Positions 1-64,000 of a DNA stretch of 64,000 bases are shown here, in pieces (the first letter of the stretch is position 1; every line of letters starts with the position of its first letter). Made by a program: the position numbers and the translations under genes. Source of the stretch: Lactarius indigo (Eukaryota; Basidiomycota; Agaricomycetes; Russulales; Russulaceae); contig JAFKAC010000179.1 of the NCBI GenBank assembly GCA_025766275.1, positions 1 through 64,000 of the forward strand. The letters are read 5' to 3'. Below the pieces are notes generated by a model. That model was not told where the DNA came from. It ran no database searches and saw only the letters and a program-made list of their open reading frames with translations.

Positions 1-220
1 TTTGTAAATACAGAAAACAGTCACGAAAAACACCAGTATGTACAAGTGTTTAAGATGTAGCCACAGAGTAGTACTAGCTTGTCTACTCTTCGTCTTTCAA
101 TCCAGTGTTTACCTTCTCACTTGTGCATGCACGTGCCAAGTCAGCATTTATTCTCTCTGCCTTGACAAGCAGAACCCTTGAATGTCAAAACATCACGGAC
201 GGTCAGCTGGTACTGTGACA
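1..220 (+). repeat. LTR-X, right-hand part (cut by window edge)
   Basis: This piece aligns by eye with 35336-35558 (+) and with the inverted copy 32803-33192. It contains a TATA-like TTTAAG near 50 and ends in GTGACA at 220, the expected complement of the TGTCAC start seen in the complete copy. The start lies outside the window, so it could be a solo LTR or the LTR of an element. No target duplication can be tested. Confidence 0.65.
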
Positions 221-223
221 GGT

Positions 224-1306
224 AAGGGCATCAGCAATTGGATCGAACCTTGTCCAGCCCAATACGCCCTCAACAAAATTAACAACCTTGAGTACGTCAA
301 ACTTGACTACACCATCAGAGGTTGCAGAGATGCCGCTGCTGACTCCCACAGATTGGTCAACCAAGACACTATGGCCTTCACACAGCTTGAGGACACCCTG
401 GCCATCCGTCTGCTGTCCACTGTGAGACCCTCTTGGAACATCCAAAGTGACAAGAGTCTGGCCTGGGATGAGGTAATGTATGCAAAAAACACCATGCTAC
501 ATTTCATGGCACAATCAGGAGTCTGGCCCCCAGAGCACATTGACTCCTTGGTGGCTTTCTTTGTCGCTCTTGAACTGCACCCTAGAAGAGTTCAAGACAA
601 CGGCAACGCAGTACTAATTCTGTACCAGAGCCACATGAGGCGTGAGTGGTTCGACGCTTTTAAGCACAACCAGGGCTTCGACATTGCCCCCCTGGTGCCA
701 GCCCTGCTCCATGTGCCATCAACCACAACCCCTTGCTGGCACTGTCCCATGCTACCCCACTGTTGCTGCCATCTCCTTTTTCCGCCAGCAAACCTAGTTC
801 TTGAGAACACAAGCCATCCCCGAACTGCCTTTGTCACATGCCACCCCCAGACATTGTGATCAGGCTGGCCACTCGCATGGCCACACACACTCCTCATCCC
901 CTCATCGCACCCCTTCCCCCAGGAAGCACTCCCCACATGCCTCCCATGGCACATATCCCATCCACCAGGATGCACACCCTTGGAGCACCACCAAGCGCCC
1001 CAGGCCAGACAAGCCTGAGTTTTTTCAGTCTGGCACAGGCCCACATGGGGGAGTCTGCGCAGCTTGCCTCGGTCTCCACGATCACACCTTCTCCAAATGC
1101 GAGGGCCTCAAGCTCTAGGATGGCTCAGCTGGTGTTGCCAGAAAAAGTGGCAGGAGGTTGGTCATGGCAGACAGCCTCCCCATGTACTTCGACTGGCAAA
1201 TCCCCAAAGGATGCTCCTCTGCAAGTCATCCCAAGTGCCACAGGTGCTCCAGATGTGGAAAGCTTGACCATGGGGCCCAGTTGTGCCCTCGAGCAGAGAA
1301 GGTGTG
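224..1306 (+). pseudogene. DIRS-like gag protein, broken
   Basis: The first reading block (about 224-800) matches the agaricomycete DIRS gag body, with LEYVKLDY near the start and MRREWFDAF toward the end. It is followed in other frames by a histidine- and proline-rich linker, a first Cys cluster (CAACLGLHDHTFSKC, near 1056-1100) and a second, canonical CCHC knuckle (CSRCGKLDHGAQLC, near 1250-1290). Gag proteins of this type bind the RNA template and form the particle. Reading all parts needs at least two frame changes, so no single protein is made. The longest ORF starts inside the upstream LTR-X and is not a natural start. Confidence 0.7.
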
Positions 1307-1374
1307 AACCCCTCACACCATACATCTGAGATGCTTGGGCATCAGAGCTCTCACACCTCGGTCTCCTATCCAGA

Positions 1375-3100
1375 TACCCTTTACTGGTCCCCAGCCTCAC
1401 TGCCGGCTTTAATCTGGGAATTCCATCCTTTTCTTGTACTTTTGTTCCACCAAATCATGCATCTATTAGTTCCCTGCTTAATGTATATACTGCCATCATG
1501 GAACACAAGTTTGCTGTTGGCCACTACATTGGCCCTTTCACACAGGAGCAGTTGGAGGCCAGTCTGGGCCCGTTTCAATCCTCCCCTCTGTCTCTGGTTC
1601 CCAAAACATCCAAGCCTGGTAAGTACTGGGCGGTTCATAACTTCTCTCATCTGCACCATCCCATCCCCAAAGCGACAGCAATCAATGATCACATTAACAG
1701 CAAGAATTTCCTGTGTACCTGGGGCACCTTTTCTGCAGTCGCCCTGCTTATCACCCACCTCCCCCCAGGATCCCAGGCCTCAGTACACAACATGGTGGAG
1801 GCCTACAGAACCATCCCTGCCACCCCTGCCCAATGGCCTGGCCTCATCATTCGCCTGCAAGTGAATGATGAGTTTGCCGTCAATACCTGCAACAACTTCA
1901 GCCTCACCTCTGCCAGGGGTGTGTATGGGATGGTGGCAGATGCCGGTGCAGACATTTTCCAAGGCCACGGCATTGGCCCCCTGGCAAAATGGGTCAACGA
2001 CCATATATTCTTCAGAATCCCACGGAAGCATCTCACCACTTACAATGTGCAGTGAACCGGCTGGCACTCTGAGATCAATGCACACAGAGGGCAGGTGCAG
2101 GATGGCAGCCGTCTATGGTTCAGAGGAAAAACCCAGCCAGACGACTCCCCTGAGGAGTTCATCGAAGACTGTAAGTTGGTGTTGCAAGACTTGGCGGATG
2201 CCTCCCCATGATCTACGCAGGACACAGAGTTCACATACACAGACGATAACATTGACAGAATCTCATTGTGCCTCAGCATCTGGTGGGAATCATCGAAATC
2301 AATCCCCTTTGCAATTGAAGTTCCCTACCTCAGGCTCCGTTGGGATCTGCATAACCAAATTGTACACCTACTCGAGGTCAAAAAGACCAAATACCTTGCA
2401 GCGATCACGGAATGGGAGGCCAAATGCATGCACAATCTCCTTGAGACCCAAAGGCTCTACGGCAAGCTCCTTCACGCCTCACTGGTGTTGCCCTCAGGAT
2501 GGGCCTATCTCACCAACCTAGAGGCCATGCTCGCCTCATGCAATAACAATCCTTTCCTACTGTGCACCCCACCCCAGAACACTTCGAATGATCTTAGCTG
2601 GTGGAAACAGCACCTCAGCTGACCAGAGCTCTCCCGACCCATACCTGAACCCCAACCCATCATCGACCATGAAGCCTACTCTGACACCAGCTCAGGCTTC
2701 TGCGTGGCAATCGCCATTGGCCCCAGGTGGCGGGCATGGTGCCTCATCGACAGCTGGAAGTCTCAGGGGCGAGACATCCAGTGGGCCGAAGCCATCAGTT
2801 TTGAGCTCCTTATCATCAGTTTATGCTTGCATGCAGACAAGGGCCAGCATCTCAAAGTTTACAGGGACAACAGGGTGGTCATCAAAGGATGGTGGAAAAG
2901 GTCCAGTGCCAACAGACCCACCAACAACATTTTTCACTGCATACTCAAATTTTCGGAAAGCAGCGACTGGTTGATTCACACCAGATACATCCCCAGTGCC
3001 TAGAACCCTGCCGATGCCCCCTCCAGAGGCCTCTACCCTCCCCCCAATCTCCTCCTCGACCACATCACTGTCCCAGAGGAGATTCACCCTTTCATCATCA
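1375..3100 (+). pseudogene. DIRS-like reverse transcriptase and RNase H, broken
   Basis: The block begins near GPFTQEQLEASLGPF and runs through FQSSPLSLVPK (fingers) to KWVNDHIFFRIPR, the DIRS version of the active-site region, where family members usually have WVDDH. One frame carries it to a TGA at 2053; the thumb resumes in another frame at about 2266 (YLAAITEWEAK, LYGKLLHASLVLP). RNase H follows at about 2670-3000 (WAEAISFELL, then IHTRYIPSA, a stop at 3001-3003, then NPADAPSRGLYP in the same frame). Several stops make the block non-functional. The N in WVNDH would also be a change at a catalytic aspartate. Confidence 0.75.
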
Positions 3101-3374
3101 ACATCGGGTCCAGCAAACCTGGTCAGAGCTGCAGCCATTAGCCGACTGGCACGCACACACAATGCCCTCGATGCGCAGCTAGACGCCAACTCAAGGGAGG
3201 CCAAACAGCAAAAACCCCTCAGCACAAGGCCACGCCAGCTGACAATACCCCCTACCATCGCCCCTCCCCATATAAGACCAGCCCCTTATCCCAACTCCCT
3301 CACCCCGTGCCCCTCCCTCCTGTGTCCCCATTGCCTCACTCGGGATCGCCTGAGACTGTGGACTCCGTTTTACA

Positions 3375-3386
3375 CCCCAACCCTGC
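3375..3386. repeat. 12-bp target-site duplication, left copy
   Basis: CCCCAACCCTGC here is repeated exactly at 4837-4848. It lies within the DIRS recombinase reading frame, which resumes after the right copy. Confidence 0.85.
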
Positions 3387-4836
3387 AAAAAACTCCTTTC
3401 TTCTGTACCACCACCATGCCACCCAAACCTAAACCCCCCCCCCCCATCACTCCACAACAAATTGCGGGGGTCCTCTCCTCTGTTACATCTGGTATCAATA
3501 AGCTCCTAGCCTCCACACCAGACCATACAGACGTGCTGCGACAACACGTCAATGCCTTCCTCTCACACACCACAATTTATACACTCCTCAGGGACTCTCC
3601 CCCTCCCCCACCCACAGAACCCCTCCCTCAAAATGCTCTTAAAGACATAGCGGACATTAAGAAATCACTCTCGGCCCTTCAAAAGGCACTGGCATCTAGC
3701 ACACAGACTAGCAAACCCCCTCACACCCCAAAGCCTACTCAAGCAGGACCCTTGGCTCAAAAGAAACCCAAGGCCACAGCCCCTTCCTTTGCAAATGTGA
3801 CTGCCCTGCCACCACGCCCTAGCGTGGTTATCAGCCTCGCGCACCTTGACTGGAAAGACAACAGGCCTTCCCCGGCCCAACTCTGCACCAGCATCAACTC
3901 TGCTCTGGCAGCAGCCCAGAACGACCAAGTTCACATCTCCACTGTAAAGTGGACTGCTAGGGACAACCTGGTCCTAATGGGCGGCCCCAACACCATGGCA
4001 CATCACCTCCAACTCGCTATTCCCACCATACATCAGCACTTCTCCGAGAGAATTCCAGCCTCTCACGATTCCCACCCCATTTACATAAGACCTAATGTAA
4101 AATGGTTGAAAATTCTCATCAACAGCGTCCCCACTGGAGTTTCACCAACTACATCTGCTCACTCCCCTGACACCTGCCACGCAGCCCTAGTCTCGGAAAA
4201 CCCTAACTATGCCACTCTCACAATCACGCAGAGACCCAGCTGAATCCGCAGCCCCTCCTCATACTCCAATAACGCCCTCTCTTCCCTCGTGGTGGCATTC
4301 AAGGACCCAGATGGCTCCCTGGCACGTGGCCTTTTGGCCAGTAAGACGCTCTTTGTCTTTGGCACCTGCGCCACCATCAAGAAGTGGAAGCAACACCAAC
4401 CCACATCCAAAGGCAAAACTCCCACACCAATCAAACCAGACTTGCCATCGCCTCCTGAATCCCCCTCCCTTGCTAACTACTGACAGCTGGAACTCAAAAT
4501 CCTCTCCACCCCCACCTCTCCATACACAGCCGGGCCGCCCACCAGGCCCACTCAAGACATGAAGGGAACTGCAGGTGTTGCTGGGAAGGCCCAGGCTAAA
4601 GGCTCCCGCTCAAGACCCAAATAGCCGACCCAAGCATAAGCGACTTCAAGACTCTGTTGCCCTCACAACCCGTCACTTGACTGATGCTTGCTGCCCCTCA
4701 CGGGGAGGAGACATATGATGCACAGTTTCATTAATAGTCAGCAATATTTTGTCATGTAAAGATACACATAGTGTCGTGCTACATGGGGTATTTGGCCCCG
4801 AGGCACACGTAAATGGATTTAAAAAAAAAAAAAAAC
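3387..4836 (+). mobile_element. gag-only LINE (half-LINE) inserted in the DIRS recombinase
   Basis: The 1450-bp insert is flanked by identical 12-bp duplications (CCCCAACCCTGC at 3375-3386 and 4837-4848) and ends in a run of 15 A (4821-4835). These are the marks of target-primed reverse transcription. It contains a short leader, an ORF1 (gag) and about 200 bp of 3' untranslated sequence. It has no endonuclease or reverse transcriptase, although the 5' end appears complete because the leader and ORF1 start are present. It was therefore probably mobilised in trans by a full LINE of the Tad-like group. Confidence 0.8.
3416..4483 (+). pseudogene. LINE ORF1 (gag-like) protein with one internal stop
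   Basis: The likely start is the ATG at 3416 in a CCACC context, opening MPPKPKPPPP. The N-terminal half is proline-, serine- and lysine-rich. The C-terminal half carries the gag-like fold of agaricomycete LINEs (VKWTARDNLVLMGGP, WLKILINSVPTGVS, ENPNYATLTITQRPS, then FKDPDGSLARGLLASKTLF). The codon at 4241-4243 is TGA where relatives have tryptophan; the same frame is open on both sides, so this is a single nonsense change. The frame ends at 4481-4483, and a zinc-knuckle tail seen in longer relatives is absent. The product would be an RNA-binding chaperone. The upstream frame from 2996 is DIRS sequence, not part of this gene. Confidence 0.65.
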
Positions 4837-4848
4837 CCCCAACCCTGC
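4837..4848. repeat. 12-bp target-site duplication, right copy
   Basis: Exact match to 3375-3386, directly after the poly(A) tail of the LINE insert. Confidence 0.85.
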
Positions 4849-5875
4849 CCACTGGCACCTCCTCACTCAGCTCAGCAGAAAGAGAACGCATCAAAGACAT
4901 GATGGTACACGCTTGGGAGGAGGACACCCACACCACATATGGTTCAGGCCTCCTGATGTGGCACTGTTTTTGCAACGGCAAAGGAGTCCCAGAATCAGCC
5001 AGAGCCCCCACCGCACAAGACCTTCTTGCAGCTTTTGTCACACACATGGCAGTGGCATACTCTGGCAAAACCATCTCCAACTACCTCAACGGGGTGTGCA
5101 CCTGGCACATCCTGCACAGCATTCCCTGGATCCTCAACAAGAACCAAATGGAGACCATGCTATGAGCCGCCTGCAAGCTGACCCCAAGCTCTTCAAAAAG
5201 AAAAGAAAGACTCCCCTACATGCCCAGCTTCATCACAGCCATCTGGCAGCACCTGGACCTGGAGGACCTGGTGGACGCAGCAGTATTCGCATGTCTCACC
5301 ACATGTTTTTATGCCTCGGCCAGGCTCAGTGAGTTCACAGTCCGCACCCTGGATAGTTTCCCCCCAATGCCCACATCACCACCTGAAACTTATCATATGA
5401 CCAGGATTGCAATGACTTCAAGGTCATGGTCCTTCACCTTCCCACCACTAAGTCTGTGGGCAACAAAGGTGAGGACATCTACTGGGCCACACAAAATGGA
5501 GACTCAGACCCCACAGCAGCCCTGAAAAACCACCTCTGGATCAACCAGCCTTCCAAGGCATTGCACCTATTTGCATATTGGGCCAAAAACGCGTGCCGCC
5601 CACTCACAAAATTGAAGTTCCTCAAAAGAATTGGGAAAGCCACCTGTGCAGCTGGCCTCGAGCCTCTGCAAGGGCATGGCATACAGATCGGATCCACCCT
5701 TGAATATCTTCTTCAGGGGGTTCCCTTCTACATCGTAAAAACAAAGGGTTGTTGGGCTGGGGACTCTTTCTTGCTATACCTACAAAAGCATGCCATCATC
5801 ATCGCACCATACATTCAAGCTGCTCCTGCTCTGCATGAATCCTTCATCCACTACACCATGCCCCCAGTTTGCTAA

Positions 5876-6316
5876 AACACCATCTTCACTGCCTCCTTGT
5901 GCAGCCATGTCTTTTCTCTCATATCCACCAGGTAAGCCTTCTCTTCCTATTTTTTGGGGGCCGAGCCTCACTCACCACATCATCAATTCCTAACAGGTCG
6001 GGTGTTGCGACCTCAGCTTGGCAGCAAAGTCCCATCTTCAATCATGAAGTGCTTCGCGCTTTGGCCCATTCTCTCTATGCTGTCAAACTACCCCAGCCAT
6101 TCTATAGTTTTCTCCTAATTACCTACAATGCTTGTACACAGTCTCCCAGACCAGCTGCCTGAATCAAACCACAGTTAACCATCCTGCACAAGCATTTGTC
6201 AAAGTGTTTCGTAGCGTGCATCAGCAGACCTTCTCCTCACCGCTCACCAATGCTGCACAAAACCCTACCCTCAAGAAGCAAACCAGTGACTCACAAAGAC
6301 TCATGAACACATGAAG
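5876..6316. other. non-coding, probably DIRS 3' region
   Basis: There is no coding signal. The stretch includes the run TTTTTTGGGGG at 5951-5961 and several short ORFs without recognisable content. It lies between the recombinase stop and the gypsy fragment. Confidence 0.4.
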
Positions 6317-6855
6317 CAATCACCATTTATGCTCCTTATGGGCTACAACCCAACAGCTGATTGGACAGATAAGCCATCACCTATTCCAAACGTGATCACA
6401 AGGCTGACACAATTAAAGGAAGCATGACAACTGGCACAAGACCTTATCAAGAAGGCACAAGATAGCTGGATTAGACACAAAGACACCCCATGATATCAGA
6501 TAGGTGACCAGGTGTGGTTAGAAGGCAAACACCTCTGAACCAATCAACCAACCACAAAACTAGCAGCACGATGCCATGGACCATTCAAGGTCATTAAGGT
6601 GATGTCCCCTTACAACTATTGCCTCAAACTTCCCATGCAGTGGAGCATCCACCTGGTATTTCACATAGACCTTCTCATGCCATACAAAAGTACAGCTTTT
6701 CATGGTGAAAATTTCCCTCAACCGCCATCAGATCTAGTAGAAGGAGAGGAGGAGTATGAAGTCGAGGCCATTCTCAACTCTCGGCATTTCGGCTGTTGAA
6801 AGAAGCTTCAATACCTCATCAAATGGAAGGGGTACCCAGACTTGGAGAATCAGTG
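6317..6855 (+). pseudogene. gypsy integrase C-terminus and chromodomain fragment
   Basis: Read with three stops, the frame gives PFMLLMGYNPTA, GDQVWLEGKHL and TTKLAARCHGPFKVI. These are the integrase C-terminal landmarks of chromovirus gypsy elements. A linker with HLVFHIDLLMPYK follows, and then a chromodomain (EYEVEAILNSRHFG, KKLQYLIKWKGYPDLENQW). Chromodomains of this kind direct integration to modified histones. Everything upstream (gag to core integrase) and the end of the chromodomain are missing. The fragment joins copia sequence directly at about 6855. Confidence 0.8.
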
Positions 6856-8517
6856 GGGCTTACCTAAATGGAGTCCTCAAAGAGAAGGTCTATATGCAGC
6901 AACCTGAAGGCTACAAAGATGGCACAGATTGAGTATGTCTGCTCATAAAAACCCTATATGGACTTGAACAGTCCAGGCATGAGTGGAACAAAGAACTCAA
7001 TGATAAATTAAATAAGCACAGATTCACCTCTCTGAAGGCTGATCCATGTGCATACATCAGAAGGGGAGCTGACCTGGAGATAATAACTGTATGGGTTGAT
7101 GACCTTATGCTATTTGCAATGTCAATGGAAGCTATGGAGCATACAAAAGCTAACTTACATTCAGAGTGGGAAGTTACAGACATGGGAGACCCAACCAAGA
7201 TCATTGATGTTACGGTTGCATGCACTGGACCCTTACTGTACCGGTTGTGGCTATGGCTGTAAGGTAGATTAGTCACGGACTCGGGGTTTACGATAGGAGT
7301 TAGGAGCTGAAGGATGACTCGATCCTAGTACAGGTAGTAGTAGTACTAGGATTGCGCTACTTACGCGATACGTTGGACGCTACATTACCGTGACTCATAG
7401 CAGCACTTGAAAGCCTGCTCCATCTGTATTTAAGATAGCTGCGGAAGACCAAGATACGCCATCTTGGTCTTCTTCAATCGTCACTTTCTTGTCTTCGCAT
7501 TTTGGATCTTACCCCTACTCGGATAGGGCCTCACAAGTTATACTAGTGTCTTCGAACATCTAGAAGATTGCCTTCGTGCCATACGCCCCAGGGCGTGATT
7601 AGCTAAGTCACACGGTCGCCTTATCGAAGCTCAAGTCGAGCTGACGTCGTGACGGCGTTACAATTGGGATAGAAATAACATGAGATGATACAACGATCAA
7701 GATAATGCAGCAAAAATACATTGAAGCCATCCTCAAGAAAGAGGGCATGCAGTGTGTGCAAATCCCATGGCAACTCCACTCAACTCCAATACACCACTTT
7801 TACCTAATCTGGATGGGAACAAGGGGAGCAGGAGCAACTCCTACACAAGGTTGCTTGGCAAACTCCAGTTTCTGGAAAATGCAACCAGACCAGATATAGC
7901 ATATGCCATTAACAGACTGGCCTCATATACAGCCAATCCAAGTTTGGAACATACCAGAGCCCTAAAAAGAATATTAAGATACCTTGCAGGCACAAAGATG
8001 TATGGAATTACTTACTCAAGGAAGAAATTTGAGACAAAAAACTCCAATCTATTCCATGGGTTTTCCAACACAGTGTATGCCAATACTGATGATTACAAAT
8101 CGGTTATGGGATATGTCTTCTTAATGGGTGGAGGAACAATCATCTGGATGTTAAAGAAACAGTCAATAACAGCTCTATATCCTCAACTGAGGCAGAATAC
8201 ATTGCCTTATCTGAGGCAAGCCAAGAAGCTTCATGGCTGAGAAACCTATATGAGGAGCTAGGCTATGGTCAAAAATATCCCACACTAATCCAAGAGGATA
8301 ACATGAGTGCAACAGTGATGGCAAAAAATCCAAAGTTCCACAAGAGATTGAAACATCTTGCCACATGATGGCATTTAATCCAAGAATTGGTGGCAAAAGG
8401 TGTGGTGGAACTAGGAGATTGTCGAGACCCAGACCAAACAGCCAACATCCTCACAAAAGCATTGCCAAGACCAAAGCATAAAAGACATATAGAAGAGATG
8501 GGATTGAAACCAATGTG
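6856..8517 (+). pseudogene. copia reverse transcriptase and RNase H, 5'-truncated
   Basis: The fragment starts inside the RT at AYLNGVLKEKVYMQQPEGY and continues through CLLIKTLYGLEQS and VWVDDLMLFA (active-site VDD, about 7090). It is then cut by a solo LTR (7208-7662). It resumes with QQKYIEAILKKEGMQ, PDIAYAINRLASY and LGKLQFLENATR, and ends in an RNase H whose parts (GYVFLMGGGTIIWM, KKQSITALYP) lie in shifted frames. The stop at 8515 fits the natural end of pol. Gag, protease, integrase and the 5' LTR are absent. Confidence 0.8.
7208..7662 (+). mobile_element. solo LTR-W (455 bp) in the copia RT
   Basis: It begins TGTTACG and ends CGTTACA. The flanking 5 bp are ATTGA (7203-7207) and ATTGG (7663-7667), a target duplication with one change. 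Removing it restores the copia frame (KII before, GIEIT after). It contains a TATA-like ATTTAAG near 7430 followed at 7444-7472 by a 12-bp perfect inverted repeat around a 5-nt loop. An inverted relative lies at 54959-55410. Confidence 0.8.
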
Positions 8518-9143
8518 AAGGGTGGCAGATTCGTTCCGCCAGAGGACCAAGCAGTGGTAGTGTTCGCGTGTATCATGCTTGGCCTTGGGCATTTTCTGTT
8601 CTGGCCTGCCTAAATTTTTGAACCCACCCTATAGGGGCTTGTATGTTTCTGGTCTTCACATATTCTCATGTGTTCTACCAGCTTCACTACAATACATTTT
8701 GCAGATTTGGAAAGCTGCTTCAAGCAGCTATGATGTGTATGTACTTCTTCTATGACTTCATACTCTTGAAGGTTGCCGCACTTTTCCCCTCCTGTCTGAA
8801 GGATGGTTTGCAGCCTCAAATGGGAAGCAAGTGCGACATGACTCATGATTCAGTATCATGCCCAATGGCCCATGCATCTGCCCAAGCTACTATATGACTC
8901 CCTAAGTGTTCTTACTCATATGCCAACTCATTTTTGAAAAAGCATTTGATATTATTGTACTTATATGTATAAAACAAGCCCTGAATGGGCCCAAGAAATG
9001 TAATGAATCGTATCTTGACTTGTACCCCTTCTGTCTGCCTAAATGCAAAAACTGTGCTTGTATTCAATCCCCATTGACTTATCACTCTTGCAGTCACTGG
9101 CACGTGACTGCATACTACCCCAGCATTGCCCATTAACCTCACC
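8518..9143. other. copia 3' untranslated region
   Basis: This sequence lies between the pol stop and the polypurine tract. Small ORFs here have no recognisable content and no gene is called. Confidence 0.5.
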
Positions 9144-9152
9144 AAAGGGGAG
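9144..9152 (+). other. polypurine tract of the truncated copia element
   Basis: AAAGGGGAG lies directly before the LTR start TGTTAA, the usual position of the plus-strand primer. Confidence 0.65.
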
Positions 9153-9406
9153 TGTTAAAAAGGAGTTGGTATCAACTGGCTGAGTCCAAGTTAATATGAA
9201 ACTCTGACCAAAAGTTTGTCTGTAAATAGCACATCATGTCTATCATATAGGGGTAGCACATCTTTCTCTGACGCTATCCTTTTCCTTCCCACAGTGGGTG
9301 TGATACAATATTACTATAAGACATGAGAAGGGAAACAATCTTGGAATACCTGTATTATACAGGCTTGCATGTCATCTTAATAATATCTGCAAGTCACAGG
9401 TTAACA
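9153..9406 (+). repeat. 3' LTR of the truncated copia element (254 bp)
   Basis: It starts TGTTAA and ends TTAACA, so it has 6-bp terminal inverted repeats, and it directly follows a polypurine tract. No second copy is in the window because the element lost its 5' part. The right limit depends on the inverted-repeat match alone. Confidence 0.6.
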
Positions 9407-9635
9407 GATGAGTCATGTGTTCACAACATCCTACCACCAGCAGGCTGCTTTAACGGCTCAGTCCTGGACCAGCTACCGATGTCTGTTTTGGGCCAGCTTC
9501 CAGCACTAGCCTTACTGCAGAACGACTTTCGTTTTATCACCAAAGCCATCTCCACATCTTCTGTTGAGCGCATTGATATCAGGTCACCTTCAAGTTCCTC
9601 CTCCTCATACTTCACGTAAATTACTACTACTCCCC

Positions 9636-12600
9636 ATGCTGCCCAGGCACAGGTTCCCACCACAAGAGCTCCCGTGTACCTACCGTAGTTGTAAATCAAG
9701 GTTCAGGAATCGTCGTGGGCGTAAATGCCATGTCAATGCAATGCATGTCGACTCCAATGGGCATCCTATACAAGTGGATGAAGATGGCTCACTGGCAGAC
9801 CATGCCAGTGCCTGTGACACAGGCAGAGCACCAGTTGGCCAGAGGATAGAGCATCCCCATTTAACAGGTGCATACGCCCTAGATATTTGGGCACATGTTC
9901 ACGCACTGACCACAATATGAGCAGCCCTCCCATGCAACAGAGACGAAGCTTCTTGCCACCAGGTGGGCTGCCACAAGCCTGGGAAAGGGCACTGCCAGTG
10001 AACCACAGAGGCGACTCAGACTGGGAACCCTTCACCGACTGGGTCCAGTTCGAATTAGCTGACCTTATCTATCACCATGCTGAGCTTTCTGCTCCTAATA
10101 TAGACACCATTCTCAATCTGTGGGCTCAGTCTATGTCTGAGTTTGACACCTCTGCGCTGTTCAAGAATCATGAAGAGATGCATGCCATCATTGACTCGTC
10201 CACTCTTGGAGATATCCCCTGGGAATGCCTGGTGACAAGACTCTCAGAAGATATTGATGAGAGTGCTCCGTCCTGGATGCAGACGACCTATGAGGTCTGG
10301 TATCGCAACCCGGATGCCATTGTCTCGGCGATGCTAAATAACCCCGACTTTGAAGGGCAATTTGATCTGCGCCCTTATGTCGACCTCGATGCAAAGGGAG
10401 TGCACTGATGGAACAACGTAATGTCAGGAAACGTTGCTTGGAGGAACAGTGTGAGCAGTATTTTATCATTCACATTTTGCGATGTATATTGACGCACGTA
10501 GCGTGGACAAGGACAAGATCTTTGTATCTAACTCAAGTACTAAGCGGGCTATGTACTGCCCTCTCATCCTCAGGAGTGACAAGACCACAGTATCTGTGTG
10601 ACCGGATATGTCGAGTATCACCCGGTTTACCTATCGATCGGTAACCCTCATAATACAGTCTGGCGTGCTCATCGAAATGCTGTCATACCCATAGCATTTC
10701 TCGCCATCCCAAAGTGTAAGTGATTTCTCCAGGCTTTCAGTGTCTTGCGTGCTCAAGCTGTTCATACATTCAGGTGACCGCGGTCATGACGACAGCCCCC
10801 GTTTTCGAGTTTTCAAACGCCAGTTGTATCACGCATCCCTTGCAGAAGTTCTCTCTCCACTCTGACCAGGGATGACTACACCCGTTGTCCGAAGGTGTCC
10901 AGATGGTCATTTCAGACGTGTGATTTTTGACCTCATCGCTTTCATTGCCGATTATCCTGAGCAAGTGATGCTCACGGGTATTATTCAGGGTTGGTGCCCC
11001 AAGTGTGTACATTCTATCTGTTGTGGAAATGCTAAGGCTTACACTCACTCCCAGATGTACAGCGCTTCCAACTAATTTAGATGTTTACGCTGTCCCTCGC
11101 ACACCAAATTACATGGAGACTCTCAGGGATCTCCTCAATTCCAAAACATTGTGGGATGAGTACGGAATCGATGACGATATTGTCGTAGGTTTTCCACATG
11201 ATGCGATGTGTGCAAGCACTCACGTAGGCTGCCTGACTCCCATTGATGCATCCGCAGCCGTTCACATCCAACTTCCCACGTGCCAATATATATCAAATGA
11301 TATCACCAGATCTGCTGCACCAGGTTATTAAGGGCACATTCAAGGACAATTTGGTGGAATGGGTGTGCGAGTTTCTCGTGATCCAGCTTGGTGAAATTCG
11401 AGCAAGTGTTACTCTAGATGACATCGACCGACGGTGTGTCACTCATTACTGAACTACATTGTTTCCGTGCTGCATCTAATTGGCACAAAGGATTGCTGCA
11501 GTACCTGCTTTTCCCGGTCTTCGCAGATTCCCACATGGTCGCCGCTTCAAGCAGTGGACAGGGGACGACTCTAAGGCCCTCATGAAAGTGTATCTCCCAG
11601 CAATCGTTGGGTACGTACCCGATGATATTGTCAAGTGCCTCGGTGCATTTTTGGAGGCCTGCTATATTTCTCGACGCCAAGACGTTGACTCTAATGCCCT
11701 GGACACTCTCCAGCACACGTTGGACAACTACAAGGAACTGCGAGAGGTGTTCCGGACTTCTGGTGTCCGGCCAACAGGTTTCTCATCGCTCCCCAGACAG
11801 CACTCTATATTCCACTACCGCCGACAGATCGAAGATTTTGGTGCTCCTGGTGGGCTATGTTCGTCCATCACTGAATCCCGCCACATTACTGCTGTCAAGA
11901 AACCATGGCGCCGATCAAACAGGTATCAAGCCCTAGGACAAATGCTACTCATTAATCAACGGCTTGACAAGCTTGCTGCGATGCGCAGCGACTTCTTTTC
12001 ACGCGACTTATTACTAGGGTTGCACCTTGGTGTCTCACAGCCCCCCGGTCCCCAACATATGTCTACTGAGGAAGACGATGGCGAGGAGGATGATGACGAT
12101 GACGACAGCCCCATGGAGAAGAATGTCCTCGGGCATGTTGCCCTGGCCCGGACTCGTGGTACGTTTATCTCTTTGGACATGCGACTGCTATTTGATTTCA
12201 GGAAGCGCCCAATTATCCAGACGATATCGAGGGACTCTCTCTCTCTGTTGGGGAACCTGACTTGCCATATTTGACCCAGGAATGTATAGGCAACCAATTA
12301 GGTATAAGCCCTGATGCTATCGTTCTCTCGACGTGCAAAATTTCGGTATTTCATTTGGCGGTAGCCACGTTCTTTGCCCCAAGCGACGCAAGTGGCGCAC
12401 ATGGTATGCGACGTGAGCGCATTCGTTCAACACCTTCGTGGAGACGGCGCGAGCCACGACGTGACTGCGCATTTGTTGTTGAAGACGATACCAAGCCCGG
12501 CATGTTGGGGATGAATGTGGTACGGGTTCAACTATTTTTCTCCTTATTCTACAACAATCTGCTCTATCCCTGTGCTCTTGTTGAATGGTTTACGAGGATG

Positions 12601-12831
12601 GGTTGCGACCCGGTGACAGGGATGTGGGTAGTATGCCCTGATACAACACGCGGCACACGAGACAGGACAGTAGTGCATCTGGATTCAGTTTTACGGGGCG
12701 CCCATCTGATCCCTGCCTTTGGCAATGATAAATTGCCATTAGACTTTCACTTTTCATATTCGCTTGATGTCTTTAAGGCATATTATGTGAATAAGTACAT
12801 TGATCACCATACACATGAGATCGCGTTCTAA
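9636..12831 (+). pseudogene. Plavaka-type transposase, nearly complete, multi-exon
   Basis: Plavaka proteins are cut-and-paste transposases of the CMC (CACTA-like) group, common in basidiomycetes. The N-terminus has a zinc-finger-like segment (CTYRSCKSRFRNRRGRKCH) after the ATG at 9636. Body landmarks in order are DSDWEPFTDWVQFELADL (near 10020), LRSDKTTVSV (near 10570, possible first catalytic Asp), PDGHFRRVIFDLIAFIADYP, SPDLLHQVIKGTFKDN, GLRRFPHGRRFKQWTGDD, SSITESRHITAVKKPWRR and the C-terminal YYVNKYIDHHTHEIAF. Pieces are joined by short GT..AG gaps. TGA at 10406-10408 interrupts the second block where the frame is open on both sides, and a frame problem remains near 12160-12210, so it is probably inactive. 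A clear terminal inverted repeat was not established. Confidence 0.75.
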
Positions 12832-14226
12832 TACTAGTATGTTTTATTGCTGTGCGTGTATGGACGACACAAACGTAGGTCGTTACCCGAGCCACTGCCA
12901 TCGTGGTCATCATTAACCCTGCCGCCGTCGTGATCGTATTCGTCGTCATCACTGTAGTTGTATTCGTCATCATCGTGGTAGTGGTATTTGTCGCCGCTCT
13001 GCCTCTCTTCTCTCGCATGTATGTTGCACATGACACGAATATTTGAGCGATGTCCGGTCTTTTTACAGCTATTTTGAAAGCATAGACGTTTGTGAAAAAA
13101 AGATGACTGATGGGGTTGCGCCAAACAATATCCTAATTGAGTAGTACGAGTACAAGCGAGCGAGACGAATCGAAACAAGAGGCGATGTCACCTGTGGCAG
13201 TGAGAACGAGACAGCAATGAGCAGAGTTGGTTGCAAGTGCCCACAGTAGGGACGTCGAACCGAGTCACACGAGAAAGAGTAAAAAAAACAATCACCGTCC
13301 ATTCAGCAGTAAGGGTGTGTGGTCTTTTAATACAGGCAAACACGTAGTAGCCACGGAAAAGCGGTAAGGTAGAAGTGCAAGAAGAGGGAATTCGGTGGCA
13401 TAGGTGGGAAGCGAGACAACGAGACACAGAGGTGCGAAATATGGAGGTGAGGCGCGGGATCGAGGTGTAAGGTACGAGACAGAGGTCAGCCGAATCCGAG
13501 ACAACGAGAAGCCGGCAACGACGGCGGAGGCGCTACAATACGAAGGATCCGACTCGGAGTTAGTAAGGCATGGAGACAGAGACAATAGAGATCGAAGCGT
13601 GCCTCTGCTGAGACAAAGGAGCGGCGTGGCCGAAGCGTTCGACGGGCGAAGCGATGGTGAAAGGAATCGATGACGACGATGCGACGAGGTTGCCAGTGCC
13701 AGTGGAAGGCCCACTGGCAGGGAACAAAGCGACACGAGGTGCGAAGACGCGCGGCCCGTCTTCGAGTGGGCTAAGTGCCATCGGCGTCATCGTTGTCCAT
13801 TTTCGTGGTTGCGAGGGAGGAAACAAAGGAGCGTCGGAGAGAGTGTGTTGTGTGTGTGGAGAGAGCGAAGGGTTGGCCCGTGGGCGGTGGGAACACGAGA
13901 CCGACTCGGATATGCCAGTCACGGGTGGCAGCTAAGCCACGCAATGCCGGACCGAGACCGAAAGTGAACGATTTCGGGCCCACCACACATCATCGTCACG
14001 GTTATGGTTATTCAGTTCAAGTTGGTTCTTTGTGATGGTGTCGCGTTGCCGGCGATCACGGGTCACGGTCATAATACTAAGTGTGGGCCGTACAATCTGT
14101 CATGGGGCAAATACAACTGAGTTGTGGACACGTCCGATGCGCATACTAATAAGTCTAATACTAGCGACTGTGGACTGGTCAGCGATTTCACTCTTCCGTA
14201 GCCTACTACTATTGCCTTGACTGCTG
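12832..14226. other. no gene called; low-complexity stretch
   Basis: 12890-13010 is rich in CGT/CAT-type triplets, which makes an acidic, histidine-rich shadow ORF on -. 13380-13640 is purine-rich with recurring GAGACA-like words. Long ORFs here on both strands are low-complexity and I see no family signal. Confidence 0.4.
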
Positions 14227-15937
14227 CTATTTATTCGGGCCTCCTGTCACTTCTACCATTTCTGTTGCCTGTGCAGCCGCCGCTGCCGCTTCAAGTTCAC
14301 GTGTTGCCGCTTCAAGTTCACGTGCAAGTCGCCTCACTTTAGCCTGTTCCCGCATGATGGCACCCGCACTGCCCTTCTTTATTGTACCGTTAGAGTAATA
14401 CGTCTGAGGAAGCCTTCCTAGGAACATTTAAGGGAGCGTGAATGACTGGCCGAGAAGCGAGAGGAAAGCTTACTCATTCCACCATTCAATGAGGTCTTCC
14501 AGCTCCTCCTTTGACATCAAGTCCTTGTATTCGAGGAGCTCGTGGTAGAGTTGACGGTATGGAAACCCTCCCCTTCCTTTTCCATCGGTGTCATGTCCAC
14601 CCGCACAAAAGGTCATATCATCGGAGAGCCCAAAACGTATCTATACCGGAGCAAGTACCGAAGTTAGTAGGAATCCAATCACATGCCTGGACATCCGCTT
14701 ACCAGCGTTGCAACGTAGGCAATAGATTCATAAGTGACAAAATGTAAGGCAGCACTGGCATCGCTACCACGCGTCGACTTGTTGGTCTCTTTCGCGGAGC
14801 TTGGAGAAATAAAAACGTGCTTGTATGCCTTTGGGATATCGTCAGTAACTTAAAATCACAGAGAGGGAGACATACCGTCACGAGCACCTCACCACGTAGA
14901 AACCCTCTATGGATATCTTCTATGTCGAAGTAACCCTTTGGCCAGAGAAATGCCGGATGGTCAGCAGCAGTAACAGCCTGCATGCCACGACGGAGTCTCT
15001 CACGGACACTGAAGGTGCATTATGAGTGGCATTGGCCCACAGTTACAAAGAAAAGCCCACCTAGGATCACGCCAATTAAGTGTAACTGGGCAAAGTAATT
15101 CACCTGACGTGTTGTGGTTGAATCCAAGAAGGCGGCGTACAACTGGGTAAGCTGGCTCCCAGTTGATGCTGGGCCACTGGCTAATTGCACCACAAATACC
15201 GCTCGCGTCGACTCGCCGCACTTGTTTACGGCCTGCATCAATCTAGGATAATAGTGATTTCCGAGTCAGTAAACAAGATAGGAAAGGCTGAATTTGAATA
15301 CCGCTAAATCAAGTTGCCTTGCGAGTTCTTGGCCGGTTTTATTATCTTTGGCCTTCTGAAGTAGAGGGACCAAAGCTGGAGAAATTTCTATCAAGACGAG
15401 GAATTTCTTATATTGTTGGTTCTGTCTGAAAACCCTTGTCGGTACATTTAAAAGGTTATGAACACGGCGAGTCACTTACAACTTCGTGTGCAAGTAGTCT
15501 TCGTCAACGTTCGGGTTGCGCGATATTCCCACATTTAAGATCTGATAGTAATTGTCCCACATTTCAGCATAACGCCCGATGATCGTCCCTTTAAATTCCA
15601 GTAAGCGGAGTCGATGAGAGAAGAGTCACCGCTTTCATCATCGGGGAGCCTGATGACATGATTATTTCAGTGAGGGAACCGAAGTGAATTCGAGAACATA
15701 CTGTAAGAGACTCTCGCCGTTCTCATCAGGCTGATCATCATCAAGTCCTGACCGCCGCTGCCTCTGCCTAGCCGGTTGCCCGTCGTCCTCATTAGGGGGT
15801 TCAGGTGATGAGAGGGATCTCCGACGAGGTTGACTCCCCCAATACGGAGTCCTCAAGCCTGGGGCATCATGGGCAGTACCACACTGGCACCGCTTTGGAC
15901 TACCATTCGCAGATGGGTCAGACTGCCCTGTGGACAT
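14227..15937 (-). CDS. multi-exon protein of an agaricomycete-expanded family, function unknown
   Basis: The suggested start is the ATG at 15937 (MSTGQSDPSANGSPK). A polar N-terminus with a basic stretch (RQRQRRS) is followed by the body: EMWDNYYQILNVGISRNP, NQQYKKFLVLIEISPALVP, RAVFVVQLASGPA, LRRGMQAVTAADHPAFLWP, AYKHVFISPSSAKE, ESIAYVATL and ELEDLIEWWNE. A coiled-coil-like C-terminus (REQAKVRRLARELEAATREL) ends at 14227. Introns such as the one between 14471 and 14421 have GT..AG borders. The block near 15600-15660 needs one extra frame change, so either my exon border is wrong or the gene has a frameshift. Its second half shares landmarks with the gene at 61609-63264 (PSS, IA-x-x-AT, W-W/F-N), so the two look like distant paralogues. 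No enzyme motif is visible. Confidence 0.55.
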
Positions 15938-17028
15938 TGGCGTCACAACGTCAAAAGATAGGGGGAAAAATGGCTCCAAAGGCCCATTTATACATAACCA
16001 CTGGCATTACTGACCTGAAAACACGTAGTACCGTCACATTTCCATATCGTAAGAAGATCCCGTTCGTATTTGTGAATTCGTGCAGCAATTATAGTGGGAA
16101 TGTATGGGGACAAGAGATATCATATTGGCAACATGTGCGTAACTCCACACCCAATTAAAGAACTCCCACGCCACTTCAATCCCACGCTTTCCGTCGGACG
16201 CTTTTCCAGGAGTCAAGTCTTGGGTCAAGTCAACTTGACCTGGAATCACTGGCATCATTTTTCAATTGGTACTCCCGGATATATGCAGGCTTCTGCAATA
16301 ATGAATCCTTTTCTTGTCCTTAGACAACGCTGGAAAGACGGTATAGTCCCATTGTGATGTACCGTGTCGATTCTGAGTCTCCTAGTACTTCAAGTTACCA
16401 CTGGCATTCAAATTTCTTAAAAACGACTGCTTGGCCACCTCCAGCCTACCCTTCGTTAGTCTGTTCGTATCTGAGTTGTGCCATCATTCCCAGCCTTCAG
16501 ATTAGCCGCTTCAGGTTCAAGTTGCCCTTGGTAGAAATGTCAGGTTACAAAGGGCGCAACCATTTTCCCAAAGTCGACGGCCCTTCAATTACTACTACTG
16601 CCGCCGCTCTAGCGGCTAGTTCCCATCTCTGTTCATCGGCCAGTATTCTCCCCTAAGACTAGTCTGCTTGTAGCCCGGAAGGGGCCGGGTACCTGTTGTT
16701 GGGTAGCCATCACTGGCAGTCAGTACTGTACCACCGGCATAGAAAGGTCTTCCGTTCAAGTTCGAATCGATCACCGATCACTTCAATCACTAGCCACACT
16801 GCTCCCTTGATCCTAACGACTCTCTCTGCTATTTCAGCTCTTCGTGGATGCGTGCTGTAACTGCTGTTCGCGACATCGATCCTGCTTCTCTTATCTTTCC
16901 TGTCTTCGGCGAACGTGCGTGTTACCGTATCTCTTCCTTCCTCCCTGGCTGGCCGAGCTTGAAGTACCGCGCTGAAGGGTGTGATCTAACTTTTGGGGAA
17001 GTCTGGATCTCTCGTGGTCCTAGGCAGG
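15938..17028. other. no gene called; recurring CACTGGCA word
   Basis: Small ORFs (16354-16656, 16848-17033) have no recognisable content. The word CACTGGCA occurs at 15999, 16248, 16399 and 16711, and also at 13712, 14753 and 15882 in flanking sequence. Confidence 0.35.
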
Positions 17029-17247
17029 ACTAAGGAGACCACTGAGGCCTACCGTAACCTCAGCAATGATACTGCTTGAGATACTGTCACGGTTCTCGTC
17101 TGCTACTTCGGCTCTGAGCGTCAGGTGACCAAAGATACTGGTACCGCTGCAGGCCTTCAGATTGTCAACAAGCCTACGGTAGCTGTCATCGCCTATGGAC
17201 TTGACAAGACGTCTGGATCTGAGTCTCGGATTATCGTTGTCATCTAG
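17029..17247 (+). pseudogene. Hsp70 ATPase-domain fragment
   Basis: One frame with a single TGA (17077-17079) gives [45 protein letters not shown] and [12 protein letters not shown]. These align with the Hsp70 stretch KETAEAYLG, VTVPAYFNDSQRQATKD, NEPTAAAIAYGLDK of the nucleotide-binding domain; the GLDK-GSES wording is closest to ER BiP. About 73 residues remain of some 650, with no introns and several changes at invariant positions. It is a dead fragment with no partner piece beside it. Confidence 0.75.
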
Positions 17248-17254
17248 TCTCCCA

Positions 17255-17520
17255 ATGACGACGCCGAGAAACAGGGAGCGACGTGACAGGTGAGAAGGTC
17301 TTTATCCTCCTCTCGTATCGGTTACTCACCTCTCTGCCTCACCAGCGTCGTCAATCTTACCTCAAACACTAACCCTAACCCAAAGACGAGGCCGAGAAGC
17401 AGAGAGAGAAGACAGGTGAGAGGGTTTTCTCTACCTCCCGTGTCGACAGTATCGCTTCGGATATCTCCGATGACGAGATCGAGAACAGAAAGAGAGGCAG
17501 CTTGTGAGATAGCTTTCTAG
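17255..17520 (+). repeat. two diverged direct repeats
   Basis: The segment at about 17262-17320 (GACGACGCCGAGAAACAGGG onward, then GACAGGTGAGAAGG) is echoed at about 17380-17440 (GACGAGGCCGAGAAGCAGAG, then GACAGGTGAGAGGG). Spacing is about 120 bp. Its origin is unknown; it directly follows the Hsp70 fragment. Confidence 0.4.
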
Positions 17521-17659
17521 GCTTCGTTTGGTGGCAGAGGGATCTTTAGATTCACGTTCGTCTTTCTTATGTCGTTGATATTCCCGGGCTAACATAAACG
17601 AGTACAAATCTTTAGCTCTTTTCCTTTGACCGTCGCCTCGTCTTCCTCACTCCCTTCCG

Positions 17660-18041
17660 ATGTCTCTCGTCATTGTATTGGGCGAACTCTATCGCGCGAA
17701 GCGTAGCAAACGAAAACGGGCGGTCACGAAAAACCGCATCAACGCTCATTTTTTGAGGAATAGAGGATGGCTTGAGAAAATGGGGGTAAAGGTCGCGACT
17801 GTGAGGTACGTTCTGACACCTCTTTAACGTGCCCTCTGCACTCACAATCGCTTGCAGGAACATAGGCTGGCACGGCGAAAGCGGTGCAGCGGGATCGGGC
17901 GGCCATCTCACGGTGGATTTTACCAGAGAAGATGGCTCGCATGTAACGACACACCACATTTACCCCACAGATGAGGCATACGGGGTATGTGCATCAATCT
18001 ATATGAGTATTTATACTAATATTATGAAGGACGAAGTGTGA
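17660..18041 (+). CDS. small two-exon protein of unknown function (109 aa)
   Basis: The ATG at 17660 opens MSLVIVLGELYRAKRSKRKR, a strongly basic start that could serve as a nuclear signal. Exon 1 ends at 17805 before GTACGT, and exon 2 begins at 17858 after TTGCAG. The join keeps the frame (VATVR then NIGWHG) and the total is 330 nt including the stop. Exon 2 reads GWHGESGAAGSGGHLTVDF and then REDGSHVTTHHIYPTDEAY, which has the character of a folded protein. I do not recognise the family. The clean splice in a region full of broken genes is the main support; the last 20 residues look less constrained. Confidence 0.5.
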
Positions 18042-19009
18042 GAGGATCGCGATTTCGGGTTGGTCGGGTTGGCTAGCATCTATCTTGCTTTAGAGTAATT
18101 GTTTTTCATTTGTTTCACTGCTTTTTTCAGCCTCGGGGAAGGCGATACCCGGCAACCACATCTCACCCTCGCCACGTACCCGTCGCTACCGCCGGCGTCC
18201 CCATCCTCGCCCCTCCATCGCGTTATCGTCGCCGTCGTGATTGGGGTCGCGCGGTTCGCGTTGGCGGTGTCCTCCGGCAGCGGCAGCGACATCCCCGTGG
18301 GCGTCATGCTGAGATTCCATGCGGAGCGCCTCCGAGCAGCGACGCCAGGAAATCCCACGAAGGGGAGAAAAGGCTAAGTTTCATCTCTATATAACCCTGC
18401 AAAGTACTCACTGATCCCCGACCCACATGTCAACGGATCCCCGACCACACCACTGCTTCCTCCTTTGCGGGTAGTACCCGAGGATCGGAAAGCCCACCAC
18501 TCTTGCCATCCGTCATTTGTTCCGTCTATGGGTATAACACGCAAGTAACACTTTTCGTTCTTATTTTATACTCAAACCACTAACGAAGTACTTCATAATG
18601 TCGGCTTCTTGACCCTCCTACCGCCATTTGATCGCTCCGCTTTTCCCACCAAGAACGGGATTATCCTACAACTCTGCACACCGCGATGGGGAAAGCGTGG
18701 AGATCCCAGCGAGGTATGTGTCGGCACGATTCGGTAAGCAGCCTAAGCCACATAGGAAGCCACATAGGAACTTCCGAGTCCTCCTTGCGATGCGATTGAC
18801 TTTTTCAGCGTATTGCTCAGTGTCATTTGTCTTCAGAAGCAATTCGATAAGGACAAAGCTTCTACCCTCTACTTCGTCCCCCTTTCTGTACCTTATGACT
18901 GAAAGTTGATTGTACGAGCTGTCACACGTTTTTTTTTTTTGATCGGGGAGCTGTCACCTGTCACCTGTCACTCCACGTCTGGCGTGTTCTACTCACCCTT
19001 CATCTCCCC
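18042..19009. other. no gene called
   Basis: GC-rich ORFs at 18099-18394 and an ORF at 18628-18909 have no recognisable content. A T-run lies at 18930-18940 and three short GTCACCTG-like repeats lie at 18952-18972. Confidence 0.35.
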
Positions 19010-19665
19010 AGGTGTCCGCTTTCGGGAAGGATGCTGATCGTCTCCCACTACCCTGGGTCATTTTCGGTATCCTGTCCGACCGCTACAGGCGGAACTTATG
19101 GCCCCTCGTGATATATCTACTTTTCTGTGCGTCCTCCGTCCTTGAGCTCGGCTCTGGATTTGTCAACACCCTTCAAACAGTTCCTCGCCCTTCGCTCCAT
19201 CTTTGGTAGTACATGGGTGGTGTCTGGGGTCTCGTATCATCAACCGCGCTCGAGAATCCCCTGTCAAAGTGCATGGTCTCGGGTCCAGCATACTCCAGCA
19301 GGGATACGCCTGCGGGTACTACCTGCGGGCCTCTTTGCTGCAGCATGAATCTCCGGCTCATTCCGCACACCTCCACTACCTGGCGCTCGCTCTTCTAGGC
19401 TGTTGTAGGCATCTCGGCATTTGCTTCCTGCATTTGTGCTGTTGTCCCCGAGAGCGAGATGTTCCTGCGCATACACGTGGACCCAAACTTGCTGCCTGTT
19501 CCAGGCAATGGCTAGCGTATCGTGAGCTCATCAAGGGCGAGTCCTTTCCAGTGAGCGACTTGCATGCACAACTTCATCGACAATATGGTGCGCAAAATAT
19601 TCTGTTGTCACTTTCCTTGATATACCTTTTCTCTAGGAGAGATTGTTCGCTGGTCACCTAACGAA
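19010..19665 (+). pseudogene. MFS carboxylate transporter (JEN1-like) fragment
   Basis: Pieces in three frames line up with the central part of JEN1-type lactate/pyruvate permeases: VIFGILSDRYRRN (the loop 2-3 signature), LELGSGFVNT, MGGVWGLVSSTALEN, SRDTPAG, LRLIPHTSTTWRSLF and VVPESEMFLR. The end (RELIKGESFPVSD) also fits. Roughly 150 of about 500 residues remain, the first and last membrane segments are missing, and at least four frame changes are needed. It is a decayed host-gene fragment. The general MFS assignment is firm; the JEN1 subgroup is from memory. Confidence 0.65.
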
Positions 19666-19795
19666 GTTCGTCCATATTGAATGCTACTGCGTTGTTTTGC
19701 CTGTTATAACGCACAAATTACCTGCTGCGTATAACGAAATATACAAGAACAAGAACAAATAGGACAAGGACCACTCGCTCTATCGCGCCTACGAC

Positions 19796-20214
19796 ATGGA
19801 TACCTCAACATGTGGCCCCATACACTACTCTGACGCTAAACGGCGTAGAGATGACCTTACCTCGTTCTTCTCCAGGACATCGATCATCCAATTACAATAT
19901 CTCGTACAGGAACGGGTAGGACACAGTCCCACTGTTGTAGCTGTTTCACTTATCAATGCGTCAGGCGCACGTTCTTTGCGACGCCTTAGCTCAACAATTT
20001 GCGGCAGGTGAGAGGCCCTTTGATTTGAACTGGCATCGTTATTCAAACTTTTGGTTCTTGCGATACAAAGGATAAGTTCCGCAATCTCGTGCTGGGCCTC
20101 CACTGCTTTGCCGTCGACGTCATCATGAACCTCTGCTACACGAAAAATTGGGACGCGACGAAAGTGCCTGACTTTCGCTCTGATCTTGTCCTCGCTTCCC
20201 AAGCAGTCTTACCT
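19796..20214 (+). pseudogene. cytochrome P450 fragment
   Basis: RRRDDLTSFFSRTSIIQLQ followed by LVQERV matches the helix C region of fungal P450s (H-K/R-x-x-R-x-x-L-x-P-x-F-S). After a gap, CFAVDVIMNLCYTKNWDA and DLVLASQAVLPIF match the helix E-F region. The oxygen-binding and heme-cysteine parts are absent, so it cannot be active. It is fused directly to a Plavaka C-terminus (20215 onward). The P450 call rests on two motifs only. Confidence 0.5.
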
Positions 20215-20349
20215 ATTTTTACCACGCACAAGTATTCGGGCCCTTTGTTGAAGATGTGCGATACATCCCGATGCGGCTTCATTAGATATATTTTCGATGT
20301 ACTACGTCAATAAGTATGTGGACCATCACTTTTTTGAGGTGATAGTCTA
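20215..20349 (+). pseudogene. Plavaka transposase C-terminal remnant fused to P450
   Basis: VFGPFVEDVRYIPMRLH, a stop, and then in the next frame MYYVNKYVDHHFFEVIV before a TAG at 20347-20349. The closing motif is the same as that of the Plavaka gene ending at 12831 (YYVNKYIDHH, EIAF). Only about 45 residues remain. The abrupt change from P450 to Plavaka sequence is within 20 bp. Confidence 0.65.
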
Positions 20350-20417
20350 GATAGTCTTCCCTGACCACATAACTCAAATCGTGCATCGCTCACTTCCGGA
20401 TATTGGTTGTTCCAACG

Positions 20418-20860
20418 GCGTTTCGGACCTTTTTCGGAGTCACGAAGCCTTTCGAAAGTGCCCTTACAGTCAAACTTTTCGAACGTATGTTTTTTTTATT
20501 CGTTTCTTTTATTCGATGCTCCCGAAACTTTCGACAGGACTATAAGGTTGGATCAAAGTATTTTTTGCGGCGGCACCCCCTAAGGGCGTTAAGGGTGTTT
20601 CGGACCTTTTTTTGGCGTAACACAAGGCCTTTCGAAAGCGTTCTTAGAGTCGAACTTTTTGAAACGTATGTTTTTTTTATTCGTTCTTTTTATTCGATGC
20701 TCCCGAAACTTTCGACAGGACGGTAAGGTCGGTTCGAAGTATATTTTGCGGTGGCTCCCCCTAAAGGTGTTAAGGGCGTTTCGGACCTTTTTTGGCGTAA
20801 CATAAGGCCTTTCGAAAGCGTTCTTAGTCGAACTTTTCGAACGTATGATTTTTTTGTTTT
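20418..20860 (+). repeat. tandem repeat, about 180-bp unit, 2.4 copies
   Basis: TTTCGGACCT begins units at 20421, 20598 and 20779 (periods 177 and 181). Each unit continues through CCTTTCGAAAG, a T-run with TTATTCG, and GAAACTTTCGACAGGAC. The third unit breaks off in a T-rich tract. The internal ORFs are by-products of the repeat. Confidence 0.8.
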
Positions 20861-20989
20861 TTTGTTTTTGTTTTTTTATTTGTCAGGTAGCAATACTCTG
20901 GGCCCAGCCGGGCATTTCGGATGGATGGAATGTTTGCCACCGAACCCGTCTTACTGCGCCAATAAAATGGCACCCGCCCAACCCCTGAA

Positions 20990-22015
20990 GCCGTGCGACC
21001 CCTTTTTGAAGCTATCAATCCGAACGTCATCCTGAAGCTTCGAAAGAATGTCAACGCTGAATACCGTCGTCGATGCCAAATCAAATTTTCGTCAATTGAG
21101 AGCGTCCGACTTGTGAGCGCTTCATCTCTTCCTTTTCGCCGTTCTGCGCCGTCTGCTCAAACTAGATCTACACAGGCACGGGCTTTCAAAACCAGCTCTT
21201 CAGGATATCGTTGTTGCTCAAAAGGACAAATGGTCCGCTTCAGCACACGGGAAGTTTACCGCAAAAACAAACAAGACAACGATGCGTGCGGCATTGCTCG
21301 ATCCAGAGCTCGGTTTCACGATTGGTATCTCGGAGCCCGTGGAGCCCAACCTGTCCGAAGGTAAGGATGAAGAGGGGACGGCGACTGTCAGCGAGGCGGC
21401 GGAAATCGACTCGAATGAGCCAGGTGCATTTGTGCTGGGGTAGCCGAATCGTCGCTCACTTCCCCTTCAGATGACCGCCGTGCTGTACCTTCGTATCCAA
21501 GCGTACGGGGAAGCCCCAACAAAGACCAAGCCGTGGCCGCAGTGAGTGCGGATCGGCCTGTTGAGGGGGGCGGCAATCAACTCGAACGAGCCAGGTGCGT
21601 GTCCAGCTTTACCCGACCCATCACTCGGTTTCCCTTCAGATGACCGCCGTCCTTTGCCAGTCCAATCAAATGACGTTATGTGGGCGGCGACTGAGGGGCC
21701 GACAACGACCGGGGGGGCAGCGATTGAGCTGAACGAATCCAGTGCATTCATGTTGGACGCGCCGACCGACCCGAATGAGCCAGGTGCGTTCGTATTGGGG
21801 TACCCGACTCGTTGTCACTTGGCCTCATGGACAATTACAGCAGGTCCAAATTATGGACTGGACGAGCTCGATCCCATTGACCCCGCTTCATATACACCCC
21901 TTGGCATGGGACAAGGGCACCTTTTCAGTGTAAGCTCATTTTCCACCCTAAATGCTTGCAACGGAATGGCCGAGTTGGGCAAAGGGTTCAAACGTTGGGC
22001 TACCGCTGGAATTTA
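20990..22015 (+). pseudogene. unknown protein remnant with repeated NEPGA segments
   Basis: Coding-like pieces on + read VRPLFEAINPNVILKLRKNV, SAHGKFTAKTNKTTMRAALL and LDPELGFTIGISEP. Three related segments each contain N-E-P-G-A (21410-21440, 21575-21600, 21768-21800). Each is followed by about 60-90 bp of similar sequence (GATGACCGCCGT follows two of them). A last piece contains LDELDPIDPASYTPLGMGQG. I do not recognise the family. Frames change several times and no intron set repairs it by eye. Confidence 0.35.
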
Positions 22016-22952
22016 ATATTTCCGACTGCAAAATGACCGATCTCCTGGGTAATGACAACACTTTCACAGATGTGAGTGACCAGGTTACGCTGTGCCGGTC
22101 TGTTTTTTTATTACTGAGATGGGCGGTTTTACAGCCCCCGTCCACGTTTATGGATTCTGCCAAACTTGGCTACCCCACAACGACTACGTCCTGTGGCACC
22201 AGCCAAGCCCCTAGTACCGGACAACAAGACTGCTCGACGGCCGTCGGTGTCAAACCCGGAAGGTCATGTGACCCGGCGCGTCATCTGCACGCTTACGAGA
22301 TGCGGTTGATCGTGAGTGTTGTTTCCGTCTGCTATCACATCTGATCTGGCTCGCAGGACGGCGTGTACGGGAAGATCCCCAAGGAGATAATAAAGAGGTC
22401 CCTCAGCGTCGGCACAACCTGGTTGTGACGCAACAAGGGCAGTGGGCATCGTGCGAAAGTATGGCGGAGGTACCCATCGTTCCCAGCCGGTTATTGACAA
22501 AATTGCGTGTACTACCGAAGAACCTGAGGGCAGCACAAAGCTGCTCGACTAGCTTAGAACCCGGGAGGCTGAACATCCCATCTGACTCTATAGATTCGTT
22601 TTGCTACTTATTTTTCTATCTCGAAAGCACTTGAACGAATGAAAGGAGTGTGCAGGTCAAGCGTTCGCACAAGTCGCACCATAGGAGTGATACTCCTACT
22701 CAAACAAGCGCAACGTCACAACGTGAAAGATAGGTTTTTTTTGCTGAAGTCGCACCGAAAGTTCCTTCAAGCTCCCGTGTATTTCGACCGCAAGCTGGAC
22801 ACTGTAAGCTGGACATAGAAAGGAACAAAGTGCGTGGTAAAGGTGTTCTACTGAGTGGGGGCGTAAGCGAACGATGAGAGGAATATGCGTGAGTACAGTA
22901 AACATGCTAGGTGCGTAGGGGGGTTGAGCAAGACGATGTACTTTTGAGGGTC
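22016..22952. other. no gene called
   Basis: I see no family signal on either strand; ORFs here are short and overlap one another. Confidence 0.35.
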
Positions 22953-23560
22953 TTAATAGCGGGTCAAGATCGTACGAGGTGGTTGAGGCCCAAGGATGGT
23001 ATCAGAAATAATATACGGACCCGAATCAATGTCGAACGTGACCTCGATCTGGGGTACGTACACCCTTTGGGGTAGGTGGAACGCCAACAAGAATGAAGTT
23101 AGCAAGTAGCTTATTGTCACGGACAAGCTCATGATCGCCCTGGTAGATTTTTGCCTGGATGGTAGTCCGACTACCTGCGGGGGTCGAAGGATTTGCGACT
23201 TCTTCGTGGGAATGGTGGTGTTTCGTGAAATGAGCTTGGTCATGATACCGCCAAGCGTCTTGATGGCTGTGAACTAGCGAACACACTGCCTGCGCTGGAG
23301 AGACCCAGACACGTACTGAGAAATAGGGGGGTGACGTCGAGGAGAAGAACGTCCGTGATATTGCTGGTACCTTAGATGGAGGCACCAATAGCCACGGCCT
23401 TGTGAGGACTAGCACCGCTCACGACCAAAAATGGATTTGATCGTCTCGACGACTCGGGACATACGTGTCATATCGCCGACTAGAACAACCTCGTTGATCT
23501 CGGATACTTTCACGCCAGCGTCATTGAGGGGTTTATTGCAAGGGTCGACGGTACGTTGAA
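22953..23560 (-). pseudogene. mitochondrial Hsp70 (Ssc1-like) C-terminal fragment
   Basis: Reading leftward from about 23560, the frames give [31 protein letters not shown], a degenerate piece, [44 protein letters not shown] and [10 protein letters not shown]. This is the end of the ATPase domain and the start of the substrate-binding domain of mitochondrial-type Hsp70. At least three frame changes are present and no introns are seen. It is a second Hsp70 fragment, opposite in strand to the one at 17029 and from a different part of the protein. Confidence 0.8.
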
Positions 23561-24696
23561 CAAGGGGATAGTACTAAGGGGCTCAGAATAAGCCACGTGT
23601 GAGCGCCGACGAGGAACTGCCGCTGCTGGAGGTACGTTTCTAGCGGCGGGATGGAGAGTCTAGAGATAGTGTGTAAGGGGGAGGTGAGAAGGAAGCGGAA
23701 GGTTAGGAGTAACGATGAATAACGACACGTGCGTACAGGATTTCAAACGTGAACATTTAATAAGGGAAAGTCGATAAGTTGTACAACCCCAGGCAGATAG
23801 AGAGCGACAATGTGATGAAAGTGAAGGAGCGGGCTCAGCTCGGTGGCAGCGACAGAATCTGTGTGGTGAGAAAGGAATCCAGTAAGACGTAGAAACAACC
23901 GGGAGTTGGGGGTTACACGTTGAATGAACAACAACAGTGCTGTCCGTGGTACAATGCCCTGACCCCAGAATAAGCGATTGTCATTGTGTGTTTCAGTCGG
24001 CAACTGAATACCCGATTGAGCTGCTCGTACGGCACTGTCCGACGAGCAGGTGCAACGAGGTGAGGGAAAGTACAGAGACATGAACAAGCTTCCGGACTGG
24101 GCCGGACATCTTAGACAAGGCTTGGTCGGTTGGTCGGTAGGACAGTGAATGGTGGGGAAGATAGCTCGCAAGAGAGATTGTGCTAGTCACAAGAGAAGCA
24201 AGAGGTGAAGAGGAAGATGGAGAGGCTGAGGACAGTACGTTCTGAAGTGCCAACTGTTGCGGTGTTGTTCTCTTCGGAAGTTGCCGTTTTTTATGTGTTG
24301 CTGTTTGTTGGTTCGATTCGAGCCACCGTTCAAGTTGATCGCTTTGACGCTTCCGAGTCTGTCGGTGTTGGCTTATGGAGGCGTCGATGTCGTGCGCTTT
24401 GATTGGCCTGCTGGTGATCGTTTCCTTATGAAGGTACTGTTGTCTCTATTGTATCATTGTGTATCGTTTGCTGACACCTGGAGATCGTAGTTTTGCACTG
24501 TTGGCTCGGAGTTGGTGGTCCATTCGTCTTCGCATCTTCTTGAGACAGGCACTGTTTTGGGTTGGCAGGTAGGATATTCGCGCGTCGTCTTTCGGGGTTG
24601 GAGTCGGTTTGGGGGTCTTGTACGGTATGTCCACCGTATCGATTTCTTCTGGTGGTGGCAATGGGCCTCACCTGTTGTTTGCAGAGTAGTGTTTAG
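23561..24696. other. no firm gene; possible exon of a - strand gene near 24440-24670
   Basis: On -, 24661-24446 reads PPPEEIDTVDIPYKTPKPTP and then CLKKMRRRMDHQLRANS, which has coding character and could be a downstream exon of the ORF at 24697-25476. The rest shows no family signal. Confidence 0.3.
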
Positions 24697-25476
24697 CTAG
24701 TCCTTGCTGCGATTATCCATTCTCTGGTTCATCGGCGGGTTCCCTGTACTTCGGTTCGTGTGTCTTCCCCGACTTGTCCCTAAAAACACTGTGAGTGTTG
24801 CGTGGGGCGCTGTTGTGGGTGTTCTGTCAATGACGTCGCGATCGTCCGTCTCGGATGTATCGGACGAGTTTGTTAACAGGTCGGATTGTTTTGAGACGAA
24901 GTTTGTCTGTAATGCAGGTATGATTTCTTCGAGATCGGCTTGGACAAGTTCCCACATGGATTGGTCGTCTCTTGTACAATCTTCGGGATGTTGTTCAGCG
25001 ATTTTCCGATCTGTGGGAGTCTCTTTGGTTGCCACAGGATCGCGTTGTTGGTTTCGCATGTTGGATGATTGTGTGATGGGGCGTTCTTGCCTTGACTGTT
25101 CTGTCTTCGACGTCGTAGGTTCGTCTTTGTCGTTCTCTGCTATAGGTGACGGGTGACTTGTTTCTGCGGGTTCGACAGGGACGGGAGTACAGGCTAGTTG
25201 GTGTACTAAACTTGAGACTTGTTTGGCCAGACCGTGAGATGGCATCGTTTCGTCGTCGGGTCGCGTGATGGGAGTTTTTTTTGCCTCAGCGTCTGAGTAT
25301 TTTCTTGCTCGTGTTGTCCGTGATGTGTGGGGGAAGATGGGTTGTTCGTTGGTTGTCGTCGTTCGAGAAGTCTGAAAGTGAGGTCGTTGCTTGTTTAGGC
25401 TTCTGATGGGAGTATGTGGGGTGTTTGACAGGATCGGCCAAGTCGTAGGTGCAGGGTTGCAGGGACGGGCTTTCAA
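24697..25476 (-). CDS. disordered Thr/Ser/Pro-rich protein, unknown
   Basis: This 259-residue open frame is long for this AT/GC context. The composition is polar and disordered, with acidic patches (EDCTRDDQSMWELVQADLEE) near the middle and S/T-D/E runs near the end. A more ordered patch is LAKQVSSLVHQLACTPVPVE. The ATG at 25476 may not be the true start, because an upstream - strand frame (from 25555, YLEHDVVVLSKSKHPVD) may be an earlier exon. It lies about 190 bp downstream of the large gene at 25669-29958, on the same strand. No domain recognised; it may be spurious. Confidence 0.35.
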   Translation of the reverse strand: MKARPCNPAPTTWPILSNTPHTPIRSLNKQRPHFQTSRTTTTNEQPIFPHTSRTTRARKYSDAEAKKTPITRPDDETMPSHGLAKQVSSLVHQLACTPVPVEPAETSHPSPIAENDKDEPTTSKTEQSRQERPITQSSNMRNQQRDPVATKETPTDRKIAEQHPEDCTRDDQSMWELVQADLEEIIPALQTNFVSKQSDLLTNSSDTSETDDRDVIDRTPTTAPHATLTVFLGTSRGRHTNRSTGNPPMNQRMDNRSKD

Positions 25477-25668
25477 GAACGTTCATCGTGTCCACTGGAT
25501 GTTTCGATTTTGATAATACAACGACATCATGTTCCAAATACGACTGACTTGGCACGTAAACTACAATCGACTTCGAGGTATGTAAAAGATGGACTCCCCC
25601 AAACCAGACCTATCATCCACGGCTGCCAGAGTGAGAATCGGGTCGGGGCACGCGATGAAAGGGAATGA

Positions 25669-28600
25669 TCAGAGCGCGGTTTCGTAGGCGTCATCTGAGA
25701 GAGGCATGAGCCTGGAGGGACCGGGCTTAGGACGAGTCTTGGAAGATTTCTTGGACTGGGTAGTAGAGGGCCTTGAAGAATCGCGAGAAGAGCCTGGATC
25801 GAGAGGCTGGGAGTCATTGGCTCTGCGGCGGGCTTGCTTCTTGGCGGGAGGCTTGTTCTCTACAAAGCGGGAAAGAAGAGGGAAGGGAAGAAAATCATTA
25901 ATAGGAGCAAGAGGACGAGGAAAGGAAGAGATACCTGGGGAGGAGGGTGCGGGATGCTTTCCAGCATCAGGGGCACCTGAAAAAGGATGAATAAAGCGAG
26001 AGAGAAAAGGAGATAGACGGACGAGGCGAAGAGGGAGAACGGGTGTCAAGGATGTCGTCATTGTCTCCGGCTAGAGGAAAAGGAGGGTTGAAGAAGGAGG
26101 GAACATGAGAGGAAGTAAAGTGAGAGGAGAGAGGGGAAGACGAACGAATGAAGGAGTCATCAACGAGGGAGGCTGAGAGAAAGGTAAGAATGGAGAAGAA
26201 GAGGGGGAGGACGGGAGATGGAGAAGGAAAGGGGACTGACAGCGGGAGGAGGTCGGGAGGATAGGGGATTTGGAGATACGTTGCGGAGGGTCTGGAGATG
26301 ATGGAGACCAAGTGCGGGTGGGACGTCTTTGCCCTGGTGGAGGAGTAGAGGGACAATTCGGACTGGGAGACTGGTCGCGTGATGGTATGTCGTGGAGCTC
26401 AGCAGGAAGGGAAGGGGTGAAAGAGGAGGAAGGAATGGTGGTCTTGGAAGGAGGAACATCTGGGCGAGTGGCTACGGACTGTAGGATGGGCGACAGATTG
26501 TAACCGAGCTATAGAAGATGTGAGAGAGATAGGGAGCGAAAAACGAAAAGTACCTCGGCACGATATTCCTCTGAAACAGCGTGAGGCTTCCTGGGAATGG
26601 AGGGGATGGGAGCAGCAGCCATGTCGAATGGATCGTCACATGTGGCATCGTCGCCATAGTGTTCGATGCGTGCTTTATTTTTATACATGATCTGGAGAGA
26701 TGAAAAGGAGGTGGGCAGCGGGTGGAGAGGGAAGAGAAGTGAGGAGAGGACGACTCACGTCAGCAAGACGCGTGATAAGTTGATGGGCGATAGTTTCGAT
26801 GGCGCCAGGGGGTGCTTCAGGATCTGAGCAAGTGAGGTACTTACACTTCTCGAGGGACTGAATGATTGGCTGAACGGGATCATTTGCGTCTTTGGAGAAT
26901 TCGGCATATGCCAACTCCCATGGCCCCACAAAGTCCTCCAATTTGTAAGTGACATCGGAGCCCGACTTGGAGCCGCTGGAGAGACCGTCGGCGAACTCCC
27001 AGACATGACGAACGGATTTTCCTGGACCAGAAGAGATATGACGGACAGAGAGTCCGACGAAAAGAGTATGGAGTTCGGCCCTGAGGTGGGAAGCGCTTGG
27101 ACATGTATCGAGAAGGCGAGCTCTATACTGGCCAATGAGAGCAGACTCGACTGTGACGGCGAGGGCGATGAGCAACCAGTCACGGGGCCTATTACGGGAT
27201 GCCGGGTTCCATGGCAAGCCACTCATAGAGAGGAGACGAGAACCTCTATAGGTGGAGAGACGATGATTGCGCGTAAACTCCCCCCTAGAAGTATTCATGA
27301 GTTTGAAGATTGTGATATATTCCTCGCAGAACTGGTCTTGAGTCCATTCGACAGCGGCAAGAAAATCCTTGACGGCAAGAGGCACGCGAACCTTTGGCAC
27401 AGTAGAAGAGTCGCCGGACTTTGATCGCTTTTTGGAAGACTTTGAGGTCTCATCATCTGTGACGAGAATAGATTTGAAAGCCCCCAAATCTTTGACGAGG
27501 CCCCTGGCGCTGACATGCTTCAAGAAATGGGTATCCATCTGGGCGATAGAAGTGGTCAAGTGAGAAAATAGGATACGAACGATCTATAGGACGACAATCA
27601 GTCGTTGCGGTAGATATTTAATAAAACGGTGATACGCTACCTTCCTGCGAACACCCATTTCATTGGTTTTCAGAAGAATGTCAGAAGTTGCCGTTGTCAA
27701 GGCTGCATCGAAAGAGTCGTGAATTGTGTAGAATTTTGCACTAAGTTTAGGGGCCCAGGACACACAAGCCCCAATCCATGAAACGGCCTAACAAAAGTAA
27801 TGGTGTCAGTTGAACGTACAAGAAACTGAAACGGAAAGATGCCGCGTATCCTCGATGTGGATATACGCGGCGTATATTGGAGTCCAAAACATGCCACGTA
27901 TCCTGAAGTCCATTATACGCGGCGTGTTTTGATGTCCAAAACACGCCGCGTATATCCACATCGAGGATACGCGGCATGTTTTGGAGTCCAATATACGCCG
28001 CGTATAATGGACTTCAGGATACGTGGCGTGTTTTGATGTCCAATACACGCCGCGTATCCTCGATGTGGATATACGCGGCATGTTTTGGAGTCCAATACAC
28101 GCCGCGTATAATGGACTTCAGGATACGCGGCGTGTTTTGATGTCCAATACACGCCGCGTATCCTCGATGCGGATATACGCGGCACTCTTATATGATGAAG
28201 ACAGTTGGTCGCTAGGAACAGTGCTCACCTCGGACAGTCCTCTGCGATACTTCGTGGCAAGCTGGTGGACAGCGTAGATAACACTCGCAGTCCCAAGTGG
28301 TATGGGGAATGAGTATCCGTTCATTTGCCAAATCATGGCATATGAGAAATACTCTCGACTGTATTGCGGTGCCATGTCCGATTCCTGGAGGACTTTGTCG
28401 ACGTCTGATTGGTATCTCGTGAAGCGGTTGATATTGTCCGAGTTGGGGAAGAAGAGAGAATTGGAAAACGTGGTGGCGGAGTCGTCCTCGCCCTTATAGT
28501 TATCGATGAAACATTTGTCGATTTTTCCGAGAAGATCTTCGTTCCACGAGCTTGCATCTCCTCGCCCTTTGAACGCATCTATCATCCCCAGCGTTTTGAA

Positions 28601-29958
28601 CTTCGCTTGGACTTCTGTAGGATCCTTTGAGTCCAACATCTCTGTGGCCAGATCGTCGATGGTCTTTTTGTCAAGAGGCGGTTGGTTCGGGTTGGCCACA
28701 CGCTCAAGCATCTCGATGCTTTCGATCAGGAACTCGGAGATGAACTGTCCATTTGTTAGTGCTGTGAAGCCGATTACAGTCACTGGTCCTGCTTACCCCA
28801 CCGTGTGCATCGAGCATCCTAGACAACGTTGACACTTCGAACCATGGTGCGTGTGTGTAGTGTCGACGGATCCGTGACGCCATTACGAGTCCGAGCGCGA
28901 ACGAGGGGACAGAATATAGGCGTCGATGTCTCGGAGTTTCTTTCGCCTCTTCGGCTTTCTCCTTGCACAACGTCGCTTTCTCTCGTGCCATCTTTGTGAA
29001 TGTCAGATAAAGAATGCTTGCGTCTAGGTCGCTGCCTTTGTCTCGCGTGCGACCCCGGATGTCTGCCTCGTACGCGTCCTTCAATTCGTCTATGACTTCT
29101 AGTAGAAGCTCTTCTTCCGTCGCCATTCGGTTTCCTTTCGTCTCGTTTCTCGACATGAACCGGTAGATCGCCGTAGCTAGATCACTCCTGTTTTCCTCGA
29201 TTTTTTCTTTCTCATTGTTAGTTTCCTTTACTTGGCCCTGTTATCCATTTGCTACGCACCTCTATCGTACAGTCGGATCACCCACGCGCTCGAAGCTGCG
29301 ATCTTCTCCTCTATGACCTTCATCGCGTTCTTCATAGCTTCCAGATCTGGGCCGTCTCCTCCTGCTTCGGCTTCCTCACCACTTATCTTCCCGATCTGGT
29401 TCTTCACCGCTTTCAGCTCCTCCGACTTTATCTTCCTGTATTCGATCAACGCCTTGCGTCGGTGGTTTCCGCCCAGCATCCAGAGATTGTTTGTCGCGAT
29501 CGCTTGCTTCCCTTCGTTAGTGAATTCGATCTGCGGTACATCCGAGAGTTTACGCCCGTCTACCGTGGTCAACACCGCTTTCATGTTCTTTACCCAACTT
29601 TTCTTCACCGCTATTTCGATCGCAGCCGCATCCGTGCAGTTGTCCAGATTTTCTGTGAAGCTCATCACTAGGTAATTGACCCACTTTTCGTCTACTTTCC
29701 AGTCGTTGAATTTTCCCCAGAACGCTCCCTTTGGTGGTTCTGTGATATCCATCGCCAGGTAGCCGAGCTCGGCCGCTTTTTTCTTCTCCCGAAGTTCCGT
29801 TTTCTGAAAACCACTGAACTCGTTCCCATCGCGTCCCTCTCCCAGTCCTGTGGTGATTTTCGGACTTATTTTGGCCGCTTTCTGTAATCTCTGTTATATC
29901 ATCGCCGTTGCTGTGTTTGTGTTCTATCATTTTTACTTACCTTTGCTTTGGGTGCCAT
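25669..29958 (-). CDS. large multi-exon protein of unknown function, largely open
   Basis: Exons read by eye: 29958-29941 (MAPKAK), 29890 to about 29274, 29187-28797, 28744-28229, 27787-27641, 27583-26759, 26691-26554, 26508 onward, and final exons ending at 25669. The central joins keep the frame with GT..AG borders. Ordered landmarks are GAFWGKFNDWKVDEKWVNYL, GGNHRRKALIEYRKI, RRHYTHAPWFEVSTLSRML, NGYSFPIPLGTASVIYAVHQ, GLPWNPASRNRPRDWLLIAL and FVGPWELAYAEFS. The C-terminus is Pro/Ser-rich with a likely nuclear signal (KKQARRRAND). The body resembles a family of large agaricomycete hypothetical proteins I have seen before, with no enzymatic motif visible. The second border (donor GTACGA near 29273) is unusual, and the Pro-rich exon 26250-26060 is uncertain. 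One intron (27788-28228) holds the hairpin array. Confidence 0.65.
27788..28228 (-). other. 441-bp intron enlarged by a hairpin array
   Basis: The donor GTGAGC (28228 leftward) follows codon GAG, and the acceptor TTGTTAG ends at 27788. The flanking exons join in phase 0 (GLSE then AVSWIG). The neighbouring introns measured are 51-67 bp. Without the 343-bp array this one would be 98 bp. Confidence 0.7.
27841..28183. repeat. seven-hairpin array, exact 52-bp period
   Basis: Seven 31-bp units start at 27841, 27893, 27945, 27997, 28049, 28101 and 28153. Each has 9-bp arms GCCGCGTAT and ATACGCGGC (one mismatch in units 2 and 4) around a 13-nt core. Only two cores occur: A (CCTCGATGTGGAT) and B (CCTGAAGTCCATT). 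In order they are A, B, A inverted, B inverted, A, B inverted, A (one base different in the last). The 21-bp linkers are themselves imperfect hairpins; the second is GTGTTTT, GATGTCC, AAAACAC. It is not coding on either strand in any sensible way. Confidence 0.95.
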
Positions 29959-30737
29959 ACTAGTAGACAATTTGCAACGGTAGTGTTTCTTATATTCGGT
30001 AAGCGGGATCAGATAGTGGACCAAGATGCCTTGCTCCAAGTCGCTCTTTGACTTTTCGCACGGATCTCTCCGTCCGGGCCGGTGTTGCCGGTTCTCACGC
30101 CACTCACATTTAAAGTCCGATTTCTTCGAATTTTTGGGCCACCATATTTTATTTCCACCAAGTACTATTGCTCCCACACCTCTGCAAATGTACCCGTATC
30201 TGCAAATTCCAAAAGATCATAGTAGATCAGTACTTTCCCAGTTTCCTTTCTCCCCAAAAAAAATACACTATATTCTCTAACATATGTAGATACTTTTAGA
30301 TCCTAAACAGTACCCTTAGAATGCGGAGACAAGCAAACTGAGGGGGCGAAAACGTAAACTACGGTATAATATATCAGCTGTGTTTATGGATTCTTGTATG
30401 CAAATAGTATGAAACAATCGAGAGTTTGTGGCGCAGTCCATGGTTCCTCCTGCAATGCGACACTGCTCCCCCTGGTACGACAGATACAAGATCACACAGT
30501 ATATTGAGGATCAGAGCAAAATCATGGTTGTTAAAAATCAACAGAGGTAATGGGGTGGTCTCAAAAGCGTCCCTACCCCCCCAGATCTGACCAATCCCAA
30601 CATTCCTATGGGACCTCACCTCACTGTGATATTACTATCCATTACTACAGTGACTCTACAAAGTTTGGAGTCAACAGAAGGAGGTGATCAAGCTGGAGAC
30701 AAAAAACTTACCAAAGACCGTGGAAAGGTGACAAAAC
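29959..30737. other. no gene called
   Basis: This is upstream of the - gene and upstream of the pogo-like element. An in-frame ATG at 30177 could extend the - gene by 73 residues (MGAIVLGGNKIWWPKNSKKS), but that part lacks the character of the rest. Promoter elements are not clear. Confidence 0.35.
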
Positions 30738-32156
30738 ATGACCCAATTTGGCAAGCAATTGGAACTCCTCTTTAGGCACAAAACAGCACCCTTGGCACAG
30801 GGAACTTTCATGGCACGCAATACAAGGCCACTCTCCAAACGTGCTAAGAAATGGAAATTGGAAACCGACAAGGAAGCAAAGCTCGAAGAAGCAAGCAATG
30901 CAGTCACCAATGAGGAGTTCAAGAGCATAGCAGAAGCTGCGCATCACTTCAAAGTATCCTATGACACACTCCAGCAATGTCACCATAGGATTACCGGTCC
31001 ACACTCAAAATCACAAGTAAAAAAGCAGCTACTTAGCAAGGCACAAGAAAACGCTCTCTATGAATGGATCAAGTACATGGGGAGGATAGAATACCCCCTC
31101 TCAAAGCAGAACCTCTGCACAAAAGTTGCCTACCTGAGTCAGCTTCTTCAAGAAAGGATGGTGGAAATGGGGAAGGAGCTCTTACCCTCCAAAAACTGGA
31201 TACAGAAGTTCCTATCTTGGCACATTGACATCACATTGAAGCAGCCAACAGGTCTTGATGCACAACATGCATGCTGTTTTAACCCTGCTGTTGTTGCTTA
31301 GCACTTTCAGCTTCTTGGCGACCTCATGAAGGAGATGGATGTACCTTGGGAAAACGTGTACAACATGGATGAGAAGGGTATCCAGCTTGGTGGAGGCAGG
31401 AAACTTGACAACACCAAGTTCCTGTACAGTGAGGGACAATGCATCTGCATGAAGTTACAGAACGGAAACCTTGAGCTTGTCACCACCATCAAATGTGTCG
31501 CCACAGATGGATCAAACCTGAAGCTGACATTCATTTTCAGTGGCAAGAATGTCCTCCACAAAGGGTATTTCAAGGAGGATGGGGTACTGTAAGTAAACAA
31601 TCAAGTGCAGAGTTAATGAACACTTACCAGGATTGCAGAGTTGCCTTGTCAGAAAAAGGCTGGACAAGCAACTTCATAGGGCTGCAATGGTTTGAGAAGT
31701 CTTTTGTCCCACAGGCAATGGAAAGGAACGCAAGTGGGAAACTGATACTCCTCATCTATGATGGCCATTGTTCACACAATACCATCGAGCTACATGAGGC
31801 TGCAACAAAAAACAATATCACATTGTTCTGCCTCCCCCCCCACACCTCACACTGGCTTCAACCACTTGATGTTGGTGTTTTTGGTCCTTTGCAACGTGCA
31901 TGGCAAAAGCGGTGTATCCTTGCGATGGAGGAGACTAGGAAGGGCATAGCATGGCAAAATGTTGTCAGAGAATACATGATTGCTCGCACCAAGTCCTTCA
32001 AGGAGGTGACTATACTATCTGCTTGGGAAAAGTCAGGTATCCGACCATTAAACCTGAGCATCTTCAACAAGGACGACTATGGGCCAAGCTGTGCATCATC
32101 ATTCAACCCCCCACTGCCAGACTCCTTTCCAGTCCTGGCTACTGCAACTGGCAATG

Positions 32157-33281
32157 TGTCATGAACTCCCCTGTTACCTTTCCTTTTACATCCCTATCTG
32201 ATCTATTCCCTTTCTTGGCAGTTACCTTCTCAGACCTCTGTTTCCCCCTTATCTGATTGTTCTAGCACCTTCTGTGCTATTCTTATCCTGCCTTGCTGGC
32301 ATGACACCATCTTGTACAATGTTGATATCATCTTGCCAGCACATTACTCTATCTATAGCAATCAGTAGCACTATGTGCTCAGGCGCAATCCTGTACTATA
32401 TAAGGAACCCTGTAGTGCGCCTTAGCTCCTTAGCTTTGGCTTAATCAATCATCTGCATTGTATCTTCATTGACTCCTTGAGTGCCTCAGTCCCTTCAGCA
32501 CTCAAGCCCTTGACCCTGAACCCCTGACCCTTGACCCTTATCTCCTTTGGGTCATTCCCCTCTCAGCCTCTGTGCAGGCTTCCCCCTTGACTCTGCTCTT
32601 ATCCTCTTCCTGTCTTACTGGTCAGCCCAGTGACATATGACCTTTGGACTTAGGCCTCTGAGCTCGTCCATTGTTACTGACTCAGTCACCTTTGCACAAG
32701 GGGCTGTTACAGAAGGACTTTCCCACCTCAGCGTAGGGGGAATTACCACAGACTCAGCTACCTTAGTACAGGAGCTGTTACAGATGACCTTAGGAGTCCT
32801 TCTGTCACGGTTCCAACAGACCATCCATGACGCGTTTGAGTTCGGGCCCAAGGCAAGGGCAAGTAGAGTCGAGACTTAGTCAAGGACTAAGTCAAAGTCG
32901 GGGGTTTCGTGGCTCAAGCTGAAGGCAATCACACGAGAGAGGGGAATTTGGACAAGGGATGACAAGGCAACTGTAGATTGGATTCAATGGACTAAGAGTA
33001 GACAAGTTATCTACTTGGCTACTCAACTACTCTTATACTCATACAATACTGGGGTTTACATGGCTGTTTTCTATGACACATACATGAGAACACCATAAGG
33101 TGTGCTACTTCTGAAACTTTGAGTCAATCTTTCGCAATACTTGTTCGCTGGCGTTTTGTGATGCGTGACTGTGATGTCACGTGATCGTGACACCTTCCAC
33201 TCAGTGGGGATCCGACTCAGAGTCCTTTGCCTCAGGCAGGATCTGTTACAGAACAACACATGCCCCTGCAGAGGCGTGACA
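32157..33281 (+). mobile_element. solo LTR-Y, split by a younger LTR-X
   Basis: It begins TGTCATGAAC and ends GGCGTGACA with a target duplication CAATG on both sides (32152-32156 and 33282-33286). Its promoter box TATATAAGG near 32396 fixes the + orientation. Without the nested LTR-X it is 730 bp long, matching the 740-bp copy at 40411-41150 on -. Removing it restores the pogo frame (GNE). Confidence 0.9.
32803..33192 (-). mobile_element. solo LTR-X (390 bp) inside LTR-Y
   Basis: It begins TGTCACG and ends CGTGACA, a perfect 7-bp terminal inverted repeat. The target duplication CCTTC lies at 32798-32802 and 33193-33197. It resembles 1-220 and 35214-35558 in the opposite orientation. It is the youngest layer of three at this site. 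Confidence 0.9.
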
Positions 33282-34282
33282 CAATGAACCTCTACTGGAT
33301 TCTCTTGATAATGAGACCAGTAGAGATGGTGACAAGGAAAGCGATGAGGACAACGAGGGCGAGGACAGTGATGAGGATAACAAGGAAAGCGACACAAAAG
33401 AAGTGGTGTTATCCAAGGCCACGCCTCAGGCTGACCACACCCCAGACCTGCTTAATCAGGGAATCAGTCCAGATCAGGCCACTGTGGGTGCCTTGCCCAT
33501 TTTAGTTCCCCTTCCCACCCTCCCCATTCAACCCACTCAACAAACATTTTTTGATGCCAGAAGTGACGTTCTCTGTGAAGAGGGAAGTGTCCCCCCCTCG
33601 GCTTGGGGATAGGGAACCTGAATACCATCACCGTAGGGCATCTCCTAACCCCATGTCTGCTCATGTTCATACTGGTCACCGCCAGACCCGTTCAATGTCA
33701 TGGTCTGCTTCATATTTTCCTCCTGTGACATCCACCTTGGGGCCCCAATTGATGGAGGAGCAACTTTCCGACTCAAAACAGAAGATCGAGGCGCTTACAG
33801 AAAGCCTCAATGCAGTGTTGGCCGAGATTGATACCCTTTACACTCACTGCTACTTTGCTAGCAGGGTAATCTCCTCCCAACAGAAGCAACTTTTTTTGAG
33901 GGACAACAAGAAAAAGCATGCAAAGAAAACCAACAACAAGTCAAGGGTCTTGACAGCTGAGGAGGGTTGTCAGCAAATGCAACAGCTCCAGGAAGAAGCC
34001 GAAACAAAGGAACAACACTGACAACAGGAACTGGCTTGGAAGGCTGCTGACGATGAAGCACGATGAAAATGCCGGGCAGATCACACACACACATTTACTG
34101 GGCCACTGAACAAGTCAAAGCAAAAGGGTGACTTGGAGGATATCACTGTAGCACTTGCACTGCCAGAACATGGTAAGAAAGACAAGATCTTCAAGAGAAT
34201 AACAAGGCATTTCAAACAACACCCTGAGTTAAAGAGGGACCCACGTTTCGAAGGCCTGTTCAATTCATGTCCCACAAAATGA

Positions 34283-35213
34283 CCCCGCATTGGTGATGTG
34301 CCTGTAGTTGGGCCATCATCACTTCAAGCCATTACTTCCTGCTTCTCCCCTCCCTTGCTTCTCCCCCATTTTAGTTTCCCCTCTCAACCCAACTTTAGGC
34401 CCAGCACAACATCAAGCACACATCCATATGGTCCATACTTACAGTATTCATACCAATACCCTTACAGCTCCTAGATCCCTAGATACCATCAAATAATATG
34501 ATTTGCTGAACGTTCATTTGACTGTGAACCTGAGAGGACTGGCATTGCCACTTTTGCCAAATGCTGATTACTTCTCTGCCTGCCACTAGTCTGCCACCAC
34601 CATGACAAAGTGTGACCGAAAGTTGCAGAGGTGGTATTTGTTGCTCCACATTGAACGGATTCAGAAACAAATAAATAAAAATCTGATTCCAGTGGGATAT
34701 AAACACATCTATTACTATGTACAAAATGAAGTAGCTACGATGTGTTGTTGAAGCTACAAAAAAAGATTACCATGTTTTTGCAGAGGTGTGGGAACGATAG
34801 TAAATACCAGAGTGAAATCACAGTAAAATAAAATAACACATAAACAATGCATAAATAATGTGTCAATAATGTGGTCTGTGTATTGGTTTGGGAATGTAGG
34901 AAGGAAGGGAAGGAAGGACAAACAATCCCTCTTCCCAATCTCCCATAATGCCCACCTTCGATATTCCCACTGGCCCCTCAATTACCAAAAGGGGTGACAC
35001 CTACCTTGTTTCCAATGTGAAGCTGCACCACAGGAAACTAGGGCTGTGCACCGTACCATCTGATGGGTACAGCTGTACATTCAACGGTTGGGCAATGGGT
35101 TTATACACCTGTCTGCTGTCCATCAAGTCTGCTGAGCAGAGCTCCAATGGCGATGTTTGGGTATGGGTACAGCCATCATACAGTAGACAGGTAGTATTCA
35201 ATGGGTTACTAGG
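34283..35213. other. no gene called; probably pogo 3' flank
   Basis: AT-rich between 34480 and 34870, with short ORFs on both strands that show no family signal. Confidence 0.35.
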
Positions 35214-35558
35214 TGTCACACACAGGTGACATCACGGTCACAATGCGGACACATCACATTGATTGCCAGCAGTCTCGTCTTCCTTGCCAGCTCACTTGCC
35301 ACGTATCTTGAGGTTCTGCCAGCTCATTAGGAGCTTTGTAAATACAGAAAACAGTCCCAAAAAACCACAGTTTGTATGAGTACTTAAGATGTAGCCATAG
35401 AGTAGTACAAAGCTTGTCTACTCTTCGTCTCTTGAAATCCAGTAGCTTCCTCTCACTTGTGTGTTCTCTGAGCATACCAAGTCAGCATACTTCACTTGTG
35501 AAATAACAAGTCACCCAAACATGCCCCATGTCACGGATGGTCAGCTGGAACCATAACA
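35214..35558 (+). repeat. LTR-X copy (about 345 bp)
   Basis: It starts TGTCACAC and ends near CCATAACA at 35558. It shares sequence with 1-220, including the TTAAGATGTAGCCA promoter region and the GGTCAGCTGG end. The flanking 5 bp (CTAGG and AAAGA) do not match, so it is not a clean solo LTR. It may be the 5' LTR of the gypsy element that follows, but no matching 3' LTR is seen after 41756. Confidence 0.55.
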
Positions 35559-36076
35559 AAAGAGTAGACCCCTACTCCACCTTGCTAGGTGGCATGGCAT
35601 AGAAAGTGCCCCATGGAAAGCACGCTGGCACAGTCACCTGATGGTAACTTCGCCTACATCGAACCGGCAAATGACCTACAGGACTCCACTGAGAAACGGT
35701 TGGTACTGCAACGAACGACACCGAACCTCACTGACTTACATGTAACCGACCTCGTGTGGCAGCACCATCGAGGATATACACTCGAATGAGCACCTGACCC
35801 CAGTCTCAATGTCGAATACTTCAAGAGTGAAAATGTGTGGTATGAAGTATTATTGGATTACCCTGGCTGGGCCACATACAACAGTGCACAAGTAGAGCAA
35901 CCACATCGCTGGGGCTACGAATCTGAACTGAATCACAATTGACACCCGACTACGACTGGCCAACCCATTGACTGGCAGTTGCATCCCTAAAACAAAAAGG
36001 GAAACAAAAGTCTCCTCAACTGCCACCCCCCACATTTCATGGTTATATCATCCCCACCATCATACCCACCACAGCA
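35559..36076. other. leader between LTR-X and gypsy gag
   Basis: About 520 bp with stops in all frames. No convincing tRNA primer site was recognised at the LTR edge. Confidence 0.4.
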
Positions 36077-37600
36077 ATGGCCAGTGGATCAGGAACTGGC
36101 AGAACTCCCACCACAACGAATGGACCACTTCAGGGGGCCGCACCCACGTTCTTTGACAGAAATTGGGCTAGGAGTATCCAGTTCCTACACGAGTTTAATC
36201 AGTTCAGGCGTGTAAATCGCACGAACGAACGCATGGTGTCACCCTATCAATGAGTTGCCCTTGCCCTCACACTTATCCAAGGACCTGACGTCAAACGTTG
36301 GAACCAAAGTCAGGACCGTAAACTTGAGGGAAAAATAAACCACTCACCCAATTGCGGAAAATGATGAACGACTTTGGAATGAATTTGTGGCCGACTTTAA
36401 AGCCACATGGACCGACACCCTTAGCCAACAAAATGCTTACACGAGACTAATGGCACTAACCATGACTGGGGATGCCATCAACGAATATATCACTTGATTT
36501 GAACAACTGGCCGAAGCTGCAGAATGGGATATGACAGCAAAGGGGACGGTCGACCTCTTTCGTAGAGGATTAAAAAAGGGACTATTTGTTACGCCACTAC
36601 AGGGGTGTAGGGTACGACCTGTACCGAGTCAGTTGAGTAACGGTAGCGCAAGCTCGCAGGCTTGGCTTCAGTAGGATGGTGCACAAGGATCACAAGGACA
36701 ATGGTCACTCGGATCGTAGAGGAAGGCTAAGACTCAAAGGTCTAGTGAAGGCAAAGAGGGTTCTTGAGACAGGGAAAGCACGAAGGCGTCCCGTGTTAGA
36801 CAAGTGTAGTGATTACACAAGAAGTCTAGTCTACCGTACAAGCTAGGTAGGACTAGGTTTAAGTAGATAATGGTGAGTATGGCAGCTACAAACAGATGGC
36901 GCCATCGCCAGTCTTGGAACAATAGATGGTACATAAGAGGAACAAAGGAACATCGTACTGAGAACAAAGGTGAATCACGCGGGGTCGCGCGTGATTGGGA
37001 ACACAACGGAACCTGGCACATGTCGAACTTTATCAGAAGAGGGCATCGATAAGCAGGGCGCATGATAGGAACTGGGTAATTGTAAAGTCCGTGTAATCGT
37101 ACAGGGCTCGTATAGTATCGGGAAAGGAATAGTGATATGTGAAAGAACGAGTCCAAAGGGAAAATCGTAACACTATTGGTCACTTGCCTAAAACGAGGGA
37201 CGATGCCTGTAACAATGGACGATTGGAAACTTGCCACCAGGGAAGAAGTTCAATGATTTCGCACCATTATGAATTGCATAGCCGCCCTTGGAAAGGGATC
37301 CGTTCCCCTGCCACCAAAGGTCCTGGTCCCACAACCCACGGTTCGAAACGACGTCGTACCAATGGACATCGATGCGGTTACAACAACCACTACTTGCCAG
37401 TGAACACCACAGGAACAGGCTGAGTGGGAACAGTGCCAGAAAGAAGGACTCTGCTTCCGATGTAAACAATCAGGTCACCTGTCTCGAGATTGTCCAAAGA
37501 AACAAATGTTCACAAGTAAAATCAACAAAATCGCTTCCACTCCAATACCTCCCACGGTCGCGACCGTGCCACCCGTATTGGATAAACAAATGCTGATCAC
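36077..37600 (+). pseudogene. gypsy gag, interrupted by a solo LTR
   Basis: The start is the ATG at 36077 (MASGSGTGRTPTTTNGPLQG). The Retrotrans_gag core follows (FLHEFNQFRRVN, WNEFVADFKATWTD, GDAINEYIT, then TGA, FEQLAEAAEWD). The core is split at 36587-37172 by LTR-Z and resumes with LKRGTMPVTMDDW and FRTIMNCIAALGKG. The zinc knuckle CFRCKQSGHLSRDC sits near 37447-37488. TGA codons at 36251, 36495, 37254 and 37401 stand where Arg is expected. The protein would form the retrotransposon particle; this copy cannot. Confidence 0.85.
36587..37172 (+). mobile_element. solo LTR-Z (586 bp) in gypsy gag
   Basis: Terminal inverted repeat TGTTACG and CGTAACA is perfect, and the target duplication CTATT at 36582-36586 and 37173-37177 is perfect. 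Excision in silico joins the gag frame (KKGL then VTCLKRG). A sister copy is at 54324-54902. Confidence 0.92.
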
Positions 37601-39712
37601 TGGGCTACTCGGATTATCAGCTGCCAACAGGTGACAAATGGTATCCCAGATGCTAATCGAGGCAGGGGTTGATGATGACGACAACAACAATGATACAGCG
37701 ACAAGCATCAATACGATTTCACAAAAAGATGAGTCCACACTCACCATCAGGTTAAGCATCGACTCAGAACAAAACACCATCCCCGCCCTCCTAGATTTGG
37801 GAGCGTCCGAGAACTTCGTTGATTCGATGTTGGTTGAAAAACTGCAAATACAAACAGTCACAATCCCGACTCGAAATGCCTACAATGCCGATGGAACAAT
37901 TAACTAATATGGCACTATCACAAAAGCTTGCCCGATACAACTCACTTGGGATGGACACATCTACCACACGCAACTCTACGTCACAACTCTGGGGCAACCA
38001 CAAGTAATCCTAGGGCATCCATGGTTCAAAAACACCGACCCCGACATAGACTGGACGGAGAATAAACTGCGTGGTGCTGAGCGACGGCTCACCTTCATAT
38101 GGCGAGAAACGATCAACACCATCGCACAACAAATGGCAGAAAGGTTCGACTTAAGCGGGGCCACAACCTTACCTTCACAATATGCACGCTACACCACTGT
38201 CTTTTCGGAAGAAGCCACAAAATGTTTTCCACCTGAACGAATTGATGACCACGTGATTACGTTACTCCCTGACGCACCGCCAACTCTTCAGTGTAAAATA
38301 TACCCGTTGAACGCTAAAGAAATGGAACACCTGGACAAATTCCTACGGGAACATTTGGAAAAGGGGTACATCCATGAGTCAAAGTCTCACTACACCTCAT
38401 CATTCTTCTTTCTAAAGAAAAAGGACGGTAAACTGCAACCTGTGCAGGACTATAAACCACTCAACAAGATCACGGTCTGTGACACATACCCGATCCCACT
38501 GATCTCCAACATCTTAGATCGACTAGCAGACAAAACACTTTTCACTAAGTTCGATATACGATGGGGTTACAACAACATCCGCATCAAAGATGGAGATCAG
38601 TGGAAGGCCGTTTTTAAAACACCACGCAGTCTCTTTGAACCACTTGTAATGTATTTTGGCCTAACAAACTCTCCGGCCACATTTGTTTGCACCATGAACC
38701 GAATCTTTCAGTCACTATTAAATCAGTACCCTGCAGAATTGTTCATCTACATGGACGACATCCTTGTTGCCACCATCCACGACCTCACACGTCATTGAAC
38801 CATAGTCAGTGCAGTCTTACAGGTCATGATGGACGAAAGCTACTTCCTGAAGCTATCTAAGTGTGACTTCGAGAAAACGGAGATCGACTACCTGGGTATG
38901 ACTATAGCCAGAGGCACGATACAGATGGGCTTAGACAAAATCTCGGGTCTCCATGACTGGCCACATACGCTCACCACAATAAAACAGGTCCACAGTGTCT
39001 TAGGCGTCCTTGGCTATCAACGACTGTTCATCCCATGATACGCTCATCTGCTCGACCACTAACACAGCTTTTGCACAAGGATGTACCATTCTGTTGGACT
39101 CTGGAATGTACCACTGCACTTGATACACTGCTTACCTTGGCGTGTTCCCAACCTGCATTAAGACAGCCTGACCCAGATGTACCGTACTCTATCCAAACGG
39201 ATGCCTCTTTGTATGTGATTGGCGCTATTCTGACACAGCCTGACTTGCGCAACAAACCACAAGTTGTTGGTTATTTTTCCCAAGCATTCAATGCAGCCGA
39301 ACGGAATTACGATGTTTACGATCGCAAATTCTTAGCCCTTGTGTGCGGTCTCAAACACTGGTGACACCTTTTGGTCGCCGCTCGCCATCTGGTCACCATC
39401 TTTACTGACCATATGAACCTGTTACATTATCGGTCTCCACAACATATCAACCATCATGTCGCTTGCCTCGTAAATATCCTCGCCGACTACGATCTACACC
39501 TGTGACACGTTCCTGGCCCAACCTTACATGCCGACACCCTCTCTCGCCACCCATCCTTTACTGCACGTCTTAATGACAACACGGGTGTCATTGTACTCCC
39601 CAACTTGTATTTCATCAACGTGACTCACGTCATCTCTCTGGATGATCGATGTCACCAGCTCCAACTCTCACACCTCCCCACCGACTGGATTGATCAATAT
39701 CATCTTCAGTGA
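37601..39712 (+). pseudogene. gypsy protease, reverse transcriptase and RNase H
   Basis: The protease motif reads ALLDLGASENFVD (near 37785-37825). Relatives have D-S-G-A, so the active-site Ser is Leu. The RT runs from YPLNAKEMEHLDKFL through FFLKKKDGKLQPVQDYKPLN and FTKFDIRWGYNNIRIKDGD to the catalytic IYMDDILVA at 38743-38769. RNase H carries IQTDASLYVIGAILTQ (near 39190), and a thumb/tether follows with FTDHMNLLHYRSP. Stops: TGA 37632, TAA near 37905, TGA 38796, 39036, 39362, 39503 and 39710, plus a frame change near 39040. Nearly every TGA falls where the family has Arg. Confidence 0.85.
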
Positions 39713-41756
39713 TCTGCCGACCCTCCTCATCTCGTTTATTGCCAACATCGCCTCGTGATCGTGGACGATCTCCCGCTCAGAAGGGGGGTGATCAAATCCT
39801 TCCACGATTCGATTACAGTGGGCCATCCTGGCCAAACAAAAATGACCGAGGCTATACAAAAACACTACTGGTGGCTGAAAATGAGGACAGACATCGCAGA
39901 TTACATTGTGGACTGCCACGTATGTCAGGGAAACAAGAACCTCCCAAATCAACCAAAGCCACCAATCTCCCCCATCTACCCACCAGGGAACGCACTACTG
40001 TTTCAAATGGTTGCCCTCGACTTTATCACTAAGCTCCCTAAATCAGCCAAATACGATACGATCCTCACGATCTCCGATCAAGGGTGCTCCAAGGCCAGTA
40101 TCTTCATCCCCTGCCATGAGTCTAGTGATGCGACACAAGTCATGGCGCTGTACCTTCGATATGTCGTACCACACTATGGGTTGCCGACCAAGTTAATATC
40201 GGATCGCAACCTGCGATTCACAGCATCCTTCACAAAGGCATTGTGCTCAGCCCTTGGCGTTGAGCAAAACATCAGCACTGCATATCATCCGCGAACAGAC
40301 AGACAATCAGAACACACGAACCAACACCTGGAACAATACCTACGTATCTTCTCAAACTACCAACAGGACAACTGGGCATGATGGCTTCCGATAGCCCAAT
40401 ACAGCCTCAATGTCACGCCTCTGCGGGGGCGCGGTCTTCTGTAATGGCTTCCTGTCACGTGGCAGTTGACAGCCAAGTTGGATCGGCACTGTGTGCAACG
40501 ACTCCTAAGGTCTTCTGTAACAGCTCCTACATTAAGGTAGCTGAGTCTGTGGCGATCCCCCTATGCTGAGGTGGGAAGGTCCTTCTGTAACAGCCCCTTG
40601 TGCTAAGGTGACTGAGTCTGTAGCAATGGATGAGCTCGGTGGCCTAAGTCCAAAGGTCACGTGCTACTGGGCTGACCAGTAAGACAGGAAGAGGATGAGA
40701 GCGAAGTCAAGGGGGAAGCCTGCACAGAGGCTGAGAGGGGAATGACCCAAAGGGGATAAGGGTCAAGGGTCAGAGGTTCTGGGTCAAGGGCTTGAGTGCT
40801 GAAGGAACTGAGGCACTCAAGGAGACAGTGGAGATACAATGCAGATAGTTGATTAAGCCAAAGCTAAGGAGCTAAGGCGCACTACAGGGTTCTTTATATA
40901 GTACAGGATTGTGCCTGAGCGCATAGTGCTACTGGTTGCTATAGATAGAATGATGTGCTGGCAACATGGTATCAACATCGTGCAAGATGGTGTTATGCCA
41001 GCGAGGCAGAAGAAGGATAGACAAGAATAGCACAGAAGGTGCTAGAACAATCAGATAAGGGAGAAGCATAGGTCTAAATGGGCGACTGCCAAGAAGGGGA
41101 ATAGATCAGATAAGGACGTAAAAGGGAAGGTAACAGGGGAGTTCATGACACTCAACGCTTGGGTATCCGAAACCACTAAGAAGTTGCCCTTCGAACTTCT
41201 TATGGGGTTCATCCCTTGCATTCACCAGCCAACATCCACTGTCACTATCTCCTCATCAGCCACCGAATGCCTCGAAGCTCTGAAGGAAGTTCGCAGTCAG
41301 GCCAGGGAAGCGATGAAGGCCACACAATTATTGTGGGTAAAAGAGACACACTACCAACCCTATCGCCTCAGCGACAAAGTTTGGTTGGAAGCAACTAATC
41401 TAAGGACCACTCATCCCACGACCAAATTAGCCCCACGTCAGTACGGCCCTTTTATCATCACCCAACACATCTCGGACATCACCTATGCTCTTCGATTACC
41501 ACCCACTTGGTGTATCCACAATACGTTCCATGCGGGATTATTAACACCGTATAAAACGACTGAGATCAACGGCAATCAGGAAACGGATCCACCACCAGAA
41601 CTTATCGATGGCGAAGAGAAATGGGAAGTCGACCAACTTCTCGACTATCAACTCTTTGGGTGGCATAAGACGCCACAATATTTGGTATGGTGGAAAGGGT
41701 ATACAGCGGCTCACGATAGCTGGGAACTGGAGTCAAACCTACGTGTTGATAAGTGA
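39713..41756 (+). pseudogene. gypsy integrase with chromodomain, interrupted by a solo LTR
   Basis: The zinc-binding start (GHPGQTKMTEAIQKHYWW, CHVCQGNK) leads into the DDE core: ALDFITKLPKS, LPTKLISDRNLRFTASF and QSEHTNQHLEQYL. TGA at 40379 follows NWA, where Arg is expected. LTR-Y interrupts at 40411-41150. The C-terminus (GDKVWLEA-like LSDKVWLEATNLRT, LAPRQYGPFIITQHIS) is followed by FHAGLLTPYK and a chromodomain (WEVDQLLDYQLFGW, QYLVWWKGYTAAHDSWE). It is the same chromovirus type as the fragment at 6317-6855, but a different subfamily by sequence. Confidence 0.88.
40411..41150 (-). mobile_element. solo LTR-Y (740 bp) in gypsy integrase
   Basis: It begins TGTCACGCC and ends GTTCATGACA on +, with the promoter box reading on -. 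The target duplication CTCAA at 40406-40410 and 41151-41155 is perfect. Removing it joins the integrase frame (QYSLN then AWVSETT). Confidence 0.92.
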
Positions 41757-42632
41757 CCCTTGCGCACTTAGTGGCTCATATGGACCGGACTTGCAGCATG
41801 GACTGCTTTAGATTAGATATACAGGACTTGTAGATTAGATATTATTTGATCTGTACAATCTGGACTTACCATTGCGTTATACATGACATCACTGTACTTC
41901 TATGACATCATACATCCAGACTCTGCATTGTATAACGCCTTTGTACTTTCCTTTGTTCTGTACTTAGTTCTATCCTTATTATGATGTCACTATGATATCA
42001 TTTGCTTCTTGACTCTCCTTATTCTTTCTTCCCTTGTTCTCAGAACGACCACTCCTTTGTCTGTTTGTAGAACAATACTTCCTTGTACTGCGTGACTTAG
42101 TGTTACATCCCTTGTACAGTGTCACTACCAGAAAGTGTATAAGTAGAGTACCATGTACACTCCTGGTCCACATCAGTTCTCACTGCTTGTGTGCCAGGTA
42201 AGCCTCTTCTCCCTAATGTAACATCATCAGTTCTCACTGCTTGTGTGCCAGACACCCTCTGCTTCACTGCTTGACATTCTCCTCTGCTGCTAACCAGCCT
42301 GCTACTAGTATCTCACCACAGACTCTTTGCCTCTGTGAGTACTGGTTCTGTCTATGCTGTTCATCACTACGCACACCAGACCTTATCCATGAGTATAAAG
42401 CAAGATGAGAAACGCACATTAACCTTATCGAACTCATGGATAACAACCCCCCTCAACACCCACCACAATACCTGTGGATTTCCGACCACGACACTCCTCA
42501 GTGGTTGCGCTCACAGGTCAACCGAGAAGTAGAGCGGTGGGCCAATGTCAGCCCAACGTATAACACGTTGGAGAACTCTCCGCGTTCTCGTGAGGATATG
42601 TGGGGACTAAGTACCTACATCACTCCCCAAGG
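41757..42632 (+). other. retroelement end sequence; possible short LTR and gag start
   Basis: 42101-42223 begins TGTTACAT and ends ATGTAACA (perfect 8-bp inverted repeats) and contains GTATAAGTAG, so it could be a very short LTR, though the flanks CTTAG and TCATC do not match. A 27-bp direct repeat lies at 42171-42197 and 42225-42251. An ORF at 42436 opens MDNNPPQHPPQYLWISDHDT and looks like the start of another gag. It is cut at 42633 by LTR-Y. Confidence 0.35.
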
Positions 42633-42853
42633 TGTCACGCCTCTGCGGGGGCGTGGTCTTCTGTAATGGCTTCCTGTCATGTGGCAGTCAACAGCCAAGT
42701 CAGATCGGCACTGTGTGCAATGACTCCTAAGGTACTCTGTAACAGCTCCTATGCTAAGGTAGCTGAGTCTGTGGCGATCCCCCTATGCTGAGGTGGGAAG
42801 GTCCTTCTGTAACAGCCCCTTGTGCTAAGATGACTGAGTCTGTAACAATGGAC
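42633..42853 (-). repeat. LTR-Y of the cyclin-bearing element, distal part
   Basis: It matches the first 220 bp of the copy at 40411. The copia element at 42854-49843 splits it; the rest is 49844-50337. In LTR orientation this is the 3' end of a 3' LTR. Confidence 0.85.
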
Positions 42854-43252
42854 TGTTGAAACGTGATAAGAACATAAGGACCTTATCTATAGCAGTTACG
42901 ACATTACTGTACTATATTTACCATATTAGGCAGTTACGATACGTACAATAGCGGGCGTATCATGTCCCGTGATGAGGAGAAGTCCTATGACTATCTCAGA
43001 AGGGCAAAACACATTAGGCATGTGTAAAAATGCGATATTGTGGACGCCTTTACTCATCACTTAACCGCAAATGGACATGGTGGGGCCATAGAGCATAAAT
43101 ACCCTCCTATGTGGGGAGAGAGGCGAATACAGAACATCACCCACTTTGCTTGTGCACGTTCTCCTTTCTCATTAGTCTCTCAACCTACTCAAAGGTGAGA
43201 ACGTCCTTCCTGTGTGCTGCGCTTTGGCCTATAAGGCTTTTGCTGCGCAACA
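42854..43252 (+). repeat. 5' LTR of the copia element
   Basis: Starts TGTTGAAACG and ends GCGCAACA. The likely promoter is CATAAATACC near 43094. Five of the eight differences from the 3' LTR are CG against TG or CA. Confidence 0.92.
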
Positions 43253-43264
43253 GGTTATGGGCCC
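43253..43264 (+). other. primer-binding site matching the initiator-tRNA anticodon region
   Basis: GGTTATGGGCCC directly follows the 5' LTR. Its complement GGGCCCATAACC is the anticodon stem-loop of eukaryotic initiator methionine tRNA (CAU anticodon inside). Copia of Drosophila is known to prime with a 5' half of this tRNA, and the position here fits that mode. Confidence 0.7.
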
Positions 43265-43628
43265 TGTTACAGGGCTTGCCATTGCACTTCTAGATGAAGT
43301 TGCACCTGGTGGTATCGCACTCCTACCCTCTGTATCAATGAACAGAGTGGTAATGAGAAAATAGCGAGCAGACCCCGGGAGGCACCCTGGTTCATAACAG
43401 ACCCAGTATTGTACTCTTGAGGAGTACATAGACTTGGCCCACTGTCTAACGTTGACATGGTCGAGCAGTTCTTTTGGCATAGACAATTGGTAGTCTGCAA
43501 AGACCAATGTCTGCTACAGAATATGTTCTGTAGCCGAAGGGATTAATGCTGGTTTTATTATCTCACTCAGTATTATGATGAAAAATTCTAAATACTGACG
43601 TACTATAAAACCAACAGATTTACCAACA
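43265..43628. other. copia leader
   Basis: 364 bp between the primer site and the gag ATG. The - strand ORF here is a shadow. Confidence 0.5.
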
Positions 43629-46600
43629 ATGTCGTCTCAATTAACTACTCTTGTCTCCGTCTTCGATGGCTCTAACTGGACCCTCTGGTCCAACGCCATG
43701 CAAGCCTTCTTCATGTCCCAAGGCCTCTGGGGTTACGTCGATGGTTCTATCCCTCTCGACACTACTGCCACCGCTGAAGTCCAAGCTGCCTGGCGTCGCA
43801 GTGATGAAATGGCAAGGGGTAATCTTACCCTTTGTCTTTCTCCTGCCATCCAGCAAGCTGTCACTGGCACCTCTGCCAAATTGCTCTGGGATGCTGTCCA
43901 AGATCGCTATGGAGCGGTCTCCCTGCCACGCATTTACAAGGATTTTAAAGAAGCAGTTTCTATTCACTTCAATCCAAACCAAAACCCAGTAGCAACTTTT
44001 GAGAAAATGGCTGCCGCCTTCTCTCGACTTGGTGCTGTTACTATTGGCACTGCTCCTAATCAAACAACACTTGCGATATCTCCTCCCCTTCAGGCTTTGA
44101 TAGCCATGTCTGCGCTTCCTCAGAAATGGGAAAACCTTATCCCCATTATCTGTAGCGGTGTTGCAACTGCTGATCTCAAACTTGCTTCAGTTTCTGGCAT
44201 AGTTATTGGCCAGTTTGAAACTGAAACTAATCGCGGACAGCATAAGGGAGCTCACAACGCGCAGAAACTCTCTGCCGTTAAACGCAAGTGCGATAACCCT
44301 CACTTTTCGAAGCAGGGTGGTCAGCAGCAGCCATTGCCTTCCTCTTCCAATGCCCCCGGCCCATCTTCCCAGCAGCAGCCTAATCGGCAGCACGGAGGAC
44401 GAGGATCTGGGCGAGGCAAAGGAAAAGGGAAAGGCAAAGCGTGTGGTGGCGCTCCCCAGCATTCCCACATAGCCTCTGTAGCCACATTATCTCCACCCAC
44501 TTCTCACAAGGTGATCCATATTGGGTCATCTGGCGTCTCTACTCGCACAGAAGTTGAATCCTCTTCACCTCAGAGGACTCCTGGCTTCTTTCCCTCTGTT
44601 AATACCGCTATGACGCTTGCAGAGTGGCTGAATGTACCAGCTACAGTTCAGACCGCGAAGACGCTTGAGCAGCGTTTTGCCGATGTGGACGCTCAGATGC
44701 GCCCTCAGATCGATAAATTTATTGACGAAGAGTATGACTCTGATTTCGACATTGATATGATGCAAGCACCCCCTGCTGGCGCTCAACCTATTGTCGACAT
44801 CGAGAGTCTAGACGACTCTGAGATTGCCGCCTATTGTAGTGAGTCATCAAACCCTCTACAATTAGACTTGAGTGATCTAACTATATTGGATGTTGACTCG
44901 AATAAAGAAAACCAAGCTCCAACACCGGAATATGTTGATCCGGAGGCAATTGAGGCTGAAGAGATAACAAAAATGTGGGAACAACCTTCATTTACTGGCG
45001 CTGGTTCTATTCCAAAAGTTCCTTCTTCGGAGCTAATTCTTGCCGCATGGACTAGGAACCAGCAATATTTATTTGATCATGGACTTCCCACACACCCTGA
45101 CTTTAGTACTTTGATATCCCCATCAGGCTCGCATTCTATAACCCCCGAACATTTTCTAACCGGTCCAGATGAGGTCCTGGATTGGGGTTCCGATGAAGAA
45201 GAGTACGTTACTCCTTCATTTTGCCTATTACATGCTGATCACGTTACAGAATTAGTCCAGCCCCCAAAAAATCTAAGGGGTGGCAGATCTAACTGTAACA
45301 TACTTGAGTCACATGTAAAGAAGTTGCCTGAAATGTACAATAATACTAGTGCCCTTCTCGATTTTCTTGAGTGTGAGCACAATGAGTACTTCAGTCAATG
45401 CGCAGAATGTTTGAAGCGTACTAAAAATATGTGGCTTCTTGACTCAGGAGCCTCAGCGCACTTTACCAATAGTCTTAGTGATTTTATTGAGTATAAGTCA
45501 CTAGCCAAGTCTGACAGAATACCTGTCAAAACCGCGGCTCATATGATATATGTTGAAGGAATTGGTACTGTCTTGCTAGAGCATTATCTCGCAGACAAAC
45601 TTGTAACTACACAAGTTTATCCAGTCTTTCACATACCTTCTATGAGCACACGGTTACTATCCATGGGAGTATTCCTACAGCAAGGATTGCGCATTTTGGG
45701 GAATTTGCAGCATATAGACTTGCTAAGAAAAAATAAAACAATTGTCCAATGTAAACCCCTTATTCACGGACAATCGCTATTTTGGCTAGATGCCTCTATA
45801 TCTAATCTAACTGAGTTGGATTACGCCAACTTATCTGCATTGCAAAATGTAGATTATGACCTTATGCATTGTCGCCTTGGACACCCATCTAAAGAGGTTC
45901 TAAGACAATCTAAGGAAAGCACTATGGGTTTCCCTGATGGGATAATAATTCCAACCTCTGACAAACTATGTCCAGGATGTGTGCAAGGCAAAATGCCTGC
46001 AGCATCTCATCCTCCTTCCAAGACCAGGGCTAAAGCCTCCTTTAGTCGGATTCATTCCGATCTAAAAAGCTTCCCTATACCGTCATATCACAAGTACAAG
46101 TATTTTATTGTCTTTTTCGATGATTATACTTCTTTTGCTTGGATCACTCTCTTATGAAATAAAGCCTCTGCTATTACTGCTTTAAAGCAGTGGCTTGCGC
46201 TGATTAAATATCAATTCAATGCTACCATAAAAGAGTGGATGTCTGATGCTGGTGGTGAATATAAATCGGATGCTTTTCTTAAGCAGCTAAAGGATGCCAG
46301 CATTACAGTGCTACAGTCTGCGCCACATACCCCACAGCAGAATGGCCGCGCTGAGCGCTTTATGTGTACAGTTATGGACGAAGCTCAGGCCATGCGCCTT
46401 GATGCTTGTTTACCTCAGAGTTGGTGGGAATTTGCAGTCTTACATGCTACACATTGTTATAATAGAACTCCAATCAGTCGCCTTAAATGGCAGACTCCCT
46501 ATGGACTATTATACAATGATAAACCCGACATTGCTCATCTTCGAGTCTTTGGATCGGGTGCTTATGTTCATATCCCTGAAGCTCGCCGGGTGAATAAACT

Positions 46601-48878
46601 TTCCCCTAAAAGCGAACTAATGATCTACCTTGGTAGGGGATCTGGAATGAAGGCTGATGTCTTCATGCGCACTCCAAATACCTTGTTTTACTTGGACAAA
46701 GCTCTCTTTGATGAAGCATTGTTTCCTAAGTGTCCATCGGACAGTGTTAGGAGTAAACCCAAAGGTGTTACTCAGTTAGATGATATAGCTTCTGATGATG
46801 AGCTGTTAAATGACGATACCACTCCTGGTGTTGATGATGACCCTCCACCTGAGCCTCCTAAAGTGAGGAGCGCTCCACAAGCCCCTGTGGCACCTCCTCC
46901 TAGTACATCTACGAGAGGAAGTGGATCGCAGCTACCTCCACCTTTACCACCGCAACCCATACCAGGTCCTAGTCAACCTAGGAGGTCGGTGCATACAAGG
47001 AAACAAACTTCTCGTCCAGATAATGTCTATGGAGATAGGCCTCCTACTATGATTATTTGTGACATTGAGTGGACTCACACATGGCGACAGTTGACTGGTG
47101 ACCAGCCGAGTAGCTCTTGGTTGCGTTCACGTCAAGATCAGACAGTACCAGGAGATTTTCCTGAGCAACCCGAGTCTGGTCCTCCTCGTGCATCGGGTAG
47201 TAATCCGCACCTTTCGGATGATGAAGTAGAGCAGCAATTGCTTACCCGCCTTGCTCAGGAAGGGGGAGTCAAATTTCTAGATCTTCTGCTAGCCAAAGCA
47301 GTTTCACCAATAGATCTAGACGCACCTGATACCTCTAATATTCGAGAATGGACTTATTGGGACATTCTAAAGATGCCAAGCAACTCTCAGGAGGAGTGGC
47401 ATAATGCGTGCAAAGAGGAACTAGCTTCCCTTCACAATCACAAAGTCTATGAACTTGTTAACCTGCCGAAAGGCAGAAAGGTTATCAAAAACTGATGGGT
47501 ATTTGACTTAAAGTCAGATGGCCGAAAGAAAGTCAGGCTAGTTGCCAAAGGTTTTTCTCAGGTTGAAGGCATTGATTATGACGAAATATTCTTGCCTGTG
47601 GTACGGTTTGAGACTGTCCGGATGATGCTTGCGCTTGCAGCGCTAAAAGATTGGCACATCTCTGGACTAGACAGTCAAAACAGCATTCCTGTATGGGGAC
47701 CTCAATGAGGAACTCTACATGGAACAACCTGAAGGGTTTAAAATCCCTGGTCAACAAAATAAAGTGATGCGCCTTAGAAAAGCCATTTATGGACTTAAGC
47801 AAGCTGCTCTCGCTTGGTGGAGAGCACTAGATAAGTCTATGGGTACTCTAAGTTGTACATGTCTGCAATCAGACTCAGGTCTTTTTGTAAATGAGGAAAA
47901 GACAATTGTTGTAATTGTCTATGTTGATGATGTCCTCTTCCTCAGGAAAAAATAAAAAACACATTGATTCCCTGAAGCAGCGCTTCATGAAGATCTGGGA
48001 GTGCAGAGATCTTGGAGATACCAAGGAGTTTCTTCGAATGCGCATACTACGTTCTAAGGGTAGAATCCTCATTGATCAACAGGACTACCTTCAGAAAGTA
48101 CTACAGCACTTCAAACTGATTAACGCCAAATCAGTACCAACTCCATTACCAGGAAGGGTATCATCCTACTCCTAATAAGGAATCTGCATCTCCAGAACTT
48201 CGCGCTTCATACCAACAATTGATAGGATCACTCCTATACATAATGATTGGAACATGACCAGATATTGCCTATGCTGTTACCAAAATGGCACAGTTTGCTG
48301 CCAATCCATCTGAGGACCACTTAAAGCGTGCACTTTATATATGCCGCTATTTACTTGGGACCTCTAATTATACTTTAGTCTATGACGGTAAAAGTGATGG
48401 TGGTATAATAGCATATGCGGATTCTGCTTGGGCTTCAGATCCAGTCACTAGAAAGTCCACTACGGGCTATTTAGTAAAAATGGCTAATGGAATATTCTGC
48501 TGGAATTCGAGAGCACAAAAATCAATTGTGCTTTCATCCACTGAAGCAGAATATATGTCGCTGTGTGATACAAGCAGACAGTTGGTCTGGATACATTCGC
48601 TCTTTCTTGAGCTAGGAATAAATCTAGAACCAATTCCATTATGCGGAGATAATCAAGGCTCCATATTTCTATCTTCTAATCCGGTTCAAGAAAAATGGAT
48701 TAAACATATCAATTTGCGTCACCACTACATACGTGAAGTAATTCGAGATAAGAAGATAGAACTATTCTTTATAGAAGGAGCTGAGAACCCTGCAGATCTT
48801 TTTACTAAGAATCTGGGTCATGTTAAGTTCCTAAAATTCAGGGAACAGCTTGGGCTGGAGTTTCACTCGCCCACGTGA
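43629..48878 (+). pseudogene. copia gag-pol polyprotein with stops and frameshifts
   Basis: Gag starts at 43629 (MSSQLTTLVSVFDGSNWTLW) and ends in a Gly/Lys-rich RNA-binding tail (GSGRGKGKGKGKA) instead of a CCHC knuckle. The acidic linker is unusually long. Protease WLLDSGASAHFTN (near 45430) is intact. Integrase has the CRLGHPSKE and CPGCVQGKM zinc site, FFDDYTSF, MSDAGGEYKSDAF and QQNGRAERF (D-D-E). RT has VRLVAKGFSQ, YGLKQAALAWWR and VYVDDVLF; RNase H has YADSAWASDPVTRKSTTGY and SSTEAEYM. TGA at 46155, 47493 and 48256 sits where Arg is expected. Frameshifts lie near 47670, 47940 and 48165. The stop at 48876-48878 is the natural end. Confidence 0.92.
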
Positions 48879-49434
48879 GCTTGAGCAGCTCAACACTATG
48901 GTTGGAGGTAGAATAAAAAGGGTCTTTCATAGCTTCTCCGTGTACATCGTTTCTTCTTTCCCAGTAATAGGGAATACATAAGAAATGAGTCACGAACGAC
49001 TTGTTCTTCTCAAGAACCGTACAAGCTTATTGAGTCTGATGACCCTAAGCTTTTATGATTTCTGAGAAGACTGTCCCGCGAGAGTTGTTCTCTCACAAAT
49101 CATAAAAGTTTATTGAGTCATCCGACTCTAAGCCTTCTATGGTTTTGTGTCAAACAACCCTGGTATTCTTACCAGAAGGAAGCTCACACACCCTGTTCTA
49201 TCACCAGCATAGTATAACTGCTCACTAAACCGAGGATCGACGACCATTGTTGGGGTTAAGCGTCCCTTTCATTCTATGAAGGGATGTTGCTATGACCCCA
49301 CACCTAATCCCCTATACATCCCTCTGACATTTGAGGATCGAAGCATCCTTGGTCGATGTTTATTACCGATCCTTCTATAAAATGTCTTTAATGTAAGGTC
49401 ATTGCTTAGATGCGCTTTACTAGCTGCACTAAGC
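48879..49434. other. copia 3' untranslated region with a diverged direct repeat
   Basis: The segment near 49022-49068 (TTATTGAGTC, CTAAGC, TTATGA) is echoed near 49103-49148. No ORF is called. Confidence 0.5.
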
Positions 49435-49443
49435 AAGGGGGAG
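49435..49443 (+). other. polypurine tract of the copia element
   Basis: AAGGGGGAG directly precedes the 3' LTR start TGTTGAAACG. Confidence 0.85.
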
Positions 49444-49843
49444 TGTTGAAACGTGATAAGTACATAAGGACCTTATCTATAGCAGTTACGAACATTACTG
49501 TACTATATCTACCATATTAGGCAGTTACGATACGTACAATAGCGGGCGTATCATGTCCCGTGATGAGGAGAAGTCCTATGACTATCTCAGAAGGGCAAAA
49601 CACATTAGGCGTGTGTAAAAATGCGATATTGTGGACGCCTTTACTCATCACTTAACTGCAAATGGACATGGTGGGGCCATAGAGCATAAATACCCTCCTA
49701 TGTGGGGAGAGAGGCGAATACAGAACATCACCCACTTTGCTTGTGCACATTCTCCTCTCTCATTAGTCTCTCAACCTACTCAAAGGTGAGAACGTCCTTC
49801 CTGCGTGCTGCGCTTTGGCCTATAAGGCTTTTGCTGTGCAACA
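49444..49843 (+). repeat. 3' LTR of the copia element
   Basis: 400 bp, about 98% identical to 42854-43252, followed by target duplication TGGAC. Confidence 0.93.
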
Positions 49844-50337
49844 TGGACGAGCTCGGTGGCCTAAGTCCAAAGGTCACGTGTCACTGGGCTGACCAGTAAG
49901 ACAGGAAGAGGGTAAGAGCTGAAGTCAAGGGGAAGCCTGCACAGAGGCTGAGAGGGGAGTGACCCAAAGGGGACAAGGGTCAAGGGTCTGAGGTTCTGGG
50001 TCAAGGGCTTGAGTGCTGAAGGGACTGAGGCACTCAAGGAGTCAATGGGAGATACAACGCAGATAGTTGATTAAGCCAAAGCTAAGGAGCTAAGGTGCAC
50101 TTCAGGGTTCCTTATATAGTACAGGATTGCGCCTGAGCGCATAGTGCTACTGGTTGCTATAGATAGGATAATGTGCTGGCAAGATGGTGTTATGCCAGCA
50201 AAGCAGAAGAAGGGTAGACAAGAATAGCACCTTCTGTGCTAGAACAATCAGATAAGAGGGAAGCATAGGTTCAAGAAAGGTAACTGCCAAGAAAGGAGAT
50301 AGATAAAGAAGGGAAACGTAGCAAGTGGTTCATGACA
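49844..50337 (-). repeat. LTR-Y of the cyclin-bearing element, proximal part
   Basis: It continues the LTR interrupted at 42853 (the TGGAC duplication overlaps). On - the LTR starts TGTCATGAACC at 50337. The bases outside (50338 onward, TTACCCCCTTTC) differ from the low-coordinate flank CAAGG, so this is not a solo LTR. It looks like the 3' LTR of a - strand element. Confidence 0.8.
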
Positions 50338-50350
50338 TTACCCCCTTTCT
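50338..50350 (-). other. polypurine tract before LTR-Y
   Basis: On - the sequence reads AGAAAGGGGGTAA and then TGTCATG. A purine run against the LTR start is the mark of a plus-strand primer and shows that sequence above 50350 is the interior of the LTR-Y element. Confidence 0.6.
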
Positions 50351-50375
50351 AAGGGGCGAATTCCACGTCGCCAAG

Positions 50376-51181
50376 TCATGTGGTAGCCAGGTTGGTGAGG
50401 CTAGGCTGTGATTCTTCCAGGATCTGGAGTAAGGCCATAAAGGTGGCATCCTCTTCAGGGTTACTAACCCTGGTCGTCTGGTGTTGTTTCCACTTGATCT
50501 GAGACTTCTTTTCAGGAAGTTTTAGGGACTTCCTCCATTGTCGTCTGATTGGGTTGGTTCTGACAAAAGGAGGGTGAGCAAGTCTTGGGGGTGCAGCCAG
50601 CTTCTTCTTAAAGGGGTGTGTTCTGATGGCAAGCTGAGGTAAAGGGGACGCCGTCAAGATAGGGGTGAGGGGGATGATGGTGGCATCATGCCACGTCAGA
50701 AGGTCTTCCTGGGATACTCCAAGTTTCCAGTTAAGGACACCCAGGAATTCTCGCTCCATCTGTCCAATCTGCCACTTGGTGAACCTTTTGGTGACCACAG
50801 CCCACTGTGCATTACTGAGGGCATTGTCATCCATGTATCTGTCAGCAATAACAAGGGCTCCTAGGAGCAGTTGTATCTCAGCCCATTTAAGGGTGTTGGT
50901 GCAGATATAGGGTTTAACCCTATTCAGGTAGGTAAGGGCGGTTAGGAGGATGGGGGTTCTGATCCGGGATCTGATCACGATCCCAGTGGTCCACCTGATA
51001 AAGGCAGGCTCTTCTGGTCGTCACACATTGATTGCAGTGGGGATAGGGGGAGAGTGGTCAATAGCAGCATCAATGACTGCAATCATGGTGGTGGCCAGGC
51101 ATTCAATGGCTGGGTGCAGGGGATTCTGGTTGGCTAGTCCAGCAAGAGTCTGGGAGTAGATGGGAGCGGCGTAGTTCATTG
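50376..51181 (-). pseudogene. cyclin-like protein inside an LTR-Y element
   Basis: The suggested start is at 51181 (MNYAAPIYSQTLAGLANQNP). An in-frame TGA near 51024 breaks it, in a place where CGA (Arg) would keep the frame (RPEEPAFIRWTTGIVIRSR follows). The cyclin box then reads TPILLTALTYLNRVK, TLKWAEIQLLLGALVIADRY, MDDNALSNAQWAVVTKRF and MEREFLGVLNWKLGVSQEDL. This order is that of the N-terminal cyclin fold of fungal Pcl-type cyclins, which bind a cyclin-dependent kinase. The C-terminal 100 residues are basic and Pro-rich (HPFKKKLAAPPRLAHPP). The stop is 26 bp from the polypurine tract, so the ORF occupies the last position before the 3' LTR. No gag or pol is visible beside it. Confidence 0.7.
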
Positions 51182-51257
51182 TCAGGAGGCAAGGGTAGGG
51201 AGGGAAGTTGTCTGGCAAATTGTTGGTTTTTTTGTCATCGCAGGCCGCTTTTATCCA

Positions 51258-51601
51258 CATCAGGAAAAATGGTATCCTAGAATTTTTTAAAAAATTTAAC
51301 AAATTTCAGAAAAATGGTAATATATGTTAAGAAATAAGCTGTTTTTCCAATTTTCCAAAATTGTTAAGATAGGTGAGATAAAAACCTCCCTCCAAATTTC
51401 CAGTTAGATTTGGTAAAATCTTACCAAATATCCGAATAAATGGACATATCTCAGCATATATTGGGTGAATATGTCCAAAATTGCATCACAAACAGCAGAG
51501 TATTTTAGTTGCAAACAAGGGCACTCAGTTATAGTTGCATCCAAAAAACAATAATATATTGTAACTAATAAGAGTACATGAAACTACAATTGATACAGGG
51601 T
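51258..51601 (+). repeat. left terminal inverted repeat
   Basis: AT-rich; pairs with 53341-53675. Shared words include TAGAATTTTT, AGAAAAATGGTAATATATG, ACAATAATATAT and AGAGTACATG. Confidence 0.85.
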
Positions 51602-53340
51602 AAGTGAGGGCAGTGACATGGTCATGGCAATGGCCGATGTGTGGCGGGGTGGCAGTGGGACGGGTAGCGGCGGTGTCATGGATTGCCATAGGCCTGCAGG
51701 TTCAATATAAGAAAAAAAACAAAACCAAAAAATAAAAATAAAACTTATCTAAATATTGAGCCAAGTGTGTGGCGGCGACATTGCCACGACCGGCGTGGTG
51801 GTAAGCGAGGGAGACAGTGGTCCTGCATGAGTTCAACATTAAAAGAAAAAAAAAAGAAAAAAAAAAAACTTATCTAGATTTGTGGAGCCGAGGTAGGAGG
51901 GCGTGGGGTCACGACAGGGCTTGCACGTAGCAAGTCGGCACTGTGGTGGGGGTCTTGCGTCCATGTTGGGAATGTCGCCGTGGACCGGCGTGGTGGAAAG
52001 GCGAAGTTGTTGAGGCACGGCGGTTGGAGGGGACGGCGTGGTGCCGTTGTCCTGTCTTGCATGTGGTGAGGCGGTGGCGAGGACCTGCGAGGTGAGGTGC
52101 GAGGTGCATTGCATGCGCTGGAGAAGCAAGATGAGAAAAAGAAAAAGAAAAAGAGAGAAAAAAAAAACATATCTTGTCTGCTGGGCCGAAGCCCAGCTCG
52201 TCGTCAGCCGCCTCTTCGTGATGAGCGTGGTGAGGAACAGCGGCGGCGGGCGTTGGGGCTGAGGAAGGGAGGTGGCGGCTTGCATAGCCGGTGCTCGCCA
52301 CAGACGAGCGAGGTGTGGGCGTTGTCCTTGCGTACAGCGGGTGTGGTGGTAGATCCTTGAGTGGCCCGTTAAAAGAAAACAAAAAAAAAAAAAAAAACAT
52401 ACCGTCGGCTGCATCTTGCGTTGGCCGTGGGAGTGGAGGTCACACTGGCCGGGCTGAGATGGTGGTGGTGTGGGTGGGTGCAGTGGCCTGGATATCAGCG
52501 TGATGAGAGATGAGAAAAAAAAAAAGACTTACTATATCCAAGATGTAGGAGGGAGGTGACGTGGCGACTGGGTGTGGCGACTTAGAAAAAAATCGTCAAG
52601 CAGAGGCTTAATCTGTGGCGTGAACGCGTGAACACCCACTCACTCCATTTCCTCTCAACGCTCCCCCACCTGGGGTTTTTTTTTCTTCTCTTCCCACCAC
52701 GCATGCGGGCCACCTCCACAGCCTACACCAGAGGAAAGACGCGGTTGGGGAAGAGCCGGACTTCAGCTCAATGCATAAGTTTTTTTTTTTCTCTTTTTTT
52801 TCTTTTTTTCTTTCATTCTTTTTTTCCGTTTGCAGGACCCCCCGTGCACATGAACCACCACGGCCGTGGCCATACCGGCCTCATCGCTACCCCCGACACG
52901 GTACGCCATGCCCCAACCGCCAACCTGCCACCACGCCGCCCCAACCTGGCGTCCAAGACCCCGCCACCCCCAACTTAACACCACGCCGCCCCGTTATATC
53001 ACGCAAGACCCCGCTGCCGTCGCCGCCGACCTGCCACGCCACGCCAATGCGGCGTGCAAGACCCCGCCACCACCGACCCGCCGCGCCACCCCAGTACACC
53101 CACCACCACCTGCGCCACGCCGCCCCAACATGCCACACAAGACCCCACCGCGCGGCCTCAAGACCCCGCCACCGCCGACCCACCACGCTGCCTCATCATG
53201 GCATGCAAGGCCCCGTCACGCGGTTTCAAGACCCCGGCGCCACCGCTGCCCCAGCACGCGGCTTCAAGACTCCGCCACTACCGGCATACCCCCACACCAC
53301 CCCGACACGCCACGCAAGACCCCCACTGCTACCATGTTTC

Positions 53341-53675
53341 CCTAATACATTAATCAAACTGTAGTTACATGTACTCTTCTCAGTCAAATATATTATTGTT
53401 TTTTGAATGGAGCTACAGTTCACTAAGTTGCACTGAAGTGCTTTGCTGGATGTGATGTACATTTGGACACATCCAGTCAAAACATACTGAACATGTGTTC
53501 ATTTATGCAGATATTTGGTAATATTTCCCAAAATATAACTAGATATTAGAGGGGAGGTCTTTATCTTGCCAATTTTTCACAACTTTTGAAAAATCATAGC
53601 AATTATTCATATATTACCATTTTTCTAAAAGTTTCTAAATTTTTTAAAAATTCTAGTATACCGTTTTTCCTGATG
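53341..53675 (-). repeat. right terminal inverted repeat
   Basis: Inverse complement of 51258-51601 along its whole length by eye, with scattered substitutions and small indels. Confidence 0.85.
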
Positions 53676-54323
53676 AGCCGACTTTCCTGTGCTTCGGCCG
53701 ATCTTGGGCATTGGCCCATTCCATTCCTTTTGCTTTGTGACCTCACTTGGTTGCCCTCTAGGGTCTACTTTATATTTAGATCAATACCTCTGTTTCCATG
53801 TATATAAACATCCTGTAACTACCCCTTTCCCCCAGTTAATCTTAGTCTGCTTTCCCTCAGAGCTTAGAGCTCTGAGGGTCCCAGTTCCCTTTGCTCGCTG
53901 TGTTCCTCTAAGTGCTGCACCATCACGCGCCCTTCGGCACTTTAGAGCGACATTTCCCCTGAATCGGCCGACTGCTGTACAAAGTAGCGAGTCCCACAAA
54001 GGCCTGCATGATTAGCAACGCAGCTTCACACCTCCCTGAACCCAGGGTAGCTCGGGTTGTTTTGGGCAGTGTCCTGATGTGTAGAGACAACCTAGCTCAT
54101 CATTCTGGAGGCCAACGTGGGGAGGTAGAAGCAACTTGCATTTGTAGGCCTCAAGGAGTGATCACAATCGCATTTTCGGCCCACAGCAGCAATTTTCCCT
54201 TGCATTGCTTGTCTGGCAGATTCCAGCCAATCTGCACAACCACCTCGGCCAACATTCATTACACTTAGCAACAGGATAGTGAACCCCCAATCGATTACCT
54301 TTCCAATAATGCCAAATCCTTCA
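53676..54323. other. no gene called; promoter-like stretch
   Basis: TATATAAACA at 53801-53810 is TATA-like, and CAGAGCTTAGAGCTCTG at 53858-53874 is a near-palindrome. Small ORFs have no recognisable content. Confidence 0.35.
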
Positions 54324-54902
54324 TGTTACGCCCTAGCAGGGGTGTGGGTTCTAAAGGTTCTGAATCACACAGGTATCAAGCGAAGACCTCTGTTGTCTTA
54401 TTGCTATGAAATACAAGTGATAAAAGTGTGGCACAAGGTGCAGCACTACTCTGTAATGTAGGACTCCTCGTCCGAAGTGTCTGACACTTCTCTACACTTG
54501 ATCTTGCTAGTGCACAGAGTATAACAGGTGTAACGCGTTGATATAGTTCAACTGCAAAGACTTCGAAGTGTCCTGGTTAGGGACTGAGGTAGGGGATGCA
54601 CAAGAAGAGAGGGATAAGGCGAGGTCACACCAAAGTACGGAGGCAAGGTTGCTAGATTGCAAACGAAGCCAAGTCTGGCTTCCTACGGTCTATGGTACAG
54701 GTTTATATAGGACAGGGTTCCAAACAACATGAACACAAGTCCACACAATATCAAAGAGACTAAACGGAGTAAACAGAAGTTCGGATCAAAGAAACAGCGC
54801 CACTAGTAACAGTAGCTCCTTTGGTAACAAGGTATAGTACAGAAAGGGGAAGGCAGGGTGGAGACATACTGTGACTTAGGTCCGAAGCGTCAGATCATAA
54901 CA
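54324..54902 (+). mobile_element. solo LTR-Z (579 bp)
   Basis: It begins TGTTACGCC like the copy at 36587 and ends CATAACA. The target duplication CTTCA at 54319-54323 and 54903-54907 is perfect. TATA-like TTTATATAGG lies near 54700. Confidence 0.88.
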
Positions 54903-54958
54903 CTTCAACTGGGGTAACGGAACAAGCCAACTCACAGCTGATCGCACAACAACAACAA

Positions 54959-55410
54959 TGTAATGTCGTCACAATGTTAGCTCGACTTGAGCACAATGAA
55001 GGTGGTAACAGACTTAGCAAATAGACACGACAACTCATAGGTCCGTGTTCTTGTCTCAGTGAATGCTTTGAAGGCACACCAACAAGTCATAATCCTCCAG
55101 TAGTGAATATGAGATAGACAAAAGGATAAGGAAGGCAAATGAGAGCACAAGACAAGTGACAATTCAAGAAGACCAAGATGGCGTATCTTGGTCTTCTGCA
55201 GCTACTTTAAATACATATCGAGCAGGCTTTCAAGCGCTGCTATGAGTCACCGTAAGTAGCGTCCAACGTGTTGCAGAAATCTCACAAACCCTAATACTAC
55301 TAGTACCTGTACTAGTATCGAGTCACCTCATATCACCACTATCGCCTATCGTACTACTGCACTGCCAATCGTAAAGGCCTAAGGCTATGAGTCCATGACT
55401 ATGTCGCAAA
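54959..55410 (-). repeat. LTR-W copy, right end decayed
   Basis: It is the inverse complement of much of 7208-7662. The start TGTAATGTCGTCAC matches the inverted end of that copy, and the 12-bp hairpin recurs at 55168-55196. The far end lacks the expected CGTAACA, so the limit is approximate. Confidence 0.7.
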
Positions 55411-55808
55411 ATTCCGGACCGCCTTATAATCGGTCCGACTTATAATTGCCCTTTTAAGGTGAATTATAAAGCATTTTTGGCTTATATAAAGGTTTTAAAA
55501 ACAAATTAGAAGGCGTTATTCGTAATTATAAAATATTACGAGAAAGGTCTATTATTATATACAATTATAAGGGAACGTCACATGATTACAACGTGTTTAC
55601 CAGCATGTCCCGCTCCACCTGCGACCGCTGCTGGCGTCGAGATAGCATATATTCGATAATAAAAAAAAAAAAGAGAAATTTTGTGAGTAAGGGAGCACGT
55701 ACGTCGGCACTGTGTTTGGGGGCGTTGTTACGTGTACGCAAACACTCGAAACAACGCCGCGCGCGGCACTCGAACATCTGAATCCATTGACAACTATCCG
55801 TCATCGTC
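55411..55808. other. AT-rich stretch, no gene called
   Basis: 55430-55585 contains repeated AATTATAA-like words and the inverted pair GGACCG and CGGTCC near 55418 and 55431. It may be the remnant of a small DNA element. Confidence 0.35.
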
Positions 55809-56094
55809 ATGCATCCGACTACTTCCAACAAGCGAAAGAACGACCAGAATCCGACCAACCCGCAGAAGCGCGTCAAGCCTGACGTCGGTAAGTACCCTTT
55901 GGCAGGGAGAGGATGCAGCTAAAAAAAAAAACTTACACTTAGAGTCTGGCCAAGTCGTCGACGCTGCCGTCGCGGCTGCCCCCTCGCCGGCGCCGTCTTC
56001 CCCTGCCCCTTCCATCGTCGTCGTCGCCCCCTCGCCGCCGCCTGACGATCCTTGCGGGTGTTCGTTTTGCGTTCGCAACCGTTCGCAGTACTGA
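55809..56094 (+). CDS. small two-exon protein with basic start and Cys-rich end
   Basis: The ATG at 55809 opens MHPTTSNKRKNDQNPTNPQK followed by RVKPDV, which resembles a bipartite nuclear signal. The donor GTAAGT follows 55887 and the acceptor TTAG precedes 55943, and the join is in frame (DV then ESGQVV). Exon 2 is Ala/Pro/Ser-rich and ends PPPDDPCGCSFCVRNRSQY at 56094. About 77 residues. I do not know the family. The C-G-C-x-F-C motif near the end may bind metal, and a further exon after 56150 is possible. Confidence 0.4.
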
Positions 56095-56794
56095 AAAAAA
56101 AACAAAGTGAGTCTCCCTGCGCTGACATTGATATCTGGTTTTGATGTAGTCCTTGCGCGATCGTTGGTGCACTATCAGTCAACCAAGTGTTCGACCAACA
56201 TATGCAGCGCTCGCGGGGGTCCAGAGGGGGCTGAAGGTGTGAGGTGGGGCTGATTTAGTAGGAACATATTATGTCTATAAACTTGAATCGTCGGCACGGA
56301 ATACGCACGCGTTTACACCCTTATGCGCTTTCCGACTCCGGAGGGCAGGGAGCGGGGTGAACCTGTGCGATGCGTATTCTGGGTGTGCGTCATGCAGCCT
56401 TTGGGCACGTTGAGCACGGTGATGGTCAGCGAGGACCCCCGTTTGCAATAGATGCCAGCAGGCGCAAGGCGGTACCTTGTATCGCGTTCTACGTACGCAT
56501 TTTGGGCTTCGGCTTACCATCGGAGAAACCTCTGGCGGCGGCTGGTCCCATGTTCGCTGCGGCAACTACTCACGTCGTTTCAATCGTCGTTAATGTCAGG
56601 GGGTTGTCAATGCAACTTCAATTCGGAACAAGCAAACATCTGAAGCAACAACGAGGGCCTGCCACGACAAAGGCATCAGCCAGAGGGAAGATAAAACTCA
56701 TAAATGTGTCTTACCCCGCACATCAGTCCCAGACGCTGATCAATCGGTAATCCCAAATAAGTCAAAATAAACCAGATGTAGAAACGCGAATACA
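56095..56794. other. no gene called
   Basis: ORFs at 56275-56565 (-) and 56370-56750 (+) overlap and show no family signal. Confidence 0.35.
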
Positions 56795-59700
56795 TTACCA
56801 TCCAAATATTTCGTTGCAACGGATGAACAGGTCGCCGGTGTGGTCAACGACATCCATCACAAGGTAGTCGCCATGCTTGTTGAAGTCCTGAATGAGTGGA
56901 GCACCGCGCACAATTGATTGGGCAAAAAAGAACTCCATTGATCGCCTCGCACGAAGACGACGAAGCCTCAAATCCTTTTCCTTGGCCCGCGGTGGGCCTG
57001 TGGATGCGTCAAGGGGACACACCAGGCAAATAGGGTATTTGTCCTCTGCGACTGAAACGGTAAATATAAACTTGAGTTCCGCAAAAATGAACCCCTCTGT
57101 TGTCATGAGAATCACGAAGTCGTATCTCTTGCGGCCATGGAAGTTAGGACTACAATACAGGTAGTCCAGATATTGTTCCCAGTCGACCTTCGATTCATAG
57201 CATACTTTCATCGACCTGTATTCCGTTATCTTAAAAAGCTAATGAGCCAAAATACCAGATCAGATGCGAAACTCACCTTGTCATCGTCCTGAAATTCAAC
57301 GCGCGTACAGCCTGGTGCGAAACTGAAATTATACTGGGGTAGAACAACAGTCAACCAAGTCGCGAGTCTCGCACGGAAGTTTCTGAAAGTCGGATTTTCA
57401 GCGTTAGTGCCTTCAAGAGTTTTTAATGTAACTGGGGGCTGTTGCGACCGCAGGACAACGGCCCCGGCATCGAACGTCGTACTTCTCCCTTGATGCGATG
57501 AGCCATCATGTACTGTCAATGTGGGTCCAAGGGAGGGACCAATATCTTGTTCTTGTGTGCTCCCCAAAGCGTCCTCCACGTCGTCGTCGTCGTCCAACGT
57601 CTGCACATGACATGAAGCCGCCGCATCGAGTTCGTCGATTTGGTCCCGGATTAGCGCTGAAATAAACGCAAAATGATTGTACCTCAAGATCTATGTTAAA
57701 TGGTAATTGTCAGAAATAAACTATAAAGATAATGTATGCGACTGACCTGAGGTACAACGTTCTTGAAATTGGTCCGATTCAAGTACAGCTTCCTGAGGGG
57801 GCCGTGAAATTTCTCGTTCGGTTTCGTGTTGTAATTGCGTGAGGCACCTTTCGCTTCGATATCGTCGAAGCCGTGGACCAACGCGTGCATCTTAGGGAAG
57901 TTCCAGTCTTTTACTTTCTCATTATCTTCTTCCGCCGATCCCGAAAATAGTAGAATATAGTTCTATTATGTAGATCAATACCGCGGAGTCATCGAAAAAA
58001 GAAAAAACGAGTATCTCCATGAAGTCAGCAAACTTCTTCAGTTCGTTCCGCCCAGCGAGAATCGTCTTCTCCGTGTGTGCCTCGAGAGATAAGAGCAAAT
58101 CTAAGATGGACAGGCTTCGTAGACAATATAGTAATTGCCACCCTTTCTTGCTGTCCTGCGGAATAACATTATGTGCGGCAAAGACCACAACCTGGGGTGA
58201 TTCCGACGATTCAGAGTCAATCAGTTGACGCGATGAAGCCACATATAGTTGACGCACCTTGGATATATCCTCGAACTTTGTGCCATCCGTGAAAGACACC
58301 TTCATCACTGCAGGGAAGTGATGTAGGCCACGCCAGCGAGGCGCGAGATCAAATCTGAAGGAATAAAGCACTTGGACATCGACTTGGATAAGACGGGAAA
58401 TATCTTACTGTTGGTCGACTTTCGACGCTGCGCCGCCCCATGTTTGAGCCAAAGCCTTGAACTCCCGCCACAAATGGTGCCCGAATAGGCCAGTATTGTT
58501 TGAATGAAGCCTGTCGAAGGACAGCGCGCGATATGGGTCCGAATTGTTGACAAGCCAGAACACGTTCTGAACTCATAGTTACGCATGATTATTAGAGGAA
58601 ATAATCAATGAGACTCACATCAATATCACGAAGCCCATGTCCAATGAGAAGTTTCTCGCGAACGTTCTTGGGGAGGGTGCGCCCACGTACGATGATTTTC
58701 TGCATCCCTGCCGTTGACCTCAACGGCCAAGTCCTTGTAATGTCAGTGAGCTCGTCGTCGGGGACCAAACAAACCGGGCAGGGCCGTTTGCCGCGAGTGC
58801 CCCGGATAAGAGACATAATGCATCTAATACATTGGGGTCAGCCGATTCAGGCGGTGATAGAATAAAGTACTTACTGTTCTTCATAGTCGGCAGATAATAT
58901 GATGATGCCAGGGTAAAATAATTGGTCAGTGCCATCGGCGCACCGAAGCCAGCAACCCGTCTTAGATTTCTCGATGATGGATTCGATTATGCGACGGAAC
59001 GCGCGATGCCAGACCTCGCGTTTGAAGTTGACGAATGCCGTCTCCTTAGAGTCCTCTGGATTTTCCGGGACCTAGAATAAGTGCAGTACAACATTAGATA
59101 TCTCCTATCTGAGTCTGCGAGAAAACTTACAATCGGCAACCATCCGATAACGCGGCCACCACCAGTGCCGTTGCTATTCCGAATCTCAACTGGTAGATTC
59201 GCGCAGCGTGCGATCACTGGGTAGGCCATTTCTGTGCCGAAACTTGACAGCTTCGACTTATCCGCATAGAGGATGAAGCACAACGGACGCGCACCCTTTG
59301 GGATCCGAGACTGCAATGATTGGTTCAACAATAAAATCGTACACATTGGAACAAGTGCTACAAGGAGACAATAAAGAGTGGTATGCGTACTTGAAAGTTC
59401 CAAAACGCGTCCGCAGTCCAAGGCTCACTATACACACGAGAAGTAGTCTCTCCATCGTGCTTGAAAATCTTCCGCGCATCCCATTCAAAATGTTGGGCCA
59501 ATTGCCGATCCATGATGAGATCAACCGCCCAGTCCCACAGTGGGCGATAAGATACTTCGAACATGCGATCCTCACCTTTGTATGGGACTGCAATATTGTC
59601 GAAAACAAACTAGCACTTGAAAAGGTTAGCAATTAAACTTCAATACAACTAGTAGCCTCACGGGCGTCAGTTGAGACGAGGCGCGCTCCCATGCACCCAT

Positions 59701-60405
59701 CATGTCTGGGTAAGCCAACAGGGTAAGTGTGCCCTTGCCATCGATGCACGTTCCGACAATCTTAGAGAGACGGTCGTATTGATCCTTGGTCACTCCAATC
59801 TCCATGAGAACCTCCGAGAACACGAAGTCTTCGCGTGTTCGAAAGAACGGCCGCCACGGCTCCGTTTTATGAGGGGGGGGGTTGGTACGTCGACGTGTGT
59901 TGCTGGGCTCCTCACGAAGTGGTTCAGGCCTTCATCCACTATTTGGGTGGTATTCGACCGTAAATTTAGGGTTATTAGAAGAGCCAGTTGCTCGTGCGAC
60001 AGGAGGTGTTGGTTCACGCACTGAGTAGATGATCAAACCAACTGCTAGGAAGATTGATATATAGCGCACCTGACTCAGATGTCCCCCATCCAGCGTCAAG
60101 ATCCATCGGTTCGGCAGCAGTGAAGGTACGGGGTAGGGGTTCATCTGGAATTATGGCGGCACTCGGAGCTGATTCATAAAACATGGTCAGTATGTCAAAT
60201 ATTATTAGTTGTCCATCACGCACCAAGAGTATCTAGTGCACGAAGTCTCTTCTCCAGAGCCTTGACGTATCTTTTGTCCCCCTGGCGCTCCTCTCGTTCT
60301 CTTTCACACTTCTTGACATGGGCAGGATAACCTTAGGATGCAGTATCTAGTGCGACATATTGGACATTTCTTGTTTTTGCTCGGAGATTGACTTGCTTTT
60401 GGCAT
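56795..60405 (-). CDS. Plavaka-type transposase, multi-exon
   Basis: The start at 60405 opens MPKASQSPSKNKKCPICRTR, followed by AHVKKCERERE one frame over. The two parts form a C2HC zinc finger but need a one-base shift near 60330. The body, reading leftward through short introns, includes EDFVFSEVLMEIGVTKDQYD, YRPLWDWAVDLIMDRQLAQH, YSEPWTADAFWNFQ, PLCFILYADKSKLSSFG, ILSADYEEQCIMSLI with RPCPVCLVPDDE, LRDIDNVFWLVNNSDPYRAL, FHHFPAVMKVSFTDG-like HHFPAVMKVSFTDGTKFEDI, DDIEAKGASRNYNTKPNEK and GDYLVMDVVDHTGDLFIRCN. The D in YADK, the D in SADYEEQ and the E in DDIEAKG are plausible DDE residues (inference). Apart from the N-terminal shift it seems open, so it may be recent or active. It is a different Plavaka subfamily from 9636-12831. 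Confidence 0.65.
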
Positions 60406-60858
60406 AAGAAGGGAAGTGTTTACAGCGAATAGTGGGGATGGTGTGGGTGATAAAGACAAAGAACACGAAGGGGCAATGGTAATAATGTTATTAAATTATT
60501 AAGCGTGGGAAATCAACAAAGGTTGCGCCCTTTATTATATCGATTAGTCTAATATTATTATTACATCGAAGAGTAATATTACACCGTCCTCATCTTGATC
60601 ATTACTTCCACGAACCTGCCTTGTGCTGACAATGCCTGTCGGGCGCGCTGAGAACAGCTGGTGCCGATGACCCTGGTATCGCGCTTTCTATATCCCCCCG
60701 CACTGGCACTGGTACTTGTCTTTCTTGATAAAGCTGGTCGTCTTGATAATGAACACACCAAAATCGACAATCTCAATGACATTGAGTAATACCAGGACGA
60801 GTTCGGGGACTTTGTCAATCTGATGGCGCAAAATTGACGTGATTGTGATCGGGGGGCG
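60406..60858. other. no gene called
   Basis: AT-rich repeats TTATTA near 60485-60600. One CACTGGCA word at 60711. Confidence 0.35.
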
Positions 60859-61263
60859 GTGCCAAAGCTTTCTAGTGAGTATTATTACAATGCTTCCATA
60901 TCCTCAGTCTGCTCATACGCAAATTCCATCGTCTCTTCCAATTTCGCCCTCTCTTCCAGCACTACAGATGGTTCATCGGTGCCATCTTCCGTCTTCGACC
61001 ACAAAGCCCACAAAGAGTCCAAGACGAGTGCCTTCTCCGTCCAGCTCAAGAAGCTTTATCGCGACATCTCTGCTCTCGAGACAAAGATCTGACGATTCCT
61101 AGCTGAGGACGGAATATTTGTCAACCCTAGTGGCGCCCAAGAACTTTCTCGTCCTATTGCTATCACCTATGTCTCCGATGAGGTCGTCACACGTAAGTAC
61201 CAGTACAACAATCGCATGATCGATGAACTCGCATCCTTTTCTCCAATCATCAATAAAGTATGA
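60859..61263 (+). pseudogene. gene fragment, possibly Est1/SMG-like N-terminus
   Basis: MPKLSSEYYYNASISSVCSY, a Ser-rich segment, and then SVFDHKAHKESKTSAF followed by SVQLKKLYRDISALETKI. A TGA follows (61090-61092); the same frame continues FLAEDGIFVNPSGAQELSRP, TYVSDEVV and MIDELASFSPIIN to 61263. The helical piece resembles the start of fungal Est1-type telomerase/NMD proteins, but I recall this only loosely. The rest of such a protein is absent. Confidence 0.35.
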
Positions 61264-61370
61264 TTGTTCTTGAGAGCAATGCTGGCGCGTCATCGCCACA
61301 CGTAAGTATCAACACAACAATTGCATGGCCGATCACTCAAACCCCTTTCTCCGATTATCTAGAAGAGTGC
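61189..61370 (+). repeat. diverged direct duplication, about 110-bp offset
   Basis: CACGTAAGTACCAGTACAAC at 61189 onward is echoed by CACGTAAGTATCAACACAAC at 61299 onward, with similarity continuing for about 65 bp. Confidence 0.55.
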
Positions 61371-61608
61371 TGATCAATACAGTTGATCTAGACGTCAATC
61401 ATGTTGTAACAGAACCATTCACGCCAGGATAGCAGGTGTCTTTGTACGTGGACGTGGACCTTCTAGGTGCTGTATTGAACCTTTTCTTTTGGCGATTGAA
61501 AGGCGACTATAGGATATAAGAGGTAAGAAGTTGTTGTCATTGTCGACGCATCACTGATTCGCTGACTTTGTCCTTCCCATTGACTCTCACGAATATACTT
61601 TTTTTTAC
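61371..61608. other. upstream region of the DUF6698-like gene
   Basis: No gene. The - strand ORF at 61463-61708 is a shadow of the first exon. Confidence 0.4.
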
Positions 61609-63264
61609 ATGGACGACGACGACAACGAATCACTTTCCTCACAGCCCGATTCCTTCCCTGACGGTTTGGAGTCAGACGACAAGGCGCTATTGCGGCCCAT
61701 GGTGACATTGGATGTCGACGAGTTGACAGCTTCGCAACTGCGTGATGTCAGTCATACAATCTTGTCTGTTTTTGTGCTAACTGGACTTGACCTGTCACTC
61801 TTCTAGTCACTCAAAAATATCCAGATCGATTACCAGTTACTTGTCGAGAAGTACAAGGCGCTAAAAATTGATCGTGACGAGTTGGCGGCCTCTCGCAGGC
61901 CCACAAATGCCGCAAGGGCTCCAAGGGGATCTTTATCCGGAGAGTCGAAGGAAATTTCGCATGCTGGGGGTAGGTTCTCCGTGGTTGGGGAGCTTTGGGT
62001 CGACACCGCTACGCTCGAGGTCCCCTTCCCTCAGAACTTCGATCCGCTCAATCCCGCACGCTATTCCCCCGATGATCCCCATGCCGAAGTCCGCGGTGTT
62101 ATGGCTGAGCTTTATTTAGATCTTGCGCCTAGCCTCCGGCAGTTACTTGCGGATCGCAATCGAAAGCGGTCCTTCATATCAATCGTAAGTTTCAATCGCC
62201 TCTGCACATACCCCCAGACCGCGTCTCTGAATCAGTGATCCACATAATAGTTCTTGAAGCAATTGAACCAGGAACGGGCAAATTCGGTGCACTTGGTGCG
62301 CACTTATGCGAGCCACGTGCTTGAGGTCGACTCTACTTTTTTCTTGAAAACTTTCGATCGTACAAGTGCCCCAGTGCTGCGTCGGCTCCTTGAAAACCCT
62401 GGGAAGCCATCCGAACTGTATCCACTTTGGCCACGGCTTCTATTCCCCGACCAGGACACCTCGAGTACCCGTCCATTCCAGTGCATGGCGCTAGTGAAGG
62501 TATGTATGAGTCTAAGAATCTTTGGTCGTGTGTACTGCTAACACGTTCTTCAGTTCCTTAAAATCATCTTGTACGGGCCCTCATCGATAGATGGTTCAGG
62601 TACTGGGAATCGCGCGCCGAAAGCGGTCCTCTGGGGTGTGAAAAGGACCACCGCGGGGATGATTGCAATGGCAGCGACCCTCGTAAGTCATAGTGTTGTG
62701 ATGTCCTCCTTTACTGACCCGATTTATTAGCTCATATATGCATGCAGCCAAGACCAGTCATTTACGAGGACCAAGGGCCCCAGTGGCGTTATTTGGAAGG
62801 AACGCTTCAAGTTGTACAAGGAATCCATCATTCGTTTTCCCATTAGCTACCGCACGGAACTATTTTCTTGGTTTAACGGCCACCTCTTCAAAACGGACTT
62901 GGAAGCTGCGACTAGTTCATCTGGCACAGGTTCCCTCAATCAAGGCCATGGAGGAGACGTCGAAGATCTACTCAAACGCCTCCAGCAAGCCGAACTTTCT
63001 GAAGTCACCTGCTTATCTAGCCCTCCAGCCCATGTGGCTCAGCCCATGGGTGCTGCCGACGACGATCCAGCACTGATTCCTTACACTCAATCCCCTAGTT
63101 CTAATGGTGTGCGGGGTCCAGCCCCTGTCAATGATCAGATGGGGCAACCCCCGAAGGACGCAAACACCGACACAAAACTTATGGCAGATGACCACGAGCT
63201 GGACATTGCAGTGCGTCGCCCCAAGCGTCAGTCTAAAAAGAAGCAGCCACCACTCAAAAGGTGA
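61609..63264 (+). CDS. DUF6698-like protein, intact, about five introns
   Basis: The start at 61609 opens MDDDDNESLSSQPDSFPDGL. Intron 1 (GTCAGT after LRD, ending at 61806) leads to a coiled-coil-like piece (QIDYQLLVEKYKALKIDRDE) and the domain: FSVVGELWVDTATLEVPFPQ, DPLNPARYSPDDPHAEVRGV, FLKQLNQERAN, LRRLLENPGKPSELYPLWPR, FLKIILYGPSSIDG and MIAMAATLLIYACSQDQSF. It ends in a polar, basic tail (RRPKRQSKKKQPPLKR) with a likely nuclear signal. All joins by eye keep the frame with GT..AG borders. The order matches the agaricomycete family I know as DUF6698, often found near transposons, with no known function. Nothing indicates a broken gene. Confidence 0.75.
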
Positions 63265-64000
63265 AACCAACGACGAAAGCCACTAATAAGAGAACGGTAC
63301 CTGTTCCCTCACCAATAGACTCCTAGAGTTCTGTCTAGTTTAGTTGATCTATTAGACTCGGACATTGAGAGACAGAGTCGTCTGAAACGTGAGATATCCT
63401 TTCCGGTTTAGTTTTCTACAAACCGTCGCACTTCTTGATCAAGCCCTCACCATCCTCGGTCCTTGTGAGAATTGGGGCTCCGTCCTCATGGGCATGAATG
63501 GCAACGAAGCTACCCGGGAGTTGATTAGGCTGAACGCGACATATGGTCGGGTTGAGAAAGCTGTCGATCTCATCGAACAGCTTGCTGCGTTTCAGGTAGA
63601 CGGCGCTACCTAGCCTTTACGCGCACCGTATGATGCGCAGTTTCCGTTCTCTCCGTTTTACGCATAGTGAAGGTGTGAGCAACCCGAGGGATTCATATTA
63701 CTGAACGACTTGCCGAGGCGCTTCTGCTTGCGCTTCTGGGTGCTTAATATTACACGCTTGACATTGCACGTGAGCAGCCAGGATCAACTATCAGCACTTG
63801 CCGTTCAGGATTGGGAAGCTTTGGGGTTCTCTTCCTGGACTATTCGCAACGCCTTGGATGCGCAAGTATTGACACCATGTTATGGTACATCTCACTCTGC
63901 TAATGATATATCTCGTTGGCCCTTAGCGCGGAGCAATCTACTATAGGGTGGCTAGTTACGTTTCTCAAAAAGGAATGCGATTAGTAAGCACTGGTAAGCA
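63265..64000. other. no firm gene; coding-like piece at 63389-63613
   Basis: A + frame reads FLQTVALLDQALTILGPCEN and then GMNGNEATRELIRLNATYGR, ending at 63613. It looks like a fragment of a helical protein, but I do not recognise it. A second + frame at 63710-63946 (ALAVQDWEALGFSSWTIRNA) is also unassigned. Confidence 0.3.

Follow-up and report, generated by a model that had tools for sequence, protein, structure and literature searches.

The hairpin array lies in a predicted intron of gene X

The window, that is, the whole stretch of 64,000 nucleotides of a Lactarius indigo contig analysed here, carries an array of short palindromes within a predicted intron of a minus-strand gene that we call X (Table 1). 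Each of its seven hairpins is 31 bp long, with the arms GCCGCGTAT and ATACGCGGC around a 13-nt core, and follows the previous one at a step of exactly 52 bp; the 21-bp linkers between them are themselves imperfect hairpins. Along the array, the cores run A, B, A', B', A, B', A (a prime marks an inverted core). All of this had been proposed in a previous sequence-only reading of the same DNA, and the number, period, linkers and core order of the hairpins were borne out by the coordinates; their intronic position, a prediction from the sequence, is supported by homologous proteins. The arms, which that reading took to be constant, are perfect in five of the seven hairpins; in hairpin 2 a single base differs in the left arm, and hairpin 4 shows the mirror-image substitution in the right arm. 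Hairpins 2 and 4 are exact reverse complements of each other, and the same relation holds between hairpin 3 and hairpins 1 and 5.

Table 1. Features of the window around the hairpin array (positions are those of the window)
Feature	Positions	Strand	Basis
Gene X, part modelled by eye; protein family seen in Lactarius and Russula	26681..29958	-	protein relatives
Gene X exon downstream of the intron, AVSWIG...RRK, ends approximate	27642..27787	-	sequence model
Predicted intron of gene X holding the array, 441 nt, GTGAGC...TTAG, phase 0	27788..28228	-	sequence; junction in homologues
Hairpin array, 7 hairpins, 52-bp period	27841..28183	.	sequence
Hairpin 1, core A (CCTCGATGTGGAT)	27841..27871	+	exact reverse complement of hairpin 3
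Hairpin 2, core B, left arm with one-base change (GCCACGTAT)	27893..27923	+	hairpin 2 of copy C242 has the same left arm
Hairpin 3, core A inverted	27945..27975	-	sequence
Hairpin 4, core B inverted	27997..28027	-	exact reverse complement of hairpin 2, arm change included
Hairpin 5, core A	28049..28079	+	sequence
Hairpin 6, core B inverted	28101..28131	-	sequence
Hairpin 7, core A (C variant)	28153..28183	+	sequence
Gene X exon upstream of the intron, ends GLSE	28229..28744	-	sequence model

With a gap of 10-20, the arm pattern of the window occurs at 220 places in the 90.3-Mb assembly, and the same pattern written backwards occurs at none, which excludes chance as the source of the array. With a gap of 13 nt, it had 9 matches in the prokaryotic genome_contigs (257 Gb, stated size) and none in viral_contigs. 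The tandem units (52 bp here; 43-44, 61 and 63 bp in arrays elsewhere) fall within the size range of minisatellites (~10-100 bp). No known RNA family reached its gathering score in the window, and the spurious reading frames of this array and of a 63-bp array had no relatives by protein search.

A protein search with the modelled X returned 14 relatives, 13 from Lactarius and 1 from Russula; two of them (P0007 and P0014) are proteins of L. indigo. The predicted junction GLSE|AVSW is joined directly in five relatives (P0004, P0005, P0009, P0010 and P0013), and seven have extra residues exactly at this point (P0001-P0003, P0006, P0007, P0011 and P0012, with P0011 lacking the VSW part); P0008 ends just past the junction and P0014 before it. 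No Pfam domain scored above its cut-offs in X. The N-terminal domain (29252-29893, minus strand; homologues P0001-P0014) carries a near-invariant LWxLGGNHRR motif and showed a weak match to the ParB/sulfiredoxin fold in one structure model that was absent in a second one, while a Foldseek comparison of the X model with the PDB returned nothing with E < 0.001. A ParB-like fold in X is only suggestive at the level of these predicted structures.

Copies of the array differ in hairpin number, order and direction

Copies were compared within this one assembly of 291 contigs. The window-type X gene is present in six copies, each with ~8 kb of surrounding homology, which is interrupted in copy C11. 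Searching for the Rpb1 domain family, we found two loci present once (C1) and one present twice (C57 and C202); the assembly is therefore mostly haploid, and six X copies exceed two alleles. Over 1.35 kb on each side of the array, five copies share 99.0-99.9% identity among themselves, and C11 reaches 95-96%, with 59 of its 123 differences from the window being CpG decay in C11.

All six copies hold an array at the same intron position, and their hairpin numbers differ by whole units: 7 in the window (C89), 9 in C11, 13 in C22, 11 in C104, 9 in C167 and 9 in C242. Taking the window type together with a second type described below, arrays were present in 10 of 10 X copies having both exons; a fifth diverged copy, at the start of C112 and truncated by the contig end, was left out of this count. 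No two of the six 52-bp arrays are identical. All of them start with A, B, A' and finish with A, both type and direction of these four hairpins being kept in 6/6 copies, and it is in the middle of the array that order and direction vary. Even C104 and C167, with flanks 99.8-99.9% identical, have the first four hairpin types in common and then differ. Direct block duplications are seen as well; for example, three hairpins are repeated together in C167, and B' occurs in runs in C22. Arms are perfect in 47 of the 58 hairpins, or in 46 of 49 if the decayed copy C11 is set aside. Judged from these copies, the number, order and direction of the hairpins are changing much faster than the surrounding DNA. 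The sequence-only reading had stated that an identical core order in all strains and all genomic copies would favour simple duplication; the genome search for the arms gave six X copies whose middle order differs.

Palindromic repeats are hard to assemble, and C89, C104 and C167 (reversed) begin at the same base, both of which could speak for an assembly artefact. The array is, however, found in six contigs and the other hairpin in four paralogues, and a gene model from another species' assembly contains it, so that an artefact is scarcely credible. The same comparison bears on the shufflon-like process that had been put forward for this array, read here as an enzyme-driven, programmed inversion of hairpin direction. 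Hairpins do stand both ways between near-constant arms while the linkers mostly stay, but the direction of the first three and of the last hairpin is kept in all six copies, block duplications and unit-step length changes account for much of the remaining variation, and Pfam scans of X, of Y pieces and of selected window ORFs tied no invertase or recombinase to the array. We regard this proposal as highly improbable.

Hairpins, linkers and blocks turn to different extents

The 58 hairpins reduce to 22 distinct sequences, among which there are 4 reverse-complement pairs, and 21 exact inverted pairs occur within single copies. No exact reverse complement was found among the 24 distinct sequences of the 52 linkers in the six copies. 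By their 5-nt centre, the linkers divide 20:3 in orientation for the ATGYC type, 19:2 for GAGTC/GACTC, which is nearly symmetric, and 3:5 for GATTC/GAATC. Because hairpins recur exactly inverted and linkers do not, what turned in the 52-bp arrays seems to be the individual hairpin and not a block; the linker centres are mixed, and a minority of the linkers may have turned too.

The earlier proposal that each core flipped within its own arms thus holds in part: single hairpins did apparently turn (four sequences are present both ways, against 0 of 24 linkers inverted), but in hairpins 2 and 4 the inversion may have taken in a base of the arm as well as the core. Flipping of the core alone is disfavoured by this shared change; since the change is a CpG transition, however, two independent mutations could also account for it. 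The change is also present in hairpin 2 of C242, and it is found inverted in a B hairpin only in the window copy; if it arose once, the copying from hairpin 2 to hairpin 4 would therefore be recent.

We further asked how far hairpins and linkers share direction. Coupling in the 52-bp arrays is marginal when the linker is read by its centre (68/104; shuffles 62.8 +/- 2.8, 113/2000 as high) and absent when the whole linker is used (59/96, a value reached by 854/2000 shuffles), which leaves the mix of events in these arrays uncertain. In seven 63-bp arrays, a hairpin and its neighbouring linker point the same way in 74 of 100 pairs (56.6 +/- 3.0 in shuffles, reached by 0/2000), and blocks of hairpin plus linker therefore invert together there. 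Block inversion had been dismissed for the window on the ground that it would reverse the A-B order. This argument fails for odd-numbered blocks, and inverted blocks are in fact seen in the related 63-bp arrays. In the window array itself, simple block inversion is disfavoured, most linkers having kept one direction. Selection for hairpin directions that give a special RNA fold was rejected as well, random directions folding equally well.

A second hairpin type and two further sites

Four diverged X copies (52-53% identity over the searched exon) hold arrays of another hairpin in the same intron, mostly at 43-44-bp steps. This hairpin, CCGCGTTTGACCA-CNG-TGGTCAAACGCGG and variants, has in common with the window hairpin a frame of 29 bp, CCGCGT-N17-ACGCGG. 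The window type's outermost G-C pair shows no such conservation in the second type (6/49 distinct sequences). It occurs at 349 places in the assembly (<=2 mismatches), compared with the 220 of the window type.

Arrays are also present in one intron of a gene family Y, as 63-bp arrays with window-type arms and as many arrays of the second type. The Y intron edges read RHFH|GTAAGC and QHFH|GTGAGT, and the next exons (SYQAKF and AYHAKL) are 50% identical. At least 26 Y loci have both flanking exons, leaving out C274, where Y lies at both contig ends. Hairpins were present in 14 of 14 Y introns read, 7 per lineage, with a single hairpin in C268, where the upstream exon edge is damaged; the introns of C146 and C213 have an upstream exon match only, and the array of C28 is of a Y-like type without a Y exon match. 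At the 15 second-lineage loci, the gaps between exon matches exceed the shortest one by about 0, 2, 4, 6, 7 and 10 units of 43.5 bp (deviations <= ~0.3 unit), and at the 11 window-lineage loci by about 0, 1, 2, 3, 5 and 7 units of 63 bp. In the window lineage, 10 of 11 loci show a single TAG within the match of the Y exon that follows the array, perhaps from an unrecognised intron and perhaps from decay. C274 has the same Y gene at 1-1081 and 257357-258437 in opposite directions, as inverted ends or as an assembly palindrome, and C146 has arrays of both hairpin lineages at ~14 kb and ~54 kb, 40 kb apart.

The third site, Z, is intergenic as far as could be judged. In the window lineage, a palindrome of 491 bp that is 98.4% self-complementary (C14:103407-103897) is centred on it; in the second lineage, in the two cases read, the array adjoins related sequence around ACAATAAAACATAT. 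X and Z are 86 kb apart in C11 and 93 kb apart in C242. Similar ~490-bp palindromes built on nested hairpins are seen in C11, C15, C29, C33, C56, C68, C121, C220 and C242, the full extent being taken from C14 only, and some copies have degenerate hairpins further out. At L068, L098 and L099 (C146, C28 and C213), a Y-type array stands beside half a Z palindrome, as if the intervening DNA had been deleted there or inserted elsewhere. Within one lineage, arms and stems are common to X, Y and Z and the linkers are site-specific; in the window lineage, the cores of X differ from those of Y and Z.

Among the matches listed, the arrays that were placed belong to X, Y or Z (on C109, ~41 kb, by spacing only; on C28 by array type only). 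This placement argues against mobile hairpins of a Foldback or MITE-like type inserting into introns, as does the use of the same intron by diverged paralogues. Nor was a target-site duplication seen by eye at the window array, whose flanks GGAAAGAT and ACTCTTAT differ, and we consider such insertion very unlikely. The presence of arrays in introns of two genes could also be taken to reflect a role in RNA, the intron transcript folding into an extended double-stranded hairpin, which would supply small-RNA silencing or influence how X and Y are spliced. The predicted folding energy of the intron RNA is indeed -265.9 kcal/mol, whereas 100 shuffles give -126.3 +/- 5.7 (z -24). We nevertheless hold an RNA role to be unlikely.

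Array sequence in gene models of other Lactarius species

Two relatives of X, P0006 (L. pseudohatsudake) and P0011 (L. hatsudake), are gene models with an apparent translated intron. P0006 contains four 9-residue peptides, in three frames, that are translations of CCGCGTTTGTCCA-NNN-TGGACAAACGCGG with starts 44, 44 and 44 nt apart, and P0011 contains one. The L. pseudohatsudake remnants thus match the second hairpin type, repeated at 44-nt steps. In one such peptide, the eleventh pair is fixed as T-A, the commonest in L. indigo being A-T. A general test of palindrome compatibility on the peptides of three foreign introns was not convincing, as 18, 41 and 12 of 300 shuffles reached the score. 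At least these two deposited models apparently include translated pieces of such arrays, and models of the family need correction. In P0012 (L. tabidus), a different tandem repeat occupies the same X intron (residues ~664-774).

Proposed origin of the arrays and relation to known systems

The feature is probably a hypervariable palindromic minisatellite in an intron, belonging to a family of hairpin arrays at the X intron, the Y intron and the intergenic site Z of a large multicopy Lactarius X/Y locus, and shaped by unequal exchange or slippage together with template switching around a cis element. What can be read directly is that position is kept, that arms are lineage-specific and linkers site-specific, that length changes in steps of about one unit, and that hairpins stand in both directions. 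Whole units would be gained or lost via unequal exchange or slippage. A polymerase switching template between the inverted arms would re-copy a single hairpin in the inverted direction, the arms staying matched, and in the 63-bp arrays inverted blocks would be copied as well. The 29-bp palindrome would be kept as a cis element of the locus, a putative function, with the direction and number of hairpins near-neutral.

A kept position with the sequence turned over by lineage suggests that the arrays are a module acting in cis, part of a multicopy X/Y locus not described before. Such replacement of palindromes at the same introns of two gene families is unexpected for neutral minisatellites, while the common arms could come from descent and conversion, with no function needed. 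A bolder form of the putative cis function, which can hold alongside it, is that the arrays are recognition sites, the palindrome being bound either by a host factor or by a protein of the locus itself (X, whose N-terminal domain may be ParB/sulfiredoxin-like), and hairpin and trans factor co-evolving by lineage while linkers drift. We see this as a real but doubtful possibility; if true, the arrays would reveal that ectomycorrhizal mushrooms contain a multicopy element so far overlooked. Going further, the X/Y/Z locus might be a large element of Russulaceae, selfish or mobile and not yet described, spread or partitioned by a ParB-like protein, with the arrays as its lineage-specific sites, a nuclear analogue of partition or iteron arrays, and flipping as a harmless by-product of replication. 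This is improbable, and if true would mean that sites and binding protein co-evolve in a eukaryotic nucleus.

Returning to template switching with unequal exchange or slippage, the mechanism of array variation is probably already known in kind. Template switching at inverted repeats in yeast genes leads to spacer inversion and arm homogenisation (PMC8604942), and loop inversion by template switching has been described for rRNA genes (PMC8794818). The Lactarius arrays carry the marks of such events, in that the enclosed sequence is inverted between retained arms and the arms match in 47/58 hairpins, although the cause assigned to them is our inference. As in the published cases (PMC8794818, PMC8604942), the arms remain paired and matched around a sequence that inverts; those cases are single hairpins in rRNA or yeast genes with loops of a few bases, whereas the Lactarius arrays are tandem, with 9-bp arms, 13-nt cores and arms that perhaps turn too. 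With minisatellites (VNTR), the arrays have in common their 43-63-bp units, whole-unit length changes and very fast change relative to the flanks. They differ in having a perfect or near-perfect palindrome in each unit, in either direction, and in occupying the same sites in diverged paralogues with the unit sequence replaced.

Small inversions of plastid DNA at stem-loops likewise involve flips between short inverted arms, but those are single loops, and the Lactarius arrays are nuclear. In shufflons, segments between short inverted sites are found in both directions, as the hairpins are here, but at the Lactarius arrays the Pfam scans of X, Y pieces and selected window ORFs gave no recombinase, and the first three hairpins and the last keep their direction in all six copies. 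ParB-parS partition systems use palindromic sites, and the resemblance is that X, a gene with palindromic sites, may encode a protein with a ParB-like fold; unlike parS, these sites lie in fungal introns, the fold match of X is weak and was not reproduced, and binding is putative. The sequence-only reading knew of no fungal repeat of this architecture, and we likewise found no description of such arrays among open-licence PMC papers (titles and abstract openings). If produced as proposed, the arrays would be a naturally preserved record of how templates are switched in the nucleus of a eukaryote, with dozens of marked hairpins per genome in copies >99% identical.

Surroundings of the array

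A telomeric location was considered and rejected: the assembly contains no exact run of five TTAGGG, and 16 contig ends were without TTAGGG, with one single CCCTAA. The ends of C14 and C121 have sequence in common with the window at 59.4-59.8 kb; since this adjoins a Plavaka transposase match, it was not taken as linkage. The window is dense in transposon remains from 9.8 to 60 kb, with Plavaka at 9.8-10.4 and 59.0-59.4 kb, a Tc5/DDE_1 type at 30.7-32.2 kb, reverse transcriptase and integrase at 37.9-40.4 kb, and Copia gag at 43.6-46.2 kb. A cyclin lies at 50.4-51.0 kb.
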